Source of the DNA: an uncultured Subdoligranulum sp.
Lineage (GTDB): Bacteria > Bacillota > Clostridia > Oscillospirales > Ruminococcaceae
DNA: 34,000 bases
Assembly: GCA_904390925.1 (NCBI GenBank)
Contig: CAJFMB010000026.1
Coordinates: forward strand, 1 to 34,000
Direction of reading: 5' to 3'
A model generated the notes under the pieces. The model was not told the DNA's origin. It saw only the letters and a list, made by a program, of their open reading frames with translations, and did no database searches. Within the stretch, counting starts at the first letter, position 1. Each line of letters begins with the position of its first letter. Positions 1 to 34,000 of this stretch are shown one piece after another. The position numbers and the translations under genes are program-made.

Positions 1-21
1 AATTTCTTTTACCCATAGTAA

Positions 22-64
22 TACCCCCTGATGTAGTACTTTCATTTTCCTACATCAGGGGGTA
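22..64. promoter_or_regulatory. Perfect 15-bp inverted repeat at left edge
   Basis: Arms 22-36 and 50-64 are exactly complementary (TACCCCCTGATGTAG and its reverse complement) around a 13-base loop. Neither side carries the T-run of an intrinsic terminator. On the minus strand the second arm contains CAGGGGG, a good ribosome binding site, seven bases before an ATG at 16-14 that opens a frame running off the window (Met-Gly-Lys-Arg-Asn). If that gene is real, the stem would bury its ribosome binding site, or the repeat is a protein operator. Only five codons are visible, so the gene itself is not annotated. Confidence 0.55.
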
Positions 65-126
65 CTTTGTCTATTGTCCGTTTTTACTGGTTCGGTTCAT
101 TTTGCTGTTTGGGGTTTTCCCAAACA

Positions 127-170
127 GCAAAAATCAGCCCCCGGTGGAATCACTCCACCGGGGGCTGATT
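127..170 (-). terminator. Intrinsic terminator of the aldolase gene
   Basis: Arms 132-148 and 154-170 form a perfect 17-bp GC-rich stem with a five-base loop. On the minus strand the stem ends in a run of T residues, 37 bases after the aldolase stop codon. A second perfect hairpin (arms 100-113 and 119-132) follows directly and shares the A/T run, giving a double hairpin. Confidence 0.85.
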
Positions 171-206
171 GTTATATCAGAGGTTCAGTTCAGGACCACG
201 GAAAGC

Positions 207-1070
207 TCAGGCCTTGTTGGCGCTGCCGAACAGCTCGATCTTCTCGCGGACCTTCTCCATGATGGCGTCGGCGCCCGGCTTCAGCAGCTTGCGGGGGTCA
301 TAGCCCTTGCCCTGCTGATCCTTGCCGGCCTCGATGTAGGCACGGGTGGCCTCAGCAAAGACCAGCTGGCAGTCGGTGTTGACGTTGATCTTGCAGACGC
401 CCAGGCTGATGGCCTTCTGGACCATCTCGTCGGGGATGCCGGTGCCGCCGTGCAGGACCAGAGGAATGTTGTTGGTGGCCTTGTGGATGCGGTCCAGAGC
501 CTCGAAGTCCAGGCCCTTCCAGTTGGCGGGGTAGATGCCGTGGATGTTGCCGATGCCGGCAGCCAGGAAATCAACGCCCAGGGCAGTGATGCGGGCGCAC
601 TCCTCGGGATCGGCGATCTCGCCGGCGCCCACGACGCCGTCCTCGACGCCGCCGATGGAACCGACCTCAGCCTCGATGGACAGGCCCTTGTCATGGGCGT
701 AAGCCACCAGCTCCTTGGTCTTGGCAACGTTCTCGTCGATGGGGTAGTGGGAACCATCGAACATGATGGAGGTGAAGCCGGCCTCGATGCAGGCCTTGGC
801 GCCCTCGTAGGTGCCGTGGTCCAGATGCAGCGCCACAGGCACCGTGATGCCCAGGCTCTCGTCCATGGCCTTGACCATGGCGGCGACCGTCTTGAAACCG
901 GTCATGTACTTGCCGGCGCCCTCAGAGACACCCAGGATCACCGGGCTCTGCATGGCCTGCGCCTGCAGCAGGATGGACTTGGTCCACTCCAGGTTGTTGA
1001 TGTTGAACTGACCGACGCCGTAATGGCCGTCGCGTGCCTTGCGCAGCATATTGGTTGCATTTACCAGCAT
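207..1070 (-). CDS. fba: Class II fructose-bisphosphate aldolase
   Basis: This gene encodes the zinc-dependent cytoplasmic aldolase that splits fructose 1,6-bisphosphate into glyceraldehyde 3-phosphate and dihydroxyacetone phosphate. The product is 287 residues, a normal length for the family. The class II signature is complete: LDHG at 83-86 (Asp84 as proton donor, His85 as zinc ligand), EAEVGSIGG near 133-141, a zinc His177 in GNIHG, and His207 in LHGGTG. The start is the ATG at 1070, because AGGGAGG lies eight bases upstream; an in-frame ATG at 1103 has no such site. It is monocistronic, with its own promoter near 1211-1239 and a strong terminator. Class II includes tagatose-bisphosphate aldolases of the same fold, but the closeness to Gram-positive Fba makes the glycolytic role likely. 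Confidence 0.95.
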   Translation of the reverse strand: MLVNATNMLRKARDGHYGVGQFNINNLEWTKSILLQAQAMQSPVILGVSEGAGKYMTGFKTVAAMVKAMDESLGITVPVALHLDHGTYEGAKACIEAGFTSIMFDGSHYPIDENVAKTKELVAYAHDKGLSIEAEVGSIGGVEDGVVGAGEIADPEECARITALGVDFLAAGIGNIHGIYPANWKGLDFEALDRIHKATNNIPLVLHGGTGIPDEMVQKAISLGVCKINVNTDCQLVFAEATRAYIEAGKDQQGKGYDPRKLLKPGADAIMEKVREKIELFGSANKA

Positions 1071-1210
1071 AGATAAAACCTCCCTGCAATTTTGCCGTAG
1101 CATGGAACATCCGGCCCCGACCGCACAGCTACCCCATACAGTCGGAACCGTCCTCCGCGCCCGGCTTCGCCTAACAGATGAAAAGCGCGCTGCCGCGCTT
1201 ATCTGGCTTT

Positions 1211-1239
1211 ATTATATCCCGGGATTGTCAAAAAAGCAA
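1211..1239 (-). promoter_or_regulatory. Promoter of the aldolase gene
   Basis: Read on the minus strand, a perfect TATAAT (-10, 1211-1216) follows TTGCTT (-35, 1234-1239) with 17-base spacing. It would give a leader of about 135 bases. A 10-bp palindrome ATCCCGGGAT (1217-1226) abuts the -10 box and could be an operator. A short hairpin (AAGCGCG / CGCGCTT) lies near the predicted 5' end of the transcript. Confidence 0.65.
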
Positions 1240-1259
1240 CAGCCGGGAGAATCTTCTGC

Positions 1260-1291
1260 AAAAAAACCGGAACCCCCGTTATTTTTCCCGG
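1260..1291 (-). terminator. Possible terminator of the DNA glycosylase gene
   Basis: On the minus strand a weak six-pair stem (CCGGGA with TTCCGG, one G-U pair) is followed by seven T residues, starting 14 bases after the stop codon. The T-run is good and the stem is short. Confidence 0.45.
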
Positions 1292-1304
1292 ACAAAAGCA
1301 GCGG

Positions 1305-2183
1305 TCAGCCGCCGGAAACCGCCGTCTTTTTTGGCCCGGCAGCGGGCTTTTTTTGCCCTTTTTTGTCGGTACCCCGGGGCAGGCTGCGCCGGGCATACTC
1401 GAAAATATACTGCTGGGCAATGCCCCGGTACCCGGCCGCCGCTCTGGGCATGCCTTTGGGAAACAGCGCAGGCATTGCCCGCTTCATCCACACATCCGAC
1501 GGCCAGGCATCCCAGAAGCCCAGCCCGTACAGCAGCACGCAGTCCGCCACCTTCGGCCCCACGCCCCGCAGCGTCATCAGCTGGTCCCGGGCCTGGTCCA
1601 GCGGCAGGGCGGCAAGATGCTCGGGGCGGAGTTTGCCTTCCGCCACCGCCCTGGCCGCCGCCAGCAGGTAGTCCGCCCGCCAGCCGGCCCGCAGCACCGC
1701 CATCGTGTCCGGCGTCTGGGCCGCCAGCGCCTGCGGGGTGGGGAAGGCCCGCTGCCCGTCGGGCAGCGCCTCGCCGCAGAGGTCGCACAGCCGCCCGATG
1801 ATGCCCCTGATCCGGGGGATGTTGTTGTTCTGGCTGATGAGAAAGCTGCACAGCACCTCGAAAAAGGGCTGGCGCAGCACCCGCAGCCCCGGCGCGGCAG
1901 CCACGCAGGCGGCCAGCCGCCGGCTTCTGGCAAAGCGGGCGTGCAGCGCGGCATAGTCCATGTCCAGCGCAAAATAGCGCCGCCACCAGTCGTCCTGGTC
2001 GGCGGGGCAGTCGGCCAGCAGCCGGCCGTCTTCCAGTTTGACCTGCACCGCATGCCCCCCGGACACCCCCTGCCAGGTCCCGTTTTGCCGCTGCCAGCGG
2101 AAGCACTGCCCACTGGTGAGCGTGGCATCCAGGTCCAGCCCCCGGGCGTCGCCCAGGCTGTGCCACGGCTGCTGTGAAAGCAT
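1305..2183 (-). CDS. OGG1-like 8-oxoguanine DNA glycosylase/AP lyase
   Basis: The predicted 292-residue protein excises oxidised guanine from DNA and nicks the abasic site. An N-terminal OGG-type domain (about 1-100, with SGQCFRW at 24-30) is followed by the HhH-GPD fold. SFLISQNNNIPRI (113-125) matches the OGG1 loop that contacts the base opposite the lesion. The helix-hairpin-helix LRGVGPKVADCVLLYG (205-220) supplies the catalytic Lys211, and Asp230 in AWPSDVWMKR is the conserved acid. The start chosen is the ATG at 2183, preceded by GGGGGTGG; the frame stays open far upstream, but that part has no family similarity. The last 25 residues are Lys/Gly-rich and beyond the usual fold. It is divergent from rlmB across a 529-base gap. 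Confidence 0.9.
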   Translation of the reverse strand: MLSQQPWHSLGDARGLDLDATLTSGQCFRWQRQNGTWQGVSGGHAVQVKLEDGRLLADCPADQDDWWRRYFALDMDYAALHARFARSRRLAACVAAAPGLRVLRQPFFEVLCSFLISQNNNIPRIRGIIGRLCDLCGEALPDGQRAFPTPQALAAQTPDTMAVLRAGWRADYLLAAARAVAEGKLRPEHLAALPLDQARDQLMTLRGVGPKVADCVLLYGLGFWDAWPSDVWMKRAMPALFPKGMPRAAAGYRGIAQQYIFEYARRSLPRGTDKKGQKKPAAGPKKTAVSGG

Positions 2184-2239
2184 GCTGTCCACCCCCGTAT
2201 GCTGCACAAAAATGCAGCCGAAACTTTCCCTGATAAAAA

Positions 2240-2600
2240 CTTTCCACCGTTTTCCACCGCCCAGTATACCACGCCCCGGCGCCGGGAAACAACCTGTCAA
2301 CCCCTGGCAAACCTTGGGCAATTCTGACGGCGGGGCTGGAAAATCCAGGGCAAAAATCGGCGCTTTTCCCAGTTGACATCCGGCTTTATCCGAACTGTTA
2401 TATGGAAAAGTTTTCAACAGCTTGTGGAAAACCAGGTTGAGAACTGGCTTTCCACCCCGTGAAAACCGGCTTGTGTGGCGGGTTTTCCACCCTTTCAACA
2501 GGGTTTTCAACATGTGGAAAGGGGGAAACCTGCTCTACGTTCCGTATAAATGACGTGACAGCGTCTGTCAGCAACCGTCACAATGCCCACATTTTCCACC
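2240..2600. other. Cluster of DnaA-box-like 9-mers in a divergent intergenic region
   Basis: This sits in the 529-base gap between the DNA glycosylase and rlmB (2184-2712). I count seven copies of the 9-mer YTTTCCACM on either strand: 2240-2248, 2250-2258, 2423-2431 (TTTTCCACA on the minus strand), 2448-2456, 2483-2491, 2513-2521 (minus) and 2592-2600. Three related NTTTCAACA words lie at 2411-2419, 2492-2500 and 2504-2512. TTTTCCACA differs by one base from the consensus DnaA box TTATCCACA. An AT-richer stretch follows at about 2610-2670. Flanking genes point away on both sides. The spacing and number suggest DnaA binding; whether it is an origin is inference, as dnaA is not in the window. 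Confidence 0.5.
2373..2401 (+). promoter_or_regulatory. Candidate promoter inside the DnaA-box-like region
   Basis: A perfect TTGACA (2373-2378) is followed after 17 bases by TGTTAT (2396-2401). It would transcribe through the 9-mer cluster toward rlmB with a leader of about 300 bases. Confidence 0.45.
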
Positions 2601-2619
2601 GAAGCCGCCCCGGTTTTCT

Positions 2620-2649
2620 ATGGCACAAAATGACAAAGTATGCTATACT
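2620..2649 (+). promoter_or_regulatory. Extended -10 promoter of rlmB
   Basis: TGC directly before TATACT (2644-2649) makes an extended -10 element. ATGGCA (2620-2625) is a plausible -35 at 18-base spacing. The predicted start is about 55 bases before the rlmB ATG. Confidence 0.6.
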
Positions 2650-2712
2650 GTACTGTGTATTTTTGTATCCCTGTCTGCCGAGTCACAGCACAGGGGCAGA
2701 CGGAGGAACAGC

Positions 2713-3522
2713 ATGGAATATCACCGCAAACCGCAGCGGGAGTCCCGCCCGCAGGACCCCCACACCGAACAGACACCCGACACCCTGGTCTGGGGCAAGA
2801 ACCCGGTGACCGAACTGCTCAAGTCCGGCCGGCCGGTGGACACCGTCTATCTGGCGGACAGCCTGCCGGGCGCGGCGGCCGGGTACTACACGGCGCTGGC
2901 CAAGCAGGCCGGGGCCGTGGTCAAGAAGGTGCCGGCCAACAAGCTGCAGAAGATCTGCGGCGGGGCAGAGCACCAGGGTGTGGCCGCCCGCGGCGCCGAG
3001 ATCGAGTATGCGTCGCTGGAGGACCTGCTGGCCGCCGCCCGGGAAAAGAACGAGCCGCCTTTCCTGGTGTTGTGCGACGGCATCGAGGACCCCCACAACC
3101 TGGGCGCGATCCTGCGCTCGGCGCTGTTGTGCGGCGCCCACGGCGTGGTGATCCCCCGCCGGGGCGGCGTGGGGGTGACCGGCACCGTGATGAAGGCCAG
3201 TGCCGGCGCGGCGGCCCGCATTCCGGTGGCCCGGGTGGCAAACCTGGCCCAGGCGGTGCGGGAACTGAAAGAGCAGAACATCTTTGTCTATTGTGCCGAC
3301 ATGGGCGGCGCCCCGCTGGACCGGACGGATCTGTCCGGGGCGGTGGCGCTGGTGATGGGCAGCGAGGGCAGAGGCCCCGGCGCCCTGGTGAAAAAGCTGT
3401 GCGACGGTGTGGTCAGCCTGGATATGGCCGCCCGCAACACCGGCGTGGACAGCTACAACGTGTCGGTGGCGGCGGGCATCCTGATGTATGACATCATGCG
3501 CCGCCGGGGCACCGCCCGGTAA
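2713..3522 (+). CDS. rlmB: 23S rRNA (guanosine-2'-O-) methyltransferase, TrmH/SpoU family
   Basis: This SpoU-type enzyme transfers a methyl group from S-adenosylmethionine to a ribose 2'-OH, in RlmB's case of G2251 in the 23S rRNA peptidyl-transferase loop. The 269-residue product has the small N-terminal substrate-binding domain (WGKNPVTELL from 27; EHQGVAA at 86-92) and a C-terminal trefoil-knot domain. The knot motifs are DPHNLGAILRSA (126-137), LVMGSEGRG (213-221) and YNVSVAAGI (248-256). The ATG at 2713 is chosen because GGAGG lies seven bases upstream; an upstream in-frame ATG at 2620 would sit inside the promoter. The neighbouring pseudo-ATPase gene starts 74 bases downstream and may be co-transcribed. 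Exact target assignment (RlmB versus another SpoU paralogue) is by family resemblance. Confidence 0.88.
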   Translation: MEYHRKPQRESRPQDPHTEQTPDTLVWGKNPVTELLKSGRPVDTVYLADSLPGAAAGYYTALAKQAGAVVKKVPANKLQKICGGAEHQGVAARGAEIEYASLEDLLAAAREKNEPPFLVLCDGIEDPHNLGAILRSALLCGAHGVVIPRRGGVGVTGTVMKASAGAAARIPVARVANLAQAVRELKEQNIFVYCADMGGAPLDRTDLSGAVALVMGSEGRGPGALVKKLCDGVVSLDMAARNTGVDSYNVSVAAGILMYDIMRRRGTAR

Positions 3523-3596
3523 CGCCCGCCAGCGGCGGCGCGGCATCCCCGCAGCCGCCCATTGCAATCCATGCAGAAAAGGGAGAGAGAACGACC

Positions 3597-6500
3597 ATGC
3601 CAAGCAAGCGTACCAACGATTCGGTGGAGCGCATTCTGCAGGAACTGAATCGGGAACAGGAGGCCAAGGGAATCCGGGACGGCATCACCGACAGCAATGT
3701 GGATGACATCCTGCGCACCATTCCCCGCAGCACGGCGCCGGAGGATACCTTTACCGCGACGCTTGGCCCCATCTCGGACGCGGACATGCCCGCGGTGGAG
3801 GTCAGCGGCGACCTGAAGGACCCGGAATCCCGTTTTTCCACGCAGGCCATCAACGACCTGCTGGCAGATCTGCCGATTTTCCAGAACCAGGCGGCCGCCG
3901 ATGCCGCCCATATCCCTGCCTCCGGCCGGACAGCCGCTTCCGCCCCGGCCCGGGCTGCCGCCCAGACGCCTGCCCAGACTCGGCGCACGGCGCCGCAGCC
4001 CCAGTCCAGCCAGTCCAGGCCCCAGCCGCAGCCGGAAGCCCGGCCGCAGCCTGCGGCCCAGCCGGAACAGCAGCCCGCCGCCGAGGCCCAAAAGCCCGGC
4101 CGCACCGGCACGGTGGACACCACCCGCACCGGCATCATCAAGAATTTCCTGCGCCAGATGGGCACCGACGACGGGGTGGACAACACCCAGCTGTCCCAGC
4201 GCAAGAACCAGTTCCAGCGCTTTTTTGAGGAGAGCATCGCGGTGGTGCCGGGCAAGGACGGCAAGCTGCCCGCCGACAAGAAGAAGTCCCGCAAGCGGGG
4301 GCTGTTCGGCCGGGGCGGCGACGCCGGCGAGGTGACCGACGAGTTTGTGCCCATCAATGTGTCGCTTCTGGGACGCCGGGACGACACCGCGCCCCAGCCC
4401 GCCCGGGAGGAACCCCAGGAGGAACCGGAACAGGCCCCCGAGGAGGAGGCCGCACCGGCGCCCCGCCCCAGGCGGAAGGGATTTCTGGGTCTGTTCGGCC
4501 GCCGTGCCCAGGAACAGACCTACTCCGACACCTACGCAGGGGACACCTACGCGGGGACGGAGTCCGGCACCGGGTCCTATCCCGTCGATGACCTGACCCC
4601 CGAGCAGCCGGACGCCGAGCCGGCACCGGCCCGGCAGGCACCCCGCACCGAGGCGCCCCAGCCTGCCGCCCCGGAACCGGAAAAGTTTGTCTACCGGTCC
4701 AAGTACGCCGGGGTACACCGGGTACACGGGTCGCTGACCGATACCCTGTCCTCGCTGGGGCTTACCCACACCAGTGCCCGGGACCTGCGCCAGGCCGCCG
4801 AACCGCGGCAGGCAGACGCCCAGACACCCGCGCCCCGGACGGCGGCGCCCCAGCCCCGGGCGGAACAGCCCGAGGCCGCGCCGGAAACCCAGCCGCCCCG
4901 CAAAAAGCGGGATACGGTGGAGTTCACCCCCCGGCGCAAACCCCACGAGATGCCCGAACAGCCGGAGCAGGACACCTTCCCCACCAGTGAACCGGTGGGC
5001 GAGCCGGTGATGACCAAGTCCGACACGCTGACCACCGGGTTTACCGTGACAATGGACCGGGACGCCGAGCAGGAGGACACCCACGACTTTGTGGCCTCGA
5101 TGCCGCCGCAGAAGCCCGCCGCCCCCGCCGGGGACACCACCGGCACCATCACCGGGCAGGTGCGGCTGGACGCCGGGGCGGACCAGGAGGTGCACACCGG
5201 CCAGGTCCAGCTGGGACAGCAGCCCCAGCCGGCGGAATCCACCAGCGACTTTGCGCTGGATTTTCTGGACAATCAGGTGGAGCAGCGCCCCGACACCGAA
5301 CAGTTTGTGCGGGGCATTGCCCAGACGCTGAACACCATTCCCGACACCGAGGACAGCCAGACCGGCCGCTATGCCGAGGCTGCCCAGCGGCTGACCCATG
5401 CCGAGCCGGAGGACGGGGAGGAGCCGGAGCGGCCCCACCGCCGCAAAAAGCACGGCACCCGGCTGGCCGGCACGCCGCTGGATGAGCGGGAGCCGGAACC
5501 GGAAGGCCCCTTTGCCCAGCAGCAGGGCCACCACAAGCTGGACTACGAGACCACCGACGACGCGCCCCGCGTCCGGCAGGAGCTGGACAAGCAGGTGCTT
5601 TACCGGACGGTGGCGGTGATTGTTTCCGCCGCGGCCGCGCTGGTACTGCTGTACCTGGGCATTGCGGCGACGGCTTCCGGCCTGCCGATGCCCGGCATGC
5701 TGGCCCCCGGCGTTGCCACCGGGGAGAGCGCGGCTGCCCTGGCCGCCGCCGGCGCCTCCGCTGCACCGATGCTGACCGTCATGCTGATTCTGTTGCTGGT
5801 GGTGCTGGGCGTCAACTGGCAGACCATGGCCTTTGGCCTGCTGGGTCTGGCCCGCGCCCCCACGGCGGACAGCATGTCCGCCCTGGCCGGGGTGGGCGCC
5901 CTGGTACAGCTGCTGGTCTTTCTGGCCCAGCCGGGCTGGTACCGGCCGTCCGACCTCTGCCTGCTGGCAGGGCCCGCTGCGCTGGTGCTCTGCGGCAACG
6001 CCCTGGGCAAACAGCTGGACGCCACCACCACCCGCGCCAACTTTGACCTGGTCAGCGCCGGGGTGGACCACGCGGTGGCCTACCGCCTGCGGGATGCGGG
6101 CGTGGTGCGCACCGTCACCCGCGGTTTGGGCGAACCCAAGCCCAGCCTGTTGGTCAGCCGCCCCACCGTGCTGCTGAAAAACTTCCTGGCCGGCAGCGCC
6201 GCCCACCGTACCTCCGACAAGAACCAGCAGCAGTTCAGCTGGATTCTGGGGGTCTGCGGCCTGCTGAGCTTCCTGTTCACCCTGGCCTACCGGCAGGACG
6301 CCGGCATGGCCTTTACCGCCCTGGCCGCCGTCTGGTGCCTGGGCGCCCCGCTGGCCGGCACCCTGATCTCGGCCCTGCCTGCCCAGAAGATGCAGCGCAG
6401 TGCAGCCCGGGTGGGCGCGGTCATCCCCGGCTGGAAGGACATCCGCCAGCTGGGCCGCATCAATGTGATCCAGATCACCGCCCGGGATCTGTTCCCCACA

Positions 6501-7307
6501 GGCTGTGTGGCGCTGGCCGGCATCCGGCCGGTGGGCAAGGAGCGGATCGACCAGGCCATCACCTATGCCGCCTCCATCCTGGCCGAGGGCAGCCCCACCC
6601 TGCGGGATGTCTTTCTGGGCATGATCGGCGACAACCGCAAGCTGCTGTCCAAGGTGGACGAGCTGAAAACCTTCTACCGCAAGGGCTATGTGGGCTGGAT
6701 CGGCGGCACCCGGGTGCTGGTGGGCAACCGCGCCCTGATGCAGGATTACGACATCAAGATCCCCAGCCTGGAATTTGAACAGCGCCATTCGGTCAACCAG
6801 CGCCGGGTCATCTACCTGGCGGCCTCCGGCAACCTGATGGCCATGTTCCTGGTGAGCTACCAGCGCGACCCCGACACCGCCGCGGTGCTGGAGGGTCTGC
6901 GCCAGGCCGGCATGTCGATGATCGTGGACTGTGACGACTTCAACTGTGACGTTCACCTGATCGAGGCAGTCTACGGGCTGCCGTCCGGCTCGGTGAAGGT
7001 GCTCAGCGACGAGGAGCGCCAGGCTCTGGCCCCGGCCACCGCCTGGCTGCCGGAAAGCGAGGGCAACATGCTGCATCTGGGCAGCTTTGCCAGCTTTGTG
7101 GGCGGCCTGGAGGCCGCCGCCGGCGCCGCCGAGGGCGAATACCGTGCCGGTGTGGTGCTGACCGCGTCGGTGCTGATCAGCTGCGTGATGGCGGTGATCA
7201 TGTCGCTGGCCGGCGGCATTGCGTCGCTGCCCACCGTGGCGGTGGTGCTGTACCAGCTGGCCTGGGCCGTGCTGGCACTGATTTTCCCCATGACAAGAAG
7301 ATACTGA
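3597..7307 (+). CDS. Large membrane protein: disordered N-terminus plus catalytically dead P-type ATPase core
   Basis: This 1236-residue product has no function I can name. Residues about 1-660 are Pro/Gln/Ala/Glu-rich low-complexity sequence with basic GLFGR motifs. From about 667 it follows a P1B-type ATPase layout: six hydrophobic segments (near 670-692, 725-745, 769-785, 790-807, 881-899, 904-929), a soluble region, then two more (1184-1206, 1213-1231). The segment after helix six aligns by eye with metal ATPases (APLAG...GRINVIQITARDLFPTG, 955-969 at the end), but the phosphorylated Asp motif DKTGT reads ARDLFP (962-967). VLVGNRALM (1040-1048) matches the P1B N-domain VGN..LM; TGDN is VDCDD (1110-1114); no GDGxND and no TGE loop is seen. 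The likely state is a pseudo-pump used as scaffold or sensor. It has a good site (GGGAGAG) before ATG 3597. Confidence 0.75.
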   Translation: MPSKRTNDSVERILQELNREQEAKGIRDGITDSNVDDILRTIPRSTAPEDTFTATLGPISDADMPAVEVSGDLKDPESRFSTQAINDLLADLPIFQNQAAADAAHIPASGRTAASAPARAAAQTPAQTRRTAPQPQSSQSRPQPQPEARPQPAAQPEQQPAAEAQKPGRTGTVDTTRTGIIKNFLRQMGTDDGVDNTQLSQRKNQFQRFFEESIAVVPGKDGKLPADKKKSRKRGLFGRGGDAGEVTDEFVPINVSLLGRRDDTAPQPAREEPQEEPEQAPEEEAAPAPRPRRKGFLGLFGRRAQEQTYSDTYAGDTYAGTESGTGSYPVDDLTPEQPDAEPAPARQAPRTEAPQPAAPEPEKFVYRSKYAGVHRVHGSLTDTLSSLGLTHTSARDLRQAAEPRQADAQTPAPRTAAPQPRAEQPEAAPETQPPRKKRDTVEFTPRRKPHEMPEQPEQDTFPTSEPVGEPVMTKSDTLTTGFTVTMDRDAEQEDTHDFVASMPPQKPAAPAGDTTGTITGQVRLDAGADQEVHTGQVQLGQQPQPAESTSDFALDFLDNQVEQRPDTEQFVRGIAQTLNTIPDTEDSQTGRYAEAAQRLTHAEPEDGEEPERPHRRKKHGTRLAGTPLDEREPEPEGPFAQQQGHHKLDYETTDDAPRVRQELDKQVLYRTVAVIVSAAAALVLLYLGIAATASGLPMPGMLAPGVATGESAAALAAAGASAAPMLTVMLILLLVVLGVNWQTMAFGLLGLARAPTADSMSALAGVGALVQLLVFLAQPGWYRPSDLCLLAGPAALVLCGNALGKQLDATTTRANFDLVSAGVDHAVAYRLRDAGVVRTVTRGLGEPKPSLLVSRPTVLLKNFLAGSAAHRTSDKNQQQFSWILGVCGLLSFLFTLAYRQDAGMAFTALAAVWCLGAPLAGTLISALPAQKMQRSAARVGAVIPGWKDIRQLGRINVIQITARDLFPTGCVALAGIRPVGKERIDQAITYAASILAEGSPTLRDVFLGMIGDNRKLLSKVDELKTFYRKGYVGWIGGTRVLVGNRALMQDYDIKIPSLEFEQRHSVNQRRVIYLAASGNLMAMFLVSYQRDPDTAAVLEGLRQAGMSMIVDCDDFNCDVHLIEAVYGLPSGSVKVLSDEERQALAPATAWLPESEGNMLHLGSFASFVGGLEAAAGAAEGEYRAGVVLTASVLISCVMAVIMSLAGGIASLPTVAVVLYQLAWAVLALIFPMTRRY

Positions 7308-7356
7308 TTTTGCAGCCCGCAGGCTGCGCAAGATAAACCACAAGGGGGCAAAGACC

Positions 7357-7776
7357 ATGTACCGCGCCGCAGACAGCCAACTGAGCGTCTATGACTTTCT
7401 GCCGCCCTACCACGGCGAGCTGGCGGCCGACAACCGGTGGGTCCGGCTGGCCGCCATCATCGACTGGGAAAGCTTTGAGGCGGAATACAGCGCCCTGTTT
7501 GCCCGCGGGGGCAAGATTGCCATTCCCGCCCGGGTGGCGCTGGGCAGTCTGATCGTGCGGGAGGTCTACGGCGCCACCGACCGTCAGACGGTGGAACTGA
7601 TCCGGGAAAGCCCCTACCTGCAATATTTCATCGGGATGAAGGCCTTCGGCGATGAGCTGCCCTTCTCCTACCGCAGCATGGAGCGGTTCCGCGTGCGGAT
7701 TCCCCGCAAGCTGGTCCAGCGGGCGGTCCGCCAGATGCGGGAGCTGGAAAAGCAGGACAAGGCCCGGCAACCGTGA
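7357..7776 (+). CDS. Solitary transposase N-terminal domain protein (DUF772-like)
   Basis: The 139-residue product resembles the N-terminal DNA-binding part of IS5/IS1182-type transposases: a Tyr/Asp opening (SQLSVYDFLPPY), RWVRLAAIIDW, the PARVALGSLIVREVYG helix, and SPYLQYFIG through FSYRSMERFRVRI. Full transposases are three or more times longer; no DDE catalytic domain follows here, and the next gene starts 38 bases later. The frame is intact, with a clean GGGGG site before ATG 7357, and it is packed between the pseudo-ATPase (49 bases upstream) and the exporter. It is either a truncated insertion-sequence remnant or a domesticated DNA-binding protein. Base composition matches the neighbours, which argues against a very recent arrival. 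Confidence 0.7.
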   Translation: MYRAADSQLSVYDFLPPYHGELAADNRWVRLAAIIDWESFEAEYSALFARGGKIAIPARVALGSLIVREVYGATDRQTVELIRESPYLQYFIGMKAFGDELPFSYRSMERFRVRIPRKLVQRAVRQMRELEKQDKARQP

Positions 7777-7814
7777 TTTTTCTGTTTTGATTCCAATCCA
7801 ACAAGAGGGTGTTT

Positions 7815-8681
7815 ATGGAAATTCTGATTCACTCGGTGGTGCACTCGCTGGAGGACAGCCTGCCGATGCTGCCGTTTCTCTACCTGGCCTACCTTCTGAT
7901 CGAGTGGCTGGAACGCCACCACGGCCAGAAGATCGAGCAGGCACTGGCCGGCGGCGGACGCTGGGGCTTTGTGCCCGGCGCCCTGCTGGGCTGCGTGCCC
8001 CAGTGCGGGTTCTCGGCCGTGGCCTCCAACCTGTACGCCAGCCGGGTCATCACCCCCGGCACCGTGCTGGCCGTCTTTCTGGCCACCTCCGACGAGGCGG
8101 TGCCGCTGCTGGCCGCCGCCCCCGGCGCCTGGACCGCTTTGCTGGTGGTGCTGGGGCTCAAGGTGGTCATTGCCATTGTGGCCGGCTTTGTGCTGGATGT
8201 GCCGCTGCGCCGGTTTCTGCCCAAGTCGCTGTACGGCGGCTATGCGGGCCACGCCGACGAGGTGGACTGCCACGAGGAACACGAGGAATCCAGCGGCATC
8301 TGGCTGTCAGCACTGCGCCACACGCTGGAAATTTTCGTCTTTATTGTCGCCTTCAGCTTTGTCATCACGCTGGTGTTTGAGCTGCTGGGCGAACAGACGG
8401 TGGCCGGCCTGTTTGCCGACCTGGGCGTCTTTCAGCCCATGGTGGCGGCGCTGTTCGGGCTGGTGCCCAACTGCATCTCCAGCGTGCTGCTGACCCAGCT
8501 GTACCTGGAAGGGGTCATCAGCTTCGGCAGCCTGTTCGGCGGACTCTGCGCCGCCGCCGGCGTGGGCATGGCAGTGCTGTGGAAGGTCAACCCCAGCTTC
8601 AAGCAGAACCTGTTTCTGACCGGCTTTCTGTGGGCGGTGGGCGCTGTCTGCGGCATCCTGCTGCAGTTTTTGCCCATCTGA
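7815..8681 (+). CDS. Putative heavy-metal/manganese exporter (ArsP_2-like 10TM family)
   Basis: The 288-residue polytopic membrane protein resembles the family annotated as putative manganese transporter or arsenic-efflux-like permease. Two inverted halves are visible: GALLGCVPQCGFSAVASNLY (55-74) in the first and ALFGLVPNCISSVLLTQLY (212-230) in the second. They are separated by a cytosolic-looking loop rich in His, Asp, Glu and Cys (HADEVDCHEEHEE, 146-158), likely to bind metal. The start is the ATG at 7815, because AGAGGG at 7804-7809 is its ribosome site; the upstream GTG at 7809 overlaps that site. A strong terminator follows. Substrate is inference from family naming; no manganese riboswitch is seen upstream. 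It is probably in one transcript with the two genes before it. Confidence 0.75.
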   Translation: MEILIHSVVHSLEDSLPMLPFLYLAYLLIEWLERHHGQKIEQALAGGGRWGFVPGALLGCVPQCGFSAVASNLYASRVITPGTVLAVFLATSDEAVPLLAAAPGAWTALLVVLGLKVVIAIVAGFVLDVPLRRFLPKSLYGGYAGHADEVDCHEEHEESSGIWLSALRHTLEIFVFIVAFSFVITLVFELLGEQTVAGLFADLGVFQPMVAALFGLVPNCISSVLLTQLYLEGVISFGSLFGGLCAAAGVGMAVLWKVNPSFKQNLFLTGFLWAVGAVCGILLQFLPI

Positions 8682-8695
8682 ACCGAAATCACAAC

Positions 8696-8736
8696 AAAGC
8701 AGCATCCGCGAATGCAAAAGCGGATGCTGCTTTTCT
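8696..8736 (+). terminator. Intrinsic terminator after the exporter gene
   Basis: Arms AAAGCAGCATCCGC (8696-8709) and its complement (8720-8733) form a 14-bp stem with a ten-base loop. It ends in TTTT and lies 15 bases after the stop codon. Confidence 0.88.
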
Positions 8737-8737
8737 C

Positions 8738-8766
8738 TTGCAGCGGCGGCAAAACCGTAGTATAAA
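8738..8766 (+). promoter_or_regulatory. Promoter of the cobalamin operon
   Basis: TTGCAG (8738-8743) and TATAAA (8761-8766) are 17 bases apart, immediately behind the previous terminator. The leader before cbiK is only about 20 bases, too short for a cobalamin riboswitch. Confidence 0.65.
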
Positions 8767-8793
8767 TGGACAGGAAGAAAGGGGAGAGGCTGG

Positions 8794-9582
8794 ATGCACA
8801 GGGCTTTGCTGCTGGTCAGCTACGGCAGCGCCGACCCGGCAGGGCAGGCCGACCTGGCGGCGCTGGAGGATGTGCTGGCCGCGTCGGTGCCGCAGCTGCC
8901 GGTGCTGCGGGCGGTGTCCAGCCCGGCGGTGCGCCGGAGGCTGGCACAGGCCGGGCAGGCCGTACCTTCCCCCGCCGAAGCGATGGCGGAGCTGGCCGCC
9001 CGGGGCGTCACCGAGCTGCTGGTGCTGCCCACCCATCTGGTGCCGGGCAGCGACTTTGCGGCACTCCAGGCGGATGCGGCCGCCGCCGCGCCCCGGTTTG
9101 CCGCGCTGAAGATGGCACAGCCGCTGCTGGCCGACCCGGCTGCCCGGGCGGAGCTGGCCCGGCTGCTGGTGACCCGCTGCCCGGCCGGAAATGCGCTGCT
9201 GCTGGCGGGGCATGGCGCCGACGGACCCGCCGGGCAGTGTTACCGGGCACTGGCCCGGGACCTGCAAACCGCCGGCGGCGGGCGGGTTCTGCTGGGGGTG
9301 CTGCGGGGCGAGCCGGGGTTTGCCCCGGCACTGGCGGCGCTGCAAACCGGCGGCTGGCGGCAGGTGGTGCTGCAGCCGCTGCTGCTGACCGCCGGCACCC
9401 ACACCCGCCGGGAAATCTCCGGCCCGGGGCCCGACATCTGGGCCGGACAGCTGCGGGCGGCGGGGCTTTCGGTGATCTGCAAAAACCGGGGCCTGGCCCG
9501 GGATGCCGGGGTCCGGGACATCTATCTGCGGCGGCTGGAACTGCTCTGCCGCCGTCCATCTGCAAACGGGGGAGAACTATGA
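8794..9582 (+). CDS. cbiK: Sirohydrochlorin cobaltochelatase, CbiK type
   Basis: CbiK inserts Co2+ into sirohydrochlorin in the early-cobalt (anaerobic) route to vitamin B12. The product is 262 residues, the usual class II chelatase length. The two metal-binding histidines are His140 in LLLAGHGAD and His203 in LLLTAGTHTRREISG; their 63-residue spacing is close to that in characterised CbiK proteins. An N-terminal LLLVSYGS strand and PTHLVPGSDF (79-88) also fit the family. The ATG at 8794 has GGGGAG upstream. It overlaps the next gene by four bases (ATGA), so translation is probably coupled. It has no signal peptide, so it is cytoplasmic. The remaining corrin-ring genes are not in this window. 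Confidence 0.88.
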   Translation: MHRALLLVSYGSADPAGQADLAALEDVLAASVPQLPVLRAVSSPAVRRRLAQAGQAVPSPAEAMAELAARGVTELLVLPTHLVPGSDFAALQADAAAAAPRFAALKMAQPLLADPAARAELARLLVTRCPAGNALLLAGHGADGPAGQCYRALARDLQTAGGGRVLLGVLRGEPGFAPALAALQTGGWRQVVLQPLLLTAGTHTRREISGPGPDIWAGQLRAAGLSVICKNRGLARDAGVRDIYLRRLELLCRRPSANGGEL

Positions 9583-10181
9583 CCGTGTATCTGATTCGCC
9601 ACGGCGAAACCGACTACAACACACAAAAACGCTATCAGGGACAGCAGGACATTCCGCTGTCGGCAAAGGGCCGGGCAGCGCTGCACCGGGCGGACTTCAC
9701 CCCGGCGCTGGTCTATGTGTCGCCGCTGCAGCGGGCCCGCCAGACCGCCGGGATTCTGTTTCCCGGGGTGGAACAGCTGCCGGTGGAGGACCTGAAGGAG
9801 ATGAACTTCGGCAGCTACGAGGGCAGGGTCTATGTGAAGATGGAAAACGACCCCGACTATCTGGCCTGGGTGGAGGAGAATGCCCATTCCGACCACCCCG
9901 ACGGTGAGCGCAAGGCGGATTTCTGCGCCCGCAGCTGCCGGGCCTTTTCCCGGGTGATGGAGGACGCTTTGCGCCGGGGGCTGGACCAGGTGGTGATCGT
10001 GGCCCACGGCGGCACCCAGATGTCGGTGATGGAACACTTTGCGCTGCCCCACCGCCCCTACGAGCAGTGGCACACCGGCAACGGCTGCGGCCACATGCTG
10101 GACGCCGCCCCCTGGACCAGCGAGCACAAACTGCGCTGGCTGGGCACCGTCTGCTATGCAGACCGGGAGGTGGCGCGATGA
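9579..10181 (+). CDS. cobC: Histidine phosphatase, probable alpha-ribazole phosphatase
   Basis: The 200-residue protein belongs to the phosphoglycerate-mutase-like histidine phosphatases. It carries the RHGETDYN motif (7-14, catalytic His8), an Arg-containing SPLQRARQTA (48-57), an acidic EMNFGSYEG (74-82) and the second His143 in IVAHGGTQ. CobC removes the 5'-phosphate from alpha-ribazole phosphate (or adenosylcobalamin phosphate) in the assembly of the lower B12 ligand. The fold alone would allow other phosphomonoesterases; the B12 role rests on its place between cbiK and the adenosyltransferase, with ATGA overlaps on both sides that indicate one coupled operon. Confidence 0.78.
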   Translation: MTVYLIRHGETDYNTQKRYQGQQDIPLSAKGRAALHRADFTPALVYVSPLQRARQTAGILFPGVEQLPVEDLKEMNFGSYEGRVYVKMENDPDYLAWVEENAHSDHPDGERKADFCARSCRAFSRVMEDALRRGLDQVVIVAHGGTQMSVMEHFALPHRPYEQWHTGNGCGHMLDAAPWTSEHKLRWLGTVCYADREVAR

Positions 10182-10687
10182 AGGGCCTTGTACACCTGTA
10201 CTGCGGCGACGGCAAGGGCAAGACCACCGCAGCCATGGGGCTGGCGCTGCGGGCGCTGGGGGCCGGGCTGCGGGTGACGGTGGTGCAGTTTCTCAAGGAC
10301 GGGCAGAGCAGCGAGCTGGACCCGCTGCGCCGGCTGGGGGCGGTGGTGTATTCCGGCCGGCCGGGGATGAAGTTTGTCTTTCAGATGAACGAGGCGGAGA
10401 AGGCCGCCGCCCGCCAGGAGCAGAACGACCTGCTCCGCCGGGCGCTGGACACCCCCTGCGACCTGCTGGTGCTGGACGAGGCCTGCGCCGCCCTCTCGCT
10501 GGGCATGGTGGAGGAAGCACTGCTGCGCCGGGCGGTGCTGGACCGGCCCGCCGGGCGGGAAATCTGCCTGACCGGCCGGGACCCGGCCCCCTGGCTGCGG
10601 GAAGCCGCCGACTACCTGACCGAGATGCGCTGTCTGCGCCATCCCTACGACGTCGGCGTGCCCGCCCGCCGCGGGGTGGAGTTCTGA
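10178..10687 (+). CDS. cobO: Cob(I)alamin/corrinoid adenosyltransferase, CobA/CobO family
   Basis: The 169-residue ATP-binding enzyme attaches the 5'-deoxyadenosyl group to reduced corrinoids. The N-terminus reads GLVHLYCGDGKGKTTAAMG, with the P-loop at 10-17. The central LLVLDEACAALSLG and C-terminal EICLTGRDP and TEMRC are typical of the CobA/CobO fold. It starts at the ATG overlapping the stop of the preceding phosphatase gene, with GGGAGG upstream. It is slightly shorter at the C-terminus than some homologues but ends cleanly. A bidirectional terminator shared with the convergent response regulator gene follows. Confidence 0.88.
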   Translation: MKGLVHLYCGDGKGKTTAAMGLALRALGAGLRVTVVQFLKDGQSSELDPLRRLGAVVYSGRPGMKFVFQMNEAEKAAARQEQNDLLRRALDTPCDLLVLDEACAALSLGMVEEALLRRAVLDRPAGREICLTGRDPAPWLREAADYLTEMRCLRHPYDVGVPARRGVEF

Positions 10688-10723
10688 GCCGGAACCCCTT
10701 TTATAACATTCCTGAAAAACCGC

Positions 10724-10763
10724 AAAACGCCCGTGCAGGGAAAAATCCCTGCACGGGCGTTTT
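10724..10763. terminator. Bidirectional terminator between cobO and response regulator
   Basis: A perfect 18-bp stem (10724-10741 with 10746-10763) with a four-base AAAA loop has A-runs on one side and T-runs on the other. It serves the convergent genes ending at 10687 (plus) and 10786 (minus). Confidence 0.9.
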
Positions 10764-10785
10764 CGGGTTTGTCGGGCGTGGGCGG

Positions 10786-11436
10786 TCAGGGCTGGGTGTT
10801 CAGCCGGTAGCCCACCTTGAACACCGTCTGGATGTCCTTTTCCAGGCCCAGCTTGCGGCGCAGGCGCTGGATGTGCACGTCCACGGTGCGGGTTTCCCCC
10901 TCATAGTCATAGCCCCAGGCCAGGGCCAGCAGCTTTTCCCGGCTGAGGGCCAGGTTGCGGTTGACCACCAGCGCCTCCAGCAGGGCGAACTCCTGCGGGG
11001 TCAGGGGAATCTGCCGCCCGCCCCGGCGTACCTGCCGGGCATTCAGGTCCACCACCAGATCCCCCAGCGCGAACACCGTGGTGTTGCGGCTGTTGCGCCG
11101 CAGCAGCTTTTCCACCCGGGACAGCAGGTCCAGCACCTCAAAGGGCTTGACCAGTACCTCCTCCGGCGGAAGAGATTTCAGCCGGTCGTCCGGCGCCATC
11201 CGCACCGTAACAAACAAGACCGGCTGGTCCGGCGGCAGCTTGCTCTTGACTGCAAAGCCGTCCACCCCGGGCAGCATCACGTCCAGCAGCGCCAGGTCAT
11301 AGGTTTTGTGCGCGGCCAGAGCCAGCGCCTGTTCGCCGGTAAATGCCTGGTCACAGCTGTGTCCCACCAGGCTCAGGTTCGCAGCCATCAGCTTGTTGAT
11401 GGCCGGTGTATCCTCTGCAATCAGAATCGTTGCCAA
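10786..11436 (-). CDS. OmpR-family response regulator, orphan
   Basis: This 216-residue DNA-binding regulator has a receiver domain (1-103) and a winged-helix output domain (about 118-216). The phospho-acceptor is Asp52 in LALLDVMLPG, with the acid pair E8-D9, Thr77 and Lys97 in VLVKPFE. The segment between beta4 and beta5 is about two residues shorter than usual and lacks the common GADDY, reading SLPPEEV instead. I place the start at the TTG at 11436 (MATILIAEDTP), which has GAGG eight bases upstream and matches where receivers begin; an upstream ATG would add 22 unrelated residues. No kinase adjoins it on this strand; the kinase across the divergent region may serve it. Confidence 0.82.
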   Translation of the reverse strand: MATILIAEDTPAINKLMAANLSLVGHSCDQAFTGEQALALAAHKTYDLALLDVMLPGVDGFAVKSKLPPDQPVLFVTVRMAPDDRLKSLPPEEVLVKPFEVLDLLSRVEKLLRRNSRNTTVFALGDLVVDLNARQVRRGGRQIPLTPQEFALLEALVVNRNLALSREKLLALAWGYDYEGETRTVDVHIQRLRRKLGLEKDIQTVFKVGYRLNTQP

Positions 11437-11788
11437 TCTATTCGCCTCATTTCCTGTATCGGTTGCTATCTGTATTCTGACAGACCCTCCGTCGCATGAC
11501 ACCTGGTTTGTGTGCGGCTGACCTGTAAAAGTTGCCTGTCTCTTATTATAACGACGGATGTATCCAAAATGTTACAGCCATCCGGAAAAAAACTTGGATT
11601 TCCGGTAAATTTTTACACACAGTGTCCGGATGTACGTTCCGCATGGTATAATGTAGCTAACACACCGGAAACTTCTGCTGACCCGGTTTACAAGTTGGAT
11701 ACAAATTTGCGGTATACTGTTTGCAGAACAAATCAGACTGGGAATTGCGGCTTTGCCGCGGACTGTGGAAGATGGAGGTGCCCTGTTC
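11437..11788. promoter_or_regulatory. Divergent control region of the two response regulators
   Basis: This 352-base gap is AT-richer than its surroundings. On the minus strand TATAAT lies at 11545-11550 for the orphan regulator. On the plus strand TGG-TATAAT (11644-11652, extended -10) and a second TATACT (11713-11718) precede the other regulator. A CCGGAAA/TTTCCGG hairpin lies at about 11582-11605, and CCGGA words recur through 11580-11670, possible binding sites for one of the regulators. No gene is seen in it. Confidence 0.55.
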
Positions 11789-12454
11789 ATGAACCGTATC
11801 CTGATCGTTGAGGACGAAACCACAATCTCGCGCCTGATCGAGATGAGCCTGTCCCGCGCCGGGTACGACTGTACGGTCGCAAACGACGGCCTGACCGCCG
11901 CCAACTGCATTGAAAACAACGGCTATGATCTGGCGCTGCTGGACATCATGCTGCCGGGGCTGGACGGGTACGCGCTGCTGGATTATCTGCGGCCGATGGG
12001 CACGCCGGTGATTTTCATCACCGCAAAAAGCAGCCTGAAAGACCGGGTCCAGGGGCTGCGCCTGGGGGCGGACGACTATCTGGTCAAGCCCTTTGAGATT
12101 GAGGAACTGCTGGCCCGGGTGGAGACGGTGCTGCGCCGCACCGGCAAGGGCGGCCGGGTGCTGAAGGCCTTTGACGTGGAGCTGGACACCGTCAGCCATA
12201 TTGTGACCCAGAACGGCCGGGAGCTGGAACTGACCCCGCTGGAATTCGGGCTTCTGGAACAGCTGATGCGCAACCGGGGTGCGGCGCTCTACCGCGACAC
12301 GCTGTATGAGCGGGTGTGGGGCGGCGAGATGGCCGACACCCGCACGCTGGATCTGCACATCCAGCGGCTGCGCAAAAAGCTGGGATGGCAGGACCACATC
12401 GAGACCGTATACAAGGTGGGATACCGGCTGAAACGAGAGGAAGATGTCCCGTGA
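11789..12454 (+). CDS. OmpR-family response regulator of a two-component system
   Basis: The 221-residue protein has a standard receiver (acid residues E8-D9, phospho-Asp52 in LALLDIMLPG, Thr78, Lys100 in DDYLVKPFE) and a C-terminal winged helix (LTPLEFGLLEQLM ... DLHIQRLRKKLG ... VYKVGYRL). The ATG at 11789 has GGAGGT upstream; the open frame runs further but only from within the leader. It overlaps the kinase gene by four bases (GTGA), so the pair is translationally coupled. Its receiver resembles that of the divergent regulator (YDLALLDxMLPGxDG in both), suggesting a duplication. The target genes cannot be read from sequence; the co-operonic membrane protein is the obvious partner. Confidence 0.9.
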   Translation: MNRILIVEDETTISRLIEMSLSRAGYDCTVANDGLTAANCIENNGYDLALLDIMLPGLDGYALLDYLRPMGTPVIFITAKSSLKDRVQGLRLGADDYLVKPFEIEELLARVETVLRRTGKGGRVLKAFDVELDTVSHIVTQNGRELELTPLEFGLLEQLMRNRGAALYRDTLYERVWGGEMADTRTLDLHIQRLRKKLGWQDHIETVYKVGYRLKREEDVP

Positions 12455-13854
12455 AGTTTGCCGCCAAACTCAGCTGCGCCATGATGCTGGTGCTGGCAGC
12501 CGCGCTTTCGCTGGGCGGCTGCATGCTGCTGTACGGCGATTTTTCCGACAGGCTGGCTGAGACCTCGATGCAGAACGAGGTCCAGCACAGCCTGCTTTGC
12601 TATACGCTGGAGGGGGAACTGCTGCAGCTGTACAGCCAGGGGGACGCCATCACCGACCAGGCGCTGACCGAGGCGGGGGAGCAGCTGGCTGCCGCCGCGC
12701 CGGAAAGCTGCGTGGTGGGGGTGTGGCACATCGGCGGCAGCGCGGCCTACAGCGATCTGCCGGAGGGAATGTCGGCGGCCGGCATCCAGAGCGGGCAGAT
12801 GCTCTATTACCGGGAGGGCGGCACCGTCTACGCCGTCTACTGCACCGACCTGCTGGGGGATGCCCGGCTGCTGTCCGCCTTTGACGTGACCTCGCTGTAC
12901 CAGGCGCGGGGCCGCAGCGTGATGCGGTTTCTGGGCATGGAGTGCGTGGTGCTTCTGGGGGCGGCGCTGGTGACGGTGCTGCTGTCCCGCCGGATGACCC
13001 GGCCGCTGGCGCTTTTGAACAAGGCCAGCGGGGAGATCGCCGCCGGCGCCTACGACCGGCGCACTGCGCTGCCCGGCTCGGACGAGGTGGCCCAGCTGAG
13101 CCGCAGCTTTGACCACATGGCGGCGGCGGTGCAGGACAAGGTGGAAGCGCTGGAACTGTCGGTGCAGCAGCGGGACGATTTTATGGGGGCCTTCACCCAC
13201 GAGCTGAAAACCCCCATGACCAGCATCATCGGGTATGCGGACATGCTGCGCAGCATGCAGTTTGACCCGGACGAACAGAAGGAGGCGTCGGGCGCCATCT
13301 TCCACGAGGCAAAGCGGCTGGAAAGCCTGAGCCAGAAGCTGCTGCAGCTGATGCGGCTGAGTGAGGAACCGCTGGAACTGAAACCGGTGTCGCTGGCCCG
13401 GGTGGTGGAGGAGGTGGGCCGCAGCACGCTGCCCACCTGCCGGCGGTACGGGGTACGGCTGCGGCTGCCCCACACCGAGCGCTGGGTGCTGGGGGACGGC
13501 GACCTGTTGTGTGACCTGCTGTGCAATCTGGTGACCAACGCGGCCAAGGCCAGCAAGCCGGGCCAGACGGTGCGGGTGCTCAGCGGCGGCGCGCCGGACG
13601 GCGGGGTGCTGGTGGGGGTGGCGGACACCGGCAGCGGCATCCCGGCCGAGGCCATTGCCCGGGTGGTGGAACCCTTTTACATGGTGGACAAATCCCGCGC
13701 GCGGAAAAGCGGCGGCAGCGGCCTGGGCCTGGCGCTGTGCCAGCGGATTGCCGAGGCCCACGGCAGCAAACTGCAGATCCGCAGCAAGCTGGGCAGCGGC
13801 ACGGTGGTGACGGTGCTGCTGCAGCCCACCGCAGCAGGGGAGGAGACAGCATGA
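12451..13854 (+). CDS. Membrane sensor histidine kinase
   Basis: This 467-residue transmembrane kinase pairs with the upstream regulator. Helix one (about 8-28) and helix two (161-179) flank an extracellular sensor of about 130 residues. A HAMP domain (180-232), a HisKA dimerisation domain with His250 in FTHELKTPMTSIIGY, and a HATPase domain follow: N-box NLVTNAAKA (359-367), G1 DTGSGIP (392-398) and G2 GGSGLGLAL (421-429). The start is the GTG at 12451, overlapping the stop of the regulator gene. The third gene of the operon overlaps its 3' end by four bases. The signal sensed is unknown. Confidence 0.9.
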   Translation: MKFAAKLSCAMMLVLAAALSLGGCMLLYGDFSDRLAETSMQNEVQHSLLCYTLEGELLQLYSQGDAITDQALTEAGEQLAAAAPESCVVGVWHIGGSAAYSDLPEGMSAAGIQSGQMLYYREGGTVYAVYCTDLLGDARLLSAFDVTSLYQARGRSVMRFLGMECVVLLGAALVTVLLSRRMTRPLALLNKASGEIAAGAYDRRTALPGSDEVAQLSRSFDHMAAAVQDKVEALELSVQQRDDFMGAFTHELKTPMTSIIGYADMLRSMQFDPDEQKEASGAIFHEAKRLESLSQKLLQLMRLSEEPLELKPVSLARVVEEVGRSTLPTCRRYGVRLRLPHTERWVLGDGDLLCDLLCNLVTNAAKASKPGQTVRVLSGGAPDGGVLVGVADTGSGIPAEAIARVVEPFYMVDKSRARKSGGSGLGLALCQRIAEAHGSKLQIRSKLGSGTVVTVLLQPTAAGEETA

Positions 13855-15941
13855 AACACAACCGAAAACCTGCCAAAGCGGCCCGCACCCTGCCGCTGGC
13901 GGGCCCCCTGAAAAAACTGGGCGGGGTCTTTGCAAGGCACCGCAGCGTCTTTCTGGTGATGCTGTGTGCCGCGGCGGTGGTGCTGACCATGGGCGCCCCG
14001 GCGGCACTGTTTGCCGTCAGTGACGAGCTGCGCTTTGCCCGGGCGGAGACCGCCGGCAATCCCTACCAGTCCCGCACGGTGGAGGGGGACGACCTGTACC
14101 TGGTGCGGGCGCTGAAGGAGCGCAGCGAGGCCGAGATCGCCAGCATTGCCAGCTATGAGGCGGGCGGCCAGAACGACACCACCCTCTACCTGGGCGGGCA
14201 GGAAAACGACCTGTCCCAGATGCAGTATTCCTCCATGCTGGCGCCCCACTGCGAGACGGTGCTGACCGGGCTGCAGGAGTCCGGCACCATCGACGAGAAC
14301 TGGCTGGTGGAGATTCTTGACGCGGCGGTGTCCGACCCCTACAACTTTTACGGCGTCAGCGACACCATGGGCTTTCTGACCTTCGGGTATTTTCCCAACC
14401 GTATGCAGGAGGCCCAGCGGATGAGCATGACGGTGGAAAGCCGCACCGGCAAGATGGTATCGCTGCAATTGCTGGTCAGTACTCCCGTCGACCCGCCCAA
14501 CCCGGAGCAGCTGTTGCGGGCCTGGATGGAGCAAAACGACCTGGACATTCTGGGGGACTGGACGGTGCCCGTCGGTACCCGGTGGGCGACCAGTGGGCTG
14601 TACAGCGCCCGGGGCGGGCTGCTGGCCACCTGCGTCACCGCCTTGGACGAGACCACCGGCAGCTATGCGCTGTCGCTGGATCTGGTGCCCTGCACCGAGG
14701 AACAGATGCAGGCCGCCACGCTGCCGGGTGAGGACAGCGATGCCACTATTTCCGACGACCAGCTGTACACCGGACAGATGGTACAGATATCCGACGCTTT
14801 TTTCAACGAAGGTTCGTCGCTTTTGTTTCCTTTTCGAGACGATTTCACCGGCGAGATCTTTTTGTACCGGCTGGACTATGCCTCCATGGACACAGCGCCC
14901 GTCTGCACCAAGGAGGGCTGCACCCACCAAGGGGAGGGCTGCGCCGCCTGGGTCTGCCAATCCGACGGCGGCACGGCGGTGTATCCCTTTGCGGAGGGGA
15001 ACCAATGCTATGTGATTGTCCTGACCGCCGACAATACCGAGGCCCAGGTGTTTGCTCTGGACGGCAGCCAGCACCGGCAGCTGGCCACCGTGTCCGGCCA
15101 GGGCATGCTGGACCCGCTGGGCGCCGGAAACGGCAAGCTGTATCTGATCGGCTACCAGAACGAAAATCTGGTGGGCTGTGAGCCGGCCCACATTCTGGCA
15201 GTGGACCTGCAGACCGGCGAGGTCACCGCCACCCCGGCGCTGCTCAGCGCTGACGACCAGGTGGTGGGCTGCTTTGGCGGTTGCCTGGTGCTGGTGCAGA
15301 ATACCTCCCCCCGGGCGGACCGCATCGGCCAGAAATACAGCCAGTACTGGGGATTTCTGTACCAGCTGCTGCGGCAGGACGGCAACCTGCGCGTCGTACT
15401 GCTGGACCCGGCCACCGGGGCCCGGCGGCTGGTGTCCTACCTGTCCGGCAACCAGCTGAATCTGGGCAAACGCTACACCGCCGACGAATGGCTGTTCAGT
15501 GTGAACGCAGTCCAGTATTCGTCGGACAACTACGTTTCCAGCATCCAGAACGACCTGGCCTTTGTCCTCAACCTGCGCAACGGCACCCTGACCGAGATGA
15601 CCTTCTCGCTGGAGGACGTCTCCGATCCGGCGGTCTACAGCATCGGGGAGATTTGCCCGCTGAGCTCGCTGGCCGGGGAGAACGGCGCCTATTCCAAGGA
15701 TCTGCTGGCGGTGTCCGGCGACCGCGCCGGTTCCGACCTGCTGCTGAATCCGGAATCCGGGACGCTGCAGCCCTGCACCCCCTGCCTGGAAAGCGCCGAC
15801 TGGTATCCCTGCGCCGTCACTGAAAACGGCGAGTTGATTGTCCTGAACAACGCATCGCCCGCCACCATCTTTGGCAAGGTCCGGCTGGAGGATCTGGTGC
15901 TGATCGGCGCCGACGGGGTGATCCCCATGAATTATTACTGA
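13851..15941 (+). CDS. Membrane-anchored extracellular protein of the two-component operon
   Basis: I do not recognise a named function. The 696-residue product has a basic N-terminus and one membrane segment (about 32-56), then a long hydrophilic domain outside the cell. From about residue 330 on, repeated short beta-strand patterns (LYLIGYQN, ILAVDLQTG, LRVVLLDPATGARRLV) suggest a propeller-like fold. A cysteine cluster at 352-369 (CTKEGCTHQGEGC then C) recurs, as I recall, in clostridial surface proteins of this type and may bind metal or form disulfides. ATGA overlap with the kinase gene argues that it acts in the same signalling unit, perhaps as co-sensor or output. A strong terminator ends the operon. 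Confidence 0.7.
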   Translation: MKHNRKPAKAARTLPLAGPLKKLGGVFARHRSVFLVMLCAAAVVLTMGAPAALFAVSDELRFARAETAGNPYQSRTVEGDDLYLVRALKERSEAEIASIASYEAGGQNDTTLYLGGQENDLSQMQYSSMLAPHCETVLTGLQESGTIDENWLVEILDAAVSDPYNFYGVSDTMGFLTFGYFPNRMQEAQRMSMTVESRTGKMVSLQLLVSTPVDPPNPEQLLRAWMEQNDLDILGDWTVPVGTRWATSGLYSARGGLLATCVTALDETTGSYALSLDLVPCTEEQMQAATLPGEDSDATISDDQLYTGQMVQISDAFFNEGSSLLFPFRDDFTGEIFLYRLDYASMDTAPVCTKEGCTHQGEGCAAWVCQSDGGTAVYPFAEGNQCYVIVLTADNTEAQVFALDGSQHRQLATVSGQGMLDPLGAGNGKLYLIGYQNENLVGCEPAHILAVDLQTGEVTATPALLSADDQVVGCFGGCLVLVQNTSPRADRIGQKYSQYWGFLYQLLRQDGNLRVVLLDPATGARRLVSYLSGNQLNLGKRYTADEWLFSVNAVQYSSDNYVSSIQNDLAFVLNLRNGTLTEMTFSLEDVSDPAVYSIGEICPLSSLAGENGAYSKDLLAVSGDRAGSDLLLNPESGTLQPCTPCLESADWYPCAVTENGELIVLNNASPATIFGKVRLEDLVLIGADGVIPMNYY

Positions 15942-15962
15942 CCGGGTCCTGAAATACACCGA

Positions 15963-16000
15963 AAAAAGCCGCTTCGTTTTCCACAGCGAAGCGGCTTTTT
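15963..16000. terminator. Bidirectional terminator
   Basis: A 14-bp stem (15963-15976 with 15987-16000), ten-base loop, with A- and T-runs on both sides. It ends the plus-strand sensor operon and probably also the minus-strand lectin gene. The loop happens to contain TTTTCCACA. Confidence 0.88.
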
Positions 16001-16024
16001 GTTGAAAACTTTCCGGATTTTCCC

Positions 16025-16055
16025 GGGTTTTGGGGAAATTGGGGGGATTTTGGGG
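16025..16055 (+). other. Putative G-quadruplex motif
   Basis: Four G-runs of 3, 4, 6 and 4 are separated by loops of 4, 5 and 5 bases on the plus strand. It lies in the 175-base gap between convergent gene ends (15942-16116), beyond the bidirectional terminator. The pattern fits the G3+N1-7 definition; formation is not shown. Confidence 0.5.
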
Positions 16056-16116
16056 CGGTTCCCCCGGATGCCCCGGCATTTCCCGGCGGTTGGGGGCGGG
16101 GCGGTGGAAAACTTGC

Positions 16117-16704
16117 TCAGGCTTTGCCGCGGCGGGCGCCCTTGCCGCCGGACTTTTTGGCGGTACCCTTGCTGCCGGTCTGGGTGCGGGTGGATCTGGG
16201 CGCGGCAGGGCGGGGCGCCGGGGCGGGGGTGTCCCGCTGCAGCAGCTTGTCCGGCACCGGGTCCAGGCGCCACAGCTGGTTTTCGCCGGAAACGTCCTGC
16301 CAGATCTGGGCCTGGGCGCCGTTATCCATCCGCATGCCGGCCAGGTCCAGCACCTTGCCGGCCAGCACGTTTTTCAGCTTGACCTTGCCGCCCGAGGCGG
16401 GCAGCACCAGCCAGCGCTGGCTGCTGCCGGTGGTTTTCTGCCACTGGTGCACCCAGGTGCCGTTGATGACGCCGCCCATGGCCAGGTCCAGCACCTTGCC
16501 GGTAAACCGGTTGCGGATGCGGTACTCGCCGTCGGCGGCCTCCTCAAACACCCACTGCTGCCAGGGCTGGCCCTCATAGCTCCAAAGGCGCACCTGGGCG
16601 CCGTTTTCGGTGTTGAAATCCGCCACCTCCAGCACACGTCCATTGGCGGCAGCAATGGTATAGGTGGCGCCTTCCCGGATGACAGTCTGTGCGGATTTTG
16701 GCAT
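16117..16704 (-). CDS. Ricin B-type (beta-trefoil) lectin with basic tail
   Basis: The 195-residue product is one beta-trefoil (about 8-150) with three QxW repeats, at W51, W98 and W145, exactly 47 residues apart; such domains bind carbohydrate. The remainder is a Pro/Ala/Arg stretch (158-175) and a Lys/Gly/Arg-rich end (GSKGTAKKSGGKGARRGKA). There is no signal peptide, membrane segment or wall anchor, so it is either cytosolic or exported by an unknown route. The start is the ATG at 16704 behind AGGAGGGAG; the frame continues upstream across its promoter. The basic tail could bind nucleic acid or anionic polymers. Ligand and role are unknown. Confidence 0.8.
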   Translation of the reverse strand: MPKSAQTVIREGATYTIAAANGRVLEVADFNTENGAQVRLWSYEGQPWQQWVFEEAADGEYRIRNRFTGKVLDLAMGGVINGTWVHQWQKTTGSSQRWLVLPASGGKVKLKNVLAGKVLDLAGMRMDNGAQAQIWQDVSGENQLWRLDPVPDKLLQRDTPAPAPRPAAPRSTRTQTGSKGTAKKSGGKGARRGKA

Positions 16705-16773
16705 AAGTAAACTCCCTCCTGCGCGGCGGGGTGCCGGCGCGCAAAAATAATACATTTGATTGAATATATGTCT

Positions 16774-16782
16774 ATTATACCA
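16774..16782 (-). promoter_or_regulatory. Extended -10 promoter of the lectin gene
   Basis: On the minus strand TGG immediately precedes a perfect TATAAT (16774-16779). No good -35 box is present at 16-18 bases. A GC palindrome CTGCGCGCAG lies just upstream and may be an operator. Confidence 0.55.
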
Positions 16783-16837
16783 TTGAAGCTGCGCGCAGTT
16801 TTGCCAAAAATTGTCGGGCGGGCTTGTCCATTGCGAC

Positions 16838-16882
16838 GACAAAACGGGCGGCACTCCGCCAAAAAAGGGGAGTGCCGCCCGT
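16838..16882 (-). terminator. Terminator of the HAD / phosphofructokinase operon
   Basis: On the minus strand a 14-bp stem (16869-16882 with 16844-16857) is followed by TTTT. It lies 24 bases after the phosphofructokinase stop codon. Confidence 0.85.
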
Positions 16883-16905
16883 CTGTGCAAAACAAACCGA
16901 TGCTG

Positions 16906-18153
16906 TCAGCAGCCCGCCGGGCATTCCTTCAGGTGGATATGCTGGGGCACGCCGTTGATATAAATGGGGGTCAGTTCCGCCTGGATCAGGGGGCGGGCAT
17001 ACCGCTCGAAATCCTCGGTGACATGCATGCCGTCGGGGGTGATCCAGTCCAGCGGAACCCGCTTTTCCTGGTTGGCCACCGCCATCACGTCCACCGTCTC
17101 GGTGGCGATGCGGTAGGGCTGGTCGGACAGGCGGCGGATGGCTGCCATGCGGCCGGTCTCGCCGTTGAAGGCGGCCTCCACCGCGGCGCCGCCCACCTGG
17201 TAGGCCTCGGTGATGTCGGTGCGGCTGGCCAGGTGGCTGGCGCACCGCTGCAGGGTGGAGAACTCGATGGCGCGGGTCTTGCAGCCCAGGCGCACCCGGA
17301 TCAGCTCGGCCAGGTACCGGCTGGTGCCGGAGAGAATCGCCTTGTGGCCGAAGGCGTCCAGCTGGCCGGCGGTGGAGACCAGATCGCAGAGGAACACGCC
17401 GTCGGCGTTGCGCACGCCCTCCGACACGGCAATGATCACATTGTGGCGGGTGCGTTCCAGCTCGGACACCTTGCTGAGGAAGGCGGCCTCGTCAAAGCTG
17501 TGCTCGGGCAGCAGGATCAGGTCGGGGCCGTCGCAGTCGGCGCCCTTGGACAGCGCGGCGGCAGCGGTCAGCCAGCCGGCGTTGCGGCCCATGATCTCGG
17601 CCACCGTGACGCTGCGGATGTTGTAGACGCTGGAGTCGCAGATGACTTCCTTCAAAATGGTGGCCACATACTTGGCGGCGCTGCCGTAGCCGGGGGTGTG
17701 GTCGGTGAGGGTCAGGTCGTTGTCGATGGTCTTGGGCACGCCGATGAACCGCACCGGGCTGTTGACGGTGGCACCGTAGGCCGACAGCTTGGCGATGGTG
17801 TCCATGCTGTCGTTGCCGCCGATGTAAAAGACCGCGCCGATCTGGTACTGTTCAAACAGTTCGAACAGCTTGCGGAAGGGACGGTCGTCCACCCCGGCCT
17901 CCGGCAGCTTGTAGCGGCAGCTGCCCAGAAAGCTGGACGGCGTGCGCTTGAGCAGCTCGATCTGCATTTTGTCGGCGAACTGCTCGTCCAGGTCGATGAT
18001 CCGGCCCTGCAGCAGGCCCTCGATGCCGTACTGCATGCCGTAGACGTGGGGCGCGCCGTAGGCCTTGGCCGACTCGTAGACACCGGCCAGGCTGGAATTG
18101 ATGACGGCCGTCGGTCCGCCCGACTGGCCTACCAGAACATTCGTCCATGCCAT
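16906..18153 (-). CDS. pfp: Pyrophosphate-dependent 6-phosphofructokinase
   Basis: The enzyme interconverts fructose 6-phosphate and fructose 1,6-bisphosphate with pyrophosphate as phosphoryl donor. Two residues point to pyrophosphate rather than ATP: GGNDS (112-116, Asp115 where ATP enzymes have Gly) and PKTIDND (140-146, Lys141 where ATP enzymes have Gly). The N-terminal GQSGGPTAVIN (9-19) is the phosphate loop. With the chosen ATG at 18153 (AAGGAG 11 bases upstream) it is 415 residues. An alternative ATG at 18192 overlaps the stop of the upstream HAD gene (ATGA) and would add 13 residues; translation coupling could use either. It complements the fructose-bisphosphate aldolase at the left of the window in glycolysis. 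Confidence 0.93.
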   Translation of the reverse strand: MAWTNVLVGQSGGPTAVINSSLAGVYESAKAYGAPHVYGMQYGIEGLLQGRIIDLDEQFADKMQIELLKRTPSSFLGSCRYKLPEAGVDDRPFRKLFELFEQYQIGAVFYIGGNDSMDTIAKLSAYGATVNSPVRFIGVPKTIDNDLTLTDHTPGYGSAAKYVATILKEVICDSSVYNIRSVTVAEIMGRNAGWLTAAAALSKGADCDGPDLILLPEHSFDEAAFLSKVSELERTRHNVIIAVSEGVRNADGVFLCDLVSTAGQLDAFGHKAILSGTSRYLAELIRVRLGCKTRAIEFSTLQRCASHLASRTDITEAYQVGGAAVEAAFNGETGRMAAIRRLSDQPYRIATETVDVMAVANQEKRVPLDWITPDGMHVTEDFERYARPLIQAELTPIYINGVPQHIHLKECPAGC

Positions 18154-18188
18154 AGGTTTTTGTTCTCCTTTTTCTTTCGTGGGATTGG

Positions 18189-19052
18189 TCATCGGGCAGG
18201 GGAGGGAACCGGCGGTTCCTCCACGAGGGTGCCCAGGATATAGCGTTCAATGGCTTTTGCCACGCCGTCATGGTCGTTGTCGTCGGTCACGGCAGCGGCG
18301 GCGGCCAGGATCTCCGGCTCGGCGTTGCCCATGGCCACACCCAGCCCCGCCATGCGGATCATGGCCAGGTCGTTGTCCGAGTCGCCGCAGGCCATGACGT
18401 TTTCCCGCCGGTAGCCCAGCGTCTCGGCCAGGGCGACCAGCGCCCGGCCCTTGTTGACGCCGGGGGCGTTGAGTTCCAGGTTGGCCCCCAGGCTGGAGGT
18501 TGCCTCCACATCGCAGGCGGCCAGCACCGCCGCCCGCGCCGCGTCCCGGGTGGGATAGTCGGGGTAGAGGATGCTGAACTTTTCGATGCCGTGGGCGTGC
18601 TGGCGCAAAAAGGCGTGCATGTCCTGCACCGGAATCCGGCTGTCCCGCAGATAGGGCCGCAGCGCCGGCGGCGAAAACTCCACCATCTTGTCCATGTTGT
18701 CGGCGGAGGTGTAGCTGTTGCCGTCAATGAAGATGCTCAGTGCGCTGTTGAAGCGGCGCACAATGTCATAGACCTGTCCGGCGGTGTCGGCGTCAAAGGT
18801 CAGCTCCACCACACGGCGGCCGGTGGCCAGCTCGGTGACGGTGGCGCCGTTGGAAGTCAGCGCGTAGCGGACCCCTTCCAGATGCAGAAATTCCTTCGGC
18901 ACACCGGACACCGGACGCCCGGTGGCGGGCAGCACCACAACCCCCCTGGCGATGGCCGCCTGCATGGCCGCCATCGTCCGCGGCGAGATCCGTTTTTCGC
19001 TGTCAAATACTGTGCCGTCCAGATCCAGGCCCAGCACGCGGATATCCTGCAT
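18189..19052 (-). CDS. Cof-type HAD-superfamily phosphatase
   Basis: The 287-residue cytoplasmic hydrolase carries all HAD motifs: DLDGT (10-14, nucleophile Asp10), TSNG (66-69), Lys201 in GVNKG and GDSDND (223-228). The C2B cap between motifs two and three places it with Cof/YbiV-type sugar-phosphate phosphatases. The start is the ATG at 19052 behind a GGGGGAGGG site; an upstream TTG would add nine residues. It is the first gene of an operon with the phosphofructokinase, whose alternative start overlaps its stop. A role with phosphosugars is plausible from that pairing, but the substrate cannot be read from sequence. Confidence 0.88.
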   Translation of the reverse strand: MQDIRVLGLDLDGTVFDSEKRISPRTMAAMQAAIARGVVVLPATGRPVSGVPKEFLHLEGVRYALTSNGATVTELATGRRVVELTFDADTAGQVYDIVRRFNSALSIFIDGNSYTSADNMDKMVEFSPPALRPYLRDSRIPVQDMHAFLRQHAHGIEKFSILYPDYPTRDAARAAVLAACDVEATSSLGANLELNAPGVNKGRALVALAETLGYRRENVMACGDSDNDLAMIRMAGLGVAMGNAEPEILAAAAAVTDDNDHDGVAKAIERYILGTLVEEPPVPSPAR

Positions 19053-19097
19053 GATGTCCACCCTCCCCCTTGGTTTCAAAAGCCTATATCTACCAGA

Positions 19098-19126
19098 ATT
19101 GTATCCGATTTTGCACAGTATTGCAA
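19098..19126 (-). promoter_or_regulatory. Promoter of the HAD / phosphofructokinase operon
   Basis: On the minus strand TTGCAA (19121-19126) and TACAAT (19098-19103) are 17 bases apart, about 50 bases before the HAD start. Confidence 0.72.
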
Positions 19127-19224
19127 CCGCATCGGGGGAAATTCCGGCGCCGGGGTCCGCCCTCGACTTTGCCGTTGCGGGGTGGTATCATAAAGGCAGC
19201 AAAACAGGAAGGATGATCCGGAAT

Positions 19225-19989
19225 ATGACAGAGAAAAAGCCCCGCATCTGGCAGGCGGATGCGCTGCGGGGACTGGCGCTTTTGAACATGCTGGTCTACC
19301 ACGGCATGTATGACTGGGTGTATGTGTTCGGCCATCCCAGCGGGTGGTACAATATCTTTGCCCTCGGCTGCCATGTGTGGCAGCAGTATATCTGCTGGAG
19401 TTTTATCCTGCTTTCGGGGTTCAGTATCTCGATGGCGCGGCGGCCCTGGAAAAACGGCCTGATTGTGGCCGGCTGCGCCATTGTGCTGACGGTGGTGACG
19501 GCGGTGGCGATGCCCTCCGAGCTGATCCTGTTCGGGGTACTGCACCTGAACGCCTGCGCGGTGCTGCTGACCTGGCTGTTACACCGGGGGCTGGAAAAAG
19601 TTCCCGCCGGGGTGGGGCTGGTGGGCAGCGCGGTGCTGTTTTTGCTGACCAACCAGCTGCCCTACGGGTATCTGGGCTTTGAGGGGCTGCACCTTGTCCG
19701 GCTGCCCGCCGCGCTGTACCGGGCAAACCTGTTCTGGCTGGGACTGCCGGATCTGACCCGGTTTTCCTCGGCGGATTATTTCCCGATTTTTCCCTGGCTG
19801 TTTCTCTTCTGGGTGGGGTATTTCGCCTGGCGGTGTTTCGGCAGGGCTGCCAGGGCCCATGCCGGAACTGCCCCCGCCCCGCTGCGCCCGCTGTGTGCGG
19901 TGGGAAGCCGGACGCTGCTGATCTACATGCTGCACCAGCCGGTGATTTTCGGGGCGCTGTGGGTAGCGGATGCGCTGCTGCGGAGCTGA
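19225..19989 (+). CDS. DUF1624 (heparan-alpha-glucosaminide acetyltransferase-like) membrane protein
   Basis: The 254-residue polytopic membrane protein opens with the family signature QADALRGLALLNMLVYHGMYD (split here as 10-20 and 21-30), then FSFSISM-like and LILFGVLHLNACAVLL segments and FPIFPWLFLFWVGYF. About seven hydrophobic stretches are visible. Relatives are acyltransferase-like proteins of the same broad type as HGSNAT; bacterial members are uncharacterised, and acetylation of a cell-surface sugar is only a guess. Start choice: ATG 19225 has AGGAAGG 12 bases upstream, whereas ATG 19213 abuts that site. The gene is divergent from the HAD operon. Confidence 0.75.
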   Translation: MTEKKPRIWQADALRGLALLNMLVYHGMYDWVYVFGHPSGWYNIFALGCHVWQQYICWSFILLSGFSISMARRPWKNGLIVAGCAIVLTVVTAVAMPSELILFGVLHLNACAVLLTWLLHRGLEKVPAGVGLVGSAVLFLLTNQLPYGYLGFEGLHLVRLPAALYRANLFWLGLPDLTRFSSADYFPIFPWLFLFWVGYFAWRCFGRAARAHAGTAPAPLRPLCAVGSRTLLIYMLHQPVIFGALWVADALLRS

Positions 19990-20000
19990 CCCTGCCGCCC

Positions 20001-20029
20001 TTGCCACCCATGGCAAAAACCGTTATAAT
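20001..20029 (+). promoter_or_regulatory. Promoter of the glycosyltransferase gene with overlapping palindrome
   Basis: TTGCCA (20001-20006) and a perfect TATAAT (20024-20029) are 17 bases apart. The -35 box is one arm of an inverted repeat TTGCCA-CCCA-TGGCAA (20001-20016), so a repressor could cover it. The leader is about 100 bases. Confidence 0.72.
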
Positions 20030-20135
20030 ATTCGGTATGGAAACAGACTTTTTCTGCGCCGGTTTTTCTGCGATGCAGCGGCGCAGTTTCTCTGACCGAC
20101 AGCCGGGGGGCCCCGGCGGAATGGTGAGGTTTTGT

Positions 20136-21092
20136 ATGCTGATCAGTCTTGTGGTTCCCTGTTACAACGAGGAGGAATCGATGCCTCTTTTTTACCGGGA
20201 AGCCAGCCGTGTGGCCGCCGAGATGAAGCAGAGCCACGGCGCCGACTTTGAGTTTATTTTTGTGGACGACGGGTCCCGGGACGGCACCCTGAAGGTGGCC
20301 CGGCAACTGCATGACGCCGACCCCCGGGTGCGGTATGTGAGTTTCAGCCGCAACTTCGGCAAGGAGGCGGGCATCTACGCCGGGCTGAAGGCGGCGAAAG
20401 GGGACTATGTGGCCACGCTGGACGCCGACCTGCAGGACCCGCCGGCGCTTTTGCCCAAAATGCTGGACGCGCTTTTGACCGGGGACTGGGACTGCGCCGC
20501 CACCCGCCGCACCACCCGCAAGGGGGAGCCGCCGGTGCGCAGCTGGTTTGCCCACAAGTTTTACCAGATCATCAACCGGATGGGCGACACCGAGATCGTG
20601 GACGGCGCCCGGGATTTCCGGCTGATGAGCCGCCGCATGACCGACGCGGTGCTGACCCTGTCCGAGTACAACCGGTTTTCCAAGGGGATTTTCAGCTGGG
20701 TGGGCTTCCGCACCAAGTGGTTCGACTACGAAAACATCGAGCGGGTGGCCGGCAAGACCAAGTGGAATTTCTGGAGTCTGTTCCGCTATTCCATCGAGGG
20801 GATTGTGGGCTTTTCCACCGCGCCGCTGGTGTTTGCCGCGCTGGTGGGCGTGATCTTCTGCATTGCGGCCTTCTGCGGCATTGTGTTTGTGGCGGTGCGG
20901 GCGCTGCTGTTCGGTGACCCCACCTCCGGCTGGCCCAGCATGATCTGCATCCTGCTTTTGTGCAGCGGCGTGCAGCTGTTCTGTCTGGGCATTGTGGGGG
21001 AGTACCTGTCCAAGACCTATCTGGAGGTTAAGCACCGGCCCATCTATATTGCCCAGGAAACCGAGGCCGACCGGGACGCCCGCAGGCACTGA
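20136..21092 (+). CDS. Family 2 glycosyltransferase, DPM1/GtrB-like
   Basis: The 318-residue enzyme has an N-terminal GT-A domain (SLVVPCYNEE at 4-13, VDDGS 43-47, DADLQD 96-101 as the metal-binding motif) and two C-terminal membrane helices (about 231-253 and 267-290). This layout is that of polyprenyl-phosphate glucosyl/mannosyl transferases (GtrB, YkcC types), which move a sugar from a nucleotide carrier to undecaprenyl phosphate at the inner face of the membrane. The ATG at 20136 has TGAGG six bases upstream. Sugar and downstream acceptor are unknown; the flanking DUF1624 gene hints at surface-glycan modification. Confidence 0.87.
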   Translation: MLISLVVPCYNEEESMPLFYREASRVAAEMKQSHGADFEFIFVDDGSRDGTLKVARQLHDADPRVRYVSFSRNFGKEAGIYAGLKAAKGDYVATLDADLQDPPALLPKMLDALLTGDWDCAATRRTTRKGEPPVRSWFAHKFYQIINRMGDTEIVDGARDFRLMSRRMTDAVLTLSEYNRFSKGIFSWVGFRTKWFDYENIERVAGKTKWNFWSLFRYSIEGIVGFSTAPLVFAALVGVIFCIAAFCGIVFVAVRALLFGDPTSGWPSMICILLLCSGVQLFCLGIVGEYLSKTYLEVKHRPIYIAQETEADRDARRH

Positions 21093-21122
21093 GGCGGACG
21101 GCCGGGAATCCTGATTCATCCG

Positions 21123-21145
21123 GGCGCCGCGGCTGCGGCGCCTTT
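21123..21145 (+). terminator. Weak terminator-like hairpin
   Basis: GGCGCCGC and GCGGCGCC pair around a GGCT loop and are followed by only three T residues. It lies between the glycosyltransferase and MATE genes and may act as a partial terminator. Confidence 0.4.
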
Positions 21146-21170
21146 GTCACCCAGGGAGGATACCAATTTC

Positions 21171-22595
21171 ATGCAGCATAGTGAACATCACAGCAGGCTG
21201 GGCAGCAAGGCCAGCAATGATCTGGGCAGCGTCGGCATCGGGCGGCTGCTTTTCCGGCTGGCTGTGCCCTCCATTATGGCACAGATCATCAACGTGTTGT
21301 ACAACATGGTGGACCGGATGTACATCGGCCACCTGGAGGGCATCGGCGACGTTGCCCTGACCGGCGTGGGGGTCTGCTTTCCGCTGATCACCGCCATCTC
21401 CGCCTTTGCGGCGCTGGTGTCGATGGGCGGCGCGCCCCGGGCCTCCATCTTTCTCGGACGCGGCGACAAGCAGACCGCCGAAAAGATCCTGGGCAACTGC
21501 GCCACCGCCCTGGTGGTGGTGGGCATTCTGCTGACCGGGTTCTTCTACCTGTTCGGCTACCAGCTGCTGGGACTGTTCGGCGCCTCGCCGGACACCATCG
21601 GCTATTCCTGGGAGTATTTCCGCATCTACCTGATCGGCACCATCTTTGTGCAGGCGTCGCTGGGACTCAATGCCTTCATCAACGCCCAGGGCTACACCAT
21701 CACCGGTATGCTCACCGTCGTCATCGGCGCGGTGCTCAACATCATTCTTGACCCGGTGTTCATGTTTTTGCTGGACATGGGGGTGGAGGGCGCTGCCCTG
21801 GCCACCATCCTGTCCCAGGCGGTTTCCACCGCCTTCACCATCTGGTTCCTCTGCTCCAAGCGCAGCTATCTGCGTCTGAAAAAGGAAAACCTCCGCCCGG
21901 TGGCTTCGGTTTTGTGGCCCAGCATCGCACTGGGGCTTTCCCCCTTTGTGATGCAGCTGACCGAGAGCGTCATCTCGGTCTGTTTCAACACCCAGCTGCA
22001 GATCTACGGCGGCGACATCGCGGTGGGTGCCATGACGGTGCTGTCCAGCGTGATGCAGTTTTCCATGCTGCCTTTGCAGGGCATGGCCCAGGGCGCACAG
22101 CCCATCACCAGCTTCAATTTCGGCGCCGGCAAGATGGACCGGGTCATCAAGACCTACCGGTTTCTGCTGATCGTCTGCCTGATCTATTCCACCTCGCTGT
22201 GGGCCATCTGCGAGTTTGCCCCGGCGCTGGTGGTGGGCATCTTCACCCCGCCGGAGGGAAGCCTGGGCGTCTACACCTGTGCGGCGCTGCGCATCTACAT
22301 GGCCACCAGCCTGATGTTCGGCGCACAGATCGCCTGCCAGCAGACCTTTGTGGCGCTGGGCAAGGCGGGGGTCAGTCTGTTTTTGGCCGTTTTGCGCAAG
22401 ATCATCCTGCTGGTGCCGTTGATCTTTGTGCTGCCGCGGGTTTTGCCCATCGCCCAGGACAACGCCGTCTTCACCGCTGAGCCGGTGGCCGACGCGCTGG
22501 CCGTCATCACCACCTGCACAATGTTTGCCATCGTCTTTGGCGGCATGGTCCGCCGCTGGAAACAGCAAAACCGGCAGAAAGCCGCTGCGGAATGA
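21171..22595 (+). CDS. MATE-family multidrug/metabolite exporter
   Basis: The 474-residue protein has about twelve hydrophobic helices and the MATE hallmark at the first helix (LFRLAVPSIMAQIINVLYNM then VDRMYIGHL) with its second-half counterpart from residue 255 (ALGLSPFVMQLTESVISV). Such proteins expel cationic drugs or metabolites in exchange for Na+ or H+. The ATG at 21171 has GGGAGGA ten bases before it. The length is normal and no frameshift is seen. Substrate is unknown. It is followed by a hairpin that also overlaps the next promoter. Confidence 0.9.
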   Translation: MQHSEHHSRLGSKASNDLGSVGIGRLLFRLAVPSIMAQIINVLYNMVDRMYIGHLEGIGDVALTGVGVCFPLITAISAFAALVSMGGAPRASIFLGRGDKQTAEKILGNCATALVVVGILLTGFFYLFGYQLLGLFGASPDTIGYSWEYFRIYLIGTIFVQASLGLNAFINAQGYTITGMLTVVIGAVLNIILDPVFMFLLDMGVEGAALATILSQAVSTAFTIWFLCSKRSYLRLKKENLRPVASVLWPSIALGLSPFVMQLTESVISVCFNTQLQIYGGDIAVGAMTVLSSVMQFSMLPLQGMAQGAQPITSFNFGAGKMDRVIKTYRFLLIVCLIYSTSLWAICEFAPALVVGIFTPPEGSLGVYTCAALRIYMATSLMFGAQIACQQTFVALGKAGVSLFLAVLRKIILLVPLIFVLPRVLPIAQDNAVFTAEPVADALAVITTCTMFAIVFGGMVRRWKQQNRQKAAAE

Positions 22596-22629
22596 CAATT
22601 TCCGCCTGCGGGGAAAACCTGCCGGACCC

Positions 22630-22673
22630 AAAGCGGAAAATGTCGGCGGATTGCTGGTATTTTCCGCTTTTTA
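22630..22673 (+). terminator. Terminator of the MATE gene overlapping a promoter
   Basis: AAAGCGGAAAA (22630-22640) and its complement (22660-22670) form an 11-bp stem with a 19-base loop, followed by TT. TTGCTG (22651-22656) inside the loop and TATGAT (22672-22677) just after the stem could be -35 and -10 boxes of the next gene, though the spacing of 15 is short. Confidence 0.5.
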
Positions 22674-22800
22674 TGATATACTGCCATTCAAGGGCAGCTG
22701 CTTTGCCGGACGGTTCCGGCACAGGCGCTGTTCCAATGGCGTCAAACCCTTGAAACCGGAACGGCGGGGCGTCTCCCGCCTTCCCATGAGGAATTGTAAC

Positions 22801-23703
22801 ATGTTGCATCGACTGAAACAGGCCCTGGCCAGACGCCTTCCCGTCACGGGCGGCCGCCTGAGCGCAGAGACCGAACGACTGAACACCGAGATCCAGACCC
22901 TGCAGAAAGCCCAGCAGGAAAGCCTGAAACAGATCACCGCCCTGAACCGGGCGCTGAAAGAATCCAACACCCTGATCCGCCGTATGCAGGAGCAGACCGG
23001 CCGGACCCTGGAACGGATGGAAAAATCCGGCCGGCTTTGCCAGCGTATGGCAAGCGAGGGGGTCTGGGCAGAGGTGTTCAACAACACCATCACCGGCAGC
23101 AGCTGGCTGAAGGACCAGACCTTCTCGCCGGGACGGTGGGCGCTGGGCTATCAGGCGCTGTATGTGCTCTACCGGACCCTGGACCAGGTGCGGCCTTCCA
23201 GCATTCTGGAACTTGGCCTGGGACAGTCCACCCACATGACCACCCAGTATGCCCAGCAGCAAAAGGACGTGTCCCATCTGGTGGTGGAAAACGATCCCAA
23301 CTGGATTGCGTTTTACGAGCGCCGCAATCCCCTGGGGGACAACACCCATATTTTGCAGATGGACCTGACCTTCCAGCCTTACCGGGATGCGCCGGCGGTG
23401 CGCAGCTATGCGAACTTCCAGCAGCTGAAGGGCAAAACCTTTGACCTGATTCTAATCGACGCGCCGCTGGGCGGCGACATGAAGCAGTTTGCCCGGGTGG
23501 ATCTTCTGGGCCTGCTGCCCGACTGTCTTGCCCCGTCCTTTGTGATTCTGATGGACGACACCAATCGCCCCGGCGAAAAGCACACGGTGGCGGAAATCAC
23601 CGAAGTACTCCAGCCGCTGGGTGCCGTCACTGCCACCTATTCCGGCGCCAAGGACATGACCATCTGGACCAGCCCGGATCTTTCCTTCCTCTGCACCATG
23701 TAA
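22801..23703 (+). CDS. SAM-dependent methyltransferase-like protein with N-terminal coiled coil
   Basis: The 300-residue cytoplasmic protein has a heptad-rich coiled coil (about 20-78) followed by a class I methyltransferase-like Rossmann domain. SILELGLGQSTHMT (134-147) is the glycine-rich cofactor loop, VVENDP (161-166) the acidic end of strand two, and FDLILIDAPLGGD the strand-four region. Proteins of this build occur in glycan and capsule clusters, so a role in modifying a surface polymer is possible given the upstream glycosyltransferase, but no substrate can be named. The ATG at 22801 has GAGGA eight bases upstream; a second ATG at 22786 overlaps that site. Confidence 0.7.
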   Translation: MLHRLKQALARRLPVTGGRLSAETERLNTEIQTLQKAQQESLKQITALNRALKESNTLIRRMQEQTGRTLERMEKSGRLCQRMASEGVWAEVFNNTITGSSWLKDQTFSPGRWALGYQALYVLYRTLDQVRPSSILELGLGQSTHMTTQYAQQQKDVSHLVVENDPNWIAFYERRNPLGDNTHILQMDLTFQPYRDAPAVRSYANFQQLKGKTFDLILIDAPLGGDMKQFARVDLLGLLPDCLAPSFVILMDDTNRPGEKHTVAEITEVLQPLGAVTATYSGAKDMTIWTSPDLSFLCTM

Positions 23704-23720
23704 CCGCGCCGGGGATTGCC

Positions 23721-23999
23721 ATGGAATCTGTCATCTGTATTCTGCTCTCTGTCTGGCTGGCTGTTGTCAACCTGGCGGGGCTTGTCCTGATGGCGGCGGA
23801 CAAGTCCCGCGCCCGCCGCGGACGCTGGCGTGTGCCGGAGCGTATGCTGTTTCTGACGGCGCTGCTGGGCGGCGCCGCGGGCAGCTGGGCAGGGATGTAT
23901 CTGTTTCACCACAAGACCCGGCACTGGTATTTTGTGCTGGGCATGCCGCTGATTCTGGCCTGTCAGATCGCTTTGGGGGTCTGGCTGGCCATCCGCTGA
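23721..23999 (+). CDS. DUF1294 small membrane protein
   Basis: The 92-residue protein belongs to DUF1294. It shows a first hydrophobic helix (4-24), then the family core DKSRARRGRWRVPERML (27-43), LGGAAGSWAGM (49-59), the HHKTRH motif (62-67) and a last helix (70-90). Function is unknown in the family. It starts 18 bases after the methyltransferase-like gene with a weak GGGG site and lies 74 bases before mnmE. Confidence 0.85.
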   Translation: MESVICILLSVWLAVVNLAGLVLMAADKSRARRGRWRVPERMLFLTALLGGAAGSWAGMYLFHHKTRHWYFVLGMPLILACQIALGVWLAIR

Positions 24000-24073
24000 C
24001 GGGAGGGCGTCGCCTTGCCGGCGGCGGATTTTGCATACAGGGAAATCTGACAAGAGGGGAGAGGTCATCTGCC

Positions 24074-25462
24074 ATGAGGTTACGCAGCACCATCTGCGCG
24101 CTGGCGACGCCGCCGGGCGAAGGCGGCATTGCCGTGGTGCGCCTGTCGGGGCCGGACGCCTACGCCATCGGGGCAAAGGTGTTTGTGCCCATCCACAAAG
24201 GGAAATCGGTTCTGAACGCCCGGGGATACACCGCGCTGTTCGGGCATTATCTGCTGGACGGCCAGGAGATGGACGAGACAGTGGCGCTGTTTTACCGCGC
24301 CCCCCACAGCTACACCGGCGAGGATGTGATCGAGCTGTCGGTGCATGGCGGCAGCGCCATGGCGGACGGATTGCAGCAGGCGCTGATTGCCGCAGGCGCG
24401 GTGCCGGCGGCGCCGGGAGAGTTCACCCGCCGCGCGCTGGAAAACGGGCGCATGAGTCTGACCCAGGCCGAGGCGGTGATGGAGATCATCTCGGCGGGAA
24501 GCCGGCAGGGAGCAGCGCTGGCCAAGCGGGCGCTGGACGGGCGTCTGGCCCGGGAGGCGGAGGGCATTCGCAAAACCCTGCAATCGCTGGCAGCGCATCT
24601 GACCGCCTGGATTGATTACCCGGAGGAGGACGTGCCCGAGCTGGCCCCCGCCGAGCTGAAGGAGACTTTACAGCAGCAGAAAACCCTGCTGGACGGCTGG
24701 GTGGACAGCTACAACGCCGGGGCGGTCCTCCGCCACGGGGTGGACTGCGTGCTGCTGGGCCGGCCCAACGTGGGCAAGAGCACGCTGTTGAATCTGCTGG
24801 CCGGTTTTGACCGGGCGATTGTGACGCCGGTGGCGGGCACCACCCGGGACGTGGTGGAGCAGGCGGTGCAGCTGGGGGAGATCCGGCTGAACCTGTTTGA
24901 CACGGCCGGGGTCCGGGGCGAGGAGGAGGCCGACGCCATTGAGGCGGAGGGCATCCGCCGCAGCTGGAAAAAGCTGGAGGAGGCCGGGCTGGTGCTGGCG
25001 GTGTTTGACGCCGGCGCCCCGGTGACCGACGCCGACATCGAGATTGCCCGCCGGTGCGAGGGCCGCCCGGCGCTGGCCATCTTCAACAAGCAGGACCTGG
25101 CGGCCGACGGCAGCCAGTTTGACGAGAGTCTTTTGACCCCCTATTTCCGCAACGTGATCCGGCTGTGTGCCCGGGACGCCGACAGTCTGGCACCGCTGAC
25201 CCGGGCGGTGGCAGCGCTTCTGGGCACGGCAAAGCTGGACCCCAACGCGGCGGGGCTGATCAACCAGCGGCAGCTGGCGGCCGCCACCGCCGCCCGGGAT
25301 GCGGTGGGCGAGGCCATCGCCGCGGTGGATGCGGGCTTTGGCCTGGATGCCGCAGGCGTCTGCATCGAGGATGCGCTGCGGGCATTGGCTGACCTGACCG
25401 GCGAGGACGCCACCGAGGCGGTGATCGACGAGGTATTTTCCACCTTCTGCGTGGGCAAGTAA
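24074..25462 (+). CDS. mnmE: tRNA modification GTPase MnmE
   Basis: MnmE, with MnmG, installs the (carboxymethyl)aminomethyl group at C5 of wobble uridine in tRNAs reading NNA/NNG codons, using a folate one-carbon unit and GTP. The 462-residue product is full length: N-terminal folate-binding domain (TICALATPPGEGGIAVVRLSG, about 1-120), helical domain, and an inserted G domain with G1 GRPNVGKS (229-236), G3 DTAG (276-279) and G4 NKQD (338-341). It ends in the catalytic FCVGK (Cys459). The ATG at 24074 has GAGGAGAGG-type spacing upstream. The usual upstream partners yidC and jag are absent. Its partner mnmG is 1.3 kb downstream, beyond a DUF3592 gene and a repeat block. Confidence 0.97.
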   Translation: MRLRSTICALATPPGEGGIAVVRLSGPDAYAIGAKVFVPIHKGKSVLNARGYTALFGHYLLDGQEMDETVALFYRAPHSYTGEDVIELSVHGGSAMADGLQQALIAAGAVPAAPGEFTRRALENGRMSLTQAEAVMEIISAGSRQGAALAKRALDGRLAREAEGIRKTLQSLAAHLTAWIDYPEEDVPELAPAELKETLQQQKTLLDGWVDSYNAGAVLRHGVDCVLLGRPNVGKSTLLNLLAGFDRAIVTPVAGTTRDVVEQAVQLGEIRLNLFDTAGVRGEEEADAIEAEGIRRSWKKLEEAGLVLAVFDAGAPVTDADIEIARRCEGRPALAIFNKQDLAADGSQFDESLLTPYFRNVIRLCARDADSLAPLTRAVAALLGTAKLDPNAAGLINQRQLAAATAARDAVGEAIAAVDAGFGLDAAGVCIEDALRALADLTGEDATEAVIDEVFSTFCVGK

Positions 25463-25477
25463 AGGCAGGGGATTGCA

Positions 25478-25948
25478 ATGAAGCGGGTGCAGACCTTTCT
25501 GGGCGGATTGTTTCTGATGGTCGGTGTGGTGTTCTGCGCGGCTGCGGCAGCCATGCTGCTGGCCAGGGAGCCACTGTGGTTTTTCGCGGTTGTCTTTGCC
25601 GCGGTGGGGATTGTGACAGGCATCATGGGGCTTGTCATGATCTGGAAACCGCTGCACCGGGACCGGGTGATTGCCCGGCTGCTGGAGTCAGGAACCCGGG
25701 TGAATGCCCGGGTGGAATACATCGGCCAGGACGGGCGGGTAACCATGAACGGACGGCATCCCTTTGTCATCCGGTGCAGCTGGATGGACCCGGTGACCGG
25801 CAAGTCCTGGCTGTTTGACAGCGAGAGTTTCTGGTTTGACCCGGCGCCGTATCTGAAAGACCGGCAGACGTTGCCGGTGTATTATGACCCGGCGAACCCC
25901 CGGAAGCATGTGGTGGATACTTCCGGCATTCTGCCGGAAGGCTCCTGA
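25478..25948 (+). CDS. DUF3592-like membrane protein
   Basis: The 156-residue protein has two N-terminal membrane helices (about 8-30 and 34-55) and a soluble C-terminal domain with LPVYYDPANPRKHVVD near the end, typical of DUF3592 proteins. No function is known. It starts 15 bases after mnmE, preceded by AGGGGA, and is likely part of the same transcript. The intergenic repeat block begins about 55 bases after its stop. Confidence 0.7.
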   Translation: MKRVQTFLGGLFLMVGVVFCAAAAAMLLAREPLWFFAVVFAAVGIVTGIMGLVMIWKPLHRDRVIARLLESGTRVNARVEYIGQDGRVTMNGRHPFVIRCSWMDPVTGKSWLFDSESFWFDPAPYLKDRQTLPVYYDPANPRKHVVDTSGILPEGS

Positions 25949-26003
25949 ACCTTGGGGTTCCGGAGTTTGCGGTTCTGTTTTGCCGGCTGCCGGCCGGTTT
26001 CTT

Positions 26004-26030
26004 CTTCCTTTTTGGGAGCCAAAAAGGAAG
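26004..26030 (+). repeat. Outer hairpin of the repeat block, copy 1
   Basis: Perfect 12-bp arms CTTCCTTTTTGG and its complement around GAG. It lies 56 bases after the DUF3592 stop. Near-identical hairpins occur at 28799-28823 and 33829-33856, each about 60-85 bases before a hairpin-ended repeat element. Confidence 0.8.
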
Positions 26031-26087
26031 TGAAAAATCTTTTTGAAGTATCTCGCTTGATTTTTTTAGCGGCAGCTGCCGCAGGGT

Positions 26088-26498
26088 CTTACTTCTTTCG
26101 TCACCGAAAGAAGTAAGCAAGAAAGGTGCCACCGTTTCGACGCGGTGGACGCCGACCAGGGAGCTAAGCCCCCTGGACCCCGCACTGCGGAACACTTACC
26201 GGGTGTTACCCCCACCGGCTTCTACCCGGCCCACCCTGCGGGCCGGGGGTATATGCCTTACCGCTGCGGCAAAAGGAACTTGATCGGGCCAACACCTGCA
26301 AAGAAAAGGTACAGCTTTACCGCAGTTGCTGTCGAACGTTTCACCCGGCCTGCAAGGTAAGGCCGGGAGCAGACGGGAGTGGGATGGCCTGCCGTCTATC
26401 GATGGCGGGGGTCTTGGGGGTAAGGCCCCCAAGTCGTCGTCCACCCGTTCGAAAGGGTGGCGCCTTTCTTGGTTCTTCTTTCGGCGACGAAAGAAGAA
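26088..26498 (+). repeat. Hairpin-ended repeat element, full copy A (411 bp)
   Basis: It begins with a perfect 13-bp hairpin (26088-26100 with 26105-26117, loop TCAC) and ends with an 11-bp hairpin (26473-26483 with 26488-26498, loop GCGA). The first and last ~65 bases are inverted copies of each other (by hand, about 55 of 65 positions agree). The interior is a chain of short stems: CCCGGCCC/GGGCCGGG, CCCGGCC/GGCCGGG, CTTGGGGG/CCCCCAAG, CCACCC/GGGTGG. Copy B is nearly identical at both ends and more variable inside. No credible gene is seen within. The 797-base gap 25949-26745 consists of this element, outer hairpins and about 175 bases of other sequence including a hairpin at 26558-26576. 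Confidence 0.85.
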
Positions 26499-26524
26499 GA
26501 ATAACCTCCCGGCAAGCTGCCGGA
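26498..26524 (+). repeat. 27-base repeat with CCGGCAAGCTGCCGG hairpin, copy 1
   Basis: It begins AGAATAAC and contains an inverted repeat around AAG. It abuts the right end of element A. The same word, with small changes, occurs at 29284-29310 and 29334-29360. Confidence 0.75.
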
Positions 26525-26672
26525 CATCTTCCGCCGAAAGCGTGTGCCTTCTTTCCTCATCGCCTTTTCGGCGATGTAAAACAGAGGAACAGCCCCGCTG
26601 TCGCTCGGGCCGGCAAGCTCCCGGCTGGCAGCCGGAACAATAGAAACCATCAGCTAAACCAAACTTTCTTGT

Positions 26673-26695
26673 TTCTTCTTTCCGCGAAAGAAGAA
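26673..26695 (+). repeat. Solo end-hairpin upstream of mnmG
   Basis: TTCTTCTTTC and its complement form 10-bp arms around CGC. The preceding CTTTCTTG matches the sequence next to the right-end hairpin of the full elements, so this looks like a right-end fragment. It ends 50 bases before the mnmG start. Confidence 0.7.
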
Positions 26696-26745
26696 TATCT
26701 CAACAGACACTTTTGTTTCGTACAGTATTGAAAGGACGAATCGTT

Positions 26746-28626
26746 TTGATCGACCATCTTGGCAGCTACGACGTAATTGTAATCGGTGCCGGCCATGCCG
26801 GCATCGAAGCCGCCCATGCGGCGGCAACGCTGGGCGCAAAGACCGCCGTCTTTACACTGACGCTGGACTTTATCGGCAACATGCCCTGCAACCCCTCCAT
26901 CGGCGGCACCGCCAAGGGCCATCTGGTGCGGGAGATCGACGCCCTGGGCGGCCTGATGGGCATTGCCGCCGACGCCACCTTTCTGCAAAGCCGGATGCTC
27001 AACCGGGGCAAGGGTCCCGCGGTGCACAGTCTGCGGGTGCAGACCGACCGCAAGCGCTACCATATCTACATGAAGCATGCGCTGGAGCTGACCCCCAACC
27101 TGGACATTCACCAGGCCGAGATCGTGGGTCTGGAAGTCCGGGACGGCCACGTCACCGGCGTCTACACCAACCTGAACGGTTACTATGCCTGCAAGTGTGT
27201 GGTCATTGCCACCGGCACCACCCTGGGCGGCCGCATCTTTGTGGGCGAGGCCCACTATGCCGGCGGCCCCGACGGCCAGCACGCCGCCACCCGCCTGACC
27301 GAGGATCTGGTGGCAAAGGGGTTTCCGCTGCGCCGGTTCAAGACCGGAACCCCCGCCCGGGTGCATCGCCGCAGCATCGACTTCTCCAAGCTGGAACGCC
27401 AGCCCGGCGACCCGGACGAGAGTCTGCAGCCCTTCAGCTTTCTCACCCGCACCCCGATGCACAACAAGGTGGACTGCTACATCGCCTACACCAATCCCGA
27501 GACCCACAAGGTGATTCTCGACAATCTGGACCGGTCGCCCCTCTACGGCGGCGAGATCCAGGGGGTAGGACCCCGCTACTGCCCTTCCATTGAGGATAAG
27601 GTGGTCCGCTTCAAGGACAAGCAGCGCCACCCGGTGTTCGTGGAGCCCTGCGGCGAGGACACCGAGGAGATGTATCTGCAGGGGTTGTCCTCCAGTCTGC
27701 CGGAGGCGGTGCAGAACGCCATGTACCACACCATCGTGGGCTTTGAGCATCTGGAGATCATGCGTCCCGCCTACGCCATCGAGTATGACTGCGTTGACCC
27801 CACCAGTCTGTATCCCACGCTGGAAAGCAAGGTGGTGGCGGGCGTCTATGGCGCCGGGCAGTTCAACGGCACCTCCGGCTACGAGGAGGCCGCCGCCCAG
27901 GGGCTGCTGGCGGGGCTGAACGCCGCCCGCCATGCGCTGGGCAAATCCGAGCTGGTACTGGCCCGGCACACCAGTTACCTGGGCACGCTGGTGGATGACC
28001 TGGTGACCAAGGGGGTCATGGACCCCTACCGGATGATGACCAGCCGCAGCGAATACCGGCTGAGTCTGCGCCAGGACAACGCCGACGAGCGGCTGACCCC
28101 CATTGGCCGGGAATACGGCCTGGTGGACGACGTCCGCTGGGCGCAGTTCTGCCGGGACCGGGACATCAAGCAAGCGGAACTGGACCGGCTGGCCCGCACC
28201 AGGGTGAAGCTGGCCGACCTGCGGCAGGCAGCAGGGGAGGGGGCCGTGGTGGGCGAGACCGGCGGCACTGCCGAGGAGCTGCTGCGCCGGCCCGGCATCC
28301 GGTACGAGAGCATCGCCCGGGTGATCGGCTGGGGCGAGGGCGTCACCCCCACCATGGCGCTGCGCATTGAGACCGAGATCCGCTACGCCGGCTACATTGC
28401 CCGGGAACAGCGGGTGATCCGGGAGATCCAGCGCCACGAGAATGTGGCGATCCCGGCCGATTTTGACTATGCGCCGCTGACCACCCTGACGCTGGAAGCC
28501 CGGGAAAAGCTGGCCCGCATCCGGCCCCGGACCCTGGCACAGGCGGGGCGGATTCCCGGCGTGTCGCCCAGCGATGTTTCCCAGCTTTCGCTGGCTTTGC
28601 TGAAAGCCAACCGAAAGGATTCCTGA
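26746..28626 (+). CDS. mnmG: tRNA uridine-5-carboxymethylaminomethyl modification enzyme MnmG
   Basis: MnmG is the FAD-dependent partner of MnmE in wobble-uridine modification. The 626-residue product is full length: an FAD-binding Rossmann motif (VIVIGAGHAGIEAA, 10-23), GNMPCNPSIGGTAKGHL with the conserved cysteine, TGTTLGG, TPMHNKVDCYI, and the C-terminal helical MnmE-binding region ending near ISxSDVSQLSLAL-type sequence. The start chosen is TTG at 26746, nine bases after AAAGGA; no ATG is available, and the in-frame TTG at 26713 lacks a site. A hairpin (26673-26695) lies in its leader, and another (28627-28649) starts right after the stop codon. Confidence 0.96.
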   Translation: MIDHLGSYDVIVIGAGHAGIEAAHAAATLGAKTAVFTLTLDFIGNMPCNPSIGGTAKGHLVREIDALGGLMGIAADATFLQSRMLNRGKGPAVHSLRVQTDRKRYHIYMKHALELTPNLDIHQAEIVGLEVRDGHVTGVYTNLNGYYACKCVVIATGTTLGGRIFVGEAHYAGGPDGQHAATRLTEDLVAKGFPLRRFKTGTPARVHRRSIDFSKLERQPGDPDESLQPFSFLTRTPMHNKVDCYIAYTNPETHKVILDNLDRSPLYGGEIQGVGPRYCPSIEDKVVRFKDKQRHPVFVEPCGEDTEEMYLQGLSSSLPEAVQNAMYHTIVGFEHLEIMRPAYAIEYDCVDPTSLYPTLESKVVAGVYGAGQFNGTSGYEEAAAQGLLAGLNAARHALGKSELVLARHTSYLGTLVDDLVTKGVMDPYRMMTSRSEYRLSLRQDNADERLTPIGREYGLVDDVRWAQFCRDRDIKQAELDRLARTRVKLADLRQAAGEGAVVGETGGTAEELLRRPGIRYESIARVIGWGEGVTPTMALRIETEIRYAGYIAREQRVIREIQRHENVAIPADFDYAPLTTLTLEAREKLARIRPRTLAQAGRIPGVSPSDVSQLSLALLKANRKDS

Positions 28627-28649
28627 TTCTTCTTTCGCAGAAAGAAGAA
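28627..28649 (+). repeat. Solo end-hairpin directly after mnmG
   Basis: TTCTTCTTTC and its complement pair around GCA, beginning one base after the mnmG stop. The following AACCAAGAAA matches the right terminal repeat in inverted orientation, so this is an end fragment of the element. There is no T-run, so termination is doubtful. Confidence 0.7.
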
Positions 28650-28714
28650 CCAAGAAAACAGCGTAAAAAGTGCCACCGTTGGGGTGGGACTTTTTACGGC
28701 ATCCTGCCAGGGGG

Positions 28715-28762
28715 CTTACTTCTTTCATCACTGAAAGAAGTAAGCAAGAAAGGTGCCACCGG
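28715..28762 (+). repeat. Solo left end of the repeat element (fragment D)
   Basis: It has the left-end hairpin (28715-28727 with 28732-28744, loop TCAC) and the following CAAGAAAGGTGCCACCG, then diverges. Compared with copies A, B and C, one closing G-C pair is replaced by A-T on both arms, a compensatory change. About 40 bases before it, TTTTTACGGC and a GC hairpin match the sequence before copy C. Confidence 0.75.
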
Positions 28763-28798
28763 CAAATTGGATGAACGGCATCCGATCGTTGTCTATGT

Positions 28799-28823
28799 TT
28801 CCTTTTGAGTGACCAAAAAGGAA
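28799..28823 (+). repeat. Outer hairpin of the repeat block, copy 2
   Basis: TTCCTTTT pairs with AAAAGGAA, a slightly decayed version of the hairpins at 26004-26030 and 33829-33856. It lies 56 bases before element B. Confidence 0.65.
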
Positions 28824-28878
28824 CCGAAAAAGTCGCTACCGTTAAGGCTGGATTTTTTACGGCGGGCCGCCGTGGGGC

Positions 28879-29287
28879 CTTACTTCTTTCGTCACCGAAA
28901 GAAGTAAGCAAGAAAGGTGCCACCGTTTCGACGCGGTGGACGCCGACCAGGGAGCAGGGCCCCCTGGACCCCGCACTGCGGGAAACTTGCTCATGTCACC
29001 CCAACACCTTCTACCCGGCCCACCCTGCGGGCCGGGGGGTATACGCCTTACCGCTGCGGCAAAAGAAACTTGATCGGGCAAGTATCGGTAAAGAAAACGT
29101 ATTACCTTGCCGCAGGCAGCAGCAACGTTTCACCCGGCCTGCAAGGTAAGGCCGGGAGCAGGTGGTGGTGGGATAGCCTGCCGTTTATCGGTGGCGGGGG
29201 ACTTGGGGGTAAGGCCCCCAAGTCGTCGTCCACCCGTTCGAAAGGGTGGCGCCTTTCTTGGTTCTTCTTTCGGCGACGAAAGAAGAA
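28879..29287 (+). repeat. Hairpin-ended repeat element, full copy B (409 bp)
   Basis: It has the same architecture and orientation as copy A: a 13-bp hairpin at the left end, an 11-bp hairpin at the right end, inverted ~65-bp termini, and GC-rich stems between. The first ~75 and last ~90 bases are almost identical to copy A. The middle differs mainly in loops and in one segment (about 28980-29010). It fills much of the 872-base gap between mnmG and rsmG (28627-29498). The rest of that gap is fragments of the same family plus the 27-base repeats; no convincing gene is present. Confidence 0.85.
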
Positions 29288-29360
29288 TAACTCCCCGGCA
29301 GTCTGCCGGAGATAGAGAAACTGCCCACAAAAAAGAATAACTCCCCGGCAAGCTGCCGGA
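29284..29360 (+). repeat. 27-base repeat, copies 2 and 3
   Basis: Two copies (29284-29310 and 29334-29360) of the AGAATAAC...CCGGCA-GCTGCCGG word are spaced 50 bases apart. The first abuts the right end of element B, as copy 1 abuts element A. Confidence 0.75.
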
Positions 29361-29395
29361 CAAACCAAATAGCAGCAACCCGAAAAAACTTTTTG

Positions 29396-29421
29396 TTTCT
29401 TTTTGGTTTCCCAAAAAGAAA
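29396..29421 (+). repeat. Outer hairpin on the right side of the repeat block
   Basis: TTTCTTTTTGG and its complement form 11-bp arms around TTTC. It mirrors the TTCCTTTTTGG hairpins on the left of the elements, so the block is symmetric outside the terminal repeats too. Confidence 0.65.
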
Positions 29422-29459
29422 AGAAGGAGGGCGGCCTGACGCCGCCAAAAATCTTTGCC

Positions 29460-29481
29460 ACTCTTTCGATTCCGAAAGAGT
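29460..29481 (+). promoter_or_regulatory. Hairpin abutting the rsmG ribosome binding site
   Basis: ACTCTTTCG and its complement pair around ATTC; GCCACCGG follows, as in the left end of the repeat element. The stem ends six bases before GGAGGT of rsmG, so it may affect initiation or protect the 5' end of the message. Confidence 0.6.
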
Positions 29482-29498
29482 GCCACCGGAGGTACCCA

Positions 29499-30203
29499 AT
29501 GATTGACAAAACCCGTCTTGCTGAAAAATGTTCCACGTGGAACATCCAACTTTCCGGCAGTCAGCTTGACCTGCTGGACCGGTACGCCCGGATTCTGGTG
29601 GACTACAACCAGAAGGTCAACCTGACCGCCATCACCACCCCCGAGGGCATCGAGGACCGCCACTTTGCCGACAGCCTGCTGTTCGCCGCCCAGCCGGAGG
29701 TATCCGGCCGGATGGTGGACGTGGGCACCGGCGCAGGGTTTCCCGGCGTGGTGGCCAAGATCTTCAAGCCGGAGCTGGAACTGACCCTGATGGAACCCAC
29801 CGGCAAGCGGGTGGAGTTTCTCAAATACCTCTGCGGTGAGCTGGGTCTGACCGGCATCGAGTTTGCCAAGGAGCGGGCCGAGGAGGCCGCCCGCAAAGTC
29901 TGGCGGGAACAGTTCGACGTGGCCAGCGCCCGGGCGGTGGCCGCCCTGCCGGTGCTGTGCGAATACTGTCTGCCGCTGGTCAAGGTGGGCGGCGTCTTTG
30001 TGGCGATGAAAGGCCCCGACGCCCCCGAGGAACTGGCCGCCTCCGGCAACGCCCTGAAAAAGCTGGGCGGCAAGGCCGTCGAGACCCGGCAGTTCACCCT
30101 GCCCGACGGCAGCGCCCGCTGCCTGGTGCTGGTGAAGAAAATATCGCAGACTCCGCCCGCTTATCCCAGAAACGGCGGAAAAATTGCAAAAAAGCCCCTG
30201 TAA
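29499..30203 (+). CDS. rsmG: 16S rRNA (guanine527-N7)-methyltransferase RsmG
   Basis: RsmG (GidB) methylates N7 of G527 in the 530 loop of 16S rRNA. The 234-residue product has the expected length. ILVDYNQKVNLTAIT (32-46) and RHFADSLL (54-61) are family signatures; MVDVGTGAGFPGVVAKI (72-88) is the SAM-binding loop; ARAVAALPVLCEYCLPL follows. The ATG at 29499 is six bases after GGAGGT. Codons 11-15 (CSTWN) contain a perfect parS palindrome, so this stretch serves both coding and partition. It is followed by a terminator, so noc is transcribed separately. Confidence 0.96.
   Translation: MIDKTRLAEKCSTWNIQLSGSQLDLLDRYARILVDYNQKVNLTAITTPEGIEDRHFADSLLFAAQPEVSGRMVDVGTGAGFPGVVAKIFKPELELTLMEPTGKRVEFLKYLCGELGLTGIEFAKERAEEAARKVWREQFDVASARAVAALPVLCEYCLPLVKVGGVFVAMKGPDAPEELAASGNALKKLGGKAVETRQFTLPDGSARCLVLVKKISQTPPAYPRNGGKIAKKPL
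29529..29544. other. parS site inside rsmG
   Basis: TGTTCCACGTGGAACA is a perfect 16-base palindrome matching the bacterial parS consensus (TGTTtCACGTGaAACA) with one symmetric C/G substitution. ParB family proteins nucleate here. Confidence 0.93.
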
Positions 30204-30212
30204 GGGCATCGA

Positions 30213-30251
30213 TTCGCCGCAGTTTGTCCCGAACTGCGGCGAACGATTTTT
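30213..30251 (+). terminator. Intrinsic terminator of rsmG
   Basis: A 12-bp stem (30213-30224 with 30232-30243) with a seven-base loop is followed by CGATTTTTC. Confidence 0.82.
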
Positions 30252-30272
30252 CTGGCGGCGGTTCTTTGGCTG

Positions 30273-30281
30273 TGGTATGCT
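30273..30281 (+). promoter_or_regulatory. Possible extended -10 promoter of the noc-like gene
   Basis: TGG precedes TATGCT (30276-30281). No convincing -35 box. It would give a leader of about 150 bases with no other feature seen. Confidence 0.4.
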
Positions 30282-30435
30282 TTTTTGTGTAGAAACACGC
30301 AGCACAGGCAGCCCGGAACCTCCGGCCCGCCCGGTTTTTCCCTTTTGTCACTATGCCGCCCGCGCCGCGTTTTGTGTTCTGGCACAACCGGTGCGGGCGG
30401 ATTTTTTGTCCGTCCCCGGAAAGGGAGGTACGCCC

Positions 30436-31596
30436 ATGATCGAAAAACAGAAACCCGGCAAGGTGCTGATGCTGCCGGTGGACGCCATCGAGCCGTCCCC
30501 CTGGCAGGCCCGCACCGCCTTTGACGAGACCGAGATCGCCGCTTTGGCGGTGAGCATTCTGCAAAACGGCCTGCTGCAGCCCATCAGCGTGCGGCGGGTG
30601 GGGCTGCGCAAATACCAGCTGATTGCCGGGGAGCGCCGGCTGCGGGCCTGCAAACTGGCCAAGCTGGAAAAGGTACCCGCGATTCTGGCCGACTGGACCG
30701 ACAGCGAGAGCGCCGCGCTGGGACTTTTGGAGAACATCCAGCGCAGCCAGCTGGACCCCTTCGACACCGCCCGGGGCATCCGGGACGTGATCCGGCTGTG
30801 GGGCTGCACCCAGGCCGAGGCCGCCCGCCGTCTGGGGCTCAGCCAGCCCGCCCTGGCCAACAAGCTGCGGCTGCTCAGCCTGACCGCCGCCCAGCAGCAG
30901 ATCTGTACCTCCCACCACCTGACCGAGCGCCATGCCCGGGCGGTGCTTCGCCTGCCGGAGGGCCGCCGCACCGCCGCGCTGGAAAAGATTGCCCGGGACG
31001 GGCTGAGCGTGCGGGAAACCGACAAGCTGGTGGAAACCATGCTCACCGCCGCGCCGGGCACGCCGTCGCCCTGCCGCAAGACCACCCCCATGGTGCGGGA
31101 CGTGCGGCTGTTCATCAACACCCTGCAGCACGCGGTGGACCTGATGACCCAGAAGGGGATTCCCGCCACCACCACCTGCGGGCGCCGGGACGGATGTCTG
31201 GAATATGTGGTGCGCATCCCGGTGGAGAGCGCCGACACCAGCCAGCCGCTGCCCCAGGCCTCGCTGGACAACGCCCCGGCTGTCCCGGCCCCCAGGCCGG
31301 AACCCCCGGCCGGGCCGGTGGATGACCCGATGGCCGACACGCTGCCTGACGATTCCGGGCAGGGGACCGACTCCCGGTTGCCTGACGAGGACCCGCGGCA
31401 GATCCTGGGAAGCGCCGCCCACGCGCCGGTGATGCCGCCGCCCGCCAGCATGCCCCCGGCCATCGAGACCATCGCCCGGGCGGACAGCGCTTGTGCCGCC
31501 CCCGCCACCATCCCGGTGGTGCGTGTGGTCTCCGCCCGGCCGGAGCCGCCGGAACCGGACGGTGCCACCGTCGCCTCGCTGACCCGGCAAGGCTGA
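30436..31596 (+). CDS. noc: ParB/Noc-family DNA-binding protein (probable nucleoid occlusion protein)
   Basis: The protein has the ParB N-terminal CTPase/clamp domain with GERRLRA (65-71) and ENIQRSQLDPFDTA (99-112), and a central helix-turn-helix (CTQAEAARRLGLSQPALANKLRLLSL, about 124-149). Its place between rsmG and parA is that of noc in Bacillus, while a canonical parB is expected after parA, outside the window. Noc binds its own sites and blocks septation over the nucleoid. At 386 residues it is about 100 longer than usual: residues 265-386 are a Pro/Ala/Asp-rich disordered tail. The N-terminal membrane-targeting helix of Bacillus Noc is not evident. It could instead be a second ParB. 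ATG 30436 has GGGAGGT upstream. Confidence 0.8.
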   Translation: MIEKQKPGKVLMLPVDAIEPSPWQARTAFDETEIAALAVSILQNGLLQPISVRRVGLRKYQLIAGERRLRACKLAKLEKVPAILADWTDSESAALGLLENIQRSQLDPFDTARGIRDVIRLWGCTQAEAARRLGLSQPALANKLRLLSLTAAQQQICTSHHLTERHARAVLRLPEGRRTAALEKIARDGLSVRETDKLVETMLTAAPGTPSPCRKTTPMVRDVRLFINTLQHAVDLMTQKGIPATTTCGRRDGCLEYVVRIPVESADTSQPLPQASLDNAPAVPAPRPEPPAGPVDDPMADTLPDDSGQGTDSRLPDEDPRQILGSAAHAPVMPPPASMPPAIETIARADSACAAPATIPVVRVVSARPEPPEPDGATVASLTRQG

Positions 31597-31611
31597 ACGT
31601 TTGACCTCCTC

Positions 31612-31661
31612 AAAAGCACATTGCCCCGCCTGCCATCCCGGCAGGGGGGCAATGTGCTTTT
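31612..31661. terminator. Bidirectional terminator between noc and carboxypeptidase genes
   Basis: A long stem (31612-31627 with 31646-31661, extended inward by CCTGCC/GGCAGG) has A- and T-runs at its two ends and separates convergent genes. Confidence 0.9.
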
Positions 31662-31666
31662 TCTGT

Positions 31667-32725
31667 TCAGCCTGCGATGGATGCCGCCAGCCGTGTGTAG
31701 ACCGTCACCGCGTCCTCCAGATGCAGCGTCTCGCTGTGGTTGTCGCCGGGGGCACCCGCCGTCACCAGAATGTACTCGCTGTCGCCGCACCGGGCCAGCG
31801 ACGCCAGGCAAAGCCCTGCCTCGTCGGTAAACCCGGTCTTGCCGCCCAGCAGCTCCACCCCCGCCGGTTGGGTGTCGGTCAGACCGTCGAACATCGAGCT
31901 GGTCAGCGTGATGCCGTCGGGGTGCAGGTTGGTGGGCGGGACAAAATACTGTCGGGTGGTAAAGACGGTGCGGAAAGTATCATTGTCCAGCGCCGCATCC
32001 AGCAGCCTGGCCAGGTCCGCCACCGTGGACTGGTGCTGCGGGTCCTGCAGGCCGGTGACATTGCAGAAATGGGTGCCGTCCATGCCCAGCTCGGCGGCGC
32101 GGGCGTTCATCCGGGCGACAAACTCCTGTTCGGTGTCGCAGACCTGCCGGGCCAGCGCCGAACAGCACTCGGCGCCGGAGGGCAGCAGCGCCCCGTACAG
32201 CAGATCCCGCACCGTCACTGTCTCGCCGGGCTGAAACCCCGCCATTGAGGCGTTGGCCTCCCACAGCGGGGGATAGAGGTCCTCCGCCATTGTCACCTGG
32301 GCGTCCAGGTCGGTCAGCGTCTCGGCGGCCAGCAGTACCGTCATCATCTTGGTCAGCGACGCGGGGTAGATGGGATCGTCCGCCCCGACCTCTCCCAGGA
32401 CCGGACCGCCCCGCCGGAGCAGGATGGCGTGGGGGCTGTTCAGGCCGGTCATGTCCACCGGTTCCGGCGTGGGCGCCGCGGTGGGGGAGGTGACCGGCCG
32501 GGTCAGGATTGCACCCGACCCTTGCAGCGATTTGCCCACCCAGATCCCCAGCGGCAGAAAGACCGCCAGTGCCAGAAGAAAGCTGACCAGGAACCGGGTC
32601 ATGGCCTGGCCGGGGGTATCCCGGCGCCGGCGGCGGACCGGGCGGCGGCCGGGATAGCGGGACCGACCCTGGCCAGGGTGTCGGGCGTTGCGGGGAAGGG
32701 GACGGCGGACAGGTTGTCGGGACAT
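31667..32725 (-). CDS. D-alanyl-D-alanine carboxypeptidase (S11 family)
   Basis: The 352-residue penicillin-binding-type enzyme trims the terminal D-alanine from peptidoglycan stem peptides. A strongly basic cytoplasmic N-terminus (1-42, RRxRRRR) precedes one membrane segment (45-65), then an extracellular catalytic domain. SLTK (123-126) carries the nucleophile Ser123 and Lys126, and KTG (296-298) is intact. The second motif, usually SGN, reads SGA (183-185), so the Asn is missing. The beta-rich C-terminal domain of DacA/DacF is absent or very short. The ATG at 32725 has AAAGGAG ten bases upstream. It is divergent from parA, with a parS between them. Confidence 0.88.
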   Translation of the reverse strand: MSRQPVRRPLPRNARHPGQGRSRYPGRRPVRRRRRDTPGQAMTRFLVSFLLALAVFLPLGIWVGKSLQGSGAILTRPVTSPTAAPTPEPVDMTGLNSPHAILLRRGGPVLGEVGADDPIYPASLTKMMTVLLAAETLTDLDAQVTMAEDLYPPLWEANASMAGFQPGETVTVRDLLYGALLPSGAECCSALARQVCDTEQEFVARMNARAAELGMDGTHFCNVTGLQDPQHQSTVADLARLLDAALDNDTFRTVFTTRQYFVPPTNLHPDGITLTSSMFDGLTDTQPAGVELLGGKTGFTDEAGLCLASLARCGDSEYILVTAGAPGDNHSETLHLEDAVTVYTRLAASIAG

Positions 32726-32833
32726 GGGGCAGAGACTCCTTTGTTTTGGAATGCTTCCAGTGTAGCAGCTTTGGCTGAAAAAATCCTTGAGAAAACCTTG
32801 CAAATTGCCGGATGCGTTTTGTTTGCCGGCAAA

Positions 32834-32849
32834 TGTTCCACGTGGAACA
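32834..32849. other. parS site upstream of parA
   Basis: The 16-base palindrome is identical to the one in rsmG. Here the symmetry extends five more bases on each side (32829-32854). It lies about 100 bases upstream of the parA -10 box, so ParB spreading could affect parA expression. Confidence 0.95.
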
Positions 32850-32949
32850 TTTGCACACCCATGGCAGCGAAAATGCCCCGGTTTCGGTGCTGCAAAACCG
32901 GGAAAAACGCCAAAAATGCGGTTTTTGCCTTTTTCTTGTGCCTGTGCTG

Positions 32950-32958
32950 TGCTATAAT
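32950..32958 (+). promoter_or_regulatory. Extended -10 promoter of parA
   Basis: TGC precedes a perfect TATAAT (32953-32958). The -35 region is a T-rich stretch without a clear TTGACA. The leader is about 70 bases. Confidence 0.65.
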
Positions 32959-33037
32959 GGTTACATTGAGCGCCAAAAACGGGATTTTTTTGAAAATTCC
33001 GGCGCGATTTTTCAAAAACACAGGAGGGGCAGGCAGT

Positions 33038-33805
33038 ATGGCCAAAGTCATTGCGGTGGCAAACCAGAAGGGCGGTGTGGGCAAGACGACAACTGTGGTA
33101 AACTTGTCGTCCTGCATCGCCTCGCTGGGCAAACGGGTGCTGGTGGTGGATCTGGACCCCCAGGGCAACACCACGTCCGGATACGGCGTGGCCAAGCACA
33201 CGCTGGAAAACGGCGTCTACCCCTGTCTGCTGGGGGAGGAGGATGTGCGGCAGGCCATCGTCAAGACCAAGTTCAATGCCGATCTGCTGCCCTCCAACAC
33301 CGAGCTGGCCGGCGCCGGCATCGAGCTGGTCAGCATGCCCCGCCGCGAAAACCGGCTGCGGATGGCACTGGCCCCGGCCACCGAGCTGTACGATTATATC
33401 TTCATTGATTGCCCACCCTCGCTGGACCTGCTGACCCTGAACGGCCTGTGTGCCTGCGACACGGTGCTGATCCCGATCCAGTGTGAGTACTACGCGCTGG
33501 AGGGCTTGTCCGAGCTGATGGCCACCCTGAAGATGGTGCGCAAAAAGTACAACCATTATCTGGACATTGAGGGCGTGGTCTTTACCATGTACGCCGGGCG
33601 GCTGAACCTGACCATGCAGGTGGTGGCCCAGGTGAAAAAGTATTACGGCAACAAGGTGTACAAGAGTGTGATTCCCCGCACGGTACGCTTGTCGGAGGCG
33701 CCCAGCTTTGGCATGCCCATCAATTTCTACGAACCCAACGGGAAGGGGTGCGAGGCCTATATGGGCCTCGCCAGAGAGTTTTTGGCAGCCAACGAACGGG
33801 ATTGA
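33038..33805 (+). CDS. parA: Chromosome partitioning ATPase ParA (Soj)
   Basis: ParA/Soj is the ATPase that works with ParB bound to parS in origin segregation and regulates replication initiation. The 255-residue product has the deviant Walker A KGGVGKTT (11-18) with the signature Lys11, the A' motif DLDPQGN (38-44) and Walker B YIFIDCPPSLD. The short N-terminus without a helix-turn-helix is the chromosomal Soj type. The ATG at 33038 has AGGAGGGG upstream. A canonical parB would be expected next, but a hairpin block and a new copy of the repeat element follow to the window end. Confidence 0.96.
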   Translation: MAKVIAVANQKGGVGKTTTVVNLSSCIASLGKRVLVVDLDPQGNTTSGYGVAKHTLENGVYPCLLGEEDVRQAIVKTKFNADLLPSNTELAGAGIELVSMPRRENRLRMALAPATELYDYIFIDCPPSLDLLTLNGLCACDTVLIPIQCEYYALEGLSELMATLKMVRKKYNHYLDIEGVVFTMYAGRLNLTMQVVAQVKKYYGNKVYKSVIPRTVRLSEAPSFGMPINFYEPNGKGCEAYMGLAREFLAANERD

Positions 33806-33856
33806 CGGTTGGCAACAACCGTCGGGTTCTTCCTTTTTGGAAAACCAAAAAGGAAG
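33804..33856 (+). repeat. Paired hairpins after parA (outer hairpin copy 3)
   Basis: GACGGTTG/CAACCGTC (33804-33823) overlaps the last base of the parA stop codon. CTTCCTTTTTGG and its complement (33829-33840 with 33845-33856) follow. The second is the same outer hairpin as at 26004-26030. They may protect or terminate the parA message; there is no clear T-run. Confidence 0.7.
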
Positions 33857-33911
33857 CGATAAAAGTGTCACCGTTGAGGCGGGGACTTTTTACGGCATCC
33901 TGCCGTGGGGT

Positions 33912-34000
33912 CTTACTTCTTTCGTCACCGAAAGAAGTAAGCAAGAAAGGTGCCACCGTTTCGACGCGGTGGACGCCGACCAGGGGAAACCCCTGGACCC
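33912..34000 (+). repeat. Hairpin-ended repeat element, copy C, cut by window end
   Basis: It is identical to the left ~70 bases of copies A and B, including the 13-bp end hairpin with TCAC loop, and runs off the window. Its upstream 80 bases (GTCACCGTTGAGGCGGGGAC then TTTTTACGGCATCC) also match those before fragment D. Confidence 0.85.

Follow-up and report, generated by a model that had tools for sequence, protein, structure and literature searches.

Inverted hairpin doublets in Gemmiger end in a module whose hairpin loop is complementary to its own flank

Guidance by base pairing is known for IS200/IS605 elements and has been proposed for REP sequences (PMC6006769, PMC8266576). As described there, the ends of IS200/IS605 combine a subterminal hairpin with a short pairing rule between guide and site, the guide lying 5' to the hairpin foot. 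REPINs and the REP-RAYT system, in the accounts of PMC3116915 and PMC8266576, comprise intergenic palindromes in many non-autonomous copies, with inverted doublets that form long hairpins. MITEs, as defined in PMC3116915, are comparable in size, inverted ends and intergenic copies to the element described below, and BIME, ERIC and other enterobacterial palindromic repeats are named in PMC2267715. In addition, palindromic candidate structured RNAs have been reported from human microbiomes, of which 230 of 250 were predicted terminators and 20 were not; the main text of that report does not mention Gemmiger, Subdoligranulum or Faecalibacterium, and overlap through its supplements is possible (PMC8040213).

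The element that we describe shares its palindromic character with the microbiome candidates, and with REPINs its intergenic inverted doublets and high copy number. However, it differs from REP-RAYT systems in having ends of about 93 nt with three hairpins and loop-flank pairing, doublets of about 410 bp, many carriers without a Y1 match and a module common to several phyla. It also differs from IS200/IS605 ends, since the complementary bases lie in the hairpin loop. BIME and ERIC likewise form mosaic hairpin arrays between genes, and are set beside the element by description rather than by sequence; we know of no report of a pseudoknot rule for these or similar repeats. No account of the module was found in the literature searched, the scope of which excluded supplements and most subscription journals.

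The window is a stretch of 34,000 nucleotides that forms the whole of contig C26 of a Gemmiger MAG (G000). A preliminary description had reported two full copies of a repeat of about 410 bp and a third at 33912, each end beginning with a perfect hairpin and the left and right ends being inverted relatives, and all of this is borne out. Repeats A and B (Table 1) are 89% identical, and the third copy is a left end only, cut off where the contig stops. Every end opens with a perfect hairpin (S1), which in the left end of copy A has 13 bp around TCAC. The inverted arms within one copy span 67 nt at 76% in copy A and 75% in copy B, and copy A has an additional inverted stretch of 22 nt at 95%. Around copy B, inverted similarity reaches further out through one extra small hairpin per side (28860-28904 with 29264-29308, 78%), so the true boundaries may lie beyond the ends given here. 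One covariance model, R1, found the left and right ends of each copy at 99.0-103.5 bits, with both copy A ends in its training set. When the full copies were folded against dinucleotide shuffles, z was -15.4 for copy B and -11.5 for copy A, and 0 of 100 shuffles folded as well. Besides the two copies, partial modules are present in the stretches on either side of mnmG.

Table 1. Coordinates of the repeat copies, their parts and neighbouring modules in the window
Feature	Position	Strand	Basis
Copy A: left end, middle, right end	26088..26498	+	89% to copy B, fold z -11.5, R1
Copy A left end module	26088..26181	+	R1 103.5 bits
Copy A left module, S1 arms	26088-26100 / 26105-26117	+	aligned sequence
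Copy A left module, tetraloop TCAC	26101-26104	+	aligned sequence
Copy A left module, spacer L3	26118-26125	+	aligned sequence
Copy A left module, GTG complementary to loop CAC	26126-26128	+	pair count
Copy A left module, HP2	26129-26148	+	aligned sequence
Copy A left module, HP3, then ACCCC	26156-26176	+	aligned sequence
Copy A right end module, inverted	26408..26500	-	R1 101.6 bits
Copy B	28879..29287	+	89% to copy A, fold z -15.4, R1
Copy B left end module	28879..28972	+	R1 102.1 bits
Copy B right end module, inverted	29197..29289	-	R1 99.0 bits
Third copy, left end, stops with contig C26	33912..34000	+	92%, R1 90.8 bits
Small outer hairpin GCGGCAGCTGCCGC left of copy A	26069..26082		read from sequence
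Small outer hairpin CCGGCAAGCTGCCGG right of copy A	26509..26523		repeat family in self-comparison
Small outer hairpin left of copy B, inside inverted arm 28860-28904	28860..28872		inverted pair
Small outer hairpin right of copy B, overlaps arm 29264-29308	29296..29310		inverted pair and repeat family
Partial module: HP1 and flank, then different stem GGATGAACGGCATCC	28715..28786	+	R1 33.9 bits
Degenerate module, begins at mnmG stop codon	28625..28700	+	R1 22.8 bits, E 0.0043; weak
Degenerate module upstream of rsmG	29394..29473	+	R1 25.6 bits; weak
Partial module directly left of third copy	33828..33901	+	R1 38.5 bits
Degenerate module upstream of mnmG	26615..26697	-	R1 24.5 bits; weak

The two inverted end modules enclose a hairpin-rich middle of about 220 bp. 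The module consists of S1, a spacer (L3), the trinucleotide GNN and a second hairpin (HP2), followed in Gemmiger and several other Clostridia by a third (HP3). The tetraloop of S1, TNNC, is complementary to GNN a few nucleotides past the hairpin foot, and this pairing is maintained despite changes of letter, both within and between phyla. Among 37 diverse ends, 96.0% of cells are paired and two-sided changes occur at 19 of 26 pairs, with 143 cells carrying a two-sided change against 37 in shuffles; the loop-flank helix (helix 2) itself pairs in 90.5% of cells. Two-sided covariation recurs in a structure-fitted alignment of 98 matches (90 distinct). Named genomes were scanned with a pattern in which NN was unconstrained in loop and flank alike, and the rule was obeyed by 63 of the 64 hits with four Watson-Crick outer pairs and by 69 of 77 in a wider class of hits (permutation mean 22.6, maximum 36). 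At four loci (L185, L200, L226 and L233) the loops are inverted and their partners are inverted likewise. The length of L3 climbs with that of S1 (rho 0.74, 30 distinct cores), from mostly 5 nt at an S1 of 9 up to 7-8 nt at 12, as an H-type pseudoknot would require. The HP2 loop, TTTCGA or TTCCGA, is conserved in the Gemmiger alignment, and modules of the Patescibacteria group carry internal AACTCRC (11/14) and GYTCAAACA (10/14).

Modules that match the pattern scan are present in Gemmiger, Faecalibacterium, other Clostridia, Bacteroidaceae, Patescibacteria and Latescibacteria, with a patchy distribution. This spread past the order and the loop-flank complementarity are new relative to the preliminary description. 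The non-Gemmiger genomes examined have single modules, and the doublet therefore looks like an elaboration within Gemmiger. Copies are not confined to one strain. Within the class, R1 under stricter filters matches 8 out of 291 genomes, the window's own genome counted. A strict pattern, which is blind to the window's own GAAAG type and gave 0 in G000 and the sister genome G012, matched 3 of 145 genomes in a Patescibacteria sample (centre genome counted); among the 398 genomes from the window's phylum it matched one, by a chance-like hit of GG against GG.

The covariance-model search that had been proposed at the outset gave 62 end matches in G000 (E<=0.01), of which 41 exceed 52 bits. By hand count of this match list there are 15 left-right pairs, the repeated unit being the inverted doublet. 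Copies had been said to share one orientation; outside the window both orientations occur. Inverted end pairs are also found in other Gemmiger (L034, L035, L036, L040, L044 and L045, and G012). Tandem near-identical units lie downstream of mnmG in G012, and stems have been exchanged between copies. In G173, three of 11 aligned copies are common only over a unit of about 95 nt, with unrelated flanks and no TSD seen.

The junction of mnmG and rsmG was surveyed in 30 Gemmiger genomes, nine of them unreadable. The two genes overlap in 16/30, including the close relatives G041, G016 and G008, and are separated by 872 bp in G000 and 859 bp in G012, in both cases filled with modules. Three further congeners have 242-1255 bp between the genes. 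We infer that the modules between mnmG and rsmG were gained by insertion. The MnmG tail is shorter in G000 and G012 than in G041, G016 and G008. The junction holds an array of modules and not one clean insertion.

Since inverted end modules surround a hairpin-rich middle, one strand of the element folds into a long branched hairpin. The explanation that we favour, at a probability of roughly one half, is that these are REPIN-like mobile palindromes, non-autonomous and recognised as a folded single strand by a putative enzyme. The ends would be recognised in folded single-stranded DNA, most likely that exposed in replication. By analogy, the S1 loop may play the part that the guide tetranucleotide has in REPs and at the ends of IS200/IS605, selecting a site beside the hairpin through base pairing, where a putative trans-acting enzyme would cut. 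Pairs of G and U, counted in S1, are absent from 290 cells of the 37 diverse ends and occupy 4/682 cells of the structure-fitted alignment, compared with 4/91 for tRNA acceptor stems in the retrieved DNA; we counted this near absence for DNA rather than RNA. We more tentatively suggest a mobile class that crosses phyla (Clostridia, Bacteroidaceae, Latescibacteria and reduced Patescibacteria, with long palindromic doublets in Gemmiger), in which the end-hairpin loop might guide pairing to an adjacent cleavage or joining site for a non-Y1 enzyme family. A searchable module is gained for gut bacteria and some Patescibacteria, the TNNC tetraloop complementary to GNN past the foot. If it is a mobile end, elements have a further means of labelling their termini, one that is new, and a novel recombinase is to be expected.

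The main rival, which we consider possible though the less probable reading, is a structured RNA that works in transcripts. It would form a pseudoknot between cistrons or in 3' UTRs, where it would protect mRNA or regulate it, and its spread would go back to recombination or to transposition in the past. This alternative was raised in the preliminary description and has gained support from the pseudoknot geometry and the conserved HP2 loop and Patescibacteria motifs, although we rate it as a rival rather than the best reading. An A-rich spacer across S1 is typical of RNA pseudoknots, and H-type pseudoknot RNAs of the preQ1-I type have, like the module, a short second stem and an A-rich third loop across stem 1. 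However, the module has an S1 of 9-13 bp, is a dispersed repeat and has no Rfam match. Gene context gives a hint of an RNA role, as 13 of the 18 modules recognised by a motif finder in G128, G068 and G058 begin 1-9 nt past the stop of an ORF of at least 80 codons, in the sense direction, and a Faecalibacterium module (L186) begins 6 nt after a stop codon, also in sense. In Patescibacteria (19 modules from 7 genomes, which are not independent) 17/19 modules lie on the G-rich strand, or 15/16 by the strict pattern with some skews near zero, and net gene direction agrees with the module in 11/19; we count this strand bias for DNA rather than RNA. Besides the scarcity of G-U pairs in S1, the RNA reading is opposed by the unbiased orientation in Gemmiger (18 against 22 of 40) and in single modules of Clostridia and Bacteroidaceae (16/36 on the G-rich strand), which also tells against the reading that we favour. 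The 37 non-Gemmiger loci, Patescibacteria included, lean to the G-rich strand (26/37, p 0.004). The motif finder gave 25 hits across 310 kb from carrier genomes against 4 in a shuffled copy, and a few of its false positives entered the strand counts for the 19 Patescibacteria modules and the 36 Clostridia and Bacteroidaceae singles. Six single modules were folded as RNA; four reached z of -4.2 to -6.7, but two folded weakly (-2.4 and -1.7). The modules inspected have no T-tract directly after HP3, and on this ground an intrinsic terminator was rejected. At gathering score Rfam families gave no match in the window or in 17 loci and only 5 tRNAs in 16 loci, and a lax threshold on 25949-29500 returned five weak, chance-like matches far below the cut-offs; to this extent the earlier statement that no named family fits stands. 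Should the module act as RNA, several phyla share a pseudoknot class that is missing from Rfam.

The element had been compared to a MITE. That it is a non-autonomous, hairpin-ended inverted-repeat element is supported by the dispersed copies, inverted ends and insert-free junction in 16/30 genomes. A strict MITE was not established, because an autonomous partner with such ends was not recognised. We consider a MITE of the classical kind unlikely, one that a DDE transposase moves by binding its long terminal inverted repeats as double-stranded DNA. Such an element would fit the inverted ends of about 93 nt, the size of about 410 bp, the numerous copies and the presence of mnmG-rsmG modules in some congeners only. 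However, as in the preliminary description, no TSD was seen by eye at copies A and B, whose true ends are uncertain; distant genomes show single ends; and the ends are conserved as structure, with letters that vary while pairing, which a sequence-specific binder of double strands would not permit. No transposase gene flanked by a pair of module ends was recognised from the listed end spacings, with the ORFs between them unannotated. Copy B had no match in phages and one 89-nt relative none in plasmids, and viral contigs gave 0 for a first pattern that was strict, which makes this absence weak.

It is improbable that the repeats are palindromes that do not move and owe their number and uniformity to recombination, gene conversion and replication errors templated by hairpins. 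The perfect arms, the two-sided changes with few intermediates, the tandem units of G012 and the swapped stems would all be expected, but hairpin-templated correction cannot explain loop-flank complementarity, including the cases in which loop and partner are both inverted, and leaves the G173 unit with its unrelated flanks unexplained.

A REP/REPIN system in the full sense, served by a RAYT (TnpA-REP), is very improbable despite the intergenic palindromes, the singlets and inverted doublets and the patchy spread, and was rejected as the general mobiliser: Y1 (PF01797) is present in only some carriers, with no match in 11/19 carrier genomes (drafts, in which absence is not final) or in the Gemmiger genomes G012, G016, G007, G022 and G024 and one broken fragment in G000, and the tag GTAG or GTGG (or CGTC) sought 0-2 nt 5' of the hairpin is missing from the left ends of copies A and B, where the bases 5' of S1 are GGGT and GGGC on the top strand and CTTG on the bottom strand.

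Contig ends in G000 are often close to the element, with 26 of the 41 strong matches no more than about 450 bases away from one, and the element may account for the breaks in this MAG.

The preliminary description had proposed a ~410-bp repeat family whose left and right ends are inverted relatives, and a search of the source genome with copy B and a covariance model bore out both claims. This genome is a 2.14-Mb Gemmiger assembly of 100 contigs, estimated to be 85% complete, in which the window is one complete 34-kb contig. Copies A and B are 89% identical, and copy B also matches 14 other places over 296–410 bases at 79–88% identity, plus many end pieces, giving 72 matches when overlapping reverse-strand ones are counted. 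The covariance model of the end module (R1; 93 positions, built from 37 ends) has 62 matches at E ≤ 0.01, and the two ends of one copy are inverted relatives. Counted from the match list, 41 of the 62 exceed 52 bits; 26 of these 41 lie within ~450 bases of a contig end, and thus the element probably breaks the assembly. The same list yields 15 left–right end pairs, with six complete inside contigs, eight cut by a contig end, and one (contig C23) carrying another repeat in its right end. This second, different repeat, of the CCGGCCCGAGCG... / ...GGCGATGTAAAACAG type, lies around 24070–24240 of C23 (locus L016, ~1915–2035), and similar pieces adjoin copy A. Fold energies are -240.5 kcal/mol for copy A (z -11.5) and -243 kcal/mol for copy B (z -15.4).

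Repeat copies, genes and minor elements in the window
Feature	Position	Basis or remark
mnmE	24074-25462	Pfam
Copy A	26088-26498	
Second-repeat-like pieces	~26550-26645	
mnmG	26713-28626	Pfam
Copy B	28879-29287	
rsmG	frame 29403-30203, ATG at 29499	frame by Pfam, ATG from sequence
Perfect palindrome TGTTCCACGTGGAACA	29529-29544	within 5' part of rsmG
parB	30184-31596	Pfam
ParA-type ATPase gene	32429-33805	Pfam

From outside to inside, an end consists of a hairpin (HP1), an A-rich spacer, GTG, HP2 (CCACCG TTTCGACG CGGTGG), HP3, and ACCCC. HP1 of copy A has a 13-bp stem (S1) and the tetraloop TCAC, in which CAC is complementary to the GTG beyond the spacer. Across 37 diverse ends, standard pairs fill 96.0% of cells and two-sided changes occur at 19 of 26 pairs. 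Cells with such changes number 143, against a shuffled mean of 37.4 and with none of 500 shuffles reaching it, and sliding the pairing partners abolishes pairing; further pair types in these ends are not above shuffles (205 of 500 reach the observed value). In the helix joining loop and flank, the first pair is C-G in 23 ends, G-C in 13, and A-U in one; the second is A-U in 25, G-C in seven, and C-G in three, with one unpaired and one gapped; the fourth fails in 13 of 37. An alignment of 98 matches, which is fitted to the structure and so biased to it, agrees (278 two-sided cells versus 65).

The loop–flank pairing was then scanned in contigs of many genomes with a pattern, TTTTGTNNCCAAAARN{2,11}AAAAGNNCC, that leaves both NN open and returned at least 119 stretches. 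Among the 110 distinct matches listed, 77 have standard pairs at three or more of the four positions that adjoin the fixed stem on its outer side, and both NN pairs are Watson–Crick in 69 of these 77, compared with a mean of 22.6 and a maximum of 36 for permuted partners (2000 trials). Both are Watson–Crick in three of the remaining 33 listed matches. All four outer pairs are Watson–Crick in 64 listed matches, and 63 obey the loop rule, the single exception (L211) having G-T. Many listed matches come from few Gemmiger genomes; there are 30 distinct cores with six NN types. Some loops are inverted (TGACGCCA versus TGGCGTCA), and their flank partners are inverted likewise. Spacer length follows S1 length in the 30 cores (rho 0.74, p 3.5e-6): 5 nt in eight of nine cores with an S1 of 9, 5–6 nt for 10, 6–7 nt in nine of ten for 11 (4 nt in the other), and 7–8 nt for 12, which is what an H-type pseudoknot would need. 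A natural broken example occurs in an Oscillospiraceae genome (L365, G344:C53), where two modules lie 1.3 kb apart, one with loop GCAG paired to CTGC and the other mismatched (CCGC).

We give roughly even odds (about 0.5) to the reading that the element is mobile and that its folded single strand is what is recognised. The recognised form would be single-stranded DNA, the hairpin loop would serve as a guide, and an enzyme would act on the folded end. G-U pairs occupy none of 290 S1 cells in the 37 ends and 4 of 682 in the 98-match alignment, against 4 of 91 pairs in the acceptor stems of 13 tRNAs only; this near-absence of G-U in S1 argues for, but does not prove, a constraint that acts at the DNA level or on both strands. 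The main rival reading, that the module is a structured RNA, seems to us less likely than the mobile one. RNA folding of six single modules gives z from -6.7 to -1.7.

Orientation signals exist and differ by lineage, since modules lie on the G-rich strand in 17 of 19 cases in Patescibacteria (the net direction of the genes matches in 11 of these), versus 16 of 36 Clostridia and Bacteroidaceae singles, 2 of 4 in Latescibacteria, and 18 of 40 in Gemmiger; the other loci of the set that gave the Gemmiger count, Patescibacteria included, give 26 of 37. Three carrier genomes (G128, G068, G058) hold 24 R1 matches, 18 of which were recognised by the module finder, with the other six left out. Thirteen of the 18 begin 1–9 nt past the stop of a sense open frame of at least 80 codons; among the remainder, one overlaps the end of a gene, and another sits 7 nt from where its contig starts. 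For 69 modules without Gemmiger-type HP2 letters, a sense gene ends within 40 nt upstream in 12, and an antisense gene lies there in three.

The element resembles REPINs in that structured ends, inverted relative to each other, flank a middle part (PMC3116915, PMC8266576), and IS200/IS605 in pairing a hairpin with its neighbourhood (PMC6006769, PMC8266576). Identity with REPINs was rejected: the tag is absent at the copies checked and a Y1 gene is not detected in 11 of 19 carriers, so the element works like a REPIN but is not one. Y1-domain (RAYT-like) genes, mostly weak, lie ~5–22 kb from mnmG in five congeners (G006:C39, G014:C9, G017:C62, G042:C1, G043:C42).

Candidate empty sites, which the preliminary description had suggested seeking, occur at the mnmG/rsmG junction. 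The two genes overlap by 4–8 nt in 16 of 30 Gemmiger genomes, including G041, G016, and G008, whose MnmG is 91–92% identical to that of the window; the rsmG start was not recognised in nine of the 30. The gap is 872 bp in the source genome (G000) and 859 bp in its sister G012 (MnmG 95% identical), and both have a shorter MnmG tail than G041, G016, and G008 do. Gaps of 242, 1255, and 1113 bp occur in G013, G020, and G044, the last with one R1 module near mnmG. R1 detects modules around mnmG in seven of the 30 genomes (G000, G012, G016, G008, G041, G005, G044); upstream of it, G016, G008, and G041 have end modules and G000 a full copy. We read the array, from these comparisons, as gained in the G000/G012 ancestor; its loss from other congeners, with overlapping genes restored, is unlikely. 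A gene with an HDIGN motif (by eye) directly follows mnmG at L074 (G020) and L063 (G002), while others have the overlap. Of 30 congeners, 21 have a match to TGTTYCAYRTGGAACAT, a form of the rsmG palindrome, close to where rsmG starts; the palindrome resembles the parS consensus and may be a parS site, which fits with the adjoining parB and parA genes.

Eleven copies from another carrier, G173, were aligned with flanks (two poorly placed by the aligner); in three, what is shared is limited to a unit of ~95 nt and the sequence upstream is unrelated, and no target duplication can be seen. Most modules on its contig C11 (L132–L135) are embedded in larger mosaic repeats, which have hairpins of their own (GTCGACAAGGGGGTTGCCAAGGGGG...CCCCCTTGG).

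Extended to relatives, as had also been proposed, the R1 search covered 291 genomes of the class and matched 8 of them at E ≤ 1e-4, the source genome counted, including families distant from its own; one genome each of the same-family genera g18, g19, and g20 gave no match. Among the pattern matches listed, carriers with a proper stem include Faecalibacterium prausnitzii APC923/61-1, several Oscillospiraceae MAGs, Bacteroidaceae RGIG7721, Latescibacteria UBA6620, and Parcubacteria, Peregrinibacteria, Peribacteria, Magasanikbacteria, and Gracilibacteria MAGs. In 18 chosen genomes the strict pattern has 1–21 matches in each of 16 and none in G000 or G012; read backwards, it has none in all 18. 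The distribution is patchy, since the strict pattern occurs in 1 of 398 genomes across the phylum of the window, that match being chance-like, and in 3 of 145 of a Patescibacteria sample. In 14 modules of the Patescibacteria group a longer stem often comes after the head; AACTCRC is present in 11, GYTCAAACA in 10, and GGACCCC is common. A shared ~125-nt fold of pseudoknot head, long compensating stem, and these three motifs could be a separate RNA class or mobile class; it occurs at L177, L216, L243, L248, L266, L292, L277, L338, and L340.
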